From Microvirga ossetica (GTDB lineage: Bacteria > Pseudomonadota > Alphaproteobacteria > Rhizobiales > Beijerinckiaceae): a stretch of 64,000 nt of DNA. The DNA lies in the NCBI RefSeq assembly GCF_002741015.1, contig NZ_CP016617.1, positions 1,116,001 to 1,180,000 of the forward strand, written 5' to 3'. Under the pieces are notes generated by a model that saw only the letters and a program-made list of their open reading frames with translations, made no database searches and was not told the origin of the DNA. Of the stretch, positions 1 through 64,000 are shown piece after piece. The translations under genes and the position numbers were made by a program. Numbering within the stretch: position 1 is the first letter of the stretch; every line of letters starts with the position of its first letter.

Positions 1-212
1 GAACCCGGGCGATCAGGCGGCGCTGATCCGTCAGTCTCATCCCCTTCGCCCGACACTGGGACTCGATGCGGTTTGCCCCCGATAATGCAGCGGGTCCCCG
101 CGAGCCTCCGGCCCACGCCCGTGTCCGGCGGTTGGCCCTGATCCTGTCGCCCGGGGTTCCCGGGCGAGTATGCTTCGTCCCGCGAGCCGTCATCGAACCC
201 GTCCCTCGCTTG
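1..212. other. Window edge, no gene recognised
   Basis: This stretch precedes the 3' end of the ZIP transporter gene, which reads toward it. No reading frame here resembles a known protein. The long plus-strand frame crossing it is the antisense shadow of the ZIP gene. Any transcription terminator for the metal operon would lie here, but I see no clear hairpin with a T tract. Confidence 0.5.
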
Positions 213-1427
213 CTAGACCTTCACCAGGACGGCGGTGGCATACATCAGCGAAAGACCAGCCACGAGCCCGCCGAACACGCTGACAGGGACCGCCCCGCTT
301 TTCCATCGGTCGTCCAGACGCCAGAGATAGACCCCAACTTCGACGATGACCTGAAGAATGGCCCCGGCTCCGACCGCCAGCGCCAGGGCCGCCCATTGCG
401 GGCTGTAGGCGAGGCTTCCGAACCACATCCCCAGGATGGCCGGGGCTCCCGCCAGCAAGGCCAGCCAGACGAAGGCGGAAAGCGGCGGAGGCTCCTTCAC
501 CAGCGGCGCGGCGATCCCGACGCCTTCGGTGATGTTGTGGAGCGTGAAGCCGAGCACGAGGAAGGTGCCGAGCCCTGCGGCTCCGGCCGTGAAGGCGGCA
601 CCGATCGCGAGGCCCTCACCGAGGTTGTGCAGGCCGATCCCAATCGCGATGGCTGTCGCCAGCCCCAGCCCGGTCGGGGTGCCCCGGCGTCGGCCGATGA
701 CCCACAGCAGGAGAAAGCTGATGATAGCCGCAAGCACCACCATCACATGACCCTGAAAGGCGACGGCCGCCTCCCCGGCCAGCTCGAGTGCGTCCTCGAG
801 CGAGTCGACGAACAGGAACGCGAGCAGGCCGATGGTGAGGGCGAGCAGGAAGCTCATGCCCTGTGCCCCGACCCCGCGCAGCACCGGGTAGAACATCAGG
901 CCGATCGCAACCGGCACGATGCCGACAAAGGCGCCCAGCACGGCCTGCGGCACGAGCTGGCTCGAGTGAGCCTCCGGGGTGCGCACGGCCACCGGGATTT
1001 CATGGTCGAAGGTCGTCCCGGTTTTCGTCACGACCCGGACCTCATGCGCCTCGCCGAGGGTCCAGGGGAAAGGGATGTGGATCCAGGCGGTCGCGAGCCG
1101 GGCAAGATCGCCGGGCGGATCTTGGACGAAGGTCCAGTAGGCGTCATCCACCTGCACCTGCGCGATGGTGATCGGCTCGGAGCCGCCGGCCCGCACGCGG
1201 AGGTGAATGCCGGTATTGTCGAGGATGCGGCGCTCGAACGTCAGCCGCTCGACGGGCGGCGCGCCGTTGTTGAAGGCCCGCAACGGATCGGACACCGCGA
1301 GCCACGTGGCTACCAGTCCAAGCAGGAACAAGGGCAATGCGATCCACAGCACGAATGCGTATCCCGGCCGTACCGTGGGCGGACGTGGCGAAGCAACAAC
1401 CGTTTCAGGACCCGCGCGATCGTTCAT
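213..1427 (-). CDS. ZIP-family metal transporter with N-terminal extracytoplasmic domain
   Basis: Predicted inner-membrane transporter for a divalent metal such as zinc. After one N-terminal membrane segment (about residues 23-45) comes a soluble region of about 110 residues, then the ZIP core from about residue 160. Two hallmark metal-site helices are visible, HNLGEGLAIG near residue 265 and HNITEGVGIA near residue 300. ZIP proteins move metal toward the cytoplasm (family knowledge). Its ATG overlaps the stop of the upstream multicopper oxidase by four bases, so the two are probably translationally coupled and work on metal handling together. The extracytoplasmic extension is larger than in minimal ZIPs and its role is unknown. 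The transported metal cannot be read from sequence. Confidence 0.88.
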   Translation of the reverse strand: MNDRAGPETVVASPRPPTVRPGYAFVLWIALPLFLLGLVATWLAVSDPLRAFNNGAPPVERLTFERRILDNTGIHLRVRAGGSEPITIAQVQVDDAYWTFVQDPPGDLARLATAWIHIPFPWTLGEAHEVRVVTKTGTTFDHEIPVAVRTPEAHSSQLVPQAVLGAFVGIVPVAIGLMFYPVLRGVGAQGMSFLLALTIGLLAFLFVDSLEDALELAGEAAVAFQGHVMVVLAAIISFLLLWVIGRRRGTPTGLGLATAIAIGIGLHNLGEGLAIGAAFTAGAAGLGTFLVLGFTLHNITEGVGIAAPLVKEPPPLSAFVWLALLAGAPAILGMWFGSLAYSPQWAALALAVGAGAILQVIVEVGVYLWRLDDRWKSGAVPVSVFGGLVAGLSLMYATAVLVKV

Positions 1428-2542
1428 GCGGCCGCCTCCACCACATCGAACATGCCCATCCAGCCGAGCTCGGTGAACTCGGCCTGGTGGGCGTGGAACA
1501 TGTACAGGCCTGTCTCATGCGCGCGGTAGGTGAACTCCAGGATGCCGCGCTGCGCCTGGCACTGCATCACCGTATCGATGGTGCGCAGCGTCGGCGTCAG
1601 GGTCGTGCCGTGGTCGTAGTAGTCGAAGAAGTTGCCATGCAGGTGCAGCGAGTTGATCGGGTCGAACTCAACCACATTGATGAGATAGATGCGGACCGGC
1701 CTGCCGCGGATGACGGTAATCGGGTGCTTGGCGTAGTGATGCGCGACCGTGTTGACGGCGTAGACCTCGTTCTCTCCATCGAAGTTGGTGTCGAAGCCGT
1801 TCATCACCATGACGAACTCCTGCCACTCCCGGTTCTCGGGCGTACCGAGGAGGCGGGAGCGGGCTACGTCGGCTTGCTCGGGATGACGCGCCGGATCGGG
1901 ATCGATGATGAAGGCGCCGTACATGCCCTTGTGGATGTGCCGCTTCAGCGGCAGGGCATGGCAGTGATAGAGATGGCAGCCGAAGGGAAGCGCATCGAAC
2001 TCGTAGATGAATTCCTCGCCAGGACCGATTTCGCCCGCTCCGGGAATGCCGTCCATGCGGGCCGAGTGGATGCCGTGGAAATGGATGGAATGGCGGTGCG
2101 ACCCGTTGTTTTGGAAGATGATGCGAACGCGGTCGCCTTCGGTTACCCGCAGGCTGGGGCCGGGGACCCGACCATTGTAGGTCCAGGCCGGAAAGAGGAT
2201 GCCCGGCGCGATCTCGATCTCCTTGTCCTCGCCGATGATCTCGAAGGTTCGCAGCGTGCGCCCGTCCGGCAGACTTGAGACCACGCCGGTGTTCCAGTCC
2301 GTCAGGAGCGATGTTGGGTCGAAGCCGTTGCGGGCGTTGCCGACGTCGCCCACCGTGATCATATGGCCGTGCGCGCCGTGATGACCGGCCCCATTCGCAT
2401 CGTAGGGTGGTGCGGAACCACGCTCTGCATGCGAACTCTGACCGGTCGCCGCTGCTCCCCCGATAAGGAAGCCGCTTGCCGTGGCGAGGCTGCCCCAGAG
2501 AAGGTGACGTCGGTTGACGGTCTCTCGCAGCCAATTGCGCAT
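1424..2542 (-). CDS. Exported multicopper oxidase
   Basis: Two-domain cupredoxin oxidase exported by the Tat route: the N-terminus carries NRRHLLWGS followed by a hydrophobic alanine/glycine stretch. Copper-ligand motifs are all present: HSIHFHGIH, CHLYHCHALPLKRHIHKGM (type 1 copper Cys, His and Met), SLHLHGNFF and a C-terminal YMFHAHQAEF. Such enzymes oxidise metal ions or organic substrates in the periplasm and reduce oxygen to water. The gene is first in a two-gene operon with the ZIP transporter, sharing an ATGA overlap. That pairing suggests a periplasmic oxidase that detoxifies or prepares a metal, but the substrate is not known. Confidence 0.88.
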   Translation of the reverse strand: MRNWLRETVNRRHLLWGSLATASGFLIGGAAATGQSSHAERGSAPPYDANGAGHHGAHGHMITVGDVGNARNGFDPTSLLTDWNTGVVSSLPDGRTLRTFEIIGEDKEIEIAPGILFPAWTYNGRVPGPSLRVTEGDRVRIIFQNNGSHRHSIHFHGIHSARMDGIPGAGEIGPGEEFIYEFDALPFGCHLYHCHALPLKRHIHKGMYGAFIIDPDPARHPEQADVARSRLLGTPENREWQEFVMVMNGFDTNFDGENEVYAVNTVAHHYAKHPITVIRGRPVRIYLINVVEFDPINSLHLHGNFFDYYDHGTTLTPTLRTIDTVMQCQAQRGILEFTYRAHETGLYMFHAHQAEFTELGWMGMFDVVEAAA

Positions 2543-2728
2543 GGCGCACGACCTTGTCGCTCTTGCAAAGCATTTGCAGCATATCGCGTTTTGGGGGTTA
2601 GCTCAAGAACTTGCCTTCGGCTGTTTGGGGTCGCATCGAATTTGTCGCGGCTTTACGGGCCCAAGAGCGGCTCCGGATGCGTTAACCTGAAGTCCCCGGC
2701 AGCAATCGCTCTGGAAAGGAAAGGCCAT

Positions 2729-2947
2729 ATGGGCGAGACGTGCTGCCCACGATGTTCCTGCGACGCAGCATCCGTCCTGAGCTTCGCCACGCATGATGGT
2801 GGCTTCGCCGCCACCGTTCAGTGCCACGTCTGCGGCTTCGAGACGATCACTGACCATGGTTTCCAGGACGAGCGGACCGCCCGCGAGGCCGCAACCCATG
2901 CCTGGTTGGAGGGAACGGTACCCCTCCCCTTAACGCCTCGCACTTGA
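2729..2947 (+). CDS. Small Lar-like zinc-ribbon protein
   Basis: Seventy-two residues with CCPRCSC near the N-terminus and VQCHVCGFE in the middle, followed by a segment ending in EAATHAWLEG. The spacing of the two CxxC pairs and the trailing A-x-x-x-W pattern resemble the restriction-alleviation (Lar) zinc-ribbon family common on phages and plasmids. The start was chosen because an AGGAAAGG ribosome site lies just before this ATG. A longer upstream extension of the frame runs antisense to the oxidase gene and is not credible. Function is inferred only from the fold. Confidence 0.6.
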   Translation: MGETCCPRCSCDAASVLSFATHDGGFAATVQCHVCGFETITDHGFQDERTAREAATHAWLEGTVPLPLTPRT

Positions 2948-3026
2948 TTTCGGCATACTTCCGGGATGTGCCGAGAGCGGGAAGTTCGTCACGGTGGGTA
3001 TCCTCAGGGTGCTCATCGGCGCGCTG

Positions 3027-3078
3027 ATACACGCAGGTGCGGGATCATCGTTTCCTGTCGGCCGCCCTTGGATTTCAC
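3027..3078. repeat. Dispersed 52-bp repeat, copy 1
   Basis: This segment matches positions 7079-7130 with only about seven mismatches, in the same orientation. The shared core runs GCGGGATCAT, then TTTCCTGTCGGCCG. Read on the minus strand, both copies give nearly the same peptide ending in MIPHLRV, so the repeat may derive from the 3' end of a gene or of a mobile element. No gene is recognised around it. Confidence 0.7.
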
Positions 3079-3262
3079 CGCCGACAGCTTCGGTGCCGTC
3101 TTGCCTAATCCTTGAAAGGGGTTTCGGTTGATCGGGCGCTCGTTCACCCTGGTGTAACACCCTGGCCGATCTCCTGAGGACAACCGCCGGCGGCTCAGGC
3201 CGTGGTGTTGCCGGAAGGTGTCGGCTAAGGCACAGGCTGAGCGGCTACGGTAGAATGCATCC

Positions 3263-3454
3263 ATGACGCCACGACCCATCGCCACCGCTCCGCACGAGGA
3301 CGACCACCCTCTCCTCCTCTTCTGCCCCCATCAGGGCGGCTGGCACACCGGCGTCTGGTTTCGCGGCAAGTGGCTGGCCTATCTGGATACGAGTGTCGTG
3401 CTTGAGCCTTCGCATTGGCTGCCGGTCCCCCCTGACCCACCGGATGGCGAGTGA
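3263..3454 (+). CDS. DUF551-like small protein
   Basis: Sixty-three residues. The pattern of an N-terminal P-x-A-T-A-P, a hydrophobic strand LLLFCP, GGWHTGVWF in the middle and EPSHWLPVPPDPP at the end matches the layout of DUF551-type proteins, which are frequent in phages and prophages and have no established role. It stands alone, about 190 bases before chaC. No strong ribosome site precedes the ATG, so the start is uncertain. Several overlapping minus-strand frames look like composition artefacts. Confidence 0.6.
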   Translation: MTPRPIATAPHEDDHPLLLFCPHQGGWHTGVWFRGKWLAYLDTSVVLEPSHWLPVPPDPPDGE

Positions 3455-3645
3455 TCGATGTTTGCCGTCTGGCAATGGCAGGTGTTTCGCTTGAAGCGGA
3501 CATTTTGCCCGCGGCGTGACCCTGTCCTGCGTCACAGACATGTGCACCGGGCTGGTGCAGGATCCATATACTGTGCCCGGGCTGGATCCCGTCCTGACTA
3601 CATGGTGCTCGCGGCTCGGTTCTGGACGCCCAAGCGGAGGATGGA

Positions 3646-4407
3646 ATGGACGAATCGATGGGGGAGAAGCGACGCCATCCCCTCAGCCGGGAAGCCATTC
3701 AGAACGGCTTCGTCAGTGAGCTGATCGCGCGCTCGGGAACCAGCCTTCGGGTGCTGAGCGATGAGGAACGCCGTAGATCTCTGGACGCGACGCTCGCTGC
3801 TCAACCCACTCAGGGTGATGATGTCTGGCTGTTTGCCTATGGCTCGCTGATCTGGAACCCAGCCTTCCACTACATCGAGCGGCAGCCCGTCCTGATCCGG
3901 GGCTGGCATCGGCAGTTCTGCCTGTCCACGCCTATCGGACGAGGAACGCCTGCGCGCCCCGGCCTGGTTCTCGGGCTGGATCGCGGCGGCGCGTGCAAGG
4001 GCGTGGCCTTCCGCATCGATTGCGCCGAGGCGAAGGCTGAGCTTGAGTTGGTCTGGCGGCGTGAGATGGTGACGGGAGCCTACGTCCCCCGCTGGGTCAG
4101 GCTGCACGGTCCAGGCCTGATCCACGACACGCCCGGTATTGCCTTCACCATCAACCGCGCGGCGCCGAACTACGTGCGTCCCGTATCGGAGGATGCCACG
4201 GCCCAGGTGATTGCGACCGCTTGCGGGGCGCTCGGCTCCTGCCGGGACTATCTCTTCGACACGATCCACGGCTTGGAAGGCTTCGAGATCCAGGACCGCC
4301 ATCTCAACCGAGTTGCGCGCTTGGTGAGCGAGTACCGGGATCGCGCCACCGACAGCCCACCTCAAGCTTCTGGTGAACTCCCGATGACCGGTCCTGGCAC
4401 TGGCTGA
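3646..4407 (+). CDS. chaC: ChaC-type gamma-glutamylcyclotransferase
   Basis: ChaC enzymes cleave glutathione in the cytosol to 5-oxoproline and Cys-Gly. The signature FAYGSLIWNP lies near residue 63, followed by RGWHRQFCL, GVAFRIDC and YLFDTIHGLEG, covering the whole family domain at normal length. An N-terminal extension of about 55 residues containing LSDEERRRSLDATL is typical of the proteobacterial form. The start follows a GGAGGATGG ribosome site. It is probably monocistronic. Just after its stop lies a remnant of an ABC-transporter binding protein. Confidence 0.9.
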   Translation: MDESMGEKRRHPLSREAIQNGFVSELIARSGTSLRVLSDEERRRSLDATLAAQPTQGDDVWLFAYGSLIWNPAFHYIERQPVLIRGWHRQFCLSTPIGRGTPARPGLVLGLDRGGACKGVAFRIDCAEAKAELELVWRREMVTGAYVPRWVRLHGPGLIHDTPGIAFTINRAAPNYVRPVSEDATAQVIATACGALGSCRDYLFDTIHGLEGFEIQDRHLNRVARLVSEYRDRATDSPPQASGELPMTGPGTG

Positions 4408-4488
4408 TGGCAGATATCGACGGCGTGTCTTCATCGACTCGTCCGTGGTTACGATGGTCCCGCGAGCCGTGCTCGCAAGATTTGCGGG

Positions 4489-4517
4489 ATTCGGTAGCAA
4501 ACGCCCCCAGACTTAAT
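4489..4517. repeat. Dispersed about 29-bp repeat, copy 1
   Basis: The sequence starting ATTCGGTAGCAAA and continuing to CCAGACTTAAT matches positions 54236-54264 with about three differences, same orientation. Here it sits at the upstream edge of a binding-protein remnant, there it lies between a regulator gene and a PRC-barrel gene. The shared core CATTCGGTAGCA also occurs inverted near 5847. The origin is unknown. Confidence 0.55.
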
Positions 4518-4808
4518 GGAGATTATCCCGCGACCCTTCATTATCTCATGGCCGTTGAGGCCCTGAAGGACAAGGATCCGACCAAGGTCATGGCCAGGAT
4601 GAAGGAGGTGTCGACCGACGACCCGGTGTTCGGCAACGGCAGCATCCGGCCGGACGGGCGCAAGATCCATGACATGCACCTGGTCGAGGTCAAGAAGCCC
4701 GGCGGTTCCAAGGGCGAGAGGGGCCTCTACAAGCTCCTCGCCACCGCTCCTGCCGACCAAGCGATCCGCCCTCTCAACGAAGGTGGCTGTCCCTTGGTGA
4801 AGGGCTGA
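4518..4808 (+). pseudogene. 3' remnant of a branched-chain amino-acid ABC binding protein
   Basis: The last 90 or so residues, from YPATLHYLMAVEAL through RPDGRKIHDMHLVEVKKPGG to NEGGCPLVKG, match the C-terminus of periplasmic binding proteins of the LivJ/Peripla_BP_6 family. The rest of the protein, about 300 residues with signal peptide, is missing. The reading frame continues upstream only into unrelated sequence that contains the dispersed repeat at 4489. No transporter permease or ATPase genes lie nearby. It is a decayed fragment, not a functional transporter part. Confidence 0.8.
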
Positions 4809-4947
4809 TCGGCAGAATCGGGCCCCCAACGTGGCAGGCGCCTGGTCGACCCGCAGTCTGGGCTGGTCAGCTTTGCGGCAGCGCCGGCCGGGCGTATGAT
4901 CGCCATTCGCCCGGCGGATCGCCTTACCTCTCTTCTCGGAGGCGGCT

Positions 4948-5697
4948 ATGAACAGGCTTGGAACGCTCGGTGTCGTGGCGTTGGCGTACGTTCTGCTGGA
5001 GGGAGGCCCGGCAACCTCGATCGAGACCGAGACCGACATCAACGTGGTGACGGGCCTGGATTTCTCCCATTCCGTCAGCCTGGACGAACATTGGATCGTA
5101 CAGGAGGGGCTCGCCAAGGCGCTCCTTTCGCCCGAGGTCATCCGCGCCATTCAGCATGGCCATCATGGCCGGATCGGCTTCGCCCTGTTCGGCTGGCATA
5201 CCAAGACCCTGCCTATGCTGCCGTGGATGCTGATCGGCTCGGCGGACGATGCCAGGGTAGCCGTCCAACAGATCAGGGCAGCATTCTCCGAACAGATCGC
5301 CACCGAATCGACCCTGCGCCGGGTGGAGCAGCGCTTCGGCAGGCCCACTGATCTCTCCCGTGCCTTGTCGTCCGCGTCGGACATGCTCAAGGCTGCGCCC
5401 TTCCGGTCTACACGCTCGGTCATCAACATCATCGGGAATGGTCCCGACAATGTGGGTGCTGACGCTCAAGGAGCGCGGAATGCGACGCTCGCTCTTGGCT
5501 TCACGATCAACGGGGTCGTGCTGGGGCAGGATCCTGATGTGATCGAGTATTTTCAGCAGAAAGTCGTAGGCGGTCCCGGCTCCTTTGTCGAACACGTGCC
5601 CTCAAGCGAGTTGATGGCCCGAATCCTCACTCGAAAGTTCATCAACGACATCGTCATCGGGTTCGCTGATGGCTCCGAACCGGAACCCGACCACTGA
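4948..5697 (+). CDS. DUF1194 (von Willebrand A-like) exported protein
   Basis: A 249-residue protein with an N-terminal hydrophobic segment likely to be a signal peptide. The body has the DUF1194 pattern: GLDFSHSVSLDEHWIVQEG near the start, where D-x-S-x-S is a degenerate MIDAS metal site, then GRIGFALFGWH, a serine-rich GRPTDLSRALSSAS and VINIIGNGPDNVG. The family is widespread in Hyphomicrobiales but has no proven function. The VWA-like fold suggests protein binding outside the cytoplasm. The start follows a GGAGG near 4939. It appears to be transcribed alone. Confidence 0.8.
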   Translation: MNRLGTLGVVALAYVLLEGGPATSIETETDINVVTGLDFSHSVSLDEHWIVQEGLAKALLSPEVIRAIQHGHHGRIGFALFGWHTKTLPMLPWMLIGSADDARVAVQQIRAAFSEQIATESTLRRVEQRFGRPTDLSRALSSASDMLKAAPFRSTRSVINIIGNGPDNVGADAQGARNATLALGFTINGVVLGQDPDVIEYFQQKVVGGPGSFVEHVPSSELMARILTRKFINDIVIGFADGSEPEPDH

Positions 5698-6515
5698 GAA
5701 CGGTGCCATCGCAAGTCTGCCGCTCCTATAGGGCCGAGTAGTCGGTATGAGAGCCACTCGTTGCAGTCCATGTCCCGATCATTGATGAAGTTAATGCAGG
5801 ACGATTATCTATTTCGCCCCGACACCGACTTGGTGTTGGTGGTGCCTGCTACCGAATGCCGAAGATTTGTCCCGTTCAGGCTCAGTCAGGAGCACCGATT
5901 CCCCGTCAGGAAGACGCGGGCCATCTGGCGGCGCTTGGACGTGCGGAGACCTTTGTTGCGCAGGAGATGCACTCCCCGGCAGGAGCACCGAAACTCATCG
6001 GGGACGCTTGGTGAGCTGATGGTTGTCGCGTTCCAGAACGTCCTCCACCACAAGTCGACCAATGCCCGGACATGGAACGGGCCCGGTCGCTGGACGACGG
6101 GCCCGTGGTGACCCGCAGGTCACACGTCACTGACGATGTTCCGGATGATCCGGTCAAAAGGCTCAAATTGTGGAGCTGAGACAGGCGCCTCAAACGCACG
6201 AAGCTGGGAGAGGCGCTCGCAGCCCAGGCGGATTATCGATTGCAGCCTCCCTTTCAGCCCAAGCCGTGGTGGGTGCGCGGTTCAGGCGAGTGCGTGAGCG
6301 GGGCTGCTTGAGGAACCCACGGGTGAAAGCCACCCCACTCCAACTGTCAGCCTGCACCGCCTCTGACGGAGATGCTTTAACCCAGGTCAAAGAGAGCCAC
6401 CGAAATCAGGCGCCAGGCATCCCTTCTCTGTGCGGAGCATCCCGAAATTTAACCTGGATGATAGCAGCACCTCCGAAAGAGCGGCACGGATGCCTTGGCT
6501 CAAGCGAGGGCGCCC
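5698..6515. other. Gene-poor stretch
   Basis: About 820 bases between the DUF1194 gene and a DUF6894 gene. Both strands were read. No frame resembles a known family, and the frames present lack convincing ribosome sites. Near 5847 there is an inverted 12-base match to the dispersed repeat at 4489 and 54236. It may hold decayed gene remains. Confidence 0.4.
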
Positions 6516-6740
6516 ATGCCACGATACCTTTTCAACGCTTACAGCGGCCTGTGCCATGCGCGGGATTTCGAGATCCTCGACCTGCCTGACCTGGATGCCG
6601 CCTGCGCTCAGGCACACAGGGTGGCCCGACAGTTCCGCGCCTACCTGCCCGGCACCCTGCGCCGGGAGGATCTGACGATCGAGATTGTGGAGGAGACGGG
6701 CCAGGAGTTCAGGGCCATGCGGTTTGATTCCGTGACGTAG
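6516..6740 (+). CDS. DUF6894 family small protein
   Basis: Seventy-four residues beginning MPRYLFNAYSG, with LDLPDLDAACAQAHRVA in the middle and LTIEIVEETGQEFRAMRF at the end. This is the layout of DUF6894, a small soluble family that occurs in many copies in Methylobacteriaceae and rhizobia and has no known function. The start was placed at MPRY because family members begin this way and AGCGAGGG lies upstream. A broken paralogue lies 50 bases downstream on the other strand. Confidence 0.75.
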   Translation: MPRYLFNAYSGLCHARDFEILDLPDLDAACAQAHRVARQFRAYLPGTLRREDLTIEIVEETGQEFRAMRFDSVT

Positions 6741-6791
6741 CGGTCATCGTCGCCAGGGTCGGAATCCGATATCCACCGTTCCAGGTAGCCA

Positions 6792-6998
6792 TCATCGGGC
6801 AGTGACGAACGGCACCTTCCCGATCGCATCCGTGATCACCAGGATCTGGCCCGGCTGGATGCGGCCTGCGATGATGTCCATCCACACCGCCGCAGCCCGA
6901 TCCGGGTCGGGGGCGATCTTCACGTCAGGCAGCTCGAGCCCGACGGCGTCCTACATCATCCGATCGCCCACGCGATGGTGGAAGAAGTAGCGGGGCAT
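6792..6998 (-). pseudogene. DUF6894 paralogue with in-frame amber codon
   Basis: Read on the minus strand from ATG at 6998, the frame starts MPRYFFHHRVGDRMM, hits TAG at 6953-6951, then continues DAVGLELPDVKI and ends VITDAIGKVPFVTAR at a TGA. Apart from the single amber codon the whole 68-codon frame matches the DUF6894 pattern and pairs with the intact copy at 6516. The lesion looks like a point mutation. Read-through is possible in principle but nothing else points to it. Confidence 0.75.
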
Positions 6999-7078
6999 GG
7001 AGCCTCCCAGCGTCATGCCACCACCGTCCTGTGGTTTTTGGAACTCGTCTATGATCCAGGTTAGAGTTTGGAGCTGTC

Positions 7079-7130
7079 ATACCCGCAGATGCGGGATCAT
7101 CCTTTCCTGTCGGCCGTCCTTGGTTCTCAC
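7079..7130. repeat. Dispersed 52-bp repeat, copy 2
   Basis: This is the second copy of the repeat at 3027-3078. It contains a small hairpin CCCGCA-GA-TGCGGG. It lies about 50 bases upstream of the exoD-like gene. A weaker match, about 19 of 22 bases of the core, occurs on the minus strand around 44240-44262 near recA. The copies may be a miniature mobile element or shared gene debris. Confidence 0.7.
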
Positions 7131-7182
7131 TGGTACCCGATCAGACTTGCCCCGACCGTCCGGGATCGCTACACACGCGACC

Positions 7183-7851
7183 ATGCCCGAACCTTCGAGT
7201 AGTCTCGCTGCCGCCCCATCCCCGGATGAGGGCCCCGAACCTCGACAACGGTTTTCCGAGGTCCTGAGTGATCTCGCCAGCCGCCCCAGCCCAACCATCG
7301 CCATCAACGATGTGCTGGGCGCCTTCGGAGATCGGGCCTTCGGAGCCCTGATGCTCGTCTTCGCAGCCCCCAACATTTTGCCGCTCCCACCGGGTACGTC
7401 GGCCGTCCTGGGAGCGCCGCTTCTCTTCATCACCGCGCAGGTGATGCTCGGACGCCCGACCCTTTGGATGCCCGCCTTCATTCGCGAGCGTTCGATCCAG
7501 CGCGACTCCTTCGCCCTGCTGACAGCCAAGCTCAGTCCGGTCCTTGCCCGCGGCGAGCGGTTCCTCAAACCTAGGCTGCCGTTTCTCCTGCATCGCGCCC
7601 CGGAGCGGATCGTCGGCGCGGCCTGCCTGCTGCTTGCCCTCATCCTTTTCCTGCCGATCCCGTTCGGCAACATTCCGCCGGCCTTTGCCATCGCGGCCTT
7701 CTCGCTTGGCATCCTCGAGCGGGATGGCATGGCCACGATCATCGGCTGGCTCGCGACGGTCGGCAGCATCCTGATCCTCGTCGCGATTTCGTCCGCGATC
7801 CTTGCCGGAATCCGCGCCTTTCTCGACCAGTTGTGGGTTCTCATCGGATGA
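7183..7851 (+). CDS. exoD: ExoD-family exopolysaccharide synthesis protein
   Basis: A 222-residue membrane protein. The soluble N-terminal segment has RFSEVLSDLASRPSPTIAI and INDVLGAFGDRAFGALMLVF, then PNILPLPPGTSAVLGAPLLF, the ExoD family signature. Several hydrophobic helices fill the second half. Rhizobial ExoD affects exopolysaccharide production and alkali tolerance, but its biochemical role is unresolved. I chose the ATG giving MPEPSSS because the longer frame upstream runs through the dispersed repeat. No strong ribosome site is visible, so the start is provisional. The CorC-type gene follows after 49 bases and may be cotranscribed. Confidence 0.82.
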   Translation: MPEPSSSLAAAPSPDEGPEPRQRFSEVLSDLASRPSPTIAINDVLGAFGDRAFGALMLVFAAPNILPLPPGTSAVLGAPLLFITAQVMLGRPTLWMPAFIRERSIQRDSFALLTAKLSPVLARGERFLKPRLPFLLHRAPERIVGAACLLLALILFLPIPFGNIPPAFAIAAFSLGILERDGMATIIGWLATVGSILILVAISSAILAGIRAFLDQLWVLIG

Positions 7852-7900
7852 CACGTTTCGTGCAGAACCGTCCGGCAACCACATTTAGGACTTCGGAGCG

Positions 7901-9217
7901 GTGCCCCAAACACCGGAAGATCCCGTGCTCGAACTCGGCATAGCTTTCCTTCTGATCGGCCTGAACGGCCTCTTCGCCCTGTCCGAACTGTCCATCGTCT
8001 CGGCCCGCAAGGCCCGCCTGAAGACGATGGCCGACAGCGGACGCGCGGGTGCCGCCACAGCCCTCAGGCTGGCGGAGGATCCCGGACGGTTCCTGTCGAC
8101 AGTCCAGATCGGCATCACCCTCGTCGGCATCCTGGCAGGCGCCTTCTCCGGCGCAGCACTTGGCGACCGCCTCACCCAGATCCTGCTCGATCAGGGCATG
8201 CCCGAGCGCGCGGCTGAACCACTCGGCTACGGCCTCGTGATCGGGACCATCACCTATCTCTCCGTCGTGGTGGGTGAACTCGTGCCCAAGCATCTGGCGC
8301 TGAAGAACGCTGAGGGTATCGCCTGTACGGTCGCACCCCTCATGGCGCAGATCTCCCGGATCGGGGCTCCGGTCGTCTGGCTGCTCGATGCCTCGACCAA
8401 GCTGATCTTCCGCCTCTTCGGCCAAGGCACGGAATCCGACAGCGCCGTGACCGAGGAGGAGATCAAGACCATCATGGCCGAGGCGGAAACGGCCGGCGTG
8501 ATCGAGACCGACGAGCGCAAGATGATCGCGGGTGTCAAGCGCCTCGGCGACCGGGCGGTGCGCGGGGTGATGACGCCACGCACCGACGTTGACTGGATCG
8601 ATCTCGACGATGACGAGTTCGAGATCCGCGAGACCCTGATCAAGACCCCACATTCCCGCCTTCCCGTGGCCGAGGGGCATCCCGATAACATGCTGGGCGT
8701 CGTGCAGGCCCGGGAACTCCTGGCCGCCTCGCTGCGGGACGAGCCCCTCGACATCCGCAAGCACATTCGCAAGGCGCCGATCATCCCCGACACCCTTGAT
8801 GCGCTGGATGCCCTGGAGGTGCTGCGGCAGGCCGAGGTTCCCATGGCGCTCGTGCACGACGAGTACGGGCATTTCGACGGCATCATCACCCCGGCCGACA
8901 TTCTCGATGCCATTGCCGGGGCCTTCCGCTCCGACGAAGGCGAAGCCGAGCCCGAGGCGGTGCAGCGGGAAGATAGCTCCTGGCTCCTTGCCGGCTGGAC
9001 GCCGGCCGACGAGATGGCCGAGCAACTCGGGATCGCCCTGCCGGAGCGGCGCAACTACGAGACCGTCGCCGGTCTGGTGATCGGCGAACTCCAGCACCTG
9101 CCCAGCACGGGCGAAGCTGTTGAGACAATGGGATGGCGTTTCGAGGTCATCGACATGGACGGCCGCCGGATCGATAAGGTGCTGGCCACCCGGGTTGAGG
9201 GCCAGGAGGCGGCCTGA
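7901..9217 (+). CDS. CorC/HlyC-type transporter-associated protein (DUF21 + CBS + CorC_HlyC)
   Basis: This 438-residue protein has a DUF21 membrane domain (about residues 9-190, several helices including VGILAGAFSGAALG and SVVVGELVPKHLAL), then a paired CBS region with VMTPRTDVDWIDLDDD and HDEYGHFDGIITPADILDAI, and a C-terminal CorC_HlyC domain. Homologues are annotated as hemolysin-like but are thought to act in magnesium or cobalt efflux, with the CBS pair sensing nucleotides. A GTG start is used here. Another GTG at 7926 is possible because the first helix begins directly after it. The stop overlaps the start of the following secreted-protein gene by one base, indicating an operon. Confidence 0.85.
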   Translation: MPQTPEDPVLELGIAFLLIGLNGLFALSELSIVSARKARLKTMADSGRAGAATALRLAEDPGRFLSTVQIGITLVGILAGAFSGAALGDRLTQILLDQGMPERAAEPLGYGLVIGTITYLSVVVGELVPKHLALKNAEGIACTVAPLMAQISRIGAPVVWLLDASTKLIFRLFGQGTESDSAVTEEEIKTIMAEAETAGVIETDERKMIAGVKRLGDRAVRGVMTPRTDVDWIDLDDDEFEIRETLIKTPHSRLPVAEGHPDNMLGVVQARELLAASLRDEPLDIRKHIRKAPIIPDTLDALDALEVLRQAEVPMALVHDEYGHFDGIITPADILDAIAGAFRSDEGEAEPEAVQREDSSWLLAGWTPADEMAEQLGIALPERRNYETVAGLVIGELQHLPSTGEAVETMGWRFEVIDMDGRRIDKVLATRVEGQEAA

Positions 9218-9684
9218 TGATGCGCATGCGACTTGCCGTTCTAATCGCCAGCCTCGCGCTGTCACCTGTCGTGGCAGAGGCTGCAGCCTGCAAGCTGGAG
9301 CACGCCACGTTCCGGCCGAAATACGCGCCCGAGCATTTCGAGATCCACAGCAGCCGCATCGGCAATGATTCCGTTTTTGATCTCATCGTCCGGAAGACTA
9401 ACGAGACCTTTCGGTTTCGAGTCGACGTCGACGGGAGCACGGGGGAAGGAACAATCACCTCCGTTCCCGACGGAGCCGGCCACGATCCCGGGATCAGGAC
9501 GGGCTTTCGGCTGCTGGATGGCAAGGGCCTGAGGACCGTCCCGATGGGAGAGATCGGCCATATGTCCTTCTACGATCTCGGACGGACGTTCGTTGACTTC
9601 CGTCTGCGGGGGCGCCGCAATCTAGAGCCTTACACGTCCCCACCCTCCGGTATCTGGCACGTGACCGCATGTCGACCGACCTAA
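9217..9684 (+). CDS. Secreted hypothetical protein
   Basis: A 155-residue protein with a clear Sec signal peptide (MMRMRLAVLIASLALSPVVAEAA) and a mature part of mixed beta character containing one conserved-looking HMSFYDLGRTFVDFRLRG segment and two cysteines likely to form a disulfide. It is not a family I recognise. The ATG overlaps the last base of the upstream transporter gene's stop codon, so it is translationally coupled to that gene. It is probably periplasmic. Confidence 0.6.
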   Translation: MMRMRLAVLIASLALSPVVAEAAACKLEHATFRPKYAPEHFEIHSSRIGNDSVFDLIVRKTNETFRFRVDVDGSTGEGTITSVPDGAGHDPGIRTGFRLLDGKGLRTVPMGEIGHMSFYDLGRTFVDFRLRGRRNLEPYTSPPSGIWHVTACRPT

Positions 9685-10413
9685 AAACATCTAGGCTTCG
9701 GTGTTACCCACTTGCGGTGACGGGCCTCTCCGCCCCCTCGGAGACTGCTGGCGAAGAGCGGCGTTGGACTCAGCAATGACGCCGTGACGCAGGCCGGTTG
9801 CGAGGCCACTCCGGCGTCTTCCGGCGAGGGTGTGCCCGATCTTCTGGCGGCCGCCAAGTTCGACAGCCTGAATTGCACCATCGCGGTCCCCGGCCGGGAG
9901 GTCGGCACCACCTTCAGCTCCATCTGGCCTGACCGTCCGGTGATCTATGCCTCCGCGATCTCCGCGCCGCGCCTTTGAGGTGACAGCCCCTGGCAATTAG
10001 AGTTCTGTGCCGACATCCAACCGAGTGTGAACGCCGCGATCACCAGATAATACGCGGACATGGCCACTATGATCGGGGCGAGATACCCGGGAAGATGCTG
10101 AATGAGGAATCCAGAGCAGATCCCTCTACGATCCCTTGGAACTGTACAGGGAAGCATGGTTACTTCGCGTGGTTGAGGCTGATGAAGTCGCCGCTCCCGG
10201 CCAGCTTCAACATCGGCTTAGCGCGGAAGAGGGCTACCGCGGCATTAGGAGCTTCGATCCGCTGGGGTCACCACTTCCGCGAGTGCAAGGATACGGGTTG
10301 GTCGCACTTTGAGCTTACAGCTCGCTAACCGTGACAAGCGAGATCCTGCGGCCTTGTCCCATCAAGCGGCGTCAGCAACCCTATCGGCATAATCTCTTCA
10401 TGCGTTTCAGCGG
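9685..10413. other. Gene-poor stretch
   Basis: About 730 bases between the secreted-protein gene and the decayed Pta domain. A minus-strand frame around 9945-10157 contains a membrane-like LVIAAFTLGWMSAQN but has no ribosome site or recognisable family. I see no supported gene here. Confidence 0.4.
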
Positions 10414-11075
10414 TCACTCAGCGATGGCGGCCTCTACCGAGGTCAGAGCCGTCATGTTCGTGATCCGCCGTACTGTGCTGGTGGGCGTCAGAATATGGAC
10501 TGGTCGCCTCGCCCCCCAACAGGATCGGGCCGACCGTAATCCCCTGCCCGGCCAGCCTTGAGCACGTTGAAGGTGATGTTCGCCGCATCGAGGTTCGGCA
10601 TCACCAGCAGGTTGGCTGCCCCGGTCAGGCGCGAGCCTGGGAACACCCGATCGATAATGCCTTTGTTGAGCGCTGCATCACCGTGCATCTCGCCCTCGAC
10701 TTCAAGATCTGGCGCTTGCGTCTGGATCAGTTCCAGAGCCTGCCGCATCTTCACGGCCGAAGTCGTCTGAGCGCTCCCAAAGCTCGAATGTGAAAGCAGT
10801 GCTACTCGTGGCATCACGCCGAAGCGCCGGACCTCGTCGGCTGCCAGCAGGGCGATCTCAGCGATCTGTTTGGCGGTTGGGTTCTCGTTGATGTAGGTAT
10901 CAGTGATGAACACTGTCTGGTTTGGCATCATCACCACATTCATGGCAGCCAGCGTGTTGATGCCGGGCTTCCGCCCAACGACCTCGGCCACCGGCTTCAG
11001 ATGGGTTTCATAGGTCCCATAGGTGCCGCAGAGAAGTCCGTCCGTCTCGTGATGACGCAGCAGCATGGCCCCGAT
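10414..11075 (-). pseudogene. Phosphotransacetylase domain of a malic enzyme, 5'-truncated and frameshifted
   Basis: From about 11075 the minus strand encodes MLLRHHETDGLLCGTYGTYE, MPNQTVFITDTYINENPTA, RVALLSHSSFGSA and EGEMHGDAALNK, the pattern of the Pta-like C-terminal domain of NADP malic enzymes. After NLDAANITFNVLKAG the frame shifts: GITVGPILLGG continues in another frame, and the final HILTPTSTVRRITNMTAL lies in a third, ending at 10414. The malic-enzyme catalytic half is absent, and the 5' end is joined to the start of a phaB gene. This is a nonfunctional 3' fragment with at least two frameshifts. Confidence 0.85.
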
Positions 11076-11301
11076 CGGGGCCGAGCTCGGCTTCGACGGC
11101 GCGGATGCCCGTCTCGCAGGCAGCGGAATCGGAGACGTCGAACTTGAAGACCGGGATGCCGGTCTCAGCTTTGAACTGGTTGGCGGCTTCGTCATTGCCG
11201 CCGTAATTGGCCGCAACTTTGTAGCCTGCGTCCTTCAAACCTTTTGAGATTGCGGCACCGATGCCACGAGTGCCGCCGGTGACCAATGCAACGCGCGCCA
11301 T
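11076..11301 (-). pseudogene. phaB: Acetoacetyl-CoA reductase (PhaB), 5' fragment
   Basis: The ATG at 11301 follows an AAGGAG ribosome site and encodes ARVALVTGGTRGIGAAISKG, the Rossmann NADPH-binding motif of PhaB, up to AVEAELGP at about residue 74. The catalytic Ser-Tyr-Lys region is missing. Beyond that point the DNA is the Pta domain of a malic enzyme, in a different frame. PhaB would reduce acetoacetyl-CoA to 3-hydroxybutyryl-CoA for polyhydroxybutyrate. It lies directly downstream of phaA, as in usual phaAB operons, so the operon was cut by a deletion or recombination. Confidence 0.88.
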
Positions 11302-11388
11302 GTCTTGCTCCTTGTGAGATTCCATCCTGATAGGATCACTCCGGATCCCGTGTCGAAAGCAGCCCGGTTGATCCGGGCTGCTGGTGAC

Positions 11389-12561
11389 TTAGCGCTCCAG
11401 GCACATGGCGACGCCCATGCCGCCGCCGATGCACAGGGTAGCGAGGCCCTTCTTGGCGTTGCGCCGGCCCATCTCGTGCAGCAGGGTCACGAGCACGCGG
11501 GCGCCCGAGGCGCCGATCGGGTGGCCGATGGCGATGGCGCCGCCGTTCACGTTCACGATCGACGGATCCCAGCCCATGTCCTTGTTGACCGCGAGCGCCT
11601 GGGCCGCGAAGGCCTCGTTGGCTTCGACGAGATCGAGGTCGGAGACCTTCCAGCCGGCCTTCTCCAGCGCCTTGCGGGAGGACGGGATCGGGCCCGTGCC
11701 CATGATCGCCGGATCGACGCCGGCCGTCGCCCAGGAGGCGATGCGGGCGAGCGGGGTCAGGCCGCGCTTCTGGGCCTCGGCCTCGGTCATCAGCACGAGG
11801 GCTGCCGCGCCGTCGTTGATGCCGGACGCATTGCCGGCCGTGACCGTGCCGTCCTTCGAGAAGGCGGGCCTGAGCTTCGCCAGGGATTCGACGGTGGTGC
11901 CGGCGCGGATATACTCGTCCTGGTCCACCACGATGTCGCCCTTGCGGCTGGAAATCGTGACGGGCGTGATCTCGTCCTTGAAGCGGCCTTCCTTCTGGGC
12001 CGCCTCGGCCTTGTTCTGGGAGGCGGTCGCGAACTGGTCCTGCTCCTCGCGGGTGAGCTGCCAGCGCTGGGCCACGTTCTCGGCGGTGGTGCCCATGTGA
12101 TAGCCGTTGAAGGCGTCCATCAGGCCGTCCTTCAGCATGGTGTCGACGAGCTTGAAGTCGCCCATCTTGGTGCCGGAGCGCATATGGGCGGCGTGGGGGG
12201 CGAGCGACATGGATTCCTGGCCGCCGGCGACGATGATGTTCGCATCGCCATTGGCGATCTGCTGCAGGCCGATGGCCACCGTACGCAGGCCCGAGCCGCA
12301 GAGCTGGTTGAGCGCCCAGGCGGTCTTTTCCTGCGGCACGCCCGCGGCGATGGCGGCTTGGCGGGCCGGGTTCTGGCCCTGGCCTGCGGTCAGGATCTGG
12401 CCGAGGATGACCTCGTCCACTTCCGCGCCGTCGACCTTCGCCCGCTCGAGGGCCGCCTTGACGGCGATGGCGCCGAGCTCGTGGGCCGGGGTGTTGGCGA
12501 AGGCCCCGTTGAACGAGCCGACGGCCGTGCGCGTCGCTCCGACGATGACGATGTTAGTCAT
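11389..12561 (-). CDS. phaA: Acetyl-CoA acetyltransferase
   Basis: Full-length thiolase (390 residues) that condenses two acetyl-CoA to acetoacetyl-CoA, the first step of polyhydroxybutyrate synthesis. It shows the active-site Cys in [11 protein letters not shown] near residue 88, [19 protein letters not shown] with the catalytic His, and the C-terminal [14 protein letters not shown] with the second Cys. The start follows AGAGGAA. It is the first gene of a phaA-phaB pair in which phaB is now truncated, so an acetoacetyl-CoA reductase would have to be supplied from elsewhere. It lies beside the citrate uptake and cleavage genes that would feed acetyl-CoA. Confidence 0.95.
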
Positions 12562-12758
12562 GGGTTCCTCTTTCGTGTTGTTCAGGGATTGCTTTATGGT
12601 GCCGGCACGTAGCTGCCGGACCTATCCTAGGCCAGACGATTCATGTTGCTGGCTCAGCGATGTGGATCATTCATTTTGAAGTCTGCTCTCGGTAGCGTAT
12701 CGGATCGTGCTTGTGCTGTCATACGGTCGCCCTGCTAACAGCACAGTCGTGCCCAAGA

Positions 12759-12780
12759 AGCTGCCTTGCGAAAGGCAGCT
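12759..12780 (-). terminator. Putative terminator hairpin after the DUF1476 gene
   Basis: A perfect nine-base stem, AGCTGCCTT and AAGGCAGCT, closes a four-base loop just beyond the 3' end of the minus-strand DUF1476 gene. On that strand it is followed by TTCTT, a weak T tract. It would separate this gene from phaA downstream. Confidence 0.5.
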
Positions 12781-12796
12781 GCATCGTACCTGAGGC

Positions 12797-13123
12797 TCAA
12801 TCGGTAACTGCTACCTGACGAAACGCTTCACGGTGATAGGCGCGGAGTTTGTCCCGGACCTGCCGCTCGGAACATGACAAGCCGTGAAGCGAAAGATCGC
12901 GAGTGATCTTCCCGACGATGTCACCATCGCCGTCCATTTCGAAGTCGGCCCGGTGAACGTCGGTAGCATAGGACGAAAGATCGGCGTTCGACAAACCAAG
13001 GAGGCGGCCGGCCCACAGGCCCGCGAGCACATTTCGACGCGCGATCACGCTGTCACGGGTGTCGTTATCGAGACACCAGGGTGACGAACTCTGATTGAAC
13101 GTCTTTGTGCCTGTCACATTCAT
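12797..13123 (-). CDS. DUF1476 / ATPase zeta-subunit-like protein
   Basis: 108 residues. From about residue 28 it reads ARRNVLAGLWAGRLLGLS, then a segment with DVHRADFEMDGDGDIVGKI and the final helix SERQVRDKLRAYHREAF, the pattern of DUF1476, whose best-known member is the zeta inhibitor of the alphaproteobacterial F1-ATPase. The N-terminus is shorter in the typical inhibitory helix and quite divergent, so this may be a paralogue with another partner. A tandem TctD-like site lies 83-103 bases upstream. This is noteworthy because the tct operon has the same motif. Confidence 0.7.
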   Translation of the reverse strand: MNVTGTKTFNQSSSPWCLDNDTRDSVIARRNVLAGLWAGRLLGLSNADLSSYATDVHRADFEMDGDGDIVGKITRDLSLHGLSCSERQVRDKLRAYHREAFRQVAVTD

Positions 13124-13458
13124 CGAAGCTCTCCGTCAAAGGCTTAGCAATCAGCCAATTGGATTTGACAACCGTCATGTCATGACGATGAGCCTGTAGA
13201 CGCCTCACCTGACACGAACCTGACAAACATGATGGATTTCTGCAGGGGAGCTATGCATGGACGTAACTCTTTCAGGGTTGCCTCCAGCGACAGGTCGCAT
13301 ATGTCCTACCCTGGAGAAAGGCGAAGCTCCGGTCCAATCACCAAGCCTCCGATCAAGCAGAAGCCTTATCATCCATAAAGAAGGACCCGGAAAGGCGGGT
13401 CAGACGCTCAAGGAAGCGCTCGGGCACCTATCCAGCTCCAGGATCGTCAGGTGAACCG
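13124..13458. other. Intergenic region between divergent genes
   Basis: About 335 bases. It contains the tandem TctD-like box at 13206-13226. No convincing gene is seen; a plus-strand frame from 13257 lacks a ribosome site and family similarity. Confidence 0.4.
13206..13226 (-). promoter_or_regulatory. Tandem direct repeat, TctD-like box 1
   Basis: On the minus strand the site reads GTCAGGTT-CGT-GTCAGGTG, two eight-base half sites 11 bases apart. The 11-base period is that of OmpR/PhoB-type regulators binding one face of the helix. It lies upstream of the DUF1476-like gene and matches the boxes at 13842 and 20678. The regulator is inferred, not shown. Confidence 0.6.
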
Positions 13459-13755
13459 ATGAAGCAGACCCAAACCGAGACAGACGAGGCCCTCGCCCAT
13501 ATCAGGCGGAATACAGCCGCTCCGATCCAACGCTTCCTCGACTCAGTTATCGCTGCGCGGCTTGAGGAGACGGCCGGCCCGCCGAATAGAAAGCCAGTGA
13601 GGCCATCAAAGCTTGGCATTTTGGGCATGGCTAAGGGCTTAAGACGATCTTTTGAAACGCTTAGCTTCTTCCTGAAGAAAGATCTGTGCCTACAATCCGT
13701 TTCTCGCGTCATCCACCGCATTCGCCGGCGTCAGCAGCCGCGCAACGAACCATAA
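13459..13755 (+). CDS. Hypothetical small protein
   Basis: A 98-residue frame beginning MKQTQTETDEALAHIRRN, rich in Arg and Lys, with no recognised domain. AGGTGA lies at a suitable distance before the ATG. An overlapping minus-strand frame of the same length exists. It could be a small DNA- or RNA-binding protein judging by charge, but this is a guess and it may not be a gene. Confidence 0.3.
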   Translation: MKQTQTETDEALAHIRRNTAAPIQRFLDSVIAARLEETAGPPNRKPVRPSKLGILGMAKGLRRSFETLSFFLKKDLCLQSVSRVIHRIRRRQQPRNEP

Positions 13756-13841
13756 GCGTGGTCGCAAACCTCCCCATTTGAGAACGCCCTTCTAGCCGAT
13801 AACCGCCTACGCTTCCCTGCTCTTGTTCGCCCCAGAAGTTA

Positions 13842-13860
13842 GTCAGGTTGCTGTCAGGTT
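13842..13860 (+). promoter_or_regulatory. Tandem direct repeat, TctD-like box 2 (tctC promoter)
   Basis: The site reads GTCAGGTT-GCT-GTCAGGTT, two identical half sites 11 bases apart, ending 73 bases before the tctC start. It matches the box at 20678, next to tctD, at 19 of 21 positions. The position suits an activator site for the tctCBA operon. Confidence 0.7.
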
Positions 13861-13933
13861 CATCCCTTAGGACGGCTCCTGCGACTGCATCAAGCAGCCG
13901 GAGTGAACCTTCACCATCCTGGGAGGATGATCC

Positions 13934-14902
13934 ATGATCCACTTTCGCCCACGCCTGTCACGGGCATTGATTGTCGCTGCAACGGCCCTATTCGCTACCT
14001 CCGCCTTTGCTCAATCCGAACTGAAACTTATGGCGCCAGCGGCGCCGGGCGGCGGCTGGGACCAGACGGCCCGCTCGATGCAGCAGGTCCTGATGCAGTC
14101 TGGCATCGCCAAGAGCGTGCAGGTCACCAACGTGCCGGGTGCCGGCGGCTCGATCGGCATCGCCCAACTTGTCAACAACTCCAAGGGCGACGGCCACCAG
14201 CTCATGGTCAACGGGTTCGTCATGATGGGCGCGCTCCTGACCAACAAATCGCCGGTCACCTTAGAGCAGGTGACGCCAATTGCCCGCCTCACCGCTGAGG
14301 CCGAAGCCATCGTCGTTCCGCCAGGCTCGCCAATCAAGTCGGTCCAAGACCTCGTGGCCGCCATCAAAGCCGACCCGTCGAAGGTCACCTGGGCCGGCGG
14401 CTCGGCTGGCGGTGTCGATCACATCGCCGCAGGTCTTTTCGCCAAGGCCGCAGGGGCCGACCCGACCAAGATCAACTACATCCCGTTCTCTGGCGGCGGC
14501 GAAGCCCTCGCAGCAATCCTCGGTGGCAAGGTCACCGCCGGCATTTCGGGACTCGGCGAATTCGAAAGCCAGATCAAGGCTGGTAAGCTGCGCCTGATCG
14601 CGGTTACCGCGCCGACCCAGCGCGAGGGCATGGCAACGCCCACCCTGAAGGACCAGGGGGTTGATCTCGAGATCACCAACTGGCGTTCCGTCGTGGCTCC
14701 TCCTGGCATCAGCCCAGAGCAGCGCAAGACCCTGACTGAGACCATCGGTAAGCTGGTGACGTCTCCCGCTTGGCAGGAAGTCCTCAAGCAGAAGGGTTGG
14801 GACGATGCCTATCTCTCAGGCGATGAGTTCGCAGCCTTTCTGAAAGCGGAGAATGCTCGGGTTCATGAGGTTCTCACCTCCATCGGCCTTGTGAAGCCCT
14901 GA
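13934..14902 (+). CDS. tctC: Tripartite tricarboxylate transporter, periplasmic binding protein
   Basis: TctC binds a tricarboxylate such as citrate in the periplasm and delivers it to TctAB. A Sec signal peptide ends near SAFAQS (residue 27). The mature protein has the Bug/TctC family pattern: [33 protein letters not shown], and the later [15 protein letters not shown]. Length (322) is normal. It is first in tctC-tctB-tctA and is followed by a strong intercistronic hairpin. The tandem box at 13842 suggests control by TctD, encoded 5 kb away. The exact substrate is not proven, but adjacent ATP-citrate lyase genes favour citrate. Confidence 0.93.
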
Positions 14903-14916
14903 TCGTCAACAGCCGA

Positions 14917-14938
14917 CGGGCGCGTTTCGGCGCGCCCG
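14917..14938 (+). terminator. Intercistronic hairpin between tctC and tctB
   Basis: An eight-base GC-only stem (CGGGCGCG and CGCGCCCG) with a TTTCGG loop begins 15 bases after the tctC stop. There is no T tract. It is more likely an attenuator or RNA-stabilising element that raises binding-protein levels above those of the permease, as is common in binding-protein operons, than a full terminator. Confidence 0.55.
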
Positions 14939-14967
14939 CTTGAATCGCATGAATCGCGGAGATGCCA

Positions 14968-15468
14968 ATGTCCAAAGTCCAACAGGTATCAATGTCCAGT
15001 ATACAACGCCGCACGCGCCTGGACGTCGCCGGACTCGTGATTGCCGGCGGGCTGTTGCTGCTATCGGCTCTGGTCTGGTGGGACATGACCAAGCTTCAGC
15101 TTCTGTCCCCCTACGATGTCGGCCCAAAGGCCATGCCGGTGATTGTTTCAGCCGGCCTTGCCCTGCTGGCCATAGGGAATGGGATCAGCGCCGTCCGGGG
15201 CGACCTGCCGGCCCGCGACAGCCTCGACTGGAGGCCGATCATCCTGATCCTCGGCGGGCTCGTGGCCCTGATCACTCTCATCGCGATTGGCGGCGGCTTC
15301 ATGATCGGCACTGCCATCCTGTTCGCCACGACGTCTGCGGCGTTCGGACGAAAGGCCTTCCTGATAGATCTGCTGATCGGGGCTGTGCTCGCCGTCATCA
15401 TCTACCTGCTCTTCGCCAAGCTCCTGACCCTGTCGCTCCCGGCAGGGCCGCTCGAGCGGCTTTTCTGA
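14968..15468 (+). CDS. tctB: Tripartite tricarboxylate transporter, small membrane subunit
   Basis: A 166-residue protein with four predicted membrane helices (for example [19 protein letters not shown] and [19 protein letters not shown]), typical of TctB. It forms the membrane complex with TctA. I prefer the second ATG (MSKVQQ) because GGAG abuts the first ATG directly and is correctly spaced from the second. tctA begins nine bases after its stop. Confidence 0.88.
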
Positions 15469-15476
15469 GGCCCGCC

Positions 15477-16976
15477 ATGGAAGCCTTCGTCTCTCTCGCC
15501 AACGGCCTGTCCGTCGCGATCCAGCCGATGAACCTGCTCTTCGCCCTCATCGGCGTCCTGCTCGGCACCGCCGTCGGCGTTCTGCCCGGCATCGGCCCGG
15601 CCCTGACCGTGGCCCTGCTCCTGCCGATCACCTTCAAGCTCGATCCGGCAGGCTCGATCATCATGTTCGCCGGCATCTATTACGGCGGCATGTATGGCGG
15701 CTCGACCACTGCGATCCTGATCAACACCCCTGGAGAGAGCGCCTCCATGGCGACGGCGCTCGAAGGCAACCTGATGGCCAAGGCCGGCCGCGGCGGCCCG
15801 GCGCTGGCCACGGCGGCCATCGGCTCCTTCGTGGCGGGTACTTTCGCGACGCTGGGCCTAGCGCTGCTCGCCCCCTATCTCGTCGACATCGCCGTGAGCT
15901 TTGGCCCCGAGGACTACTTCGCCCTCATGTGCGTGGCCTTCGTCACCGTCTCGGCCACCTTCGGCGATTCCCCCGTGCGCGGCCTCACCAGCCTGTTCAT
16001 TGGATTGCTGCTGGGCCTTGTGGGTATCGACATCCTCTCGGGCCAGTCGCGCCTGAGCTTCGGCGTGCCGGAGCTCTACGACAACATCGAGGTGACGACG
16101 CTCGCCGTCGGTCTCTTCGCGGTCGGCGAAGCGCTCTACGTCGCCTCGCGCCGGCACGTGCACGAGGAGAAGTTGGAGGCCGTCCGCGGCTCTCTCTGGA
16201 TGACCAAGGAGGACTGGAAGCGCTCGTGGAAGCCGTGGCTGCGCGGAACGGCCTTCGGGTTCCCCATCGGCGCGCTTCCCGCCGGCGGCGCGGAGATCCC
16301 GACCTTCCTGTCCTACGCGACCGAGAAGCGGCTGACCAAGCATCCCGAGGAATTCGGCAAGGGCGCCATCGAGGGCGTGGCCGGTCCGGAAGCTGCCAAC
16401 AATGCGTCCGCCGCCGGCACCCTCGTGCCGCTGCTGACGCTTGGCCTCCCGACCTCCGCCACCGCCGCCATGATGCTGGCCGGCTTCCAGCAATACGGTC
16501 TCAATCCCGGACCGCTACTGTTTGCCGAAAAGCCGGACCTGGTGTGGGGCCTGATCGCCAGCCTGTTCATCGCCAATGTCATGCTGCTGGTGCTGAACCT
16601 GCCGCTCGTCGGTCTGTGGGTGAAGCTGCTCGCGATCCCGCAGCCCTGGCTCTATGCCGGCATCCTGGTCTTCGCCACCATGGGCACCATCGCGGCCAAC
16701 CCGTCGCCGGTCGAACTCGTCATGCTGACGATCTTCGGCGTGCTCGGCTTCCTGATGCGGCGGTTTGACTTCCCCATCGCCCCGGTGGTCGTGGGCCTCA
16801 TTCTGGGACCTGTCGCCGAGAGCCAGCTGCGTCGCGCCCTCTCGATCAGCCTCGGCGATCCGATGGTGCTTCTCCAGAGCCCGATCTCGGCGACGCTCCT
16901 CGTCATCGCGCTGATCGCCCTCGTCGCACCTTTCGCCCTCAAAAGTCTCGGACGCTTCAAAGCCGTCGAGGACTGA
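15477..16976 (+). CDS. tctA: Tripartite tricarboxylate transporter, large permease subunit
   Basis: A 499-residue polytopic membrane protein, the channel component of the TctCBA secondary transporter. It has the family signatures [20 protein letters not shown] near residue 30, [20 protein letters not shown] near residue 65, and [20 protein letters not shown] in the second half, reflecting the internal repeat of TctA. The start [10 protein letters not shown] was chosen at the proper ATG after tctB. A longer frame upstream overlaps tctB out of frame and is not real. It is the last gene of the operon, with a thioesterase gene 110 bases beyond. Confidence 0.94.
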
Positions 16977-17086
16977 TCCGACCGCAGCATCCTCGGCCCC
17001 ACCTCAGGAGTCGAGGATGCCCTATCTGAACACAGTAAAGGTCTGGCGCGTCTCGCAAGCGCTTTCAATGGCAGGAGGTCAAGCCC

Positions 17087-17473
17087 GTGGAAACGACAAC
17101 GCCACCCATTCGCGAAGCGGTGATCCGGACCATCGCGATGCCCTCCGACACGAACCCGGCGGGCGACATCTTCGGGGGCTGGCTGATGGCGCAGATGGAT
17201 CTTGCCGCCGGCAATGCAGCCGCGCGACGGGCGCGCGGCCGCTGCGCCACCGTCGCAGTCGACGGCATGGCCTTCCACAGTCCGGTACATGTCGGTGACG
17301 AGGTCTCCGTATATGCGGATCTGATGTCCGTCGGCCGCACGTCGATGACGTTCAAGGTTGAGGCGTGGCGCCGCTCGCGCGACGGTGATGAACAGATCAA
17401 GGTCACGGAGGCAGTTTTTATCTTCGTGGCAATCGACAGCGGCTCCCGCCCGCGCCCGATCCCACCCAGCTAA
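17087..17473 (+). CDS. Acyl-CoA thioesterase (YciA-like hotdog)
   Basis: A 128-residue single hotdog domain. NPAGDIFGGWLMAQMDLAAG is the hallmark of the YciA/BFIT thioesterase group, with the catalytic Asp in the second half of it, followed by VDGMAFHSPVHVGDEVSVYA. These enzymes hydrolyse acyl-CoA in the cytosol. The GTG start follows AGGAGG at good spacing. It lies after tctA in the same direction and may be read with the operon, where it could return CoA from acetyl-CoA overflow, but that role is inferred. Confidence 0.85.
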   Translation: METTTPPIREAVIRTIAMPSDTNPAGDIFGGWLMAQMDLAAGNAAARRARGRCATVAVDGMAFHSPVHVGDEVSVYADLMSVGRTSMTFKVEAWRRSRDGDEQIKVTEAVFIFVAIDSGSRPRPIPPS

Positions 17474-17499
17474 CTTGGTGAGCACCCTGGATCGTTGAT

Positions 17500-18591
17500 C
17501 TATTGATTCTCGGGCTCGATGTGAGTGGAACGGCGCCATTCGCTCAGGAACCGCTGGCGCTTGGCGCGATCCTGAACGGCCAGCAATTCAGGCCCAATGG
17601 TGATCGGCCGCAGAAGCCCTGATGAGGCAAGCCAGAGCGGACCGTCGACCTCCTCCGGAAGAGCTCCCTCAAAACTGAAGAAGAATGAGGCCTCGCGGCT
17701 CTTCCTCTGGCCTCTTTCCGAGAGCAGGTACTCCAAAAACCGGAAGGCGCTCACCGGATTTTTTGAGAACTGGGGGATGAACACTGCACGACTGAGGACA
17801 ACCGTGTAGTCGCGCGGAATGACGATGGCCAAGTGGGCACCGCGCCTTACGGCACCCACGGCATAGGATCCGATCAGGTTATAGCCAATGGCAAGACGCC
17901 CGGAAGTCAGGTCGGACACGAGATCCGTCGTGCAACAACTTGCCACCAGCCCTGCTCGCCCGAACGCCTCAAGGAGTCGCCCGAAGGTGGTCGTGCCGTG
18001 CGCGTCATAGGACGCAAAGAGATATCCGACTCCGGTTTGGGAGATATCGTAGGTGCCGACCTTCCCATTGTATTTCTCGGGCTTTGTCCGGAGAAGATCG
18101 ATGAGTTCCGCTCTGGTTCGCCGTACGTCCTCAGGCGGGACAAGGTCACGATTGTACACGATGACCGCCGGTTCAAACGTGAAGCCGAAGACTTCATCGC
18201 GCCATCTCGTCCAAGGCGGCAGCTGAAGGGTTATGGGGGACCGATAGCTTACAGCGCAGCCATCGTTGACGAGTTTGACCAAATGGTCGACAGACGATGA
18301 GAGGACCAGATCCATCGTTCCGTGCGTTGCATTGCACTCGGTGGTCGCCTTGCTGAACAGATCATTGGTCAGGTACTCGTTGTATTCGACCGTCACGTTC
18401 GGCGACAGGTCCTGGAAGTCACGGATCAACGGTTCCATGGCAGCAAGATCCGTCGCACCATGAACCGACAGGGTCATCTGCTCCCCGCCCGGAGCTGGAA
18501 AAACCGTGTTCCCAGCCGCTGTGATTGGGCCAGGCCACATTCCAATGAGAACCCAGATAGCAACCAGGGCAGCCTTTATTCTCGGGTTCAA
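17500..18591 (-). CDS. Extracellular solute-binding protein coupled to TctDE
   Basis: A 363-residue exported binding protein of the iron(III)/ABC class-1 type, with signal peptide (IKAALVAIWVLIGMWPGPITAA) and motifs LSVHGATDLAAMEPLIRDF, FTFEPAVIVYNRDLV and a C-terminal RFLEYLLSERGQRKSREA. No ABC permease is nearby. It starts at a TTG overlapping the tctE stop (TTGA) with GGAG upstream, so it is translationally coupled to tctD-tctE. Such proteins encoded with TctDE-type kinases probably bind the ligand in the periplasm and present it to the sensor. This is inference from context. Confidence 0.85.
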   Translation of the reverse strand: MNPRIKAALVAIWVLIGMWPGPITAAGNTVFPAPGGEQMTLSVHGATDLAAMEPLIRDFQDLSPNVTVEYNEYLTNDLFSKATTECNATHGTMDLVLSSSVDHLVKLVNDGCAVSYRSPITLQLPPWTRWRDEVFGFTFEPAVIVYNRDLVPPEDVRRTRAELIDLLRTKPEKYNGKVGTYDISQTGVGYLFASYDAHGTTTFGRLLEAFGRAGLVASCCTTDLVSDLTSGRLAIGYNLIGSYAVGAVRRGAHLAIVIPRDYTVVLSRAVFIPQFSKNPVSAFRFLEYLLSERGQRKSREASFFFSFEGALPEEVDGPLWLASSGLLRPITIGPELLAVQDRAKRQRFLSEWRRSTHIEPENQ

Positions 18592-19991
18592 AGTGCATCT
18601 CCGCTGTCGGGCGGCTTCGGAGCATCACGCAGTCTCCTGAAGTGCAGGATGACTGCAAATCCATCCTCCGAGCGCTCGCGAAACCGAAGTTCACCCCCAT
18701 GCGCACGAACGACGTCTCCTGCGATGGACAAGCCCAAGCCGGAGCCGGTGGCGCTCTTTGTATGGAAGGGTTCCCGGACCTGCTGCCATTCGGATACTGG
18801 GATCCCTGGCCCGTCATCGACCACTTCGACGATGGCGGCGTCGTCCTCCGCAAAAACGCGAACCTCCAGGCGTGTCTCCGCCCCGTGCTTGAGCGCATTG
18901 TGGATCAGGTTCGACAGGGCTTCGCGCAGGCTGACGGCATCTCCTCGCATGAGAACGGGGTCAGGTGGCTCCTTGAAGGAGATGTCCACGTCACGATCGA
19001 GCGACAGGGGAACCGCATTGATCAGCATTTGCCGCGCGAGGACAGCGAGATCGATGGTATCAAATTCTGCGATCTCGGCCCGGTGGATGATCATGGCATG
19101 GTTCAGCAGCTGGTTTGTCAGGCGGCCGAGTTCGGCGGTTCGCTCCCTGACTCTGTTGAGTTGCTGTTCGCGGCGCTCAGGCCGGGTCTCTTCGGTGAGG
19201 AGATCCACTTGCGACGCCAGTCCCGCCAGAGGGGTTCGAATCTGGTGCGCCGCGTCCGCAATGAACCGCTGCATCAGAGCAATCCGGCCGGAGAGCCGAT
19301 CCATAAAGCGGTTGATCGTGAACACGAGCGTTTGGATCTCGCGGGGGATCTCAAGATCGAGCGGGGTCAGATCCTTGGGGTCGCGCGATCGCAGCTCCCG
19401 CTCCACGCGGGTCAAGGGCTCCAGGGCTCGTCGAACAGCGAACAGGACGCCCATGAAGGCCAAGCTGGTCATGGCGAACACCAACAGCAGAGCCTTGAGC
19501 GTCAGGTCTCGCGTGAGGCTGGCACGAGCCTCACGCGTTTGAGCCACGATAACGTGGGTCCAGCCGGGCGCCACTGGATCTGAGACGAGCCGGCCGACGA
19601 CGGCGACACGCACCGGAAAGCCGCGGTATTCGCCATCAGAGATCAGGGGTTCGCGCGCGTCGGCAAAGGACCCGGCCGGGGCCAGATCATCGTATCCCGT
19701 GAGAACCTCCCCACGTGGGTCGACAACCTTGTAGAAGATGCGGTCGTTGACCGAGAGGGAGAGGGTCTCGAAGGCCGAGACCGGAGGATCGACAGATATC
19801 GCCCCTTCTTGGGCATAGATGCTCTCTGCGATCTGGAGGGCGGCTCCCACCAGGAGACGGTCATAGGCATCATCGGCGGCAATGCGAGCGTAGAACCACG
19901 CTGCCGTTCCCAGCGCGACGGACCCTGCAGCGAAGACGACAGCGATGATCAGAATAATGCGTGAGTAGAGGGAGCGACCCGGCCTGATCAT
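18588..19991 (-). CDS. tctE: Sensor histidine kinase TctE
   Basis: A 467-residue membrane sensor kinase. One helix near residues 12-35 and a second near 165-190 flank a periplasmic domain of the TctE-type 2CSK_N family. The phospho-acceptor His lies in FIADAAHQIRTPL (about residue 249), followed by the ATPase N box SNLIHNALKHG, G1 box DDGPGIP and G2 box GSGLGLSI. It senses tricarboxylates or their binding protein and phosphorylates TctD. I prefer the ATG that overlaps the tctD stop (ATGA) over a GTG two codons upstream. It is the middle gene of tctD-tctE-binding protein. Confidence 0.93.
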   Translation of the reverse strand: MIRPGRSLYSRIILIIAVVFAAGSVALGTAAWFYARIAADDAYDRLLVGAALQIAESIYAQEGAISVDPPVSAFETLSLSVNDRIFYKVVDPRGEVLTGYDDLAPAGSFADAREPLISDGEYRGFPVRVAVVGRLVSDPVAPGWTHVIVAQTREARASLTRDLTLKALLLVFAMTSLAFMGVLFAVRRALEPLTRVERELRSRDPKDLTPLDLEIPREIQTLVFTINRFMDRLSGRIALMQRFIADAAHQIRTPLAGLASQVDLLTEETRPERREQQLNRVRERTAELGRLTNQLLNHAMIIHRAEIAEFDTIDLAVLARQMLINAVPLSLDRDVDISFKEPPDPVLMRGDAVSLREALSNLIHNALKHGAETRLEVRVFAEDDAAIVEVVDDGPGIPVSEWQQVREPFHTKSATGSGLGLSIAGDVVRAHGGELRFRERSEDGFAVILHFRRLRDAPKPPDSGDAL

Positions 19992-20653
19992 TGGCACACG
20001 ATCTGATAGCCAAGCCCCCGCAGCGTCCGGATTTCCGCGCCGGACCCGGCCAGCTTCTTTCTCAGGCGGGCGACATACTGTTCCACGGCATTCGGACTGG
20101 GCTCGTCGTCAAACCCGAACAGCTGGTCGACAAGCTCGTCCTTGCCAAAGATCCGGCCTGGTCGTGTCGCCAGGATCTCGAGCAGCGTCAGTTCCCGCCG
20201 GGTCAGATCGATCGGGGTCCCATTGACCGCGACAGCTCTTGTGCCCCGATCAATGGTCACCTGTCCGCAGACCAGCTGGTTGGTGGATTCCCCGACACTG
20301 CGCCGAAGAAGCGCCCGGGCCCGGGCCTCCAGCTCACGGGAATCGAACGGCTTCACCAGATAATCGTCCGCACCAAGATCGAGAGCATCGACACGGTCGT
20401 CGACCTGTGATCGCGCCGTGAGGATGAGGACCGGGGTCTTTGATTTGCGCTGCCTGAGCCGTTTGAGGATCGAGAAGCCGTCGAGCGCCGGCAAGTTCAC
20501 GTCGAGGATCAGGAGATCGTAGGCCTGAACCTCCAACACCTCGTCCGCCACGCTTCCATCCTTCTCCCAGTCGACCGTGTGGCCGATCCGCTCGAACCGG
20601 GCAACGATCGCCTCTCCAACGTCCACGGTGTCCTCGACGAGCAGGATCCGCAT
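19988..20653 (-). CDS. tctD: OmpR-family response regulator TctD
   Basis: A 221-residue response regulator. The receiver domain has Asp51 in LLILDVNLPALDGFS as phosphorylation site, acidic residues at 7-8 (VED), Thr in LILTAR and Lys in DDYLVKPFDS. The C-terminal winged helix ends VEQYVARLRKKLAGSGAEI and IRTLRGLGYQIV. It binds DNA as a dimer on tandem repeats, and three such repeats with 11-base spacing occur in this window, one only 25-43 bases upstream of its own start. It probably activates tctCBA and may control itself and aclB. Confidence 0.94.
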   Translation of the reverse strand: MRILLVEDTVDVGEAIVARFERIGHTVDWEKDGSVADEVLEVQAYDLLILDVNLPALDGFSILKRLRQRKSKTPVLILTARSQVDDRVDALDLGADDYLVKPFDSRELEARARALLRRSVGESTNQLVCGQVTIDRGTRAVAVNGTPIDLTRRELTLLEILATRPGRIFGKDELVDQLFGFDDEPSPNAVEQYVARLRKKLAGSGAEIRTLRGLGYQIVCQ

Positions 20654-20677
20654 CTTCGCCTCTCATCAACGGCCGCT

Positions 20678-20696
20678 GTCAGGTTGATGACAGGTT
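20678..20696 (+). promoter_or_regulatory. Tandem direct repeat, TctD-like box 3 (tctD-aclB intergenic)
   Basis: The site reads GTCAGGTT-GAT-GACAGGTT and matches the tctC box at 19 of 21 positions. It lies between the divergent tctD (25 bases away on the minus strand) and aclB (about 180 bases away on the plus strand). Its orientation, the same relative to aclB as the tctC box is to tctC, would suit activation of aclBA, while its closeness to tctD would suit autoregulation. Confidence 0.65.
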
Positions 20697-20873
20697 CACA
20701 GGGTACGCAACTCCCATGAGGCCGCCAAGGGAATGTTCGAGGTCCGCCCGACAGGCCTCCTAAACGGCTCGCACGAAGAGCCATCACGCATGGCTGTAGC
20801 AGGATGACGAGGGTGGTGGTCCAACTGCGACCACCTGCCGTCAGCGAGAGCGATTGTCAAAGGGAGGATACAG

Positions 20874-22160
20874 ATGCAGATCACAGGCATGCTCCACGGA
20901 GCCAAGCTGCTTCAGTTCGCCGGGTTCCCGACCTCGGAGGTCCTCGGCCCCGATGCCAGCGAGGAAGAGATCCGAGCGCTCATTGACCGCCATGGCAGCG
21001 TGTTCATCAAGCCGGTGTTCAAGGGCGGGGTTGGCAAGAAGGGCAAGGCCGGGCTGCTCGGTCGGGCCTCCGACCTGAAGACGGCGCTCAAGGAGAAGGA
21101 GCGGCTCTATTTCGTCGAGCATCGGGTCGGCCCGACCGCGGCCAAGGCCAACGGGGTCACCTTCGAGGGAGCAGTCCCGGCCGAGCACGAGGTCTACTTC
21201 TCGATTGCCGACTCGACCCGCTTTCGCGCTCCCACCATGACCCTGACCCACCATGGCGGCATGGACATCGAGGAGATCGACAAAAGCCTCGTGGCCCAGA
21301 TCCCCTTTGATGCGCTGACCGGCCTCAAGGCCTTCGTGGTCGCCAACGCCCTGTCGGAGCTCAACGCCCTCAAGCCGATCATCTCGCCCCTCGTCCAGCA
21401 GTTGCCCAAGCTGTGGGAGCTCTACCACAACTTCGGCATGACCACGCTGGAGCTCAACCCGATCCGCATGCGGCCGGACCGGAACGGGCGCCTGACCCCG
21501 GTGGCGTGTGACTTCAAGTGCGGCTTCGACCGCGACGATCCGCGCTGGGAGCGGCTCAACCTTCCCAACCACCTGTTTGCCACCGACTACTCGGACTTCG
21601 AGCTCGAGATCAACCAGCTCCGCACCTACCAGGGCCAGAGTGACGTCTACGTCATCAACCCGCAGGGCACCATCCTGGCGCCCACCTTCGGTGGCGGCGC
21701 CAACTCTCTCGTCACCCAGATGCTGGGCGACGATGCAATCATCTCGTCGGACTTCGGGGGCAACCCTCCGTATGAGAAGATGAAGAAAGTCGCACAGATC
21801 TGCTTCAAGCACTGGCTCAAGCAGTCGAACGTCCTGTTCATCATCGGCGGCAAGTCCAACAACACCGACATCTTCGAGACCTTCCGGGCGATGGCCGATG
21901 CCCTGCGGGAGCATTTCGGCCAGCATGGCCCCTCGCCGCTCTACGTCGTGGCCGGCCGCGGCGGGCCGAATCTGGTGCGTGGCATGGGTGTCTTGCGCGA
22001 CACAATCGAGGCTCTCGGCCTGCCGTATCGCCTCTTCGGCTTCGACTCCGACATGAGCGAGGTCATCAACTACGCCCGTGCCGCAGATGCCTGGATGAAG
22101 GCTGGCGGACGTGACGAGGTCGCGGCGAAGCTCCGCATTCCTTTGGCGACCGCAGCCTGA
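20874..22160 (+). CDS. aclB: ATP-citrate lyase, small (ATP-grasp/citrate-binding) subunit
   Basis: A 428-residue protein corresponding to the N-terminal third of eukaryotic ATP-citrate lyase. It has an ATP-grasp region (FIKPVFKGGVGKKGKAG, LELNPIRMRP) and a C-terminal citrate-binding domain with PTFGGGANSLVTQMLGDD and LYVVAGRGGPN. With AclA it splits citrate to acetyl-CoA and oxaloacetate using ATP and CoA. The start follows a strong GGGAGG. aclA begins 37 bases downstream, but that gene is destroyed, so the enzyme cannot be assembled from this locus. Placing the gene beside TctCBA/TctDE suggests use of imported citrate. Confidence 0.88.
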   Translation: MQITGMLHGAKLLQFAGFPTSEVLGPDASEEEIRALIDRHGSVFIKPVFKGGVGKKGKAGLLGRASDLKTALKEKERLYFVEHRVGPTAAKANGVTFEGAVPAEHEVYFSIADSTRFRAPTMTLTHHGGMDIEEIDKSLVAQIPFDALTGLKAFVVANALSELNALKPIISPLVQQLPKLWELYHNFGMTTLELNPIRMRPDRNGRLTPVACDFKCGFDRDDPRWERLNLPNHLFATDYSDFELEINQLRTYQGQSDVYVINPQGTILAPTFGGGANSLVTQMLGDDAIISSDFGGNPPYEKMKKVAQICFKHWLKQSNVLFIIGGKSNNTDIFETFRAMADALREHFGQHGPSPLYVVAGRGGPNLVRGMGVLRDTIEALGLPYRLFGFDSDMSEVINYARAADAWMKAGGRDEVAAKLRIPLATAA

Positions 22161-22197
22161 GCGGGACTGACGATACAAACAGACTGGAGGAGACACA

Positions 22198-22407
22198 ATG
22201 TTCAAGCAAGGCGTCGGCAGCTTCAAGTATCACGTAGGCATCAGCTCGCTCGACCAAATCGCCACCCGCGACGATCGGGTCTGCGTGCTCAACATCCTGG
22301 GCGGCGAGTCGAGTGACGTCACTCCCGTCGGGCACGCCTACTCTGGCGGCAACGTGGTGTTCGGCACCTCGCCAGGCCGCAGCGGCCAGGTCCTGGAAAC
22401 TCCGGAG
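22198..22407 (+). pseudogene. aclA: ATP-citrate lyase large subunit, 5' fragment
   Basis: After GGAGGAG and ATG the frame encodes FKQGVGSFKYHVGISSLDQ, VCVLNILGGESSDVTPVGHAY and NVVFGTSPGRSGQVLETP, the CoA-ligase-like start of AclA. At about residue 70 it runs into the inverted repeat of a serine-recombinase element. Everything between here and the C-terminal fragment at 24370, roughly 400 residues including the phospho-His and citrate-synthase-like core, is missing. The insertion was therefore accompanied by a deletion. Confidence 0.85.
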
Positions 22408-24058
22408 GACGTGTTGGACAATGGTGCAAAGTTCGGCCTGCCTCAGATGGACCTGAGACGCCAGGATCGACCCGGAAGATCACCCGAACCACATCATCGG
22501 CAACCTCGATGCGCTTGACGAGAGTACAGATGATGTCGCGCCTTGTCGTCCAATCCGCCCCCGCGAGCCGATCGTGCACCAGCGCGGCAAACAGGTCGAG
22601 TTTGCCAATCACGAGGTGCAGCGAGCGGACTTGCTCATCGGCTTCCTGGTGAGCCTTGGCTTCGGCTTCCAGCCGGGCTGTCCGGCGGCGCAACGCGGCC
22701 AAGCGCGGCTCGAATTCAGGCTTCTCGATCAGCCCCTCGGTGTAGCTGTCGATCAGTCGCTCGATCGCGCGGCGGGCCTTGGCCCGTTGACGGCCAAGGG
22801 CATCAAGTTCGAGCCGATGCGGCGTGGCCTGCACCGCGTCCAGGCGCCGCTGATACTCCGCGATGACCCGGGCCGGATCGTCGAGCAGCCGGCAGACCTC
22901 GGTCCACACCGCCTCATCGAGCAACTCCGTGGCGACCAGCCGGGCATCGCACCGGAACGCACCGTGGAAACGGCTGCGGTCGGTGCCGCAACAGCGATAG
23001 TAGCGCCACTGCCCGCGATGGTGATGGCCGGTGAACCCATAGCCACACTTCTGGCAGACCAGCAGGCCGCGCAGCAGATACTGGACGCCCGCAAGCCGCT
23101 CGCGACTGCGTCTGCGGTTCTCCTCCAACTGCTCGGCGACACTCGCAAAGAGTTCTTCGCCGACAATCGCTGGCACCGCGATGCTGATATGTCGTTCGGG
23201 CGTGGCGAGCACTTGCCGCCAGGGCCGTCGCGGCAGGCCATCGTGGCCGCGCGGCGGATGAAGCGGCGGCCGCCACGGCACGCTCTGGCGGCGACCATAA
23301 AGCGCCTGTCCCGCATAGGCGGGGTTGAGCAGCATGCTATGGATCATCGCCCGGCTCCAGTGTCGCCGCCCAGTCGGACTCGGAAGTCCGCTGTCGTGCA
23401 GGCGTCGGCAGACCCCCGCCAGCGTCAAGCGTTCGTGCCCGACCCAGGTGAAGATCTGGCGCACGATCCGGGCGGCCTCCTCATCAATCTCGTAGCGTGC
23501 GTCTCCCCCACCAGCCTCACGCGTGATGTAGCGGTAGCCGAAGGGCGCACGGGACAGGACGCTGACGGCACCGGTCTGGGCGCGATGGCGCTTGCCACGC
23601 CGGCTGCGCTCCAGCACCTTGGCTCTCTCATACTCGGCGAACATACCCTGCAGTTGCAGCAGCAGGCTGTCTTCGGGCGTGGTCCCGATCGGGTGATTGA
23701 GGAAAACGACTTGGGTGCCGGCATGGGCGAACTCCTCGATCAGCAGAACCTGATGCGCATAGCTGCGAGCCAGGCGATCCGGGGCATGGACGTAGATCAG
23801 GTCGATCGCCGACAGTGCCACGAGGTCGCGTAGATGCTCCAGCGCGGGACGGATCAGGCTGGCGCCGCTGTGGCCGTTGTCGATGAACCGCAGATCATCC
23901 CGCAAGTCGTGGCCATCCTGCTCTGCTCGCGCGGTCAGTTCCGCCAATTGGCTGTCGATGGTGTGATGCTCAGCCTGCTGGTCGGTAGAGACCCGGGCGT
24001 AAAGGGCGACCTGCAGGGTCTGCGGTGCCGAAACGGCTCTCAGGTGCGGAGTTCTCAT
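22319..24058 (-). CDS. Large serine recombinase
   Basis: About 579 residues. The N-terminal resolvase domain has ALYARVSTDQQ with the nucleophilic Ser near residue 23, then IYVHAPDRLARS and KVLERSRRGKRHRAQTG. A recombinase domain (APFGYRYI, LLNPAYAGQALYGRR) and a zinc ribbon (LLVCQKCGYGFTGHH with a later CDARL) follow, then a coiled coil. The start was set at MRTPHLR after GGGAG. The reading frame does not stop inside the element but runs through the inverted repeat into aclA antisense DNA and ends at 22319, so the native C-terminus is probably near 22430. Likely active in excision or transposition. Confidence 0.85.
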   Translation of the reverse strand: MRTPHLRAVSAPQTLQVALYARVSTDQQAEHHTIDSQLAELTARAEQDGHDLRDDLRFIDNGHSGASLIRPALEHLRDLVALSAIDLIYVHAPDRLARSYAHQVLLIEEFAHAGTQVVFLNHPIGTTPEDSLLLQLQGMFAEYERAKVLERSRRGKRHRAQTGAVSVLSRAPFGYRYITREAGGGDARYEIDEEAARIVRQIFTWVGHERLTLAGVCRRLHDSGLPSPTGRRHWSRAMIHSMLLNPAYAGQALYGRRQSVPWRPPLHPPRGHDGLPRRPWRQVLATPERHISIAVPAIVGEELFASVAEQLEENRRRSRERLAGVQYLLRGLLVCQKCGYGFTGHHHRGQWRYYRCCGTDRSRFHGAFRCDARLVATELLDEAVWTEVCRLLDDPARVIAEYQRRLDAVQATPHRLELDALGRQRAKARRAIERLIDSYTEGLIEKPEFEPRLAALRRRTARLEAEAKAHQEADEQVRSLHLVIGKLDLFAALVHDRLAGADWTTRRDIICTLVKRIEVADDVVRVIFRVDPGVSGPSEAGRTLHHCPTRPPEFPGPGRCGLARCRTPRCRQSRRARRE

Positions 24059-24369
24059 CGTACGCTCCCTTGGACATGGCGGCCTGCGCCCGTGATGGCA
24101 GGGAACAGGTGCGCAGGGGCAGGAGGCGCTCGTAGGCGCGTCCCAGGACTTCTTGACTGCCCCGTCTGACCTCGAAGCCGACCTCAAGGCGCAGAGGATG
24201 GCGCCTTTTGCAAAGCTTGGCCATTGCGGTCCTCGTCCTTCATCGGCCTGGTTCGTTCAGAGCCGGTTGAAGGCTTTAACTTAGGACCTGTCGTGTGACG
24301 CCGAAGCGCCTCGCGAGCGACTGTATGAACAAAGCTGATCGCAAACTTTGCACCATTGTCTAGCACGTC
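22408..24369. mobile_element. Serine-recombinase element with 26-bp inverted repeats, inserted in aclA
   Basis: The ends are inverted copies of each other: GACGTG(T/C)T(G/A) followed by a perfect 17-base GACAATGGTGCAAAGTT at 22417-22433, and its complement at 24344-24360. Between them lies one large serine-recombinase gene. The outer flanks are the two ends of aclA. No target duplication is evident. Large serine recombinases do not usually make long terminal inverted repeats, so the repeats may be recombination sites or the ends of a compact transposon. Confidence 0.7.
24059..24343. other. Upstream part of the serine-recombinase element
   Basis: Noncoding sequence of about 285 bases between the recombinase start and the right inverted repeat. 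It should contain the recombinase promoter. No second gene is seen. Confidence 0.4.
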
Positions 24370-24756
24370 GGCGTGAACCACCCGGTGTTCAAGGACAAGC
24401 CCGTGAACCATGACCCGCGCGAGGTCTTCGTGCGCGAGTTGTTCGGGCGCCGCGAGGAATACAACGTCTTCCATGAGTACTACCAGGAACTCGTGAGGGC
24501 GCTGTACGAGACCGGCGTCTCGCGCACCGTGTACTGCGTCAACATCGATGCCGTGATCGCAGCCCTGCTCCTCAAGATGCTGTGGCAACCCTATCGGGAC
24601 GGTGCCTTGACCCAGGAGGCTCTCGAGACGAGCGCGTTCACGATCTTCCTCTACGCCCGCATGCTCGGATGCGCTGCCGAGGTCGACGACCACCTCAACC
24701 GCGGCCGAAACATGGACACGCGGACGGCGGCATCTAAATGCCAGTTTGTGTCTTAA
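24370..24756 (+). pseudogene. aclA: ATP-citrate lyase large subunit, 3' fragment
   Basis: Directly after the right inverted repeat the frame resumes with NHPVFKDKPVNHDPREVFVR and VYCVNIDAVIAALLLKMLW, ending HLNRGRNMDTRTAASKC. This is the citrate-synthase-like C-terminus of AclA, about 125 residues. The expected preceding region is absent. It can have no function by itself. It confirms that a single aclA gene once spanned the element. Confidence 0.85.
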
Positions 24757-24791
24757 GACTGCGGGCCTTCTAGATTGAGGAGATCACGACA

Positions 24792-25589
24792 ATGAACACG
24801 CTGTTCGACCCTCAGGTGTGGCTCAGCCTTCTCACCCTGACCGCCCTGGAGGTGGTGCTCAGCGTCGACAACTTGGTCGTCATCGCGCTCCTGGTCGGCA
24901 AGCTGCCTGCCCCGCAGCAGCCATTCGCACGCAAGCTCGGAATGACCCTGGCCCTGGTGCCTCGGTTGGTTCTGCTCTTTGCCATTGGTTGGGTTCTCAG
25001 CCTCACCGAACCGCTGTTTTCGGCCTTTGGCCAGAGCTTCACGGGCAAGGATCTGATCCTGATCGCCGGTGGGCTCTTCCTGGTCTACAAGGCCGTGCAG
25101 GAGATCCATGCCAATCTCGAGGGCGTCGAAGGGGAAGCTACGGCCAAGATGTATGGCAAGGTAGCCACTGTGGTTATTCAAATCGCAGTGATCAATCTCG
25201 TGTTCTCGATCGACTCGATTGTCACCGCGGTGGGCCTTGCGACCGAGATCTGGGTGATGGCCGTTGCTGTTGTTCTGTCCATGATTGTGCTCATGGCGGC
25301 GGCGCGGCCGGTTGGCGAGTTCGTTGAACGCCATCCGACCACCAAGATGCTGGCGCTCTCATTCCTGGTGATGATCGGCACCACGCTCGTTGCCGACGGC
25401 TTCGGCGTCCACTTCAATCATGCCTTCATCTATGTCTCGATGGTCTTCTCGGTTGCGGTCGAGGCGCTCAACACGGTTGCGCGGCGCCGGGCCGCCAAGG
25501 TGGTTCATCTTCATAACCCGTACGGCAACCCTGAGGCTGCGGTCGAGAACGGTGATGAACCGCAGGCTAGAACCAGCCCCGCCACTTGA
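24792..25589 (+). CDS. TerC-family membrane protein
   Basis: A 265-residue integral membrane protein with about seven helices. The TerC signatures are clear: ALEVVLSVDNLVVIALLV at the start with the conserved acidic residue, and INLVFSIDSIVTAVGLA in the middle, an inverted second copy of the same motif. TerC/Alx proteins are linked to tellurite resistance and to manganese or calcium export. A GAGGAG ribosome site precedes the ATG. Its last 23 bases overlap the end of the convergent CorA-like gene. It follows other metal-related genes in the window. Confidence 0.88.
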   Translation: MNTLFDPQVWLSLLTLTALEVVLSVDNLVVIALLVGKLPAPQQPFARKLGMTLALVPRLVLLFAIGWVLSLTEPLFSAFGQSFTGKDLILIAGGLFLVYKAVQEIHANLEGVEGEATAKMYGKVATVVIQIAVINLVFSIDSIVTAVGLATEIWVMAVAVVLSMIVLMAAARPVGEFVERHPTTKMLALSFLVMIGTTLVADGFGVHFNHAFIYVSMVFSVAVEALNTVARRRAAKVVHLHNPYGNPEAAVENGDEPQARTSPAT

Positions 25590-26541
25590 ACCAGATCAGG
25601 GGAATGAGAGCGCTGGCCAGGATCAGGGCCAACCCGAACGGATAGCCCCATGTCCAGTCGAGTTCGGGCATGAACTTGAAGTTCATGCCGTAAAGACCGG
25701 CTATCAGCGTCGGTGGGATCCCCACCACCGAGGCGATGGTCAGCACCTTGAACAGGTCGTTTTGCTCGATCGTGATGTAGCCCAGCACCGCATCGAGCAG
25801 GAATTGCACCTTGCCCGAGAGATGCGCCTCGTATTCGTTCAGCGAAGCCACATCCTTCAACACGGCCCTGAGCCGCACCCGGAATTCCGGGGTGATCCAC
25901 TCCTCGCCGATATCGCCGGCAAACGACGCAATCCGGCCGACCCCGAGCAGCACATCCCGTGCCTGCGAGACACGCTCGCCGATCGCTCCTACGGCGCCCA
26001 AGGTCATCCGCAGGGCATCGGTGGAACGGACCGTATGGCTCCGGTGAGTGGGGTTGCCGCGGAATACTTTGTGGGAGATCTGGTCGAGTTCGCCGCGCAG
26101 ACCTTCCAGCACGTCCGCTCCACGGTCGACGATCGCCTCGAGTAAGGCGGTATACACCCCGACGTGTGTGGCCAGGGATGGGTCATGGTGGATCTGCTCC
26201 GCCACCTGGTCGAACGTGGAGAGCTTGGCGAACCGGACCGTCACCAGCACAGTCGGCGACAGAATGAACCCGACCGGCGACAGGAAAGCCTCGGGGGTGT
26301 CGCTGCGGGCGAGAATGGGCATGCTGAGATAGATCACGCCACGGTCCACCTGCAAACGGCTTGAGGCCTCGATCTCGCTCAGGGCGTCTATCGAGGGCAC
26401 TTGGATATGGGTCCGGCTCTCGACGAAGGTCTTCTCCTCGTCTGACGGATCGAGGAGGTCGATCCAGATCACCTCGCTGGGTAGCTCCAGGGAGGCGCTC
26501 TCGCGCACCGATCCGGCCTCATCACGGTAGATCGTCAGCAT
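25567..26541 (-). CDS. CorA-like metal ion transporter (1)
   Basis: A 324-residue CorA-superfamily protein. The soluble funnel domain covers residues 1-250, then two C-terminal membrane helices joined by a loop follow the essential pore motif GLYGMNFKFMPELDW. The terminal WFKWRGWF is the usual basic tail. CorA proteins take up magnesium, cobalt or zinc as pentamers; the acidic loop after GMN fits magnesium. Its 3' end overlaps terC. A second CorA lies 1 kb away with a PRC-barrel gene between. Confidence 0.88.
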   Translation of the reverse strand: MLTIYRDEAGSVRESASLELPSEVIWIDLLDPSDEEKTFVESRTHIQVPSIDALSEIEASSRLQVDRGVIYLSMPILARSDTPEAFLSPVGFILSPTVLVTVRFAKLSTFDQVAEQIHHDPSLATHVGVYTALLEAIVDRGADVLEGLRGELDQISHKVFRGNPTHRSHTVRSTDALRMTLGAVGAIGERVSQARDVLLGVGRIASFAGDIGEEWITPEFRVRLRAVLKDVASLNEYEAHLSGKVQFLLDAVLGYITIEQNDLFKVLTIASVVGIPPTLIAGLYGMNFKFMPELDWTWGYPFGLALILASALIPLIWFKWRGWF

Positions 26542-26624
26542 GTCACCAGCCCAAGCGGCCTCTCAGCTCGCTGGGCCATCGTGTGCCGAGCGACGCCAGC
26601 CTGGGAAAGGGTCGTGACCAAGGC

Positions 26625-27197
26625 TCAGCGTCTGGGCAAGTCGCGCCAATAGTCCCACATCTCCTGCTCACGTTTCCTGTCGGGCCAGACCTGATCATCG
26701 CCGTAGAAGGCGGGGGCGCCTCGGACCTGCTCCTCGGTGATGTCGGTGCGATAGCCCTCAAGCGGCTTGTCATAGGCGAGCTTCTCCCACGGGATGGTGT
26801 GATGGTGGATGCCGACGCCCAGGAAGCCCCCAAAGGTCACATCGACGTAGACCACCCGGCCGCTCACCTTCTCGATCAACAGCCGCTTGATCGTGCCGAT
26901 CCGATGCCCTTGAGAGTCGAACACCGCCGTGCCTTCGACACGATCGCTTTCGATGACGGGTTTGGGAGAGGTGTGCTGGAGGATCGGACCCGACAGGTAA
27001 AAACCATTTTCCTCGATCCCGAATTCGACGACGGTTTGATTGATATCCAAGGCCCAGGGCTCATCCGGGGCGATCTGCCGTTTGAGGATCCAAGCTCCAT
27101 CCGTCGCAGGTAGCGTCGCACCGTCCGGATCGCTGGTGATGCCGCGCAGGTTAGGGACACTTTCCGATTGGAACACGTAATATGCTGTCCGTCTCAT
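26625..27197 (-). CDS. PRC-barrel domain protein (1)
   Basis: About 190 residues starting MRRTAYYVFQSESV after a strong GGGAGGTG ribosome site. The recognisable part is a PRC-barrel of the photosynthetic-reaction-centre H type at about residues 85-160: VEGTAVFDSQGHRIGTIKRL, then VVYVDVTFGGFLGVGIHHH and TIPWEKLAYD. No signal peptide or membrane helix is present, so it is probably cytosolic. It may have come from two parts, the N-terminal half being unfamiliar. PRC-barrel proteins are abundant in Methylobacteriaceae and often stress induced. Three lie in this window. Confidence 0.78.
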   Translation of the reverse strand: MRRTAYYVFQSESVPNLRGITSDPDGATLPATDGAWILKRQIAPDEPWALDINQTVVEFGIEENGFYLSGPILQHTSPKPVIESDRVEGTAVFDSQGHRIGTIKRLLIEKVSGRVVYVDVTFGGFLGVGIHHHTIPWEKLAYDKPLEGYRTDITEEQVRGAPAFYGDDQVWPDRKREQEMWDYWRDLPRR

Positions 27198-27528
27198 CAG
27201 CACCTCCCTTTCAGCAGGATCGCTGGTCCAGGGGCATTGGGCCATGATCAGTAAGAAAACGCAGGCTAGCACCCGTCAGGTCCGATCTGGCGGCCACGAC
27301 GGCAAATCTAGCAAGACACAATCCAACCTTTGCGAAGCATCCCCAGGCCCCTCGCCGACAAGGATTTTGTTCTAGGCTCAGTGCCCTGTCACCGCGTGGG
27401 GAGCCGCGACCGGCTTCGACTCGGGTGAGCCGCGTTCCATGGTCTCCAAAGTCGTGGGATCCCTCCGTGTGGCCAACCCTTCGCTGCTGCCCTGTGCAAG
27501 CGGCTCAGGGTAGCCTTGACATCGCTGC
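27198..27528. other. Intergenic region
   Basis: About 330 bases between the PRC-barrel gene and the CorA gene, both on the minus strand. I see no gene here. It presumably contains the PRC-barrel promoter. Confidence 0.4.
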
Positions 27529-28542
27529 CTAGAGCCACTGCTTCTGGCGGAAGCGCCAGTACTGCCATCCACAAACCACGGCGATGACCACGAGCACAAA
27601 GGGATAGCCGTATTTCCAGTGCAGCTCGGGCAGCACGTCGAAGTTCATGCCGTAGAGCCCGGCCACTGCCGTCGGCACCGCCAGGATGGCGGCCCAGGCG
27701 GCCAGCTTGCGGGTGATCTCGTTCTGCTGCGCCTGACCCGTCATCAGACTGGTCTCGAACGTGAACGACAGCACCTCGCGCAGGGACTCGATCTCCTCTT
27801 GCACCTGGCGGATGTGGTCCGAAACGTCGCGGAAGAGCGGAGACATCGCGGCATCGATCCCTGGCAGCCCGGGCTTTTCGAGGCGCCGGCACACCTCCAC
27901 CAGCGGGATCGCGGCATTGCGCAGGCGCAACAGATCCCGCCGGAGCTGATAGATCCGGCTGATCTGGTCTTTGGACGGGTTTGCTCCCAGAACGCTGTCC
28001 TCGATCTCCTCGACCTCCGCCTGGATCGTCTCGATGACCGGCATGTAGTTGTCGACGATGAAGTCGAGAATGGCATAGAGGATGAAGTCCTCGCCCTCGG
28101 AGAACGCAGTTGGGGCCGCCTCGCAGCGTTCGCGCACCGGCGTGTAAGAGGTCGAAGCGCCGTGTCGGACGGAGACCAGGTAGCCGCGCCCCACGAACAG
28201 GTGGGTCTCGCCGAAGGCGATGCGCCCGTCCACCATCTGAGCGGTGCGGGCGACGATGAACAGCGCCTCGCCATACTGTTCGAGCTTGGGCCGCTGATGG
28301 GCCTTGAGGGCGTCCTCGATGGCAAGCTCATGCAAACCAAACTGCCCCTGGACTTTCCTCAGAAGTTCCAGGCTGGGCTCGTGCAGGCCGATCCAGACCA
28401 CATGCCCGGGCTTGCGCGACCATTCCCCGGCTTCGTCGATGGGCACCTCGGCCACGCGCCGCCCACCCGCGTAAGCTGCCGAGGCGACGACACCTGGGGT
28501 ATCCTTGGGCTGATTAGATACGAGTTTGAGAGGGTTCGCCAT
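27529..28542 (-). CDS. corA: CorA-family magnesium/cobalt transporter (2)
   Basis: A 337-residue CorA. The N-terminal domain shows VVWIGLHEPSLELLRKVQ and ELAIEDALKAHQRPKLEQYG, diagnostic of the family. The pore motif GLYGMNFDVLPEL precedes the second helix, and the tail RFRQKQW is basic. It is closer to canonical CorA than the neighbour at 25567. The ATG (MANPLKL) was chosen over an upstream TTG. There is no gene in the 330 bases downstream up to the PRC-barrel start. Confidence 0.92.
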   Translation of the reverse strand: MANPLKLVSNQPKDTPGVVASAAYAGGRRVAEVPIDEAGEWSRKPGHVVWIGLHEPSLELLRKVQGQFGLHELAIEDALKAHQRPKLEQYGEALFIVARTAQMVDGRIAFGETHLFVGRGYLVSVRHGASTSYTPVRERCEAAPTAFSEGEDFILYAILDFIVDNYMPVIETIQAEVEEIEDSVLGANPSKDQISRIYQLRRDLLRLRNAAIPLVEVCRRLEKPGLPGIDAAMSPLFRDVSDHIRQVQEEIESLREVLSFTFETSLMTGQAQQNEITRKLAAWAAILAVPTAVAGLYGMNFDVLPELHWKYGYPFVLVVIAVVCGWQYWRFRQKQWL

Positions 28543-28773
28543 GAACAATCAACGCAGGGCAGCCCCGCCCGGTGCCAGGCCCAGGGAGCAACCTGCCCTT
28601 GGAGCCATATCTCAGCCGCTCTCCTGGGGACAATGCCCGGCGGCACTGAGCCAGCTGTGCTGGGAAGAAGCGACGACGGCACAGGCTGTCTGGCTATCGG
28701 AGGATGAGCCATGACGCCTCAACCAATCTCCACCTTACTCCAGACATGACAACACCAGCATGAGGCAACCAGG

Positions 28774-30210
28774 CTACTTGCTCCACACTCCGACGCGAGC
28801 CGATCGTGCTCTGCCCGCGGCAAGCACAAGTTCCGGTGTTGCATCCGGGGCAGCCCACCCGCCACCATTGAACAACACGACTGTGGATAGATCCTTTTGC
28901 TCGACTTGGCATCGGTAAACGTCTGCTGGACCAGCAGGCTCACAAACCACTTCACGACCATCTAAATACTGGGCCAATTCATCTGTGCTGCTTGCTTTAC
29001 CATCGGTTTCAACTCCGAACAGGTGAATGGTGCGCCCCTGCAGTGAAAGCGTTGAGGTATCAAGGACGCTTGGAGTGCCGCGAAGCCCACCCGAGTTAGC
29101 CGGAACAGCCACCGCCACTTGGACTGGTATTGACGTCGGCGCGTCAGGGCTAGAAGCTGGAGTGCGGCCTGTGAGGGCTAGCGGCTCACGCGGCAGCGGA
29201 GCACTCATCTTGCTGCTCGATGATTGTTCTCCCTTCTGACCCAAGGTGGCTGTGGCATGGTTCCTTTGGCGTTCTCGCTCAAGCTCCTGTTTCGCTTCTT
29301 GTAGTTCTCGGCGGTTCGATGCCATTAGGATCGCATCCTTCCCCCGCAGCTTCTGGAGCGCCTGACGTTCCTCCGCCATGACTGCAAGGTCGCGCGTCAC
29401 AGCATCTGCGCGCTCCCGCTCCTTCTCAAAGGACGCTTTCAGCTCTGCCCATTGTTCAGCGTTTGATGCCGCAGAAGCGGCATCTTGCGCACGAAGGGCT
29501 CGGAGCGTCCGCAGTTCCTCCGTAGTAGTTGCAAGGTCACGAGAAATCGCATCAGCTCGTTGCTGCTCTCGCTCTGTCGCACCTTTCAGTTCCGCGAGCT
29601 CATCACGGGGTGGCACATGAACAGATTTGTCTGAGTCGGCTACGGGTAGTGACACTGATCCTGGTGCGACAGCTAAAGACGCCGTGGACTGATTGTCATC
29701 TTCGCCGTCAATTGTTTGCAGCTCAGCTAAAATGTCTGGTGCTCGAATCTGATCGAGAAGCAGAAGGGCAAGCGTGCCGACCTCGATTGCCGTATTGAGG
29801 CGGCTTTCGGCTTCTCCCAGTTTACCCTGGCGCAGGAGCCTCTCAAGGTCCCTTGCGAGTTGCCGCCGCTCCGGTGACGTAACAATCAAAGGCAGGATCC
29901 CAGAGAGAGTGTTGGTAGGACTATTCTCTGTCTGACTTACCGGCTTAGCGGCTAAGTCCGTTGTCTGTAAATCTTGGGTGTCCGAGCGCCTTTCCTGTGT
30001 GAAAGTGCGAACGAACTCCGGCCTAGGGTCGCCCTCTCCTGTTAGGGGCCGTTGCTCGGCCATCACTGGGCCACTCAGCAGCCCCCCTAGCAGGGCCACT
30101 GCACACGTCTTTGCAACGTTCCTATGAGCTTCGCCGAGCGGCACGTCGAACGGCAAGATTGGCCGCCTTGCAGATCTTCGTCTGAGTCCTGCAAAGTTTC
30201 GTCCGCCCAT
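28774..30210 (-). CDS. Exported coiled-coil protein with SNase-like C-terminal domain
   Basis: A 478-residue protein. After a basic N-terminus a hydrophobic stretch (VAKTCAVALLGGLLSGPVMA) is a likely signal peptide. Residues about 195-325 form a coiled coil with an internal duplication, ERADAVTRDLA matching QRADAISRDLA about 42 residues apart. The C-terminus (about 395-478), with RTIHLFGVETDG, DGREVVCEPAG, VYRCQV and DLSTVVLFNGGGWAAPDA, follows the staphylococcal-nuclease-like fold, but the usual catalytic Arg and Glu residues are not evident. It is probably a binding rather than nuclease domain. The role is unknown. Confidence 0.7.
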   Translation of the reverse strand: MGGRNFAGLRRRSARRPILPFDVPLGEAHRNVAKTCAVALLGGLLSGPVMAEQRPLTGEGDPRPEFVRTFTQERRSDTQDLQTTDLAAKPVSQTENSPTNTLSGILPLIVTSPERRQLARDLERLLRQGKLGEAESRLNTAIEVGTLALLLLDQIRAPDILAELQTIDGEDDNQSTASLAVAPGSVSLPVADSDKSVHVPPRDELAELKGATEREQQRADAISRDLATTTEELRTLRALRAQDAASAASNAEQWAELKASFEKERERADAVTRDLAVMAEERQALQKLRGKDAILMASNRRELQEAKQELERERQRNHATATLGQKGEQSSSSKMSAPLPREPLALTGRTPASSPDAPTSIPVQVAVAVPANSGGLRGTPSVLDTSTLSLQGRTIHLFGVETDGKASSTDELAQYLDGREVVCEPAGPADVYRCQVEQKDLSTVVLFNGGGWAAPDATPELVLAAGRARSARVGVWSK

Positions 30211-30522
30211 GTCAGACCTCCCGCGGTAGCGCTCTTATAAGCAGTAGGCGAGAACTTCTGCTGCTGTTTGATTGGTATCACAAAACTTTCTTTGGCTGCC
30301 GCTGCAGCGCCCATTCTCGAACTTCTTACAATGCGATGCTCAGTTATTCATTTCGGCAAAGGACGCTTTAGCAACAAGCCGCCCTGAAGCAAGGCGATGC
30401 GAATTTTATGCCAACTATTGTTGTGGTCAATATAGCCACTTTTGGTAGAGACCTCGCAAGAATTTCGCCTCATCATTAGGTATTTGGTCGGGTTGACCCG
30501 CAGTCCCACTTGGAATACGTGA

Positions 30523-30538
30523 TACCGCACGTGCGGTA
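30523..30538. promoter_or_regulatory. Perfect 16-base palindrome
   Basis: TACCGCAC|GTGCGGTA is a perfect inverted repeat in the 360-base gap upstream of the SNase-like gene and downstream of the NTF2-like gene. There is no T tract, so it could be an operator for a dimeric regulator or a weak terminator. The remaining gap sequence (30211-30570) is AT-richer than the surroundings and holds no recognised gene. Confidence 0.4.
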
Positions 30539-30570
30539 CCGTTCTCGCAAGCTTTTGTACACGTTCCTGA

Positions 30571-31410
30571 TCACTGCCGCCCTCTCCGGCTCAGCACACG
30601 GCTATTTTCGGAGATGATTATCGGCCGCTCCCCTGCGAAGCTAACAAGCAGCTCGTGTGTCGCAACACCGCGTGAGCGTCGATTTAGCTTGGGGTTGGCA
30701 GCTTCAAAATCAAACGCTGATCGCACGGTGCACGTGTCGCCATCGGGACTGCATCGCACGTTCATTGTGTTTGGGCGATAGCGGTAGTTTCGGTCAGGCC
30801 ACCGCTGAGCGAAGCGACGCTTCTTCGCAAGTAACGCACCAAAGCTGTTGCTCTGCCCATGGAACAGCACTCTGGAACCGTAAAACTCTGGTGTCGCCTG
30901 AAGAGCCTGACGATTTGAGGAGGACCAGGCGTTAAGGTAATCGACGGCGAAGCTCTGCGCCTCTTGCTGCCGAGGGATTGGCCGGGCTCGAACGAAGCCT
31001 GGCCGAACTGCCACGCTGGAGCCGCTTGCTGGCGCCACCACGGGTTCTGCGGCAAGCTCAGGATTCTGCTCTCGGGGCCCAGGCTGAAATGGAACAGCTG
31101 GACCCTGCTGCCCCCAATGTCCAGAAGAGGCGCGCTCTGTTCGACTGACAGGTTTCGACCGAACCTCACTGAGTGATGATGCTGGCGGGGCCCCCGATGC
31201 AGGAGCTGCAGTCACAAGAGCAGATGGGGATTCTGTCTGCGCGGGCTTGGCCTGAACTGCTGAGCTCGACTCAAAGGCTTGGGCTGGACGCGCAAGCAGA
31301 TCGGCTGGCGGATCGACCCACCCTCCCTTCGTCTGTCCGAAAGCTGCCGAGCCTAAGAGCACCGCCGGAATGACAGTCCCTATCCAGCCTCGATTCCATT
31401 GAGTTCGCAT
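30571..31410 (-). CDS. Secreted NTF2-like (SnoaL-type) domain protein
   Basis: About 279 residues starting MRTQWNRGWIGTVIPAVLLG, a Sec signal peptide preceded by GGAGAGC. A long Pro/Ala/Ser-rich linker leads to a C-terminal domain (about residues 155-275) with AQSFAVDYLNAWSSSNRQAL, EFYGSRVLFHGQ and FAQRWPDRNYRYRP, the pattern of NTF2-like periplasmic domains found in many rhizobial caspase-like and hypothetical proteins. The function is not established. The longer in-frame N-terminal extension was rejected because the ribosome site and signal peptide fit the downstream ATG. Confidence 0.72.
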   Translation of the reverse strand: MRTQWNRGWIGTVIPAVLLGSAAFGQTKGGWVDPPADLLARPAQAFESSSAVQAKPAQTESPSALVTAAPASGAPPASSLSEVRSKPVSRTERASSGHWGQQGPAVPFQPGPREQNPELAAEPVVAPASGSSVAVRPGFVRARPIPRQQEAQSFAVDYLNAWSSSNRQALQATPEFYGSRVLFHGQSNSFGALLAKKRRFAQRWPDRNYRYRPNTMNVRCSPDGDTCTVRSAFDFEAANPKLNRRSRGVATHELLVSFAGERPIIISENSRVLSRRGRQ

Positions 31411-31750
31411 GATGCTCTCCAACAGGCCAGCGTGACTGATAAGCCCGACTAACGACGTGACTACGCCGCTTCTATTCTGGCATAAAGAAATAATTGAACG
31501 GGTAATTTGGTTCAAAGAAGGCCCACCAGCCAACATCTAGGCGGCCGGATCTCTGCAGCCCTTAATAGACCGCTTGGTGTGCGATGCGCCCGCACGCCTG
31601 TCATCCCGCCCGTAGCCATATCGGGCTAGGCTATGAAGATTTGCGGTTCTTAAGGAGCGTCCGACGTTGCATTCTCCAGCCTGACATTCAGACAACTCCC
31701 GGGGAGTGCCAGGAGTGGACCATTCCCATTTCAAATCCAAAGTTACTTCC
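31411..31750. other. Intergenic region
   Basis: About 340 bases upstream of the NTF2-like gene on the minus strand. It presumably contains that gene's promoter. No gene or clear operator seen. Confidence 0.4.
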
Positions 31751-32044
31751 TTAAGGCTGTGCTGGAGAGGATAGTATCTGCTCATACACCTTCAAAGGCC
31801 AAGTTTGTCCTCGGACCCGCATCAGATGCCATTCGACAGCCCGCCTGCGGTCCATCAATTGATTCATCTCGGCCAGGAGCGTCTGCGCGTCGTGAGTGGC
31901 CAAGGCGATCGCCTGGGCGTCAATGCTGAAGCGCTGCCTTTGGGCGGCGCGCGCGAACTCTCGATTGAGCCTTTCGCACGCGTCTGCAAGACGGTGGAGC
32001 TCCGCAATCAGCTCGTGCTCGCTCATCTGATTCAAGGCCGGCAT
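31751..32044 (-). CDS. Small helical hypothetical protein
   Basis: A 97-residue, mostly helical protein: MSEHELIAELHRLADACERL starts at codon 7 and a second helix with HDAQTLLAEMNQLMDRRRAV follows. It resembles short coiled-coil proteins and has no recognised domain. The first ATG has no clear ribosome site, so initiation at codon 7 is possible. It lies just after the PRC-barrel gene at 32132 in the same direction and could be in the same transcript. Confidence 0.5.
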   Translation of the reverse strand: MPALNQMSEHELIAELHRLADACERLNREFARAAQRQRFSIDAQAIALATHDAQTLLAEMNQLMDRRRAVEWHLMRVRGQTWPLKVYEQILSSPAQP

Positions 32045-32131
32045 CGCTTAACGGACCTCACGAACACTGGAAGCCTTACGGCCTTTGCGAGCAGCAGGGC
32101 TTCCAACGATCTGACGCTTCACGGTTAAGGA

Positions 32132-32815
32132 TCACGTTGGGACCGAAGACCAGAAGTCCTGCACCTGCTGCCCGTACTCGGGCTCGGAGAACGGCTCTTC
32201 ACCGGCAGCATAGCTTGGCGCGCCCATCAGCCGCTTCCGATCGGCATCGATCACATAGCCCTTCTTACTGGTGTCATAGGTCAGGGCATTCCAAGGCATC
32301 GGATGATACTTCTGGCCGATCCCGGGAAAGCCCCCAAAGCTCATGATGGCATAGGCCACTTCGCCCGATCGCTTGCCCACCATGAAGTTGTAGACTTCGC
32401 CGAGCTTTTCTCCCTGACGGTTGTATACCGTCGTGCCCTCGACCTTGTTGGAGGCGATCAGGTCCGTTGTCTCATCCTTTTCGACCGAGCTGGACCTGGG
32501 AGCCCGGGCCGGCTGGCCGAAGGAGCGATCGGGAGCCGCTCTCTGAGACGATCTATGGGTCGGGGCGCTGCTCCGGGTTGTACGACGCACCGTCGTTGCA
32601 GTGGCGTACCCGACAGCCCCTCCAAGGAGGATTCCGAGCAGGACAATGCTGTCTTCGAAAAACAGATCCGCCCGCCGGCGTCTGCGGTACTCGTCAGTGC
32701 GGGCTTCCAAATCACGGGTTGGGTAGGCTGGCTGGCTCGAAGCTCCTGAGCGATAAGACCGAGGTCCGGCTCCCAAGCCTTCCTGAGACCTGCCGGCCTG
32801 ATAGGTGTCGACCAT
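32132..32815 (-). CDS. PRC-barrel protein with one membrane helix (2)
   Basis: 227 residues starting MVDTYQAGRSQEG after AGGAGGAAACG. An Arg-rich stretch (TDEYRRRRRADLFFED) precedes a helix SIVLLGILLGGAVGYATATT, so the N-terminus is cytosolic and the C-terminus extracytoplasmic by the positive-inside rule. The PRC-barrel spans about residues 120-215, with VEGTTVYNRQGEKLGEVYNF and AIMSFGGFPGIGQKYHPMPW. It shares the pattern of the barrel at 26625. Probably stress related. The partner is unknown. Confidence 0.8.
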   Translation of the reverse strand: MVDTYQAGRSQEGLGAGPRSYRSGASSQPAYPTRDLEARTDEYRRRRRADLFFEDSIVLLGILLGGAVGYATATTVRRTTRSSAPTHRSSQRAAPDRSFGQPARAPRSSSVEKDETTDLIASNKVEGTTVYNRQGEKLGEVYNFMVGKRSGEVAYAIMSFGGFPGIGQKYHPMPWNALTYDTSKKGYVIDADRKRLMGAPSYAAGEEPFSEPEYGQQVQDFWSSVPT

Positions 32816-32970
32816 GAACGTTTCCTCCTGAGAATCGATCAGCCGTTGCCCAACCCTGCTGATTAACCCACCTCGTAGGCGATAGTTCGCAAGGCTTTTG
32901 CTCTGCATGGTCTTATTCGCGGATACGGAGGCAATCGTCCGGAACATCCGGCCCGGTCGCTGATTTAACG

Positions 32971-33249
32971 TGGATCAAAAAGCAAAAACGCAAAGCCGAG
33001 CACATCGAGGAAGGCTACGAGAAACAGGGCGTCCCGGAGAAGGAAGCTGAGCGGCGTGCTTGGGCAACCGTCAACAAGGAAAGCGGGGGCGGCAACAAGA
33101 GCGGCTCTGGCCGTGGCAAGAAGGATACGAATACGTCGGCCAAAAAGGGCGGCGCCGTCGGTGGAGCGGCCTCGGCCAAGCGCCCCGCCGCAGCGCGCTC
33201 GGCATCGGCAAAGAAGGCCGCCGCCACCCGAAAGCGGAATGCAAGCTGA
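32971..33249 (+). pseudogene. Plasmid-stabilization-type small basic protein, N-terminus lost
   Basis: From 32977 the frame reads KKQKRKAEHIEEGYEKQGVP, then KEAERRAWATVNKESGGGNK and a Lys/Ala/Ser-rich tail to a TGA at 33249. This matches small proteins annotated as plasmid stabilization factors, which normally start with about 12 residues (MP-x-GDKS-x-Y-T-D) missing here. No ATG, GTG or TTG lies in frame at the right place, and the preceding codons are unrelated. The IS630 inserted 130 bases downstream. It is likely a remnant. Confidence 0.65.
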
Positions 33250-33377
33250 CCCGCGTCAGCCCCCAACGGTCGAACGGAAGCTCCTCCGTGAAGGGGGCTT
33301 CCTGTTGGACCTTCACGGGATGCAACAATCGCCCTTGCATCCGTCTCGCCTCCTGATCTCGGCGTTTCGCTGACTGC

Positions 33378-34432
33378 TAAAGCGCTTTTGATCTGGACTT
33401 GAATCGCTTCGGGTGGTCTGTGCGTTGACTGGGATATGGCCCGGGAGGCAAACCATGCCCCAGCCCTATTCTCCTGATCTGCGTGAGCGTGTTCTTGTCG
33501 CCTGTGCGCGTGGCGACCTTCCTCAGGTTGAGATTGCCCGCCGCTTCCAGGTCTGCCCCGCCACCGTCTCGAACTGGCGCCGCCAAGAGCGCGAGGAGGG
33601 CCGACGCTGTCCCAAGCCGCACAGCGGCGGCGTGCCCTCGCGCCTGGATGCAGCAGCTCTGGAGGTGCTGCGTCAGCTCGTGGCCGAAGACAATGACGCG
33701 CTGCTGCGCGAGTACCGCGAGCGCCTGGCCGAGCGAACGGGCGTGACGGTGTGTCTGGCGGTGATCTGCGAGGCGCTCAAGCGGCTCAAGCTGCGTCCGA
33801 AAAAAAGACCCTTCGGGCGGCCGAGCAGGAGCGGCCCGAGATTGCCGCCGAGCGCGAGGCCTATCGCCAGCAGATGAGCGAGCTTCCCGTGGAACGCCTG
33901 GTGTTCCTCGATGAGAGCGGAGTGACGACCAAGATGGCCCGCACTCATGCGCGAGCGCCACGTGGGCAACGCGCCTATGGCTCCATCCCGCTCGGCTCGT
34001 GGCAGCGGCTGACGGTCTTGGGCGCACTCGCCTGTGAGGGCCTGGTCGCTACGATGAGCATCGAGGCCTCGACCTCGACCTCCGTGCTTTTGGCCTATCT
34101 CGAGCAAATCCTGGTACCGGCCCTCAAACGCACCAAGCCGGATGCCATTCTGGTGTTGGACAACCTGCGCCCGCATCGGGCCACAGAAGTGCGAGACCTG
34201 CTCGCGCAGGCCGGGATCGGGCTTTTGTACCTGCCGCGCTATTCCCCGGAGTTCAACCCGATCGAGCCCGCCTGGGCCAAGATGAAAGAGCGGCTCAAGG
34301 CGAAAGCGCCTCGCACTCTTGAAGCTTTGGAAGCGGAACTCAAACCCGCCCTCGACACCATCACCGCAAAGGATGCCCGAGGCTGGATCAGGCATGCCGG
34401 CTATGCCCTACACTGATCCCAAAAGCGCTTTA
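33378..34432. mobile_element. IS630-family insertion sequence (1)
   Basis: The ends are TAAAGCGCTTTTG at 33378-33390 and its exact complement at 34420-34432. Both begin with TA, the target dinucleotide duplicated by IS630 elements. The length of 1,055 bases fits the family. The transposase inside is split into two frames by an A7 tract. It looks recent and intact and lies between a plasmid-stabilization remnant and a sigma-factor locus. Confidence 0.85.
33455..34416 (+). CDS. IS630-family transposase, made by -1 frameshift
   Basis: The first frame (33455-33877) encodes the helix-turn-helix part with PYSPDLRERVLVACARGD and EIARRFQVCPATVSNWRR. The second, ending at 34416, encodes the DDE domain: LVFLDESGVTTKMAR, AILVLDNLRPHRA and SPEFNPIEPAWAKMK. 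The frames overlap by one base of shift at seven A residues (33800-33806), a classic slippery site, so a fused transposase of about 320 residues would be made by -1 slippage. All three catalytic acidic residues are present. Confidence 0.85.
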
Positions 34433-34484
34433 GGATCTGCCAGCGTCACTTTGTCGGGAATACCACGCGATACAGGTTCCCAGT

Positions 34485-34736
34485 ATGCCAGACAGCCAGT
34501 CGAAGGCTCCTCGTGGCAGTCTTGACGCTTCCGTCCAAGAACACCTCGGCGTGCAGCTGCGTGCTCTCTACGGCGATCCCTCTGAGAGCAAGCTTCCCTA
34601 TGAGTTGCGCCTGCTCGCCCGACGGTGGCACAGACCATCCGTGCGCACACTGCGCACACCGAGCCGGTCGACCAAGCCTTCCTCGATGGGGTCATGGGCA
34701 ATCTTGTCCCGCTCCGCGCCTATGCCATCTCGCTGA
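34485..34736 (+). CDS. NepR-like anti-sigma segment, split from its sigma factor
   Basis: The first 47 codons match NepR, the anti-sigma factor of the alphaproteobacterial general stress response: DASVQEHLGVQLRALYGDP, then SKLPYELRLLARR. After that the frame is out of phase with a sigma-factor gene that starts at 34625 in the -1 frame. In the paralogue at 51214 the same two parts are in one continuous protein. Here a single lost base near 34624, or ribosomal slippage, separates them, so either a free NepR-like peptide of about 83 residues with an unrelated tail is made, or the gene is damaged. Confidence 0.7.
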   Translation: MPDSQSKAPRGSLDASVQEHLGVQLRALYGDPSESKLPYELRLLARRWHRPSVRTLRTPSRSTKPSSMGSWAILSRSAPMPSR

Positions 34737-35185
34737 CCAAGGCCTTCGATCGCGCTGAGGATCTGGTTCAGGACACAGTTCTGCGCGCGCTCCGCCGGCG
34801 AGAGAGCTTCGAGAAGGGTACGAACCAGAAGGCCTGGCTCTTCACGATCCTGCGCAACACCTGCTTCTCGGAACGTCGTAGGGCCAGGCGCGAGATTGAG
34901 GATGCTGACGGTCGCCTTGCCAGTGAGATGGCAACGGGTGCAGACCAGGAGAGCAGACTTGTTCTCCAGGAACTGGAAGCCGCGCTAGCCAGGTTGCCCC
35001 AGGAGCAACGAGAGGCTCTTCTGCTCGTCGGAATGGAGGGTCTCTCATATGAAGAAACGGCAGCAGCGTTGGGCTGTGCTGTCGGCACGGTGAAGTGCCG
35101 GGTCAACCGTGCCAGGAACAGGCTGGCCGAAATACTCCGACTGGATGCAGACGACCTTGGCGGCAAGCGGACAGGACAGCGCTAG
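34625..35185 (+). CDS. EcfG-type RNA polymerase sigma factor
   Basis: A 186-residue ECF sigma factor with the region-2 motif AEDLVQDTVLRAL and AWLFTILRNTCFS, and region 4 with QEQREALLLVGMEGLSYEE followed by GCAVGTVKCRVNRAR. The length and sequence match EcfG, the general-stress sigma of alphaproteobacteria. A GTG at 34625 is the first plausible start, but the paralogue at 51214 shows that the ancestral protein began with the NepR-like segment just upstream. It could be made by reinitiation, making this sigma free of its tethered inhibitor. Confidence 0.85.
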   Translation: MAQTIRAHTAHTEPVDQAFLDGVMGNLVPLRAYAISLTKAFDRAEDLVQDTVLRALRRRESFEKGTNQKAWLFTILRNTCFSERRRARREIEDADGRLASEMATGADQESRLVLQELEAALARLPQEQREALLLVGMEGLSYEETAAALGCAVGTVKCRVNRARNRLAEILRLDADDLGGKRTGQR

Positions 35186-35475
35186 GGTACTTGTGGCGGT
35201 CGCGTCTGGCGTGATCAGAACGCGTGACAGATTGGACTGCCTCGTTCTTCTGATCCCATCCTGGGAGAGCCACAGAGCTGATCCCGAAAAGAAGCAGGGA
35301 CCCGCGAGTGACCTCAAACGTCGGGAATGTGGAAGGCCTGAAAACGCTTGACCTCAACCCGCCGAATAGAAAAGAGCCGCTGTTTCTATTGCTTCGTGCT
35401 TGCCCGGTCGGCTCGGCAATCCCCCGTGAGAGGCACCCCACCCGTGCAGCGATGGTGTCGCTCTGAGCCTCAAGG

Positions 35476-35934
35476 ATGACAGAACCAGCAGCCAAGATCA
35501 GGCCTTGTGAATACAGTCGTTATGAACGCCTGATCTTTCTGCTGATCGGGTCGTCTTGGTGGACAGATATGCTGTGGGTTATTCTTCTCCTTGGCGCCGC
35601 TGGGATGGCCGGAGGCTACGCGGCCGAACGGGCCATCATCCCGAAACTCCAGTATCGTCCCGGGACACCCAATGAGGTCGTCGAAACCTGTCGGCAGGCC
35701 GCCATTGCGGCAGCCAGCACCCACGCAAGCGAGATGGGCGCGCAGGTGACGCGCGTGGATGCGACCAGCGCCGGCGAAATACGCCGCACCCGAAGCGGTC
35801 TGCGGGCACCGGTGGAGGTTGGGATTGTCTACTCACGCCTGGGCGGGCGCGAAGCCCGCCAGGGCATCATCGAATGCCGGGTCGACCGGCGCGGGCAGGC
35901 GACTATCGCGGATCTTGCAGCCGCAGCACGCTAG
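35476..35934 (+). CDS. Hypothetical membrane-anchored protein
   Basis: 152 residues with one N-terminal helix (DMLWVILLLGAAGMAGGYAA) and a soluble C-terminal part with VVETCRQAAIAAASTHA and APVEVGIVYSRLGGREAR. The protein is not recognised. The helix could start at a later methionine, MLWVILL. Its 3' end overlaps by 32 bases the convergent gene at 35903, which suggests both are real but short at their tails. Confidence 0.5.
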   Translation: MTEPAAKIRPCEYSRYERLIFLLIGSSWWTDMLWVILLLGAAGMAGGYAAERAIIPKLQYRPGTPNEVVETCRQAAIAAASTHASEMGAQVTRVDATSAGEIRRTRSGLRAPVEVGIVYSRLGGREARQGIIECRVDRRGQATIADLAAAAR

Positions 35935-36433
35935 GCAGCTCTTGCACACGTGCGACCGGGGCAGCTGACTGGCGCGAAGCCTGATTGGTCGGCACGACGC
36001 GTCGCTGTGCAGCCGCTGTCGCTGTTCTCCGCACTGAGCCGGTCGCCGCTGGTGCCGCAGGGCGCACGCTCTCGCGACGAGCCGCGGGTGATGCTGTGGT
36101 CGCGGGGTGTTGCTGCGGCGGGGCTTTCGTCGCGGCGCTTGGCACAGGGTTCGCGGGGTTGGCGCTGGCTGCCTCCTGCTTCAGGCGCATGACTTCGGCC
36201 TCGGCCGCATCGCGCGCCTTGCGGGCGGCGTCCAGCTCGGAACGGGCCGTAGCCGCCTCCGCACGCGTCCTCACGAGTTCCTCGAACAGGTTGCCGCGCA
36301 CGCGGTTGAGCCGGGCGATCTCGTCTTCGGGAGACCCAACAGCGCCGGTGATCGAGACGATGCTAAGGCCGACGGCCGTCACAACGGCATAGCCGGCAGA
36401 GAGCAGGATCTGTTTGGGTTGGGAACGTGACAT
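35903..36433 (-). CDS. Exported coiled-coil and Ala/Pro-rich protein
   Basis: About 176 residues starting MSRSQPKQILLSAGYAVVTA after GGGAGG. The first helix is a signal peptide or anchor ending near ITGAVGSP. Then comes a coiled coil (LFEELVRTRAEAATARSELD, RKARDAAEAEVMRLKQEA) and an Ala/Pro/Gln-rich low-complexity tail. No family is recognised. It may sit in the envelope with a structural or scaffold role. Function cannot be stated. Confidence 0.55.
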   Translation of the reverse strand: MSRSQPKQILLSAGYAVVTAVGLSIVSITGAVGSPEDEIARLNRVRGNLFEELVRTRAEAATARSELDAARKARDAAEAEVMRLKQEAASANPANPVPSAATKAPPQQHPATTASPAARRESVRPAAPAATGSVRRTATAAAQRRVVPTNQASRQSAAPVARVQELPSVLRLQDPR

Positions 36434-36706
36434 CGGAGGCCCTCCCGCTGGTATCCTCACGGCCCGATGCTGACCGGGCGGCGATCCTGCTCTTCTGGCC
36501 CACGGTCAGGTAGACCCGCAGAAGGACTAACCCTTGTGGACAGGTTCTCCTTGGCGGTGCGGCATACGGCAAACTAAGCCGAGCTTACCTTGCTTGTGGG
36601 CGTGCAGGACATCCGCGTGAAGCCAATCAGCTTGGACATGAGACGACGCCGGCCGGACGGGCTAGGCTTGGAGGACCGGCTTGCCGTCCGACCGATATCT
36701 GGCCGG

Positions 36707-37354
36707 CTAGTCGCTGCCCGCCGCTGATTTCTTCCGCGAGGAGGTCCGCCTGCTACCCTTCCGGCGGTCGCCGTTGCCGCGATCCTCGCCCCGCGAACCG
36801 CCGAGTGCGCTCGTCACGACCTCTCCTGCGGCTCCGATCGCAGCCGCCGCGACCTCCAGCGGAGCAGCGATGATCTCGGCGCCAAGACTTCCTGCAGCCG
36901 ACACGGCATCCCGCCCTTCCTGCGTTCGGCTGCCCTGTCCCTGCTCGCCGCCCTGCGGCTTCTCCAGCACGGTGGCGACGGCCCTGAGGGCCTCCGCCAT
37001 CACCGCGCGCGCCTGTGGGGAGGTGAGCGTTGTCTCGAGGCTCGAGAGCCACGCCATCGGGTTCAGCATGCTGCCTTGGGACCGTGAGCGGGCCTGCGTC
37101 GTGGAACGCGATCGCGATGGGCCGGAGGACGAGCGTGCTGCCGCACGCGATCCTGCGGAGGACCGAGACTTCGCGGGAACAGCCTGGGACTTCGTTGCAG
37201 ACCGGGAGCCCGCCAACGCTTTGGACTGAGCACGCTTGGAAGCGCCAGTCTGCTTCTTCGTGGCAGCCCGGGAGGCGGATTTCAACGCCGACTTCGCTGG
37301 CGCCTTTCGGCTCCTGCTGGGTTGGGAAGTGTCGTCCTTCTTGGTTCTAGCCAT
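36707..37354 (-). CDS. Basic, Lys/Ser/Arg-rich hypothetical protein
   Basis: 215 residues starting [20 protein letters not shown]. The first 90 residues are Lys/Arg/Ser/Ala repeats like a histone H1 or KfrA-type tail, and the end is again basic ([19 protein letters not shown]). The middle has two helical stretches, [20 protein letters not shown] and [24 protein letters not shown]-binding or phasin-like granule-associated role is possible from composition, but neither is shown. Confidence 0.55.
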
Positions 37355-37471
37355 TGTCATTCTTTCATCTGCTGGGGCCGCAAGCCGGCCATGCCGAGGA
37401 ACAGCGTTCCTCCGCGGTGACAATGACGGCGTCGCCGTTCGGTTCGATCGCACAAATGAGCCGAAGACAAA

Positions 37472-37840
37472 TTAGCTCCGCCGCAAGAACGCCAGGCCAG
37501 CCGGAAGATCGTGCTCCTGCCGTGCCGGTCGCATGGCCTTGATGGACGATCTAGCTCTTGGTGGCGCCTCGTCAGCGATCCAGGCGGCTTTTCCATCGCG
37601 TGTCTCCAGCGGACATGCCGCTTCGACGTGGAGCATCGCTTCCTGCAGCCATTCGGCCAGTTGCGTCGCAGAAAACTGCGAAAGAAAGCGTCGGTCTCTC
37701 TCATCAAAAGCGATCTCGAGGTTCCCGTCGCCCTTGTCCATAACCTGGATCATGATGTGATCGAGGAGCCGCTCCTCGATGAGATACCCGTCCATCTGGG
37801 CGGCGGCTACAGGACCGGTGACTGTGACCAACCTCTTCAT
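37472..37840 (-). CDS. Hypothetical protein
   Basis: 122 residues beginning MKRLVTVTGPVAAAQMDGYL after GAGGGG. The N-terminal half has a compact alpha/beta pattern (IMIQVMDKGDGNLEIAFDER, RRFLSQFSATQLAEWLQEAM), while the last 35 residues are basic and low in structure. No family is recognised. The clean ribosome site and codon pattern support a real gene. Confidence 0.55.
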   Translation of the reverse strand: MKRLVTVTGPVAAAQMDGYLIEERLLDHIMIQVMDKGDGNLEIAFDERDRRFLSQFSATQLAEWLQEAMLHVEAACPLETRDGKAAWIADEAPPRARSSIKAMRPARQEHDLPAGLAFLRRS

Positions 37841-37972
37841 GCCATATCCCCTCTGAAAGGCTCAGGCGAGTGTAGGCAGCGCCTTTGACGAAACTGTACG
37901 CAATTCTGTGAACGTCCTTAATTGCACTGCTAGCTGAACCTGTGTATGCCAAGCGGTGCAGCACACCGTTGA

Positions 37973-39007
37973 TCAAGCGGGCACCGCTTCCACAATGCTA
38001 ACTGGCGATGCCGTCGGGATGACCCTCCCGAGCGCGAACCCGGCCGACGCGAGCAGGTCGCGATACTCCGCCTGCGTCCGCTCCCGTCCCCCAGGCGAGA
38101 CCAGCATATGAAGGTCAAGCAGCTTGCCGAACGAGGGTTCGTTGCCTGGCGGGATCACAAGTTCAATCAGCAAGAGGAGGCCCCCATCGGGAAGCGCTGC
38201 CCGGCACCTCGAGAGAATCGAACGGGCCTCCTCATCGTCCCAGTCGTGAATGACCTTCTTGAGAAGGTAAACATCCGCGCCCGCTGGCACAGAGGCGAAG
38301 AAATCGCCTGCTACCAACTCACAGCGCTCGTTCAACCCGGCTCCTTCAAAGATGGGCTGAGCCATGGCGATCACGTGGGGCTTCTCGAAGAGGATGCCCC
38401 TTGTCTTTGGATTCGCTGTGAGGATCGAAGCCAGGAGCGTGCCCTGCCCCCCGCCGACATCCACCACCGTTCCGACACGGGAGAAGTCGTAGGCAGAGAC
38501 GACATGGGCATTCTCAGGCTCGCTGCGACTGGTCAATCCTTCCGCCCCGACGCGGCCAGCCTCCGGGTTGGCCGCATAGTAGTCGAACAACGGCATCCCA
38601 AAGACGTGCTCGAAGGCGGGCTTCTCCGTGCGCACGCTATGCATGATCTCGCCCCAGGAACGCCACGCCCATTCCGAGCCTTGCATGATGGAAAAGGCGC
38701 GAACCGATCCCGGCACGTCACTGCGGAGCGGCTCGGCCAAAGGTGTGAGGCTGAACCGCCCCTGCTCGTCCTCCGAGAAGATGCCGACGCTCGCGAGCGC
38801 GCGCAGCACCCGGTAGAGTGCCCGCGGATGGGCGCCTGTCGTCGCAGCGAGCGCTGTCGGCGCTTGAGGGCCATCTCGGAGAAGATCAGCAATCTGAAGC
38901 TTCGCAGCAACATAGATGGCCTGGGCCACCCAGGAGCCGGTGATCATGCGCAGCAGCGCCTGATGCGGGGAGACCTCTGCGGCACTTCCGTGGTCCGGCA
39001 TATCCAT
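37973..39007 (-). CDS. SAM-dependent O-methyltransferase (plant-type O-methyltransferase family)
   Basis: A 344-residue enzyme. An N-terminal dimerisation winged helix (LLRMITGSWVAQAIYVAAKL, HPRALYRVLRALASVGIF) precedes the catalytic domain with the SAM motif VVDVGGGQGTLLASIL near residue 180 and the catalytic region LLKKVIHDWDDEEARSILSR with a His typical of this family. It methylates a hydroxyl group on a small aromatic or polyketide substrate. The neighbourhood gives no clue to the substrate. The start was set at MDMPDHG after GGGTGAG. Confidence 0.85.
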   Translation of the reverse strand: MDMPDHGSAAEVSPHQALLRMITGSWVAQAIYVAAKLQIADLLRDGPQAPTALAATTGAHPRALYRVLRALASVGIFSEDEQGRFSLTPLAEPLRSDVPGSVRAFSIMQGSEWAWRSWGEIMHSVRTEKPAFEHVFGMPLFDYYAANPEAGRVGAEGLTSRSEPENAHVVSAYDFSRVGTVVDVGGGQGTLLASILTANPKTRGILFEKPHVIAMAQPIFEGAGLNERCELVAGDFFASVPAGADVYLLKKVIHDWDDEEARSILSRCRAALPDGGLLLLIELVIPPGNEPSFGKLLDLHMLVSPGGRERTQAEYRDLLASAGFALGRVIPTASPVSIVEAVPA

Positions 39008-40215
39008 CGTCTCACCCAGAGGGCGTTGGGTTATCGCGAATTGCTCAAGCTTACGCCTCATCCCCCTCGGCACCAATCACTTTGCGCTAGATGTTTGATC
39101 CCAGATCCGGTTGCGCCGTCTCGTCCAGTGTAGCCTGTGACCTTTCTCAACGGTCCCTCTAGTAAGACTTCGCTTCTTGTCGGTCGTGAGGAACAGTCGC
39201 TCCTGAGAGGCACCTGGCTGATATCCTGAGGGTCGCCTCGGGTCACCTCCCGAAGATCCAGCGTCATTCAGGAACGTCAGGTCTCCCCTGCTTGAGCAGA
39301 CGCTTGGCCTTCTTGCCGTTGAGAGCACGCGCCGAATTGCCGAGGTCGCCACGCGGGTGGCCAACGAGGCAAACCAAGCCCTCACGGCTCAGACGATAAA
39401 GGCCCAGCGCGTCGCCTAGGGCTTTTGAGGTCCAGAGGCAGATTAAGCGGAATGAGGGCTGAGGTACCGCCTCGGCTCTCTTCTGTTGGCGACCGTGTCG
39501 GGGCGGCGGAAGGAGCAGAAAAGGTCCTTTCCGGAATTGCACTGGTAATGCGCTCGATCGAGGCCCATGTGTGATTGATCGCTGACTTGTGCTTCACGGG
39601 CGTCAGCGGCTGAGGGCTCTGTGCTCCCGCCTGTCGTGCGGAGCGCATAGATGCCTGATAGCCCTCTCCCCAATCCTCCGATCGACATCGCAATCTTGAT
39701 CAAGGACGCGCAAGCCGCACGGATTGCCGTGCATATCCGGGTCGTCCTCTCCCGATTCAAATCTCACATGAACCCATCGTCAAACCGGAACGCAAAACAG
39801 ATGCTTAAGGGGCTGATTGACGACTGCGAGGGACCTATTCGAGGCCTCCGTCTGCGACGCTCCCCCATCTAGGCGCCATCGCGCACTGGCACGAGCGGCT
39901 CCCAGGCATTGGTAAAGACAGCCCTGGCGATCACAGTCGAACTTGGCCGCATTGCCAGCCTTGACGGCCAGTCACCCTGATCCTTGTCAGCCTCAAGGGC
40001 TGCTCACTCGCAGCCGGAGGATGCCGGAAATCATGGAGTTGAGCATTGTTCACTGAAATCGGCGCTAAAAGCTGATTCTTTGCCCTCTCAGAGCCGAATG
40101 AAGAAGCTTCCTGCGATTAATAGCTAAAATAAAACCAACACTTAGAGTAATATTACGTGCTACCGTTTGTTTCTGGTGAGAAGATAATTTCTTGCCTGAT
40201 CCGAAAGACAATCTC
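39008..40215. other. Gene-poor stretch of 1.2 kb
   Basis: Between the methyltransferase and a small membrane-protein gene there is little coding signal. A plus-strand frame from about 39219 to 39419 without a start codon encodes a helical segment EQTLGLLAVESTRRIAEVAT followed by RVANEANQALTAQTIKAQRVA, which looks like a degraded coiled-coil protein. A small frame at 39651 is listed separately. From about 40060 to 40190 the DNA is AT-richer, likely a promoter region for 40216. Confidence 0.4.
39651..39872 (+). CDS. Possible small hypothetical protein
   Basis: A 73-residue frame, MPDSPLPNPPIDIAILIKDA continuing with a helix ARIAVHIRVVLSRFKSHM. No domain and no clear ribosome site (a GATAG is near). 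It could be a random frame. Confidence 0.25.
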   Translation: MPDSPLPNPPIDIAILIKDAQAARIAVHIRVVLSRFKSHMNPSSNRNAKQMLKGLIDDCEGPIRGLRLRRSPI

Positions 40216-40560
40216 ATGAAAACCCCGGAATGGTTGAAGCCAGGCCTCTACGGCGCGGCCTGCGGTGCAATTGCTGTGACGGTGATCGGCTTCAACTGGG
40301 GCGGTTGGGTGACCGGCGGCACAGCGCGGCAGATGGCCACTGAGCAATCGCGAACCGACGTGGTCGCGGCGCTGACCACGATCTGCCTCGATCAGTCTAA
40401 GCGAGATCCGCAGCTCACAGAGCGGGTTGCGCTCCTGAAAGCGGCCTCGTCCTATCAGCGTGGCGACCTCGTGTTGCAGAATGGCTGGGCGACCATGCCG
40501 GGAACAACCGAGGGCAATCGCCTCGTCGCCGTCGCGTGCGCCGACAAGGTCGGGATCTAG
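40216..40560 (+). CDS. Small membrane-anchored protein of rhizobial type
   Basis: About 114 residues starting MKTPEWLKPGLYGAACGAIA with one N-terminal helix, then a soluble part with VTGGTARQMATEQSRTDVVA, a Cys (TTICLDQSKRD) and TERVALLKAASSYQRGDLVL. Proteins with this exact layout are common in Hyphomicrobiales and have no known role. The preferred ATG lies eight codons inside a frame that could also start at TTG. The next gene begins 32 bases downstream. Confidence 0.65.
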   Translation: MKTPEWLKPGLYGAACGAIAVTVIGFNWGGWVTGGTARQMATEQSRTDVVAALTTICLDQSKRDPQLTERVALLKAASSYQRGDLVLQNGWATMPGTTEGNRLVAVACADKVGI

Positions 40561-40591
40561 GCTACTCCCACGTGCACCGCGGAGAATAGCC

Positions 40592-40864
40592 GTGAGTCTG
40601 CGCACCACATCCAGGACGATCACATTCGCGCGGCCCTTCTCGCTGGATGGACTGGATGAAGCCCAACCAGCCGGGAGCTACACGGTCCAGACTGACGAGG
40701 AACCTATCGAGGGTTTATCCTTCATAGCCTACCGCCGTGTTGCAACCGTGATCTTTCTCCCCCTATCCCACCGTGGGATAGGGTCCTTCCAAGCGATCCC
40801 TGTCACGCCGGAATCTCTCGACGCCGCACTGGCGCGGGATGCTTCGGGATCTCACGATGTCTGA
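40592..40864 (+). CDS. Conserved small hypothetical protein
   Basis: 90 residues from a GTG preceded by GGAGAA: SLRTTSRTITFARPFSLDG, then AGSYTVQTDEEPIEGLSFIA and YRRVATVIFLPL, a beta-rich pattern that recurs in Hyphomicrobiales small proteins. It follows the membrane-anchored protein at 40216 by 32 bases, likely one transcript. No function is known. The upstream in-frame extension overlaps the neighbour and was rejected. Confidence 0.6.
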   Translation: MSLRTTSRTITFARPFSLDGLDEAQPAGSYTVQTDEEPIEGLSFIAYRRVATVIFLPLSHRGIGSFQAIPVTPESLDAALARDASGSHDV

Positions 40865-41084
40865 TCGGACGACCAGCCTGCTGGGGTGATTTTCGCAAAA
40901 CCGAGCGCTGGATAAAGGACACTCGGCAAGCGCCGTTTCCATAGCAGAAAGCGGCTGGGGTGCGGCGGCTCCCTGCTTTACCGGCGAAGCTGGGAGTTCT
41001 CTGGAACACCCCGCGTTTGCAAGCCCTGTAGTGAGTCCGACGGCTCAGACAATTCGACCCGCGGCGCTGGGACGCGAGGTAAGC

Positions 41085-41333
41085 TTGGATGTCATCGTGA
41101 CACCGATAGTTGATGGCAAGGCGTGGAATCTGACCGACCTGCTCGGCCGTCCCATGGGTCGGATCACCGAAGCATCGGCCAAGCAGTTCACAATCCTCCC
41201 GGATGGCCATGCTCTGGAGACCATGGCCGGCATCGACCATAGACCGTTCACTTCCCTTGACGCCGCCTTGGCGGCCATCGAGAGGCATACCCGGGGCGTC
41301 TGCCGGCATCGTCCGGGCGAGGATCACCCATGA
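41085..41333 (+). CDS. Small protein, paralogue of the one at 48997
   Basis: 82 residues beginning at a TTG with AGGTAAGC upstream: DVIVTPIVDGKAWNLTDLLG, RPMGRITEASAKQFTILPDG and a final helix SLDAALAAIERHTRGVC. The gene at 48997 encodes the same pattern with GTG start (DVVVTPAKFKPGTWTLSD, RLGRPLGTITETS, FPSLDSVMSGIASHMKGEC). The two define a small family of about 80 residues with a conserved LGRP-x-G-x-ITE motif. Not otherwise recognised. A longer N-terminal extension exists but is not shared. Confidence 0.6.
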   Translation: MDVIVTPIVDGKAWNLTDLLGRPMGRITEASAKQFTILPDGHALETMAGIDHRPFTSLDAALAAIERHTRGVCRHRPGEDHP

Positions 41334-41379
41334 TTGGAAGTAGTCCAAATCTCGCCCTGCTCGTGGATGAGGAGACACC

Positions 41380-42198
41380 ATGCGGATCCGTGTCGGCTGC
41401 GAGATGACGTACGAGCTCGGGCAAGTCACGCCCATGATCGCAATGCTCAATGTGCACTCGTCGCGAGTGTCCGACTTGGAGCGGCCAGACTACCTTGTCA
41501 CCATGCCATCAGTGCCCGTGGAGGGATACCGGGACAGCTTCGGGAACTGGTGCAACCGTCTCGTTGCCCCGGCCGGTGCGATCACCCTCAAAACCGAAAC
41601 CGTGGTCCGCGACAGCGGTCGTTGGGATTCAACAGATCCAGGTGCTGAGCAGACCCAAATCCAGAACCTTCCCGCAGAGACTCTGCTCTACCTGTTGGGC
41701 AGCCGCTACTGCGAGACCGACCGTCTCTCCAACGTCGCCTGGAGCCTCTTTGGAGCAACGCTGTTGGGTTGGCCCCGCGTGCAGTCGATCTGCGACTACG
41801 TGCACGATCATATCACCTTCGGCTACGAGCACTCGCGCGCGACACGTACGGCATTCGAGGCGTTTGAGGAGAAGCAAGGTGTGTGCCGTGATTATGCTCA
41901 TCTGGCGCTCACGTTCTGCCGATGCCTCAACATCCCAGCGCGCTATTGTACTGGTTACATCAGCGACATCGGCCTGCCGCCGCCGCATGCGCCGCAGGAC
42001 TTTGCCGCCTGGATCGAGGTCTTTCTGGGTGGGCGCTGGCACACATTCGACCCCCGCAACAATGATCCGCGGATCGGCCGGATCCTGATCGCCCGCGGCC
42101 GCGATGCTGCCGACGTGCCGCTGACCCTCACTTTTGGTCCTAGCACCCTGATCGACTTTCGCGTGACCACCGAGGAAGTGATGGGATCGGATTTCTGA
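41380..42198 (+). CDS. Transglutaminase-like protein
   Basis: A 272-residue protein with a beta-sandwich N-terminal part (RVGCEMTYELGQVTPMIAML) and a transglutaminase core. The catalytic Cys lies in KQGVCRDYAHLALTFCR near residue 170, and the later motif DFAAWIEVFLGGRWHTFDPR carries the Asp. In many relatives the His sits in the H-A-W position, where this protein has AAW, and so the catalytic His is either the nearby WHTFD residue or absent. Such bacterial proteins are taken as cytosolic peptidases or amidases. Its start follows GAGGAGA. Confidence 0.82.
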   Translation: MRIRVGCEMTYELGQVTPMIAMLNVHSSRVSDLERPDYLVTMPSVPVEGYRDSFGNWCNRLVAPAGAITLKTETVVRDSGRWDSTDPGAEQTQIQNLPAETLLYLLGSRYCETDRLSNVAWSLFGATLLGWPRVQSICDYVHDHITFGYEHSRATRTAFEAFEEKQGVCRDYAHLALTFCRCLNIPARYCTGYISDIGLPPPHAPQDFAAWIEVFLGGRWHTFDPRNNDPRIGRILIARGRDAADVPLTLTFGPSTLIDFRVTTEEVMGSDF

Positions 42199-42382
42199 TC
42201 CCCTGAGCTCATACCATGTGCTTTGCGGTCGCTGCCCTGCCAGTCCGATTGAAACTGGCAGGGAAAAGGCAAGCGCTCTTTCCGAAGGGGCATCGTTGGG
42301 TGCCTTGGCTCAGTGGGTCCGAAGCTCAAACAAGGTCCCGGATCGTTCAAGACGCTCCTGGCACGGATCGTTTCAGCAAACC

Positions 42383-42577
42383 TTAGCCAGCCGTCTCCTT
42401 CTCGCTTTCGTCAGGAAGGAGGTCGTCGAGCATGTCCGCGAGTTCCACGACTTGATCGGGCACCGCGCGATAAACCGCAGTGTCGCCGGTCTCATCCTCG
42501 ATCCGAATGCGATATTCTCCATCAACCTGGGTGACGGCGATGTTGGCGAGGGTCTTCATGATAGGAAACTGAGCCAT
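42383..42577 (-). CDS. Small conserved hypothetical protein
   Basis: 64 residues starting MAQFPIMKTLANIAVTQVDG after a perfect GGAGGT ribosome site, then EYRIRIEDETGDTAVYRAVP and an acidic tail VELADMLDDLLPDESEKE. The simple beta-strand plus acidic helix layout recurs in small Hyphomicrobiales proteins. Function unknown. The longer upstream frame lacks coding character. Confidence 0.6.
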   Translation of the reverse strand: MAQFPIMKTLANIAVTQVDGEYRIRIEDETGDTAVYRAVPDQVVELADMLDDLLPDESEKETAG

Positions 42578-42978
42578 CTGTACCTCCATAGGACAACGAG
42601 AACGCCTGAGCGCCCGCGAGTGATCCGTTTTGATCAAGCGGATTAAACGATCGCTGCCTTCAATTCGCCAAATGGCAGTCCCGCCAGGACTGTTAGCAGC
42701 CACGCATTGCGATCTACACGGTGTTCGGCATCGCACCGTCCTTCCGCACATTGCCGAAGGCGATGATCTGCGTCTCGTTGCTCGTAGCCATCTCACAAAG
42801 CGCCTGTTGAACGCCACCGTCCGAGGGAGCGTTCGAGTCCAGGGCAATGACGGGAAGACGACAGGCATCTTCGCCTACCGCTACCTATCACGGTGCCAAC
42901 TCGATCTCATCACGATGGCCTATGTGAGCTAGCAATGCAAACCGCCGGTCTATCGGCACCGGCGTTCCTGATTCAAGC

Positions 42979-44022
42979 TTATGCCACATCATCCACCGGA
43001 GCATCGACTGTATCGTTGGCCTGCAACGCATCCATCAGCAGACCAGCGTTCTGGCGGATCTTGCCTTCGATCTCGGCCGCAATCTCGGGATTGTCCTTCA
43101 GGAAGGTCTTGGCGTTTTCTCGGCCTTGGCCGAGGCGCTGGCTGTCATAGGAGAACCAAGCGCCAGACTTCTCCACCACGTCGGCCTTCACGCCAAGATC
43201 GATCAATTCACCCATCTTCGAGATGCCCTCGCCAAACATGATGTCGAATTCCACCTGTTTGAAGGGAGGAGCGACCTTGTTCTTGACCACCTTCACCCGC
43301 ACTTGGTTGCCAATCGGCTCATCTCTGTCCTTCAGGGTCGAGATGCGGCGAATGTCGAGCCGCACGGAGGCGTAGAACTTCAGCGCGTTGCCGCCCGTCG
43401 TCGTCTCCGGCGAACCATACATGACGCCGATCTTCATGCGGATCTGGTTGATGAAGATCACCATCGTCTTGGTGCGGCTGATCGAGCCGGTGAGCTTGCG
43501 CAGGGCCTGGCTCATCAGGCGGGCCTGAAGACCGGGACGGCTCTCGCCCATCTCGCCTTCAAGCTCGGCCTTAGGCGTTAGCGCGGCCACCGAGTCGATG
43601 ACCAACACATCGACAGAGCCCGAGCGGATCAAGGTATCGGCAATCTCAAGCGCCTGTTCGCCGTTGTCCGGCTGCGAGATCAGGAGATCATCGAGGTTGA
43701 CGCCCAACTTTCGCGCATAGGCTGGATCGAGCGCATGCTCCGCATCGATAAAGCCGCAGACGCCACCCGCCTTCTGAGCCTCTGCAACGGTCTGGAGTGC
43801 CAGCGTCGTCTTGCCTGATGACTCCGGTCCATAAACCTCGACGACGCGGCCCCTCGGGAGGCCACCGACACCCAAAGCAATATCGAGCCCCAGAGAGCCG
43901 GTCGAAATCGTCTCCACCTCAACGACCTGACTGCCACCAAGGCGCATGATCGAGCCCTTGCCGAAGGCACGCTCGATCTGGGCCACCGCTGTTTCGATAG
44001 CCTTGTTCTTGTCCATGCTCAT
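42979..44022 (-). CDS. recA: Recombinase RecA
   Basis: A 347-residue RecA, full length for the core. Walker A is GPESSGKT at residues 65-72, Walker B is [12 protein letters not shown], loop L1 is [14 protein letters not shown] and loop L2 is [16 protein letters not shown]. It coats single-stranded DNA, drives strand exchange and triggers LexA self-cleavage. The sequence near residues 175-190 ([19 protein letters not shown]) departs from the usual rhizobial form, so this could be a second, plasmid-type recA. A consensus LexA box lies 63 bases upstream. The ATG at 44022 fits GGAG spacing, with GTG at 44025 and ATG at 44016 as alternatives. Confidence 0.95.
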
Positions 44023-44084
44023 CACGGCTCCGCTTGTGTGATTTTCTGAGTATTGACTCTATCTGATATGAATTCCGAATGCCA

Positions 44085-44099
44085 GAACAAAGCAAGAAC
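44085..44099 (-). promoter_or_regulatory. SOS box (LexA site) of recA
   Basis: The direct repeat GAAC-N7-GAAC (GTTC-N7-GTTC read toward recA) is the LexA operator of alphaproteobacteria. It lies 63 bases upstream of the recA start, the usual position. This supports damage-inducible control by LexA. Confidence 0.85.
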
Positions 44100-44494
44100 T
44101 CAGATAAGTTACGAGTCCTCTTCGCGGTTAAGCTTTCAACTACATCAGGAAATCAATGGGTCGACCTTCTGTCTCCGGCAATGCCAGAGCCTCTCGGTTC
44201 GAAATCATCTGAAATGAAGGGCTTGTGTTGTAATCCTCGTCAAGGAAGGAATGATCCCGTATCCGAGGACAAGCATCGACGCCGATCCCTTTGTGAACTG
44301 AGTGGTGCGGGATACATCAGCCGTTCTGCTTCAGCCACGTGTTGGACACATACCGCCACCCGCTTGGGCTCACGCTGCAAAGTTCCCTGAAAAGGCAGGA
44401 GCGCGCATCACTGCGAGCACCCTCAGTTACTGTGACAGCTGCACCACATGGGCAGCTCGTTCTGTGTTAAGTTGGGAGTCTGGAGGAGGCGACG
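44100..44494. other. Intergenic region upstream of recA and the XRE gene
   Basis: About 395 bases between divergent recA and the XRE-type gene. On the minus strand around 44240-44262 there is a partial match to the dispersed 52-bp repeat. No gene is recognised. Confidence 0.4.
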
Positions 44495-44725
44495 ATGGTT
44501 GATGTCTTCCGAGTCCCGATGGATGTTACCTATGCGCTTGCAGGCGGTGAGCCCGCCCTGATGGCTTATCGCCGATGGAGGAACATCTCGCGCGATGACC
44601 TCGCTGAAAAGAGCGGCATTTCCAAGGACGAACTCAAAGCAATTGAGGAAGGCAACAAGGATGTCGAGGAGGAGATGCTCGAAATCCTCTCAAAAGCCTT
44701 ACGCCATAAGGATTTGAGCTTCTAG
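44495..44725 (+). CDS. XRE-type helix-turn-helix protein
   Basis: 76 residues with a single Cro/CI-like helix-turn-helix at about residues 23-70 (YRRWRNISRDDLAEKSGISK, DELKAIEEGNKDVEEEMLE). It starts after GGAGGAGG. It is short enough to act only as a DNA-binding regulator, possibly the antitoxin of a lost pair, though no toxin-like gene is adjacent. It lies near recA and just before an IS630 element. Confidence 0.75.
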   Translation: MVDVFRVPMDVTYALAGGEPALMAYRRWRNISRDDLAEKSGISKDELKAIEEGNKDVEEEMLEILSKALRHKDLSF

Positions 44726-44838
44726 CCCGACTATGCGGTGCCGCTAAGGACGTGATTAAGGTTCAGCTGATGCCAGCGGCCGCCTGAGAGAGCATTCTCG
44801 ACCCCGGTCCTATCATGAAGGGGACCACGACTTGGGCC

Positions 44839-45893
44839 TAGAGCATCGGACGGTTAAACGGACGCATATCCGGCAGCCTTAAGGTAGTTCCAGCACTCTT
44901 GTGGTTCGAACAGGTTGCAGATCTCACCGAGCGCTCGCCAGAGCGCGTCGAACGTTCGGGCCTCGGCCTTGCGCAAGTGCGCTTTGATCTTGGCAAAGGC
45001 CTGTTCAATTGGATTAAGATCAGGCGAATAAGCAGGTAAAAACAGGAACCAGGCTCCGCGTTGCTTCAGACACTGAGCGGCCTTCTCGCTCTTGTGGACA
45101 GCCAGGTTGTCGAGGATCACCACATCGCCTTTGCGCAGCGTCGGCGCGAGCTGCGTCTCAATGTAAGCCTCGAACGCCAACCGGGTGATCGGGCCATCGA
45201 TGATCCACGGCGCGCACAACTCGTTGCACCGTAGCCCAGCCAGAAAGGTATGGGTTTTCCAGTGTCCAAAGGGAGCGCTCATGCGCAGCCGCTGGCCCCT
45301 GCGGCTCCGCCCGCGCAGGCGCGTCATCTTGGTGTTGACATACGTCTCGTCCAGGAACACCAGCCGGTGCGTCTCCTGGCGCATGCGCGGCTGGCGCTGG
45401 GCATGCCAGACCCGGCGCTCATCCCGCACATCGGCGCGTGCGCACTCCGCCGCCATCAGGCATTTTTTTATATGAGAAGCCGTGCCGGCACAGGAAGCGC
45501 GAGAGCATCGCGGGAGCCGCAACGATCCCATGCTCAGTCAGCAGCCTTGCGGCCAGCTCGGGCATGGTGATGGCCGGCTCGGCCTCGACCGTCTGGATCA
45601 AGAAGCTCTCATAGGGCACCAGCTTGCCGCGTCCGGGCGGACGGCCTTGCCGGGCCGGTGCCGGCGAGCCGAACCGCCGCTTCCGCTGCACCAGCTTGAT
45701 GGCGAAACTCTCGCTGACGTCAAAGTGCTGGGCTGCCGCCCGGCAGGAATGACCTGCATCGACAAAGTCGGCGACGCGCACCCGCAGATCCAGGGAATAG
45801 CAATGACCCATAATCCACCTCCCAGTCCAGGCAGTGAATCACAGCTCGGCCTCGCACAGAAGCCAGGAGTCTCATTTCCGGTCCGAGGCTCTA
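44839..45893. mobile_element. IS630-family insertion sequence (2)
   Basis: The imperfect ends CTAGAGCATCGGACGG (from 44838) and the complement of GTCCGAGGCTCTAG (ending 45894) are inverted repeats with the TA target at each end. The span of about 1,055 bases equals the other IS630 in this window, but the transposase differs. The element lies just downstream of the XRE gene. Confidence 0.75.
44854..45811 (-). CDS. IS630-family transposase, two frames joined by -1 frameshift
   Basis: The first frame (45811 to 45419) encodes the DNA-binding part: [35 protein letters not shown]. The second ends at 44854 and has the DDE core [37 protein letters not shown] and [18 protein letters not shown]. Seven A residues (T tract at 45463-45469 on the plus strand) mark a slippery -1 site where the frames join. 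The catalytic acidic residues are kept. A fused protein of about 320 residues is expected. Confidence 0.82.
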
Positions 45894-46026
45894 GAGGTTC
45901 CACCTGCCCCTCTAGGCCCTTTTCGTCATAAACGCCCAGAAAAAGATCTCCGACGTTAAGGAGCGGTGTGCTGAGAAACAGGAACCCGCTCGAACTGCAC
46001 GCACCGAGCGGGCCTACTGGGGAGCG

Positions 46027-46809
46027 TCACACGAGCAGGAAATCCTGGGTGGTGGCCACGAAGACGTCGGTGGTGTTGTTGGTGTCGTCCTCGACCAGAT
46101 TGGAGGCAAGGCTCCGGTAGGCCACATAGCGCCCATCGGCCGAGAGCGAAGGCTCGACGCTACCAGGCTCCCCGGCTTCAGGGGCTTCAGGATTCCCAGC
46201 ATTCGCCTGTTCGCCGGTGGAGCTGACCGAGACACGCTCGGTGGTGCCGGTCTCGCGGTCAAAGACGAAGATGTCGACGACGTTGTTGGTATCGCCCTCG
46301 ACCAGATTGGAGGCAAGGCTCCAGTAGGCCACATAGCGTCCGTCGGCTGAGATCGACGGATCGAAGCTGAGGTCATTCCCCTGTTCGCCCGTGGAGCTGA
46401 CCGAGACGCGCTCGACGCTGAGGCCCGTCTGATCGTCAGCGCCCTCGATCGTCACCGTCACGGTTGCGGTGCTGATCGTGCCCTTGCCGAGCCGGATCGC
46501 GTAGGTGAACGTGTCGGTTGCGGTCTCACCGGCATCAAGGAACTGGAACGCGCTGCCCGGGTCATAGAGGATTTGCCCATCGACAATCGAGGCTGTGGCA
46601 CCGCTGGCGAGCGTCGTGGACGTCAGGGCGTGGCTTGGATTGTCCTGATCGACTGAGTAGAGCGACCTGGCGCGGCCACCCCGGTCATTGGCCAGCACAT
46701 CGATGCTGAAGGCCGCATCCTCGCCGCCGGTGGCGGTATCGTCCTGTGCCTGCGGCCTCTTGGCGAAGTGATCCGCAGAGCAGGCTGATTGGTGTTTCCA
46801 TCGAGACAT
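46027..46809 (-). CDS. VCBS-like and PD40-repeat protein
   Basis: 260 residues from MSRWKHQSACSADHFA after GGAG. Residues about 20-130 form a cadherin/VCBS-like Ig domain (SIDVLANDRGGRARSLYSVD, TATDTFTYAIRLGKGTISTA). Residues 135-260 hold two PD40-type beta-propeller repeats (SADGRYVAYWSLASNLVEGD and SADGRYVAYRSLASNLVEDD). No signal peptide is visible. Such proteins are normally large, exported and surface located, so this looks like a short or truncated relative. Function unknown. Confidence 0.72.
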   Translation of the reverse strand: MSRWKHQSACSADHFAKRPQAQDDTATGGEDAAFSIDVLANDRGGRARSLYSVDQDNPSHALTSTTLASGATASIVDGQILYDPGSAFQFLDAGETATDTFTYAIRLGKGTISTATVTVTIEGADDQTGLSVERVSVSSTGEQGNDLSFDPSISADGRYVAYWSLASNLVEGDTNNVVDIFVFDRETGTTERVSVSSTGEQANAGNPEAPEAGEPGSVEPSLSADGRYVAYRSLASNLVEDDTNNTTDVFVATTQDFLLV

Positions 46810-47327
46810 CTCGGAAGCTCCATCCTGGAGTGGTTGGGCTCACCGCTCATCCCCAACGCCTTGAGCGTTCACCAGCATGTTCGGCCGTATGCTCAAGGTG
46901 AGCTTGAGCGACTTACTGCTTGATCGACGTCGCTCATCTTACGTCTTTTACAACATAGAAGATCAGCCGTCACCCGCGGCGACGCTCCAGGCGTGCCTGG
47001 ACGCCCTCGCGGGCCAGCTGTCGACGGACGAGGCCCACGTCGCGGAGGTCGCCGCTGGAAGGCCGCGCCGAGGCGCTGGCGGAGATCGAGGACGGCACCT
47101 GGATCCGTTACCCGACATTCCCCAGATCGGAGGCGCGCCAGCAGGGCTCCGAGGGAAGAATAGCCCCGTGGGCCACCTCTGAACAGCATCAAAAGGCCGG
47201 TTTCCTGCCTGTACCGACCCCGACCGCCGTTCACACCTGCCCGGCAGGACCATTTCCGCTGCATGAAGCGAGGCGTTAGGCGCACCTCTCCCGTCGGGCT
47301 CCACAGTGACCGCTTCCGCTCCCAGGC
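46810..47327. other. Gene-poor stretch
   Basis: About 520 bases between the VCBS/PD40 gene and IS1380. A plus-strand frame at 46877-47182 (VFYNIEDQPSPAATLQACLD) and a second frame after a possible shift near 47060 (EALAEIEDGTWIRYPTFP) look protein-like but match no family I know and may be remains of one gene broken by a frameshift. Confidence 0.35.
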
Positions 47328-48680
47328 TCAACATCGTGCGATCCGCCTTGGTCGGAGACCATCAATCAGGTCCAGGATGCGCCGGAACAGCTCGCGTGGG
47401 ACCGCCACTTCGGCCATTTGGAACACCGTGTAGCGGGCGTGAGTAATGACCTTCGCGCCGATCTTCACCACCTTGTCGCGCAGAGAGGTCAGCGACCACC
47501 GCTCAATCTCCTCTGGAAGCACCAGAGTGCGAAAGATGTTGGCCAGGTTGTAGGCCAGAGCATGAAGCTGGAGCCGGACCGCGTTGGCCGTCATCGAACG
47601 GCATGACAGGCGCGTCCACCGGACTGCGTTCTTACCTTCTTTGATCCACTGCTCGGCCGTGCCGCGTTGATTGTAGAAGGCCACAACGCGCTCAGGCGGG
47701 CGGCTCAAGTTTGTGACCAAAAAGCCGACACGCGGATAGAGTTCGCCTGGGTGCCACTCGACCTTGGCCACGACCCGGCGTAATTGGCTCCAGGTCTGGG
47801 CTTGGTAGCGGAAGCTGGCGTAAAAGCGCCGGACTTCGTGCGGTGGACGCCCCACCGGGCGCGTGAGCAGGTGAGCAATCCTGCGCTGGAGAACAGCGTT
47901 GGCAGGCAGCCGGATGGCATAGCCATAGCCCTCCGCTTCCAGGAACTCGTAGACCTCAGGCGAGGCGAACGCTGCATCAGCTCGGAAGTAGCGCCGCTTC
48001 ATCATGCTGCGGTAGCGGGCGACCACTGGCTCTAGCACTTCGCGCCAGCCCTCGGCGGAGTGGACGTTGCCGGGCCGCAGGGCACATCGCTCCAGGTCAC
48101 CGAACTGGTTGAACACGAACAGCAGATGGTAGCAGGTGCAGCCGAAGTGGCCGTTGTAGGCGCTCCCTTCCTGCTCGCCATAAGTGGGGCTGACGCTGGA
48201 GTCCATGTCGAGCACGATCCCGTTCACAGGGCGGCGCGCGTGCACAGCATCGATCCAGCGCCCGGACAAGTCGGTCAGCGCGGACAGGTTCGCCACTTGC
48301 ACCAGCACCTCGGTCTCGAACCGACCCATCTGGCTGGCGGAAGCTGCATTCTGCGTAACGGCCCGGCCACCTACCACCCAGCGCATGGCAGGATCACGGC
48401 CAAGGCGCTCGGCATCGTTCACGTCCTCGTATCCGGCCAGCCGCCCGAATACGGACTGGCGAAGCTGTGCGATCAGGGTGTGGCGGCTGTTCTGGCCCGT
48501 CCTGGGGTCGGCGAGAACCTCTCCAGCGAGGTCCGTCAGGCCGAGGGCATCATCGAGGTCTCGAAAGGGGAGCAGCCCAGCGTCGGATGTCACCTTCGAA
48601 CCGTGGAACTCCAGCTTCAGACGGGGATCAAAGGCGACCCGGAGAGCGGCACCGTCTGCTTCACCCGCTGTATCGTCCAT
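47328..48680 (-). CDS. IS1380-family transposase
   Basis: A 450-residue intact DDE transposase. Catalytic regions are IVLDMDSSVSPTYGEQEG, YFRADAAFASPEVYEFLE and QRGTAEQWIKEGKNAVRWTR with the Glu. The N-terminus (RVAFDPRLKLEFHGSKVTSD) and RLPANAVLQRRIAHLL are also typical of the IS1380 group. It is on the minus strand. I could not place convincing terminal inverted repeats, so the element boundaries remain unknown. It is one of several transposases that frame the surrounding accessory genes. Confidence 0.85.
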   Translation of the reverse strand: MDDTAGEADGAALRVAFDPRLKLEFHGSKVTSDAGLLPFRDLDDALGLTDLAGEVLADPRTGQNSRHTLIAQLRQSVFGRLAGYEDVNDAERLGRDPAMRWVVGGRAVTQNAASASQMGRFETEVLVQVANLSALTDLSGRWIDAVHARRPVNGIVLDMDSSVSPTYGEQEGSAYNGHFGCTCYHLLFVFNQFGDLERCALRPGNVHSAEGWREVLEPVVARYRSMMKRRYFRADAAFASPEVYEFLEAEGYGYAIRLPANAVLQRRIAHLLTRPVGRPPHEVRRFYASFRYQAQTWSQLRRVVAKVEWHPGELYPRVGFLVTNLSRPPERVVAFYNQRGTAEQWIKEGKNAVRWTRLSCRSMTANAVRLQLHALAYNLANIFRTLVLPEEIERWSLTSLRDKVVKIGAKVITHARYTVFQMAEVAVPRELFRRILDLIDGLRPRRIARC

Positions 48681-48996
48681 CTCCAGCCTCGTTGATGCGT
48701 ACTACTCCCCTGAAGGATAACCAAAATTCAGCCTTTCAAATCACCTCATCGTGTGCGCATTTGGGAAATGCGGGCTCAACGGTCCTCAAAGTGCCTCAGG
48801 ATCAGCTGATCTAAGGCCCAGCCATTCTGACTGGCGAGCCCTATGCAAGGTGCAGGGAAAGCCGTTGCTGAATTCTCATAGGCGGATGTCGGTGTGCTTT
48901 GAGAACAGCAGAGTGGAGCCTTCCGGAACATCACTTGACAGCTGCTTTCTCAGCGTAAGACAAGTTGTATTATGCTGTATTGACGGAGAGGCTGCC
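48681..48996. other. Intergenic region
   Basis: About 315 bases upstream of the IS1380 transposase and of the small gene at 48997. It should contain the right end of the IS1380 element. No gene is recognised. Confidence 0.35.
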
Positions 48997-49236
48997 GTGG
49001 ATGTAGTCGTGACACCTGCAAAGTTCAAACCAGGCACCTGGACGTTGAGCGACAGGCTCGGGCGACCTCTCGGAACAATCACCGAAACTTCTCCATCGCT
49101 ATTCGTCATCAATGCAAATCGCAACTCCGGGCTGTTCAAAATGGCCACTGCCAGCTTCCCCTCGCTCGACAGCGTGATGTCAGGCATCGCCAGCCACATG
49201 AAGGGCGAGTGTCAGCTTTCCAGCGATGACGGATGA
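48997..49236 (+). CDS. Small protein, paralogue of the one at 41085
   Basis: 79 residues starting at GTG with GGAGAGG upstream: DVVVTPAKFKPGTWTLSD, LGRPLGTITETSPSLFVIN and SLDSVMSGIASHMKGEC. It shares LGRP-x-G-x-ITE and the Ser-rich C-terminal helix with the protein at 41085. The shared starting point of both proteins at the D-V-x-V-T-P segment supports these non-ATG starts. It lies between two transposases. The function is unknown. Confidence 0.6.
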   Translation: MDVVVTPAKFKPGTWTLSDRLGRPLGTITETSPSLFVINANRNSGLFKMATASFPSLDSVMSGIASHMKGECQLSSDDG

Positions 49237-49445
49237 CTTGGCGCGATAGGGCTGATGTTGAAGCCGGCTTTGTCACATCAACGCATTTGACTTGCTTAGA
49301 CTCTCCGTCGCGTGGGAGTGAGGTTGTGTGACCCGAACCGCTTAGGCCTGCCGGGCTCTGACACAACAGCTGACCTGCCACATCTCCAGCTCGAGTTTGG
49401 TGCATAATTCAGATGTGGACCGCGTTGACGCTCTGACGTCGGGGC

Positions 49446-50408
49446 TCAGGTGATGCGCCGGGATACCGGCATGCCAAGGCGGGTCATGACGTTGAGGATC
49501 TTGCAGGCGACGGCAGCTTCAGTCTTCCGTGCCGGCAGAGTCCGGGCGTGGAGGCGACGACCAATCAGGGACTTGTAGCGCATCATCGCCACCTCGCCCA
49601 AGAACCGCCGGCCGTAGTTGACCGCCTTCTGCCAGCCGCGCCGACCACGCTCCTGGATCATCTGGAAGTGCCGGTCGCGCTGCGCGCCGTCTCGGCATTG
49701 TTGCTCGGCACTGCCGTTGACCGCGGTGGGATGATCCCGGCTGTGGCAGGATCCCGTTCGGCAAGGATGCGCTACACAGAATCACCATCGTACGCCCCGT
49801 CGGCTGTGACCGAAGCGATCGGGCCTGAGATCTGATCGAGCAAAGGTCCGACCTGCGAGGCATCGCCGTCTTCCGTGCTGGTCAGTTCCGAGGCGACGAT
49901 CTCACCAGTGTCGGGATCAACAGCGAGGTGTAACTTGCGCCAGGTCCGGCGCCCTTTGCCTCGATGCTTCTGGCGCCGCCATTCGCCGGCACCGAACACC
50001 TTCAGGCCAGTGGAGTCGATCACCACGTTCACTGGATCAGTTGCTGTTCTTACTGCCTTGGCGACGGCAGGTCGACGCTGCGGCGCGAAAAGGTGGTGTG
50101 ATCGGGGACCGGGAGATTAACATCAAGCAGACGCAGGATCGAGGCCAGCATGCCTTCGGGCCGGCGCCAGGGCCGACCAAATGCCAGCCGCAGCATCAGG
50201 CCAGTTTCGACGACCATCTCGGAGTATCGCCGTGGTCGACCACGCCGGCCCGTGTTTGCCGGGGTCCACGCGTCAGCGCCTCAGCCGTCACCCACACCGT
50301 CAGGTCGCCGCGCCGACACAGTGCCGCATCATAGTCGCGCCAATTCTTTGCACGGTAGCGAGCCTTTGGAATCCTGTGGCGGCGCTCTTGATTGACCTTG
50401 TAGGGCAT
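49446..50408 (-). pseudogene. IS5-family transposase, decayed
   Basis: Three out-of-phase segments make up one transposase. 50408-50196 gives PYKVNQERRHRIPKARYR; 50032-49772 gives VNVVIDSTGLKVFG and SVTADGAYDGDSV and ends in a TAG at 49774-49772 where Tyr is expected; 49661-49446 gives MMRYKSLIGRRLHARTL. The DDE residues are in separate frames and there are at least two frameshifts besides the nonsense codon. The element cannot transpose by itself. Confidence 0.85.
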
Positions 50409-50489
50409 GCAGCTCTCGGCTTCAGACAAGCGCCTCTATACCTCACCCCTGCCTTAGCGCGACACCTCAGGCCGAATTACGCACCAACG

Positions 50490-50852
50490 TCAGTATAGAT
50501 CAGTAAAGCCCATTGATGTGATAACGCCATCTGACCGGCCTCCATCGGTCGGCGAATTATGCGCGCCATCGCCTCCGGCCTCCGGCTCTCCTGGTTCCGT
50601 TTTGGGATGGGGCTGCTTGGGGAAGATCAGCCGGACCCGGACGGTTCTTCGGGCAGCCAGGCGATCAAGTCTGTCGTTGATCACCTGGGCGGCCTCCGGG
50701 TCCATGCCCCGGATTTGTCTGAGTTGGGGAGCCACAGCCTTGAGCTGTCCGAGGCTGGTAATCTTCGCAGCCTCCAGCGCTTTCCAGGCGCTTATGGGCA
50801 GGAGCAGTCCGTCGAAGGGATCATCCAGGTTCTGAGACAGGGTTCGGGGCAT
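50490..50852 (-). CDS. Helix-hairpin-helix small protein
   Basis: 120 residues starting MPRTLSQNLDDPFDGLLLPI after AAGAGG. The core, WKALEAAKITSLGQLKAVAP followed by QLRQIRGMDPEAAQVINDRL, has the spacing of the helix-hairpin-helix fold of the RNA polymerase alpha C-terminal domain, which binds DNA. A basic, disordered tail follows. It could bind DNA or RNA polymerase in a stress response, but this rests only on the fold resemblance. It lies near the NepR-EcfG fusion gene. Confidence 0.55.
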   Translation of the reverse strand: MPRTLSQNLDDPFDGLLLPISAWKALEAAKITSLGQLKAVAPQLRQIRGMDPEAAQVINDRLDRLAARRTVRVRLIFPKQPHPKTEPGEPEAGGDGAHNSPTDGGRSDGVITSMGFTDLY

Positions 50853-51213
50853 TGGCACGCCTCTTGGCTGTTGAACAGAAAGTGAAGGATGCGGTGGGGC
50901 CATTGGCCCAGGACGTTTCATGGCACGCTTTATTCCCGGTACTTCGAGGGATTTTCAGTCTGACCGCTTCACAGATCCCGATCGCCTCGCCGCCTCTTGG
51001 TCTGCGACCCGTTCCATGAAGGCGCTTCTTCGAAATCTCGTTGCTGCTACTGATCTGACAGAAGAACTGCGGCATGACGATTACCCTTTGCTCCGCGTCA
51101 GTTCGGCCGACCACAAGCCGTTCAGTCCCCGCAGGAAAAGGAGGGACGACGAAGTGGTGTAGTTTAGAAGTGGTGTAGTTTATTCCGCCCGCCAACGTCC
51201 GCCGTTCCTGCGC
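50853..51213. other. Intergenic region with a possible small gene
   Basis: About 360 bases upstream of the helix-hairpin-helix gene and downstream of the NepR-EcfG fusion. Apart from the doubtful frame at 50920 I see nothing. Confidence 0.35.
50920..51162 (+). CDS. Possible small hypothetical protein
   Basis: An 80-residue frame starting MARFIPGTSRDFQSDRF with a helix-rich centre ATRSMKALLRNLVAATDLTE and a basic end. No family is recognised and no ribosome site is evident. It could be a real small gene convergent with the NepR-EcfG fusion, or chance. Confidence 0.3.
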   Translation: MARFIPGTSRDFQSDRFTDPDRLAASWSATRSMKALLRNLVAATDLTEELRHDDYPLLRVSSADHKPFSPRRKRRDDEVV

Positions 51214-51960
51214 TTACGTCTCCGCAGAATGGAACCTGATGATGCCGTCCTCATCAGCGAGCCTCATCAGTTCAGCCAGACAGTTCCGGGCCCGGTTGAC
51301 CCGGCTCTTGACGGTGCCGACCGCACATCCGAGAGCTTGGGCCGCTTCCTCATAGGACAGCCCGTCCGCACCCACGAGCAGGATCGCCTCACGCTGTCCC
51401 TCAGGCAGCTTGCCGAGGGCTGCCTCAAGTTTATGCATCATGATTCTGTCCTCTTGGTCCGGCTGGGCGATCATCGTGGCGGCATAGGATCCATCCCCAT
51501 CCTCGACTTCGCGCCGTGACTTGCGGTGTTCCGAACAGAATTGGTTGCGCAGGATGGTGAAGAGCCAGGCCTGGAGGTTCGTGCCGGCCTCAAACTGTGG
51601 CTGCTTGCTGATGGCCCTCAGTACTGTCTCCTGCACGAGGTCTTCAGCCTGATCGGCATCCCGCGTGAGTGAGATTGCGAACGCCCTGAGCGAGGTCACG
51701 CTCGCTAGAATTCCATCGGCGAACGCTTGGTCGATCGGCTCCGTGTGCGCACGGATCACTTCAGTCAATCGGTTGAGGAGCCGGGTCAGGCGGTACGGAA
51801 GCTTGCCCTCGGCCGGGTTGCCATACCAAGCCCGAAGTTGCTGGCCGAGATGGGCTTGAATGCTGCTGTCCAGGCCAACAGAGCTCGACCGGCTCACGGG
51901 ATGCTGGAGAGAGGTCCCGTCATGTCGTATATCAGCCGTATGGTTCGACAGTGTCACCAT
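51214..51960 (-). CDS. NepR-EcfG fusion: anti-sigma segment joined to a general-stress sigma factor
   Basis: A 248-residue protein whose start follows AGGAGACC. Residues about 31-66 match NepR: DSSIQAHLGQQLRAWYGNPA then EGKLPYRLTRLLNRL. Residues about 80-240 are a complete EcfG-type sigma factor with AEDLVQETVLRAI, AWLFTILRNQFCSEHRKSRR and the region-4 helix-turn-helix YEEAAQALGCAVGTVKSRV. NepR normally is a separate protein that traps EcfG until phosphorylated PhyR removes it. Here inhibitor and target would be one polypeptide, with only about ten residues between. No PhyR gene is in the window. The locus at 34485 is a split paralogue. Confidence 0.85.
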   Translation of the reverse strand: MVTLSNHTADIRHDGTSLQHPVSRSSSVGLDSSIQAHLGQQLRAWYGNPAEGKLPYRLTRLLNRLTEVIRAHTEPIDQAFADGILASVTSLRAFAISLTRDADQAEDLVQETVLRAISKQPQFEAGTNLQAWLFTILRNQFCSEHRKSRREVEDGDGSYAATMIAQPDQEDRIMMHKLEAALGKLPEGQREAILLVGADGLSYEEAAQALGCAVGTVKSRVNRARNCLAELMRLADEDGIIRFHSAET

Positions 51961-52176
51961 GGTTGGTCTCCTGTAAAACCGACCTCTCGGACCATGTGGT
52001 GGCCCGTCCTGAATCTGAGTCAGAGGCCGCCGCGGGCGCGCCGTGAAAGATCTGCACGCAATAGTGCCCGTGCTCGCCGGGGCAGCCTGTGAGCTGTGGT
52101 CTTCACGAACTTGATGTCGCCAAGTCTGCGCGGTGTCAGCCAAGCTGCATCGGTTCTGCCGACGACAACAGGTACG

Positions 52177-52362
52177 TCAGCGAGGCTTGGTGGCGTCGCG
52201 CACCGTGTCCTTAATGCCGCCGACAGCATTCTGCGCCCGGCCTGCCGTCTTCTCGGCAGCCCCTTCGGCCTGGGTCTTGCTGTCGCCTGTGATCTTGCCA
52301 ATGGCTTCCTTGACAGAGCCCTTGGTCTGCTTAGCACTACCCGCAATCCGATCCTTGTCCAT
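52177..52362 (-). CDS. CsbD-family stress protein
   Basis: 61 residues starting MDKDRIAGSAKQTKGSVKEA, then IGKITGDSKTQAEGAAEKTA and GRAQNAVGGIKDTVRDATK, the full CsbD pattern of a small, helical, charged protein. CsbD-like proteins are induced by the general stress response in many bacteria. It lies just upstream of the NepR-EcfG fusion, in the same orientation. The start follows AGAGGCG. Confidence 0.85.
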   Translation of the reverse strand: MDKDRIAGSAKQTKGSVKEAIGKITGDSKTQAEGAAEKTAGRAQNAVGGIKDTVRDATKPR

Positions 52363-52463
52363 GATCGCCTCTGGCTTAGGATGATATGCACGTGACAACC
52401 AGTACGATGACCCTGTTATCACGACTGCTAACCCACTCAAATCATTAAAGTTCATCTATTTTT

Positions 52464-54107
52464 TTAGTGGTTATTCCGCACTACCCGGACTGGTTTTCCT
52501 GCACCTCTTTTTGGGACCTTCGGACGCTTGTCTGCGACACCCTCAGCTCCAATGCCGCGCTCCCTGGCCCAAACAACCACGGCGCTGCGCCGGTTGACCC
52601 CGAGCTTCTGGTACAAGGAGGCGATGTGGTTGCGCACCGTATTGCGGGCGAGCTTGAGCTCTGTCGCAATCTCGGGATCGCTCTTGCCCTGGCAGATGAG
52701 GGTGAGCACCTCACGCTCGCGTGCCGTCAGATCAGCCACACTGGCCGCGGCCTGTGCCGGCCGGGCGGGGTGGCGCATGGCAGCAAGCTTCTCGACCACG
52801 CCCCGGCTGAACCAGGACGCGTCCGCCATCACTGCTTCGATCGCCTTGACGAGCTCCTCCTCCGAGCGCCGGCGGGCGGTAATGTCCTGGAACGAGCACA
52901 GGATGCACGCACGATCGCTCAAGGTGATAATTTCGGCTGACACCAGGCAGTCGATGTATCCGCCGCCTTTCACCCGCAGGCACGCCTCGAAGTCCCTGAC
53001 GGTGCCGGCCTTGGTGAGCTCGGTTTCAAAGCGGCGGCGTTCCTCATCCTCAACCCAGAAGCCGATGTCATCTGCGGGGTAGCCAACCGCGTCCTGGGCC
53101 TGATAGCCGAGTACCCTCGTGAAGGCTTCGTTGACCTCGACAAGCCGATGATCGTCGGCGGTGCTGATCGTGGTCGGCACCGGGGCGAGACGGAAGGCCT
53201 TGGCAAACCGCTCCTCGGAATGGCGCAAGGCCGTCTCAGCCTTGCGGCGCGGCTCCAGGTCAGCGAATGTGAAGAGCATGCAACGGACGTCGCCGACCTC
53301 GATCGGTTGGCCTGCCACCACCACTTGGCGCCCGCCAGGATCGCTCGGCACAGTGAGACAGGCTTCCATTTGAGGAATGGCTTCGCCTGCGCGCAGCCGC
53401 TCGAGAGCAAGGTCCCTACGGTCGGCCCGTTCAAGGACATCAATCTCATAGACGGTTCGGCCCAGCACGTCCTCGCGTTTGTACCCGGTGAGTTCCAGGA
53501 AACCCTCGTTCACCTTGATCAGGCGCAGGTCCGTGAGGCGACAGATGGCGGCGGGCGCCGGGTTGGCCGCAAAGGCCCGCTCGAAGCGCTGCTCGGCCTC
53601 GATTTGTTCGCTGACGTCGTGAACAATGAGAACCAGACAATCTGGATTGCCCGCATGATCAGTGATAACAAGGCTGCGAATGCGGTGGGTGCGATCCCAA
53701 TCCTGGTTGGTTTTGTGGGCCACCACAACCACGACATCGTCGAAGGCCTCGCCGGCGACGACACGGTCGATGGGGTAGCGGCCATGTTCGAGCAGATCGC
53801 TGCTTTGATGCCGCAGGACGAAGTTGTTGCGGTATTCGTCAACAGTTCGGCCGAGTTCGTCAAGGGTCGTGACTCCGTGCATCGCCAGCGCGGCCTCGTT
53901 GGCGTAGGTAATGGTCTGGTCCGGCTCGACCAGGATCACGCCCTCGGTTAGGCCGGCAATGATCTGCTCCAGTTGCGAGCGGTCCGGGGCTTGGTCCTGT
54001 GAGACCCTCTCCGCTCTGTCCTGGATCGCATCAGCGGCACTAGCGGCGCCTATGCGCCTCGGCCGCCGGTCATTGGTACGACCCATGCCTGCATCTGTCC
54101 TTGTCAT
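52464..54107 (-). CDS. PAS-domain LuxR-type response regulator
   Basis: 547 residues with three PAS domains: about 45-165 (IIAGLTEGVILVEPDQTITY), about 175-280 (NPAPAAICRLTDLRLIKVNE) and about 300-420 (LAPVPTTISTADDHRLVEVN). The C-terminal helix-turn-helix (LTAREREVLTLICQGKSDPE, ATELKLARNTVRNHIASLYQ) is LuxR type. It has no receiver domain, so it senses a ligand or redox state directly and then binds DNA. The position next to CsbD and the NepR-EcfG fusion suggests a stress role, as an inference. Confidence 0.82.
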   Translation of the reverse strand: MTRTDAGMGRTNDRRPRRIGAASAADAIQDRAERVSQDQAPDRSQLEQIIAGLTEGVILVEPDQTITYANEAALAMHGVTTLDELGRTVDEYRNNFVLRHQSSDLLEHGRYPIDRVVAGEAFDDVVVVVAHKTNQDWDRTHRIRSLVITDHAGNPDCLVLIVHDVSEQIEAEQRFERAFAANPAPAAICRLTDLRLIKVNEGFLELTGYKREDVLGRTVYEIDVLERADRRDLALERLRAGEAIPQMEACLTVPSDPGGRQVVVAGQPIEVGDVRCMLFTFADLEPRRKAETALRHSEERFAKAFRLAPVPTTISTADDHRLVEVNEAFTRVLGYQAQDAVGYPADDIGFWVEDEERRRFETELTKAGTVRDFEACLRVKGGGYIDCLVSAEIITLSDRACILCSFQDITARRRSEEELVKAIEAVMADASWFSRGVVEKLAAMRHPARPAQAAASVADLTAREREVLTLICQGKSDPEIATELKLARNTVRNHIASLYQKLGVNRRSAVVVWARERGIGAEGVADKRPKVPKRGAGKPVRVVRNNH

Positions 54108-54235
54108 GTGACGGCTCGCTCCGCACTTTCACGCCTCCGAGTTTGCTTTCGTCCTCATGCCCAGAGCTTTTCCACTGGCATGGAAACAGCTTTTGTCTTT
54201 GCTGTGCCGCATTTTTGACGGCGAACCGAAGCGGC

Positions 54236-54264
54236 ATTCGGTAGCAAAAGCCACCAGACTTGAT
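54236..54264. repeat. Dispersed about 29-bp repeat, copy 2
   Basis: Matches positions 4489-4517: ATTCGGTAGCAAA, then CCACCAGACTTGAT here. It lies just before the end of the secreted PRC-barrel gene, which is on the minus strand. Origin unknown. Confidence 0.55.
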
Positions 54265-54272
54265 CTACTTTG

Positions 54273-54818
54273 TCAGGGTCTATTTCTGTCGAAGGCCGGA
54301 GCCGCCTTGAGCTGATCCACGGGGATCGTCACAATGATCTTGCCGGGCGTGAGAACGCGGCTGATCTGCATCTCGCTTCTCGTCTTCTGTCCTTCGGCTG
54401 TGCTCGCAGGCAATCCCTCACTTTGGATTGTTCCGGTCGTTGCCGTCATTCCAACAGGGTCGATCTCAACCGCGTGGACCGGAACCGCAACTGCCCGGCT
54501 GCCAATGCCTGGAGTGCCGCTCACCTTGACGATATAGGCGGCAACCTTGCCGTCATGGTCCAGCACAACGTCCTCGATTTCACCGATGGTCTTGTTGCCG
54601 GTTCCAACGGCATTCAGGCCAATGACATCAGTGAGGCGCAGAACGCCCTGGCTCCCTTCCTGAGTGATGAACCGACTGTCCGCGGGTCGATCATCCTTTG
54701 AACCGGTGGGGGGCTGCGCATTGCCTGCGAGAGGAGCTGGAGGCTGCCCCTGAGCAATGGCTATGGAGGCCAGCAGAGTGGAGGAGAGCAGGCCACTGAC
54801 AAGCAACTTTGTTTTCAT
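54273..54818 (-). CDS. Secreted PRC-barrel protein (3)
   Basis: 181 residues with a Sec signal peptide (LLVSGLLSSTLLASIAIAQG). A PRC-barrel core lies in the middle (GTGNKTIGEIEDVVLDHDGK, VAAYIVKVSGTPGIGSRAVA) and a Thr/Gly-rich tail ends VTIPVDQLKAAPAF. It is an envelope protein of unknown role, distinct from the two PRC-barrel proteins at 26625 and 32132, which have no signal peptide. The start has a GGAGATC. In Methylobacteriaceae such proteins often accompany stress-response genes. Confidence 0.78.
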   Translation of the reverse strand: MKTKLLVSGLLSSTLLASIAIAQGQPPAPLAGNAQPPTGSKDDRPADSRFITQEGSQGVLRLTDVIGLNAVGTGNKTIGEIEDVVLDHDGKVAAYIVKVSGTPGIGSRAVAVPVHAVEIDPVGMTATTGTIQSEGLPASTAEGQKTRSEMQISRVLTPGKIIVTIPVDQLKAAPAFDRNRP

Positions 54819-55088
54819 GGACGATCTCCTTCATGGACGATCTTCCGACGAGCATGTCCGGCTAACGCAGCGGCAGTCGCTTGGTTCTGCTGGGGACTGG
54901 GCTGATCAACCGTAGGCAATCCAGGCTCGTATGAGCCTCGCCCTTACGCGCTTGATCAAGTCTGGAACCGAACATCTAGTCAGCACCGGGTCAAAGTGTA
55001 ACGTAAGCGGATCGAATAAAGGCCCGCTTTGCGCGTAACTGCGGAGCTTGGGATAAGGTCAGCCCAGTGCCAAAAGCGGTCGTTCGCC

Positions 55089-56231
55089 TTAGCTCACCAG
55101 TGGAGCGTCGACTGAGCATACGACGCCTGTATCGGAAAACTCAATCCGCACCTCGCCCGCAAGTTCTTGAGCCAGGCTGCGCTCAATGAGCCGCGTGCCG
55201 AAGCCCCGGCGAACGGGCCGCTGGACGGGGGGCCCTTCCACCTCCTCCCACATCAGATGCAGGCGCTGTGGAGCCTCCGTGCCATCCAGTGCCCAGTGTA
55301 CCCGGATCTGTCCAGTTCCGTTGGAAAGGGCCCCGTATTTCACGGCATTTGTCACCAGTTCCTGGAGCGCCATTGCAAGCGGCAGGGCCATGCGCGGCGG
55401 CACCTGTACGCTCGGGCCCTGCACATGGATCCGGTTTTCGCCGCGGCTGCGGTACGGCTCGACAGCTTGTGCGACAATGTCGTGAAGCGCCACATGCGCC
55501 CAGCTTCGGTCGGTCAGAACATTGTGAACCTGCGACAGCGCGATGAGCCGGCTCTCGATGGCATCCGAGGCATGGTCCAATGAGGGTGCGTTCCGCAGTG
55601 TCTGTGAGGCGATGGACTGCACCGTCGTCAGCGTGTTTTTCACCCGGTGATTGAGCTCGCCGATTAGAAGATCTTTTTCCCTTACGGCCGCTCGCAGCTC
55701 ATCCACGACCCGCAGGCGCTCGATAGCAGCCCCGAGAAGATTAGCGTAGCTACGGAGGAACTCGATGTCCGATTGCGTGAAGATCCGGGGCCTGCGGCTG
55801 TCCACCTGAAGGACACCAAAGGGTGGACGCCCCTTGCTGCTTAGCACCAGCACATTCACGAACGCCTTGACCCCATGCTCCTTCATGAAGTCGTGGTACT
55901 CGAAGCGATCCTCCTCAGCGATGTTCGCCGAGATGACCGCCCCCTCCTTGAGGGTCAGCCCCTCCGGTGAGTTCTCGGCCGCCGTGACACTTACCTCGCC
56001 GATGATTCCTGATCTCCATCCGACGCCCGCACGGACCGTGAAGGTACGACCGTCAGGCAGGAGTTCCATAAGCTTGGCAAGGTCGGTTTCGAGCGCCCGG
56101 CCGATGAGCTCGCAGGCCCTATTCAGGATGTCATCGATGGCCTCGGTCTTGAGCGCGAAGTCCCCAAACTCTGCCAAGACCCGCTGCTGCTCTAGCAACT
56201 CCTCTTGGTCGGCGTCGTTTCGGTGGGTCAT
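55089..56231 (-). CDS. GAF-domain HWE histidine kinase
   Basis: 380 residues without membrane helices. An N-terminal GAF domain (ILNRACELIGRALETDLAKL, GVKAFVNVLVLSSKGRPPFG) is followed by the HWE/HisKA_2 kinase core: phospho-acceptor His in ELNHRVKNTLTTVQSIASQT, N box ELVTNAVKYGALS, and the diagnostic HLMWEEVEGPPV with Trp and Glu, then FGTRLIERSL. HWE kinases feed the PhyR-NepR-EcfG stress pathway in alphaproteobacteria, so this kinase near the NepR-EcfG fusion is a good candidate for its upstream sensor. No partner receiver gene is adjacent. Confidence 0.86.
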   Translation of the reverse strand: MTHRNDADQEELLEQQRVLAEFGDFALKTEAIDDILNRACELIGRALETDLAKLMELLPDGRTFTVRAGVGWRSGIIGEVSVTAAENSPEGLTLKEGAVISANIAEEDRFEYHDFMKEHGVKAFVNVLVLSSKGRPPFGVLQVDSRRPRIFTQSDIEFLRSYANLLGAAIERLRVVDELRAAVREKDLLIGELNHRVKNTLTTVQSIASQTLRNAPSLDHASDAIESRLIALSQVHNVLTDRSWAHVALHDIVAQAVEPYRSRGENRIHVQGPSVQVPPRMALPLAMALQELVTNAVKYGALSNGTGQIRVHWALDGTEAPQRLHLMWEEVEGPPVQRPVRRGFGTRLIERSLAQELAGEVRIEFSDTGVVCSVDAPLVS

Positions 56232-56332
56232 CCTGTTGAGCTTCGCAATGGCAAGAGGATATTCAATTCTCCAAAGGTTCTAGGGTTCCGGATGCCTGAT
56301 GCGTTCCACGAGAGCATTACATCCCGCTGTCC

Positions 56333-56665
56333 GTGGGCCCTTGGACCAGGAATCCCAAGGCCAGTATCGGCTATTGGCGCCTTTTCAGAGATCCGCCGCG
56401 CTTCTGCTCTGATCATCCAGACGGGACCATTGAGGTCGGAAACTGGTTCGGCGTCGATTACCAGGGCAAGGGCTATGCGTCGGAAGCACTTCGAGCGACG
56501 TTGGATCAGATCGCGACTGACCCTGATCTCGCCCACCGCTCATCTTTGCTGAATGTCGACCCGACAATGCGGCCTCAATCAGGCTTTTGGCCAAGACCGG
56601 CTTTCACGCGACAGGCCGTCCAGGCCCTCGCCCTAACCGGATCGAATTTGCCCTCCGGCAAGGAC
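56333..56665 (+). pseudogene. GNAT acetyltransferase, frameshifted
   Basis: The frame from 56333 contains GTIEVGNWFGVDYQGKGYAS, the acetyl-CoA-binding loop of GNAT enzymes, followed by RATLDQIATDPDLAHRSSLL. The ending LAKTGFHATGRPGPRPNRIE lies in another frame, with the shift near 56560, and there is no clear N-terminal start. It is a broken relative of N-acetyltransferases that modify amino acids or ribosomal proteins. The parts would align to one domain if the shift were repaired. Confidence 0.7.
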
Positions 56666-56835
56666 AGGTTTCGGTGGAGCGCGTGCATTGCCAGAGCGAG
56701 CCTGCAAGACTCAGGTCGTCAGCCAGAGCTGCGGGGACACAACAACCGTCTCGATCGCGGCAAGCAGAAAGCCTCTCATGGTTCTGTCTCCGGCCCTAGG
56801 AATGAGGCCGCAGCACAGTCGTCTGCGGTTCGTTA

Positions 56836-57033
56836 CTAAATCGAACAGGACGCCGGATTGGAGCAGTCGGTGTTGCTGCCGCTGGGTTCGAGCAAACACA
56901 CCATAGAGAAGAGGCTGATCTCGGCCACCAGTTCAGCCCCGGTCTGGAACCAGAATGGCGCACTCTCCCGCGGCAGCCCGACCGCCACGAGCGAGAGGAG
57001 AAAAGCAATGGCTGCACCCCACACCAAGATCAA
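56836..57033 (-). CDS. Possible small membrane protein
   Basis: 65 residues from a TTG: ILVWGAAIAFLLSLVAVGLP and FQTGAELVAEISLFSMVCLL, two predicted membrane helices with a short loop. The end is Ser/Cys rich. No family is recognised and the ribosome site is weak (GGGCGG). It lies after the GNAT remnant on the opposite strand. It may be real but is unproven. Confidence 0.35.
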   Translation of the reverse strand: MILVWGAAIAFLLSLVAVGLPRESAPFWFQTGAELVAEISLFSMVCLLEPSGSNTDCSNPASCSI

Positions 57034-57306
57034 AACCGCCCTTGGAATGGGACGCAGATCTTTAGCCCTGTTCAGAGATTGCCGTTGTCAAAATACCAGC
57101 GGCAATCAATGAGGGATCGATCAATGGAAAAGCCCGGGCTGCGGAGCGAATGGCGGGATCCCGTCGCGTCTCCGACCGCACCGTTAAGCCAGTTTAGGGT
57201 GGGACGCAATCTGATCCAATGTGGAACGTAAGCGCCTTGGATGCAGATCACCGGAACGCTCAACATCGCTGGGCATTGCCTCAAACCACGACCCACTTGT
57301 TTAGGG

Positions 57307-57702
57307 ATGACAACAAGTATGTTCGACAATCTGCCCTCAGCGTTGCTTGCACTCTTCCTCGCCTTCTGTGTCCTTTGGCTGATCTGGCAGGTGCTCCGGC
57401 GGCTCCGATCATCTCGCAGAAAGAGGCAAGAGCCCTACAGTGAAGTGCAGCCCGAGCCTCGCACGAGCCACATTGAGTCAGCCCCGCCACAGGCGGCAAG
57501 CACAATCTCCACCATTCCAGATGCGGCTGATGTTCTCGCCCTTAAAGCAGCCATCGACAATCTGGCACGGCAGGTTGCTGCCTTGGAGAAACGTCTGGCA
57601 TCCGGACAAACCGATCCTCAGCCAGCTTCGGCTTCACCGAGCATGAGGACCATTGAGCCGAGATCTGAGCTACCTGCTGTGGCGCCAGACCATCGGATCT
57701 GA
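57307..57702 (+). CDS. Membrane-anchored hypothetical protein
   Basis: 131 residues from MTTSMFDNLPSALLALFLAF with one N-terminal helix ending near LLWQVLRR, then a basic linker (RRLRSSRRKRQ) and a coiled-coil-like segment LALKAAIDNLARQVAALEKR. This is a common layout of small inner-membrane proteins in Hyphomicrobiales, with unknown function. There is no strong ribosome site. The predicted topology puts the C-terminus in the cytosol because of the basic patch after the helix. Confidence 0.5.
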   Translation: MTTSMFDNLPSALLALFLAFCVLWLIWQVLRRLRSSRRKRQEPYSEVQPEPRTSHIESAPPQAASTISTIPDAADVLALKAAIDNLARQVAALEKRLASGQTDPQPASASPSMRTIEPRSELPAVAPDHRI

Positions 57703-57950
57703 GGCAGGTTTGGCCGCTTGGCTGTAATTCTGGCCTGGAACACAGACTTGGTCACCGGCTCGGCCTCAACGTCTGAGGAGCGTTCGGTTTTTGCTCAGAC
57801 CAGGAGGGTCACGACCGCCGTCGGCTGTAACCCCTCTGGTGCTGGCGGTTGGTCCGCAGCATCAACAGATTGCGCTCGTTCTGATACAGATCGCCGTTTC
57901 CAAGCTGATTCACAGGCAAAGCTTGTTCAATCCGCGGCCCTTGAGGAGCC

Positions 57951-58136
57951 TCAGGCTGGCAGGAGGTCAGCTTCACGCACAATGCGCTGAACCGGTCCGC
58001 TTGCGGCTTTGATGCGGTAGAGCGGCTCGCCATCCGGTCCACTCGGAAGCTGGCGCAAGATCTCGTAGATCCCGGCATTCTCGAGAAGCTTCTCGCGCGG
58101 CCGCACAAGCTGGCCGATCTGGAATCTGTGGTCCAT
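57951..58136 (-). CDS. Small conserved hypothetical protein
   Basis: 61 residues starting MDHRFQIGQLVRPREKLLEN after GGAGGAAG: the rest reads AGIYEILRQLPSGPDGEPLY and RIKAASGPVQRIVREADLLP. This is a short beta-rich protein typical of Hyphomicrobiales, probably an SH3-like fold, with no known role. The ribosome site is excellent and decides the start. Confidence 0.65.
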   Translation of the reverse strand: MDHRFQIGQLVRPREKLLENAGIYEILRQLPSGPDGEPLYRIKAASGPVQRIVREADLLPA

Positions 58137-58370
58137 GACACTTCCTCCTGCTCCGCGGGCGTGGTTCTGCTCAGGCAGTCCGCCCATTGATTAAACAACC
58201 GTATGGCTGTGCTCAACGTTCCCAATCCGGAGGGACAGTGCCTTGGATCGGCCGCAGGCACTGTTGCGCCCCTCCGGCTTCACGATGCCGGAGATGATCG
58301 AGTTGAACCGCAAGGTGCAATTGCTGCCTAACGGGATGGCAAAGGCATTGGCTTTGTCACGGGAACTTGA

Positions 58371-58730
58371 ACCCAGCGCAACCAGGGCCGAACCACAACC
58401 AACAACAAGATGGAGATGACGGCAGCCATCAAGGCGCTTGAAGCTGTCCCTCAGGAACTCCCCATTGTGATCCACAGCGACAGCCAGTACGTGATCAAGG
58501 GTGCGACGGAGTGGCTCCGTGGGTGGAAGGCCATGGATTGGCGCAAGGCTGACGGTAAGTCGGTCATGAATCAGGATCTTTGGATGCAGATGGATGCCCT
58601 GATAGCTGGCCGAGAGATGAACTGGATATGGGCGAAGGATCACGCCGGTCATCCTGAGAATGAGCGGGTGGATGGACTGGCAAATGGTGAGGCGCGGAAA
58701 GTGGTTGGTTGGTCGCGGCCCCTCCCGGAA
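58371..58730 (+). pseudogene. rnhA: Ribonuclease HI, truncated fragment
   Basis: The frame TTTNNKMEMTAAIKALEAVP, IVIHSDSQYVIKGATEWLRG, HAGHPENERVDGLANGEARK covers the middle and C-terminal part of RNase HI with three of its four catalytic acidic residues (Glu in KMEMT, Asp in HSDSQ, Asp in RVDGLA). The first 40 residues, with the fourth catalytic Asp, are missing and a stop lies just upstream. The 3' end has no natural stop and reads into the next gene's antisense. It is a nonfunctional piece. Confidence 0.8.
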
Positions 58731-58775
58731 GTTCTCGTCGCCGTCCGAGAGGGGTTATCGTCACTGACCCACGCG

Positions 58776-59549
58776 CTACACCGACAGAAAATCCAGGTCA
58801 CGGGTAGCCACTTCGAACGTGAGCCGGTACTCGCTTACGCCACTCACCGGGAATCCGGTGTCAAGTGGAGCGTCGTCTATCTCATCGAAATCAATAGCAT
58901 CATTCAAGACGGTCAATGCAATGTACTCAATAAACTCCTGCCCAGTGGACGTAGTCTCAACCTCAAAGTCGAACGCAAACACGCCCGTTTCGGAAGTCGG
59001 CTCGAATAGGGTCCCGAGTGCTGCGACGAGTTCCTGCTGGGGCAGGTTCTCAAGCCCATACTGGATGTCGCCAACAGCATCCTCAACTGCGGTAATCAGC
59101 ACCTTGGGTGGGAGGAAATGCAGCTTATCATTGATAGCAAGCCGTCCAATCATCGCGAAGGTTGAGCCCCCAGCATAGAGACTGGCTTCAGGATCATAAC
59201 TGGCATCGAGCTTAATAAGTGATTTGACCAAGGATGCGTCCGCTTTCGCCTGTCCTCGGGTGTAGGCTTCCCCAACATCGTTGGATGCCACATCGTGCTT
59301 GTAGAAGAGGTAGTCTAGGCGGTCTAGCGGGTCCTCAGACTCAGATCCTAATTTCGTAAGACGGGTTTGACTGAGCGGCCTCCCCGAAGACGTCGTGAGA
59401 AGCTACCCTCCAAATTCGCCAGCAGAATAACCTCCACCCCCGTAGTTTCCATAGGTTGGAAGTTCCAAGGCACCCTCCGTGCCTATCGGCAAGACCTCGC
59501 CTGTCGCTGGGTCGACAGGAAACGTTCGCTCCCAGTTGATGTAAGCCAT
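58776..59549 (-). pseudogene. HD-motif (phospholipase-A2-like) protein with in-frame amber codon
   Basis: From an ATG at 59549 with GAGAGGG upstream, the frame reads MAYINWERTFPVDPATGEVL to YGGGGYSAGEFGG, then TAG at 59405-59403 (codon 49), then continues LLTTSSGRPLS, DPLDRLDYLFYKHDVASNDV and on to a natural end at 58776. The motif D-x-x-DYLFYKHD is like the catalytic His-Asp of phospholipase A2-type domains. Only one nonsense mutation breaks it. The uninterrupted 171-residue part after the stop could still be translated from an internal start, but would lack its N-terminus. Confidence 0.6.
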
Positions 59550-59967
59550 CAGGCCCTCTCATGAAAAGTATCACGTGCACTACTGGGACAGCACAACGGA
59601 GCAATATGGCTCGACCATGTCAGCTTGAGCGGAGGAACATCCCTCTCCGGACGGGTGAGCTTCTATGATCTGTGATCAGGATTCTAACCTTAGCTGTTTC
59701 ACAGTAGTGCTGTCGGGTGCGTAGCGTATCACCCGGTGCGGTGTGCTCAGACACCCCAGCGCCCTGGCGGATGTTGCCGACGCAAAGAGCGGTGCCGCGG
59801 CGACGGCTGATAAACTAAGAGTTGTCGTCGATCTGCGACTCATGAGCTCTGTCATGATTTCCTTCAACAGATGGCTTATGCAACATCAGCACAGGGAGAT
59901 GCTATGCGGGCAGCAAGTCGATGATGCGCATGACTGCAACCGTGCTGCCGGTATTTTTGCGGGGTTG
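59550..59967. other. Gene-poor stretch before the IS6 remnant
   Basis: About 420 bases upstream of the amber-interrupted HD-motif gene. Only the doubtful exported frame at 59676 is present. A boundary created by IS6-mediated rearrangement is likely at its right end. Confidence 0.35.
59676..59867 (-). CDS. Possible exported small protein
   Basis: 63 residues: MTELMSRRSTTTLSLSAVAA with a Tat-like twin-Arg followed by a hydrophobic stretch, and a short tail CLSTPHRVIRYAPDSTT. It could be the 5' remnant of an exported protein or a small secreted protein. No family is recognised. Confidence 0.3.
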   Translation of the reverse strand: MKEIMTELMSRRSTTTLSLSAVAAAPLFASATSARALGCLSTPHRVIRYAPDSTTVKQLRLES

Positions 59968-60741
59968 TCACGTTAACCTGGACATGAGATCGAGCGGTGT
60001 AGATGGTCCGGCATGAGCAAACCCGTCAGCTACAGCTACAAACGCCATCGCTTTCCGCCTCAGATTATTGCCCATGCGGTCTGGTTGTATTTCCGGTTTC
60101 CTCTGAGCCTGCGGCTGGTCGAGGAGATGCTGCTCGAGCGCGGCATCGTCGTGTCCTACGAGACCGTCCGGCGATGGGCGCTGAAGTTCGGGCCGGCTTA
60201 CACCCGCCGCCTCAGGCGCAAGGCACCGAGCCGCCACGACATCTGGCAAGAAACACTGGCTGTGGCGAGCCGTTGATCAGGATGGATACGTGCTCGATGA
60301 GGTCGTGCAGACGCGCCGCGATACCAAGGCCGCCAAGCGCTTGCTGAAGCGTCTCTTGCGGAAGCAGGGCTGCCCTCCACGACGGATGATCACCGACAAG
60401 CTCGGCTCATACGCTGCTGCACAGCGTCAGATCATGCCAGAAGTCGAACACCGCTCGCAGAAGAGGCTTAACAACCGAGCGGAAAATTCGCATCTGCCGT
60501 TCCGTCGACGAGAGCGGGTGATGCAAGGCTTTCGGTCGCCCAGGCACCTGCAGCGGTTCATCAGTGTCTTCTCGGCCATCCGCAATCTCTTCGTTTTACC
60601 ACGCTCCCACCGCTCTGCCCTAGCCATGCGTCTGCACCGCCTCAATACCATGGCGGAATGGAAATCTGTGGCCAACATTGCTGCTTGAGCCTCTCCGGCG
60701 ACCAAATCGGACCTCAGTGCGCGTGGTCGCAGTTAACGTGA
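59968..60741. mobile_element. IS6-family element remnant
   Basis: Its ends carry the inverted sequence TCACGTTAAC (59968-59977 and complement 60732-60741). The transposase inside is deleted and frameshifted. The length of 774 bases fits a member of the IS6 family that has lost about 35 bases. The right end abuts an IS110-type element. Confidence 0.65.
60013..60688 (+). pseudogene. IS6-family transposase, deleted and frameshifted
   Basis: The first part (60013-60276) reads RHRFPPQIIAHAVWLYFRFP and ERGIVVSYETVRRWALKFG, and the second (60290-60688) DEVVQTRRDTKAAKRLLKRL, RMITDKLGSYAAAQRQIMPE, VMQGFRSPRHLQRFISVF. Between them, at about 60245, the block with the first catalytic Asp (normally W-H-L-D-E) is deleted by about 34 bases, causing a frameshift. 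The remaining Asp and Glu residues are present. It is inactive. Confidence 0.8.
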
Positions 60742-60816
60742 TGTCGTGGATGGCGCCCTCCACCAGCGTCGACGTGCCAGAATGGGCATGTTGAAGAACC
60801 GGAGAGGATCACTTCC

Positions 60817-61866
60817 ATGTCTGAGATTGCCACGATCGGCCTTGATATCGCAAAGAACGTCTTCCAGCTGCACGCGGTGGACAGGAGTGGAAAGATCGTC
60901 CTGCGCAAGGCGCTGCGGCGCAGCCAGGTGCAGGGGTTCTTCAGCAGGCTGCCGCCTTGCCTGATCGGGATGGAGGCCTGCGCGACGGCTCATCACTGGG
61001 CTCGGACGCTCATGGCTTTCGGGCATGACGTCCGTCTGATCCCGCCCGCCTACGTCAAACCCTATCTGCGCCGGCAGAAGAATGATGCCGCGGACGCGGC
61101 GGCGATCTGTGAGGCCGTCGCGCGGCCGTCGATGCGCTTCGTCCCGGTCAAAAGTCCACAGCAGCAAAGCACTCTCATGCTACACAGAGCCCGCGATCTC
61201 CTGATCGGGCAGCGAACTGCCCTGATCAATGCCTTGCGCGGTCACTTTGCAGAGTTGGGCATCGTGGTGGCGCAAGGCGCTCGCAACACGCGCCAGCTGA
61301 TCGCCTTCCTCCACGAGGAGGCCAATCCAGACTTCCCCGCGGCAGCTCGAACTGCGCTTCAGCCTTTGGCCACGATGCTGCTCGGGATCGAGACGCAGAT
61401 TGCCAAGCTCGATAAGGCCATTCTGGCGGCCCATCGCAGCGATCCGGTCAGCATGAGACTGGCCGCCATCCCCGGCATTGGTCCGATTGTCGCTTCCTGT
61501 CTCGCGGCCAGCGTCCCGGACGCCAGCCTGTTCCAGGGCAGCCGGGAGTTCGCAGCCTATCTCGGCCTCGTGCCGCGGCAGCACTCAACCGGCGGTAAGG
61601 CGAGGCTGGGCTCCATCTCCAAGATGGGCAACCGGCACTTGCGCAAGCTGCTGGTCGTCGGTGCGCACGCTGCGCTCTACAGCATGAAGTCTGGCAAGAC
61701 CAGGACGGCTATGGCTGACTGGGCCCGGTCTCTGCTGGCCAAGAAGCCGTTCAAGGTGGTCGCCGTCGCCTTGGCCAACAAGATGGCCCGGATCGCCTGG
61801 GCGGTGATGGCCAGGAGCACGACTTACGAGCCCGGGAGCAAGGGAGTTGCAGCGTCGGCGGCATAG
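60817..61866 (+). CDS. IS110-family transposase (DEDD)
   Basis: A 349-residue, apparently intact transposase. The RuvC-like DEDD residues are visible in IGLDIAKNVFQLHAVD, IGMEACATAHHWAR and QKNDAADAAAICEAV. The C-terminal Tnp20 part has PGIGPIVASCLAAS and RQHSTGGKARLGSISKMGNR with the catalytic Ser. It cuts and joins DNA guided by a structured RNA encoded by the element, according to recent work on IS110 and IS1111. The start follows GGAGAGG. Confidence 0.9.
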   Translation: MSEIATIGLDIAKNVFQLHAVDRSGKIVLRKALRRSQVQGFFSRLPPCLIGMEACATAHHWARTLMAFGHDVRLIPPAYVKPYLRRQKNDAADAAAICEAVARPSMRFVPVKSPQQQSTLMLHRARDLLIGQRTALINALRGHFAELGIVVAQGARNTRQLIAFLHEEANPDFPAAARTALQPLATMLLGIETQIAKLDKAILAAHRSDPVSMRLAAIPGIGPIVASCLAASVPDASLFQGSREFAAYLGLVPRQHSTGGKARLGSISKMGNRHLRKLLVVGAHAALYSMKSGKTRTAMADWARSLLAKKPFKVVAVALANKMARIAWAVMARSTTYEPGSKGVAASAA

Positions 61867-62133
61867 GCGACCAGTTCAAACGATCTGCCCATAGGGCATC
61901 CCAGTTGGCACGGTGACGATGAGATGATGTGAAGCCAAAGCGGATATGGACCGCCGGATCTGGCAAACCCGTGACGTTGTCTTGCGTCAGTCGAGCGCGA
62001 TAATGTGAGAGGGACCAGCTTCCAGCGTAAAACATCAGGGCCGGCGGTCATGAAGCACCGCGTTCAAAGGCCGGAGACATGACTGCACCCGCCCCGCTAG
62101 GCCTAAACGTCAACAACAATCACATTGCCAAAC
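61867..62133 (+). ncRNA. Candidate guide-RNA region of the IS1111-like element
   Basis: This 267-base interval between transposase stop and the right subterminal repeat has no plausible gene. In IS1111-type elements this right end encodes the guide (seeker) RNA. Its presence here is inferred from position only; I did not fold it. Confidence 0.35.
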
Positions 62134-62149
62134 GGGCGCCATCCAGACA

Positions 62150-62841
62150 TGACAGCGCCGCGCCGGCAATTCCTCACCGAGCAAGGTGTCCGCATCCGCG
62201 ACCTGCTTGCCACCCTTGGCGGCGGCGTGCCCTCCCCCGACCTGGAAAGCCGGCATCCCGGCACGTCCGCCAAAGAAGCCGACTATGCCGGCTGTCAGGA
62301 CGATGACCGGGAATGGCACGCCGCAGAAGAAGATCGCCACGAAGGCCGCAGCCGCCAGGGTGATCATGGTTCTGTTCTTGAGGGACTTCGACCCGATCCG
62401 CACCACCGCCTGAAGGACCACCGCGAGCACGGCGGCCTTGAGGCCGAAGAACAGGGCCGAGACGAGGCCGACCTTTCCGAACAGGGCGTACACGATGCTC
62501 AGCGCCATGATCGAGACGACGCCGGGCAGGACAAACAGCACGCCCGCGATGAGACCGCCGAGCGTGCGGTGCATGAGCCAGCCGATGTAGGTGGCAAGCT
62601 GCTGCGCCTCGGGTCCGGGCAGGAGCATGCAGTAGTTCAGGGCATGCAGGAAGCGGTTCTCGCCGATCCAGCGTTTCTCCTCGACGATGATGCGGTGCAT
62701 GACCGCGATCTGGCCGGCGGGACCGCCGAAGCTGAGCATCGCGACGCGTGCCCAGACCCGGAAGGCCTCCCGCAAGCCGACGCCGTGCGAGGCCGCCTCA
62801 CGATGCTGCCGCAGCCGTGAGACCGTTGACGCATCCGCCAT
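62150..62841 (-). pseudogene. chrA: Chromate transporter ChrA, C-terminally truncated
   Basis: From ATG at 62841 the frame reads FRVWARVAMLSFGGPAGQIA, FLHALNYCMLLPGPEAQQLA and GVLFVLPGVVSIMALSIVYA, the N-terminal CHR domain of ChrA. Full-length ChrA has about 400-450 residues with two such domains. Here only about 230 remain before the right end of the IS110 element. ChrA exports chromate from the cytosol. The gene is read with chrB, one base after its stop. It is unlikely to work unless the single CHR domain suffices. Confidence 0.85.
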
Positions 62842-62842
62842 G

Positions 62843-63667
62843 TCAGGCTCCCTGCTTCCTGACGGGCCAGTTGTGGGTCTCGTCGGTGGCATCGCGGCAC
62901 CAGCGGTAGAACGCGTCGTACAGCGCCATGCCGGCCTCGAGCTGCTCGAGATCGTCGGCATACATGCGCGACAGCCCGAGCGAGGCCGCCAGCAGGCCCG
63001 GCGCCTCGGGGGCGAGATCGGGACGCGCCGTGTCGGCGCCACGCACGATCGTGGCGAGCCGCAGCAGGGGCTCCGTCGCGAGGCCGAATTCCTCGACCAT
63101 GGTGTCGAAGGTGCACCGCTCGCTGCGATGGCTCCAGAACACGTCCTCGCCTTCGATGTCGAATGGGGCAGCGCCGAAGCGTTGCGCGACGCCGGGAACC
63201 TCGGACGGTATCACGAACAGGAACACGGCCCGCGGATCGACGAAGCGCCGGATGAGCCAGGGGCAGGCGATGCGGTCGACCTTCGGGCGGGCACGGGTCA
63301 CCCAGACGGTCCGTCCTTCGCCGTCCCGGGGCGGCAGCACGGCCTCGGGTACCATCGGCAGGCGGGACTGCGCCCAGGCCAAAGCCCCGCCATCGAGGGA
63401 GTCCGCGGGAATGCCCTCGTGCCGGAGCCAGGCGGCCACGCCCTGGCTGAGCTTGAGACCTTTTTGACAGATGACGATCGCGGACTGCCCAGCGAAATCC
63501 CCGGTCCATTCGGAAACCCGTTACCACGGGCGGCGGATGGCGCCGGGGATCAGGCGCGGGTCGGCAGCGAAGTCCTCGTCGGTCTGGACATCGATGAGGA
63601 CCGGGCACCGGGGCGTGCCGATCAGGCGGGCGAGCTTGTCGATGGAGATGGTGTTGATCGACGACAT
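62843..63667 (-). pseudogene. ChrB-like chromate-resistance protein with rhodanese domain, ochre interrupted
   Basis: From ATG at 63667 the frame starts SSINTISIDKLARLIGTPRC and VLIDVQTDEDFAADPRLIPG, a rhodanese domain, up to IRRPW. A TAA stop follows at 63523-63521 (codon 49), after which the same frame continues SEWTGDFAGQSAIVICQKGL (rhodanese Cys) and a chromate-resistance ChrB domain, KVDRIACPWLIRRFVDPRAV, ending at 62843. It is one gene with one nonsense codon. Its role would be chromate sensing or resistance next to chrA. The part after the stop (from 63439) could be translated separately. Confidence 0.82.
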
Positions 63668-64000
63668 GACGATGCGTCCTTGCTGAAGGTGAGCTGGACG
63701 CGATGCTTGGGCATGTCGCCTCATGAGGGGATCGCAGCCCCCATGGCGCAAGTAGGAACCTGTCGCCGGATTTTGTCAACGCTTCGATCTGTCAGCCAGA
63801 GGGACGGCAGGGGCCTAGACTAGTTTCCGTCCATAAACGTGCGCATTTCGGAGCATTTACAATAGGTTGTGCCGAGTTTGAGCGGCTTTGACGAGGATAG
63901 GCAGGGTGAAGAGCGCTGAGTGTCGACAAAAATGGTGTCGTGGGCGCGGTTAGGCGCACGTCCCGAGGGCCGACTGTGGCCGGCGTGACGCAATCGCGAT
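63668..64000. other. Window edge, no gene recognised
   Basis: About 330 bases upstream of the chrB-like gene, presumably its promoter region. No recognisable gene, repeat or operator was seen. Confidence 0.4.

Follow-up and report, generated by a model that had tools for sequence, protein, structure and literature searches.

EcfG sigma factors of M. extorquens carry a NepR-like N-terminal extension of about 55 residues (Francez-Charlot et al. 2016, PMC4814048). The accessible sections of that paper describe the extension as absent outside the Methylobacteriaceae, suggest an ancient nepR-ecfG fusion, and leave the role of the extension open. According to the same sections, in vitro binding of NepR by EcfG1 requires removal of its extension, and in two-hybrid assays of each EcfG with and without the extension, NepR was bound solely by truncated EcfG1 (strongly) and truncated EcfG5 (weakly); for the remaining four of the six, truncation did not lead to NepR binding in this assay. 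In vivo pull-downs indicated that NepR interaction is possible for both EcfG1 isoforms. EcfG2 has substitutions at several presumed NepR-contact residues and is described as apparently constitutively active, and two free NepR paralogues interact with PhyR and with none of the tested EcfGs; an anti-anti-anti-sigma role has been proposed for these paralogues (all PMC4814048, same sections).

Here, we describe a fused gene of this kind in 64,000 nucleotides of Microvirga ossetica DNA (the window; C2:1116001-1180000), which belong to a contig of 1,343,367 bases (C2) in a 9.63-Mb genome of six contigs. A previous reading made from the letters of this DNA (the sequence-only reading) knew of no described NepR-EcfG fusion. 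What is accessible of PMC4814048 reports the fusion for M. extorquens and the Methylobacteriaceae, to which Microvirga belongs in the NCBI taxonomy, so that it had already been described at the family level. In the literature searched, PMC4814048 was the only paper found to name EcfG, NepR, and Methylobacteriaceae together, and no paper was found that names both NepR and Microvirga.

The fused gene and its NepR-like segment

The fused gene (51214..51960, minus strand; open reading frame, Pfam, and sequence matches) runs from an ATG at 51960 to a stop codon ending at 51214 and encodes a sigma factor of 248 amino acids, P0001; the plus strand of the same interval is interrupted by stops. Upstream of it, a putative ribosome-binding site region (51961..51975, minus strand), read from the sequence, places AGGAG 7 bases 5' of the ATG. 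The protein consists of a NepR-like segment (residues 34 to 66; 51763..51861), the end of the second NepR-like helix together with a linker to sigma region 2 (residues 67 to 79; 51724..51762, from dN/dS and AlphaFold2), and an EcfG-type sigma domain with regions 2 and 4 (residues 80 to 236; 51253..51723), all on the minus strand. The sigma domain is delimited by Pfam, PDB sequence match, and Foldseek. Sigma70_r2 matched residues 91 to 150 with 49.4 bits and Sigma70_r4_2 matched residues 177 to 228 with 63 bits, both above the Pfam cut-offs, and the protein falls in the EcfG (ECF15) class. Its top PDB sequence match was 5uxx_A (159 bits), the sigma chain of the Bartonella quintana EcfG:NepR co-crystal. 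A Microvirga aerilata protein is a named near relative (83%). It had been considered that the real start might lie downstream of the NepR segment; this is unlikely because 19 of the 22 best relatives (P0001 included, of 120 listed) have 248 residues and because the segment is under constraint, as judged from dN/dS.

The assignment of the N-terminal segment to NepR rests on Pfam, a profile of free NepRs, and AlphaFold2. A profile search, which the sequence-only reading had proposed, did find NepR similarity, weak for P0001 alone and clear across its relatives. The Pfam NepR profile (PF18557) matched residues 35 to 65 of P0001 on profile positions 1 to 31 of 35 with 14.1 bits (E value of 0.037), and since this score is below the gathering cut-off of 25.7 bits, we treat the match of P0001 by itself as a lead. 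A second profile was built from free NepRs encoded next to unfused ecfG genes, both in this genome and elsewhere. P0001 scored 20.0 bits against it, and the N termini of 115 of the 117 relatives scored were above all 2340 shuffled controls, which reached at most 7.7 bits, with P0073 and P0092 below that maximum; 120 relatives were listed, and those left out were P0100, a fragment without the segment, and P0045 and P0105, which both carry it. In addition, the Pfam NepR profile was matched at E values of ≤0.01 in 35 of 103 aligned fusion relatives. L38 and L42 are invariant in the 102 aligned rows, and H37, G39, Y46, P55, and L61 are nearly so. Free NepRs have in common with these proteins the pattern I/L-G-x-x-L-R/K-x-x-Y/F plus a P, the spacing from Y to P being mostly equal, and the segment may be described as a putative two-helix NepR unit with the consensus LGxxLRxxY ... 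P ... L at conserved spacing. The AlphaFold2 model of P0001 has two helices that correspond in position to the two of NepR, at residues 32 to 46 and 56 to 71, with the sigma fold starting from residue 78; in L088, a g33 member of 234 residues, the predicted helices are at residues 13 to 30 and 37 to 53. A NepR-like segment is fused to a full EcfG sigma factor, and this fusion is conserved; the in-frame NepR-EcfG fusion within one protein of 248 residues that the sequence-only reading had claimed is real, as judged from Pfam, the free-NepR profile, the predicted helices, and dN/dS.

Purifying selection acts on the NepR-like segment. In the genus's most widespread form (L039 of this genome against eight look-alikes, whose orthology is assumed), the dN/dS of the segment was 0.039 and that of the sigma regions was 0.03 to 0.04, and in the paralogous pair L040 and L041 of this genome the values were 0.22 and 0.25 to 0.27, respectively. 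In the window subfamily, dN/dS was higher for residues 34 to 66 (0.23) than for the sigma regions (0.11 to 0.13; P0001 against seven relatives), and the segment also evolves faster in the g33 forms (0.34 versus 0.03 to 0.04; L088 against seven others). From these values we conclude that residues 34 to 66 are translated and under constraint, which in two of the four sets is looser than that on the sigma regions. Against a strict need for it, L012 and L015 each have a second copy just behind the first, in which the NepR segment is decayed and the sigma frame is open. In L011, too, a second fused-type gene lies directly behind the relative of the window type.

Genomic setting, distribution, and origin of the fusion

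Five fused copies without stops are found in the genome, namely, the window gene and those at C1:5395342, C3:419184, C1:5454480, and C4:611982. The window also contains a frameshifted second copy (34485..35185, plus strand), whose NepR part, from 34485, and sigma part, open from a GTG at 34625, lie in different frames; its position within the fused Microvirga clade in the trees suggests a formerly fused gene that has fallen apart. Two broken fused copies, each extending over two frames, were observed at C2:488025-488593 and C3:662269-662783.

No PhyR is encoded in the window, in agreement with the sequence-only reading; phyR is located on contig C1 (C1:1097371), where it is divergent from overlapping nepR and ecfG genes in a single locus of the same genome. 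The PhyR_sigma-like cut-off was exceeded at three places in the genome, and one clear PhyR remains. The candidate at C2:1150985 was rejected since it coincides with the sigma part of the frameshifted copy in the window, and the candidate at C1:2886317 was rejected since a receiver domain was not seen by eye in its open reading frame, which presumably resembles ECF41-type proteins. NepR is more numerous, with 13 of the 29 matches at E values of ≤10 in the genome lying above the Pfam cut-off. Two NepR-like genes on different contigs (L005, C2:239858; L006, C5:271788) have the same translated sequence over the stretch read.

Upstream of the fused gene and on the same strand are genes for a CsbD-like stress protein (52177..52362, with the likely ATG at 52362 and the longest open reading frame from 52455), a PAS-LuxR regulator, a PRC-barrel protein (54273..54818), and a GAF-HWE histidine kinase (55089..56231). 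The CsbD and PRC-barrel genes were assigned by open reading frame and Pfam, and the kinase by Pfam and by its sequence HRVKN, which matches the HRXXN motif named in PMC8103513. The stress setting suggested from the letters alone is therefore borne out by the nearby HRVKN kinase and by the CsbD and PRC-barrel genes alongside in the same orientation. An EcfG-type promoter (GAAC-N16/17-[CG]GTT) was looked for before the fused gene, and none was found there. GAAC-N16-[CG]GTT occurs on the minus strand at 52430-52453, 67 bases before the CsbD start codon, and at 54864-54887, 45 bases before the PRC-barrel start codon; these motifs make the two genes possible EcfG targets, with a motif count in the window that is near chance (7 versus a mean of 4.85 and a range of 0 to 11 in 60 simulated sequences). 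A transposase gene (Pfam DDE_Tnp_1_4; 47328-48680, minus strand) lies on the downstream side of the fused gene, at a distance of about 2.5 kb.

Fused homologues, for which the sequence-only reading had called, were found in Microvirga, g33, and g60, and relatives are widespread within the genus. Among the matches listed, 33 of the 37 same-genus genomes (this one included) have a stop-free match starting at or before query residue 35, and G001, G005, G012, and G029 have no fused match. At E values of ≤1e-60, a limit that would miss more diverged fusions, 27 of the 248 genomes of the family have matches, representing 3 of 43 genera (g1, g33, and g60); the fused match is without a stop in 26 of these genomes, and in G095 a TAG lies between the two parts. 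The search of 1393 plasmid records listed 30 matches, 13 of which begin at query residue 37 or earlier and the other 17 at residue 77 or later; among these matches, the 13 early-starting ones come from Microvirga, Methylobacterium, and Methylorubrum extorquens AM1. When 397 genomes were searched at the level of the order, at least 29 matches outside the family began no later than model position 16 and contained exactly one stop, which in the row read in translation (L152, from G512) sits between the nepR part and the ecfG part. In many relatives, nepR and ecfG thus already share a reading frame that is interrupted by a single stop, and its loss would be a one-step route to fusion. A match without a stop in G541, from another family of the order (L153, G541:C101), was rejected as an additional fusion, contamination or transfer being likelier than a new event; it is similar to L119, of the g33 type, and lies on a 6.5-kb contig of a genome that is 85% complete.

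The fusion of the window gene is shared with the majority of the fused forms of g33, a sister genus that is probably Methylobacterium. In a sigma-domain tree of 76 rows, all 41 fused-type rows fall on one branch (94/93); they are the frameshifted copy of the window, 20 fused Microvirga rows, and 20 rows of the g33 type, of which 19 come from g33 itself and one (L139) from AM1. In a tree of 61 hand-picked rows, from which L119, L120, L127, and L139 were left out, all 17 such rows, including 5 of the g33 type, are on one branch (100/97). When 10 long rows were removed from the 76, 32 of 36 such rows stayed together (98/97), with 12 of the 16 g33-type rows inside, and L119, L120, L127, and L139 joined unfused g33 EcfGs (98/96). 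The placement of these four thus depends on the rows used, being in the main fused clade with 76 rows and beside the unfused g33 EcfGs with 66; L139, the sole named M. extorquens AM1 sequence, is inside the main clade in the former and outside in the latter. The AU test does not reject one clade for all 36 main fused rows (p-AU of 0.469, 66 rows).

Additional fused proteins raise the question of a second origin. The g60 fusion L091 (G132:C129:42622-43248) has seven close database relatives, P0121 to P0127, with 83 to 93% identity. In the 61-row tree, P0121 to P0125 and P0127 group with L091 (100/97) inside unfused EcfGs (97/93), and P0126, a g60-type fusion judging by its sequence, has its sigma domain elsewhere among the unfused EcfGs. 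P0134 and P0220, which have a precomputed Pfam NepR match and a canonical-looking NepR segment, also sit among unfused EcfGs and are possibly young fusions. Trees set the g60 fusion among unfused EcfGs, yet AU tests do not reject a single clade of main and g60 fusions in three trees (P values of 0.238, 0.368, and 0.303), and a second fusion in g60 is therefore just suggested. It is only slightly short of an even bet that nepR was fused onto ecfG more than once: in an old event in Microvirga plus g33, in g60 (L091, P0121 to P0125, and P0127), probably in P0134 and P0220, and perhaps in L119, L120, L127, and L139. If so, the repetition would make the tethered NepR a selected, working cis regulator and no relic.

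Possible role of the tethered segment

P0001 is a Microvirga member of the Methylobacteriaceae EcfG (ECF15) proteins with a NepR-like N terminus, an old fusion shared with most fused forms of g33, and the chances are roughly even that its extension acts as a cis lid. The NepR-like helices would cover the sigma factor's own NepR-binding surface; the lid would compete with the free NepRs of the cell, lowering or tuning sigma activity, and would open when RNA polymerase or phosphorylated PhyR outcompetes it. We infer the cis lid, its strength, and its opening by PhyR from homologues and from conserved positions. In the homologues, according to the accessible sections of PMC4814048, the extension is published as going with loss of free-NepR binding, and because EcfG1 and EcfG5 bind NepR only when truncated there, a cis lid appears by analogy to be the likeliest role. 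It also counts for the lid that the segment is conserved at the same positions as free NepR, an inhibitor that binds EcfG. The lid cannot be absolute, as both EcfG1 isoforms can interact with NepR in the pull-downs of the same sections, and the apparent constitutive activity of EcfG2 described there would fit a sigma factor that no longer holds its lid.

Several observations count against the lid, namely, the failure of four of the six truncated EcfGs to bind NepR, the sub-cut-off Pfam score of the P0001 segment, its faster evolution in the window subfamily and in g33, and the decayed copies of L012 and L015. The shared-fusion part of the reading has against it the 4 of 16 g33-type rows, L139 included, that leave the main clade in the 66-row tree. 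Packing in cis gains nothing from the AlphaFold2 models, whose domain arrangement is of low confidence (pTM values of 0.41 for P0001 and 0.36 for L088) and mismatches the 5uxx sigma chain. The structural alignment gave 47% identity between the sigma domain and 5uxx_A. The sigma2/sigma4 arrangement of the two models differs from that of the NepR-bound sigma factor with Foldseek RMSD values of 13.2 and 21.0 Å. VIA-align gave an RMSD of 10.7 over 146 residues, with rows spanning mainly residues 70 to 239 and barely covering the NepR part; both the Foldseek and the VIA-align matches fall on the sigma part of the models.

The same evidence bears on a stricter form of autoinhibition, in which the tethered NepR would hold the sigma factor off by default, as the sequence-only reading had suggested, until phosphorylated PhyR opens it, giving a one-protein sigma/anti-sigma pair. 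The NepR consensus positions kept in the relatives of P0001, the phyR/nepR-ecfG locus in the same genome, and the HRXXN kinase close to the fused gene are in line with such a switch. We nevertheless consider it unlikely, in view of the apparent constitutive activity of M. extorquens EcfG2 in the accessible sections of PMC4814048, which, depending on the extension of EcfG2 itself, may speak against the switch, and of the AlphaFold2 models, which lack a confident closed form and have an arrangement unlike that of the EcfG:NepR complex.

Alternatively, the segment might act in trans by binding PhyR or other EcfGs, so that the fusion would couple a sigma factor to a sink for PhyR. With 13 NepR matches over the Pfam cut-off and one clear PhyR in the genome, the NepRs may plausibly compete for PhyR, and the two free M. 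extorquens NepR paralogues, which bind PhyR but no EcfG tested in the accessible sections of PMC4814048, provide a parallel; in the P0001 model, however, helix 2 ends about seven residues before the sigma fold, which would make contact in cis easy, and action in trans seems improbable to us. Least of all do we expect the extension to be vestigial, a leftover of an old fusion without a regulatory role: the NepR score of P0001 under the Pfam cut-off, the faster evolution of the segment relative to the sigma regions in the window subfamily and g33, its decay in the second copies of L012 and L015 and in P0092, and the open sigma frame that the frameshifted window copy retains without the NepR part would all fit, but the segment is as constrained as the sigma regions in the genus's most widespread form (dN/dS of 0.039), its NepR positions are near-invariant across 102 rows, and further fused proteins look separate in origin.

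That constraint, the fused match in 33 of the 37 same-genus genomes (among the matches listed), and the hints of repeated fusion argue that the extension has a role. As the fusion itself was already on record, what is still of interest is that the segment is under constraint and may have been fused more than once. With fused and unfused EcfGs side by side in the genus and one clear PhyR in this genome, the question of a cis lid is directly testable here.

Comparison with described sigma/anti-sigma systems

P0001 resembles the EcfGs of M. extorquens AM1, as far as the accessible sections of PMC4814048 describe them, in having a NepR-like segment followed by EcfG, in the similar length of the extension, and in belonging to the same NCBI family. 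It differs in sequence, L139 from the AM1 megaplasmid being 45% identical to P0001. The phyR loci differ as well: this genome has an ecfG gene there, whereas, according to the same sections, none of AM1's six ecfG genes is at that place.

Both parts of the canonical NepR and EcfG pair (5uxx) are recognizable in P0001. Unlike that pair, P0001 is one polypeptide, and helix 2, which in NepR ends the protein, is predicted to continue into a short linker. A further difference is seen directly after helix 1 in the rows read, where Y-G-[DN]-P occurs (in 111 of the 120 listed P0001 relatives), whereas free NepRs continue at that point with, for instance, Y-D-D-V-V.

IutY/ECF243 and ECF36 likewise unite sigma and anti-sigma factor in one chain, according to the accessible part of PMC8999054. 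The fused part of IutY is membrane bound and is opened by proteolysis, and that of ECF36 has three to four transmembrane helices, whereas P0001 has a small segment with two predicted helices.
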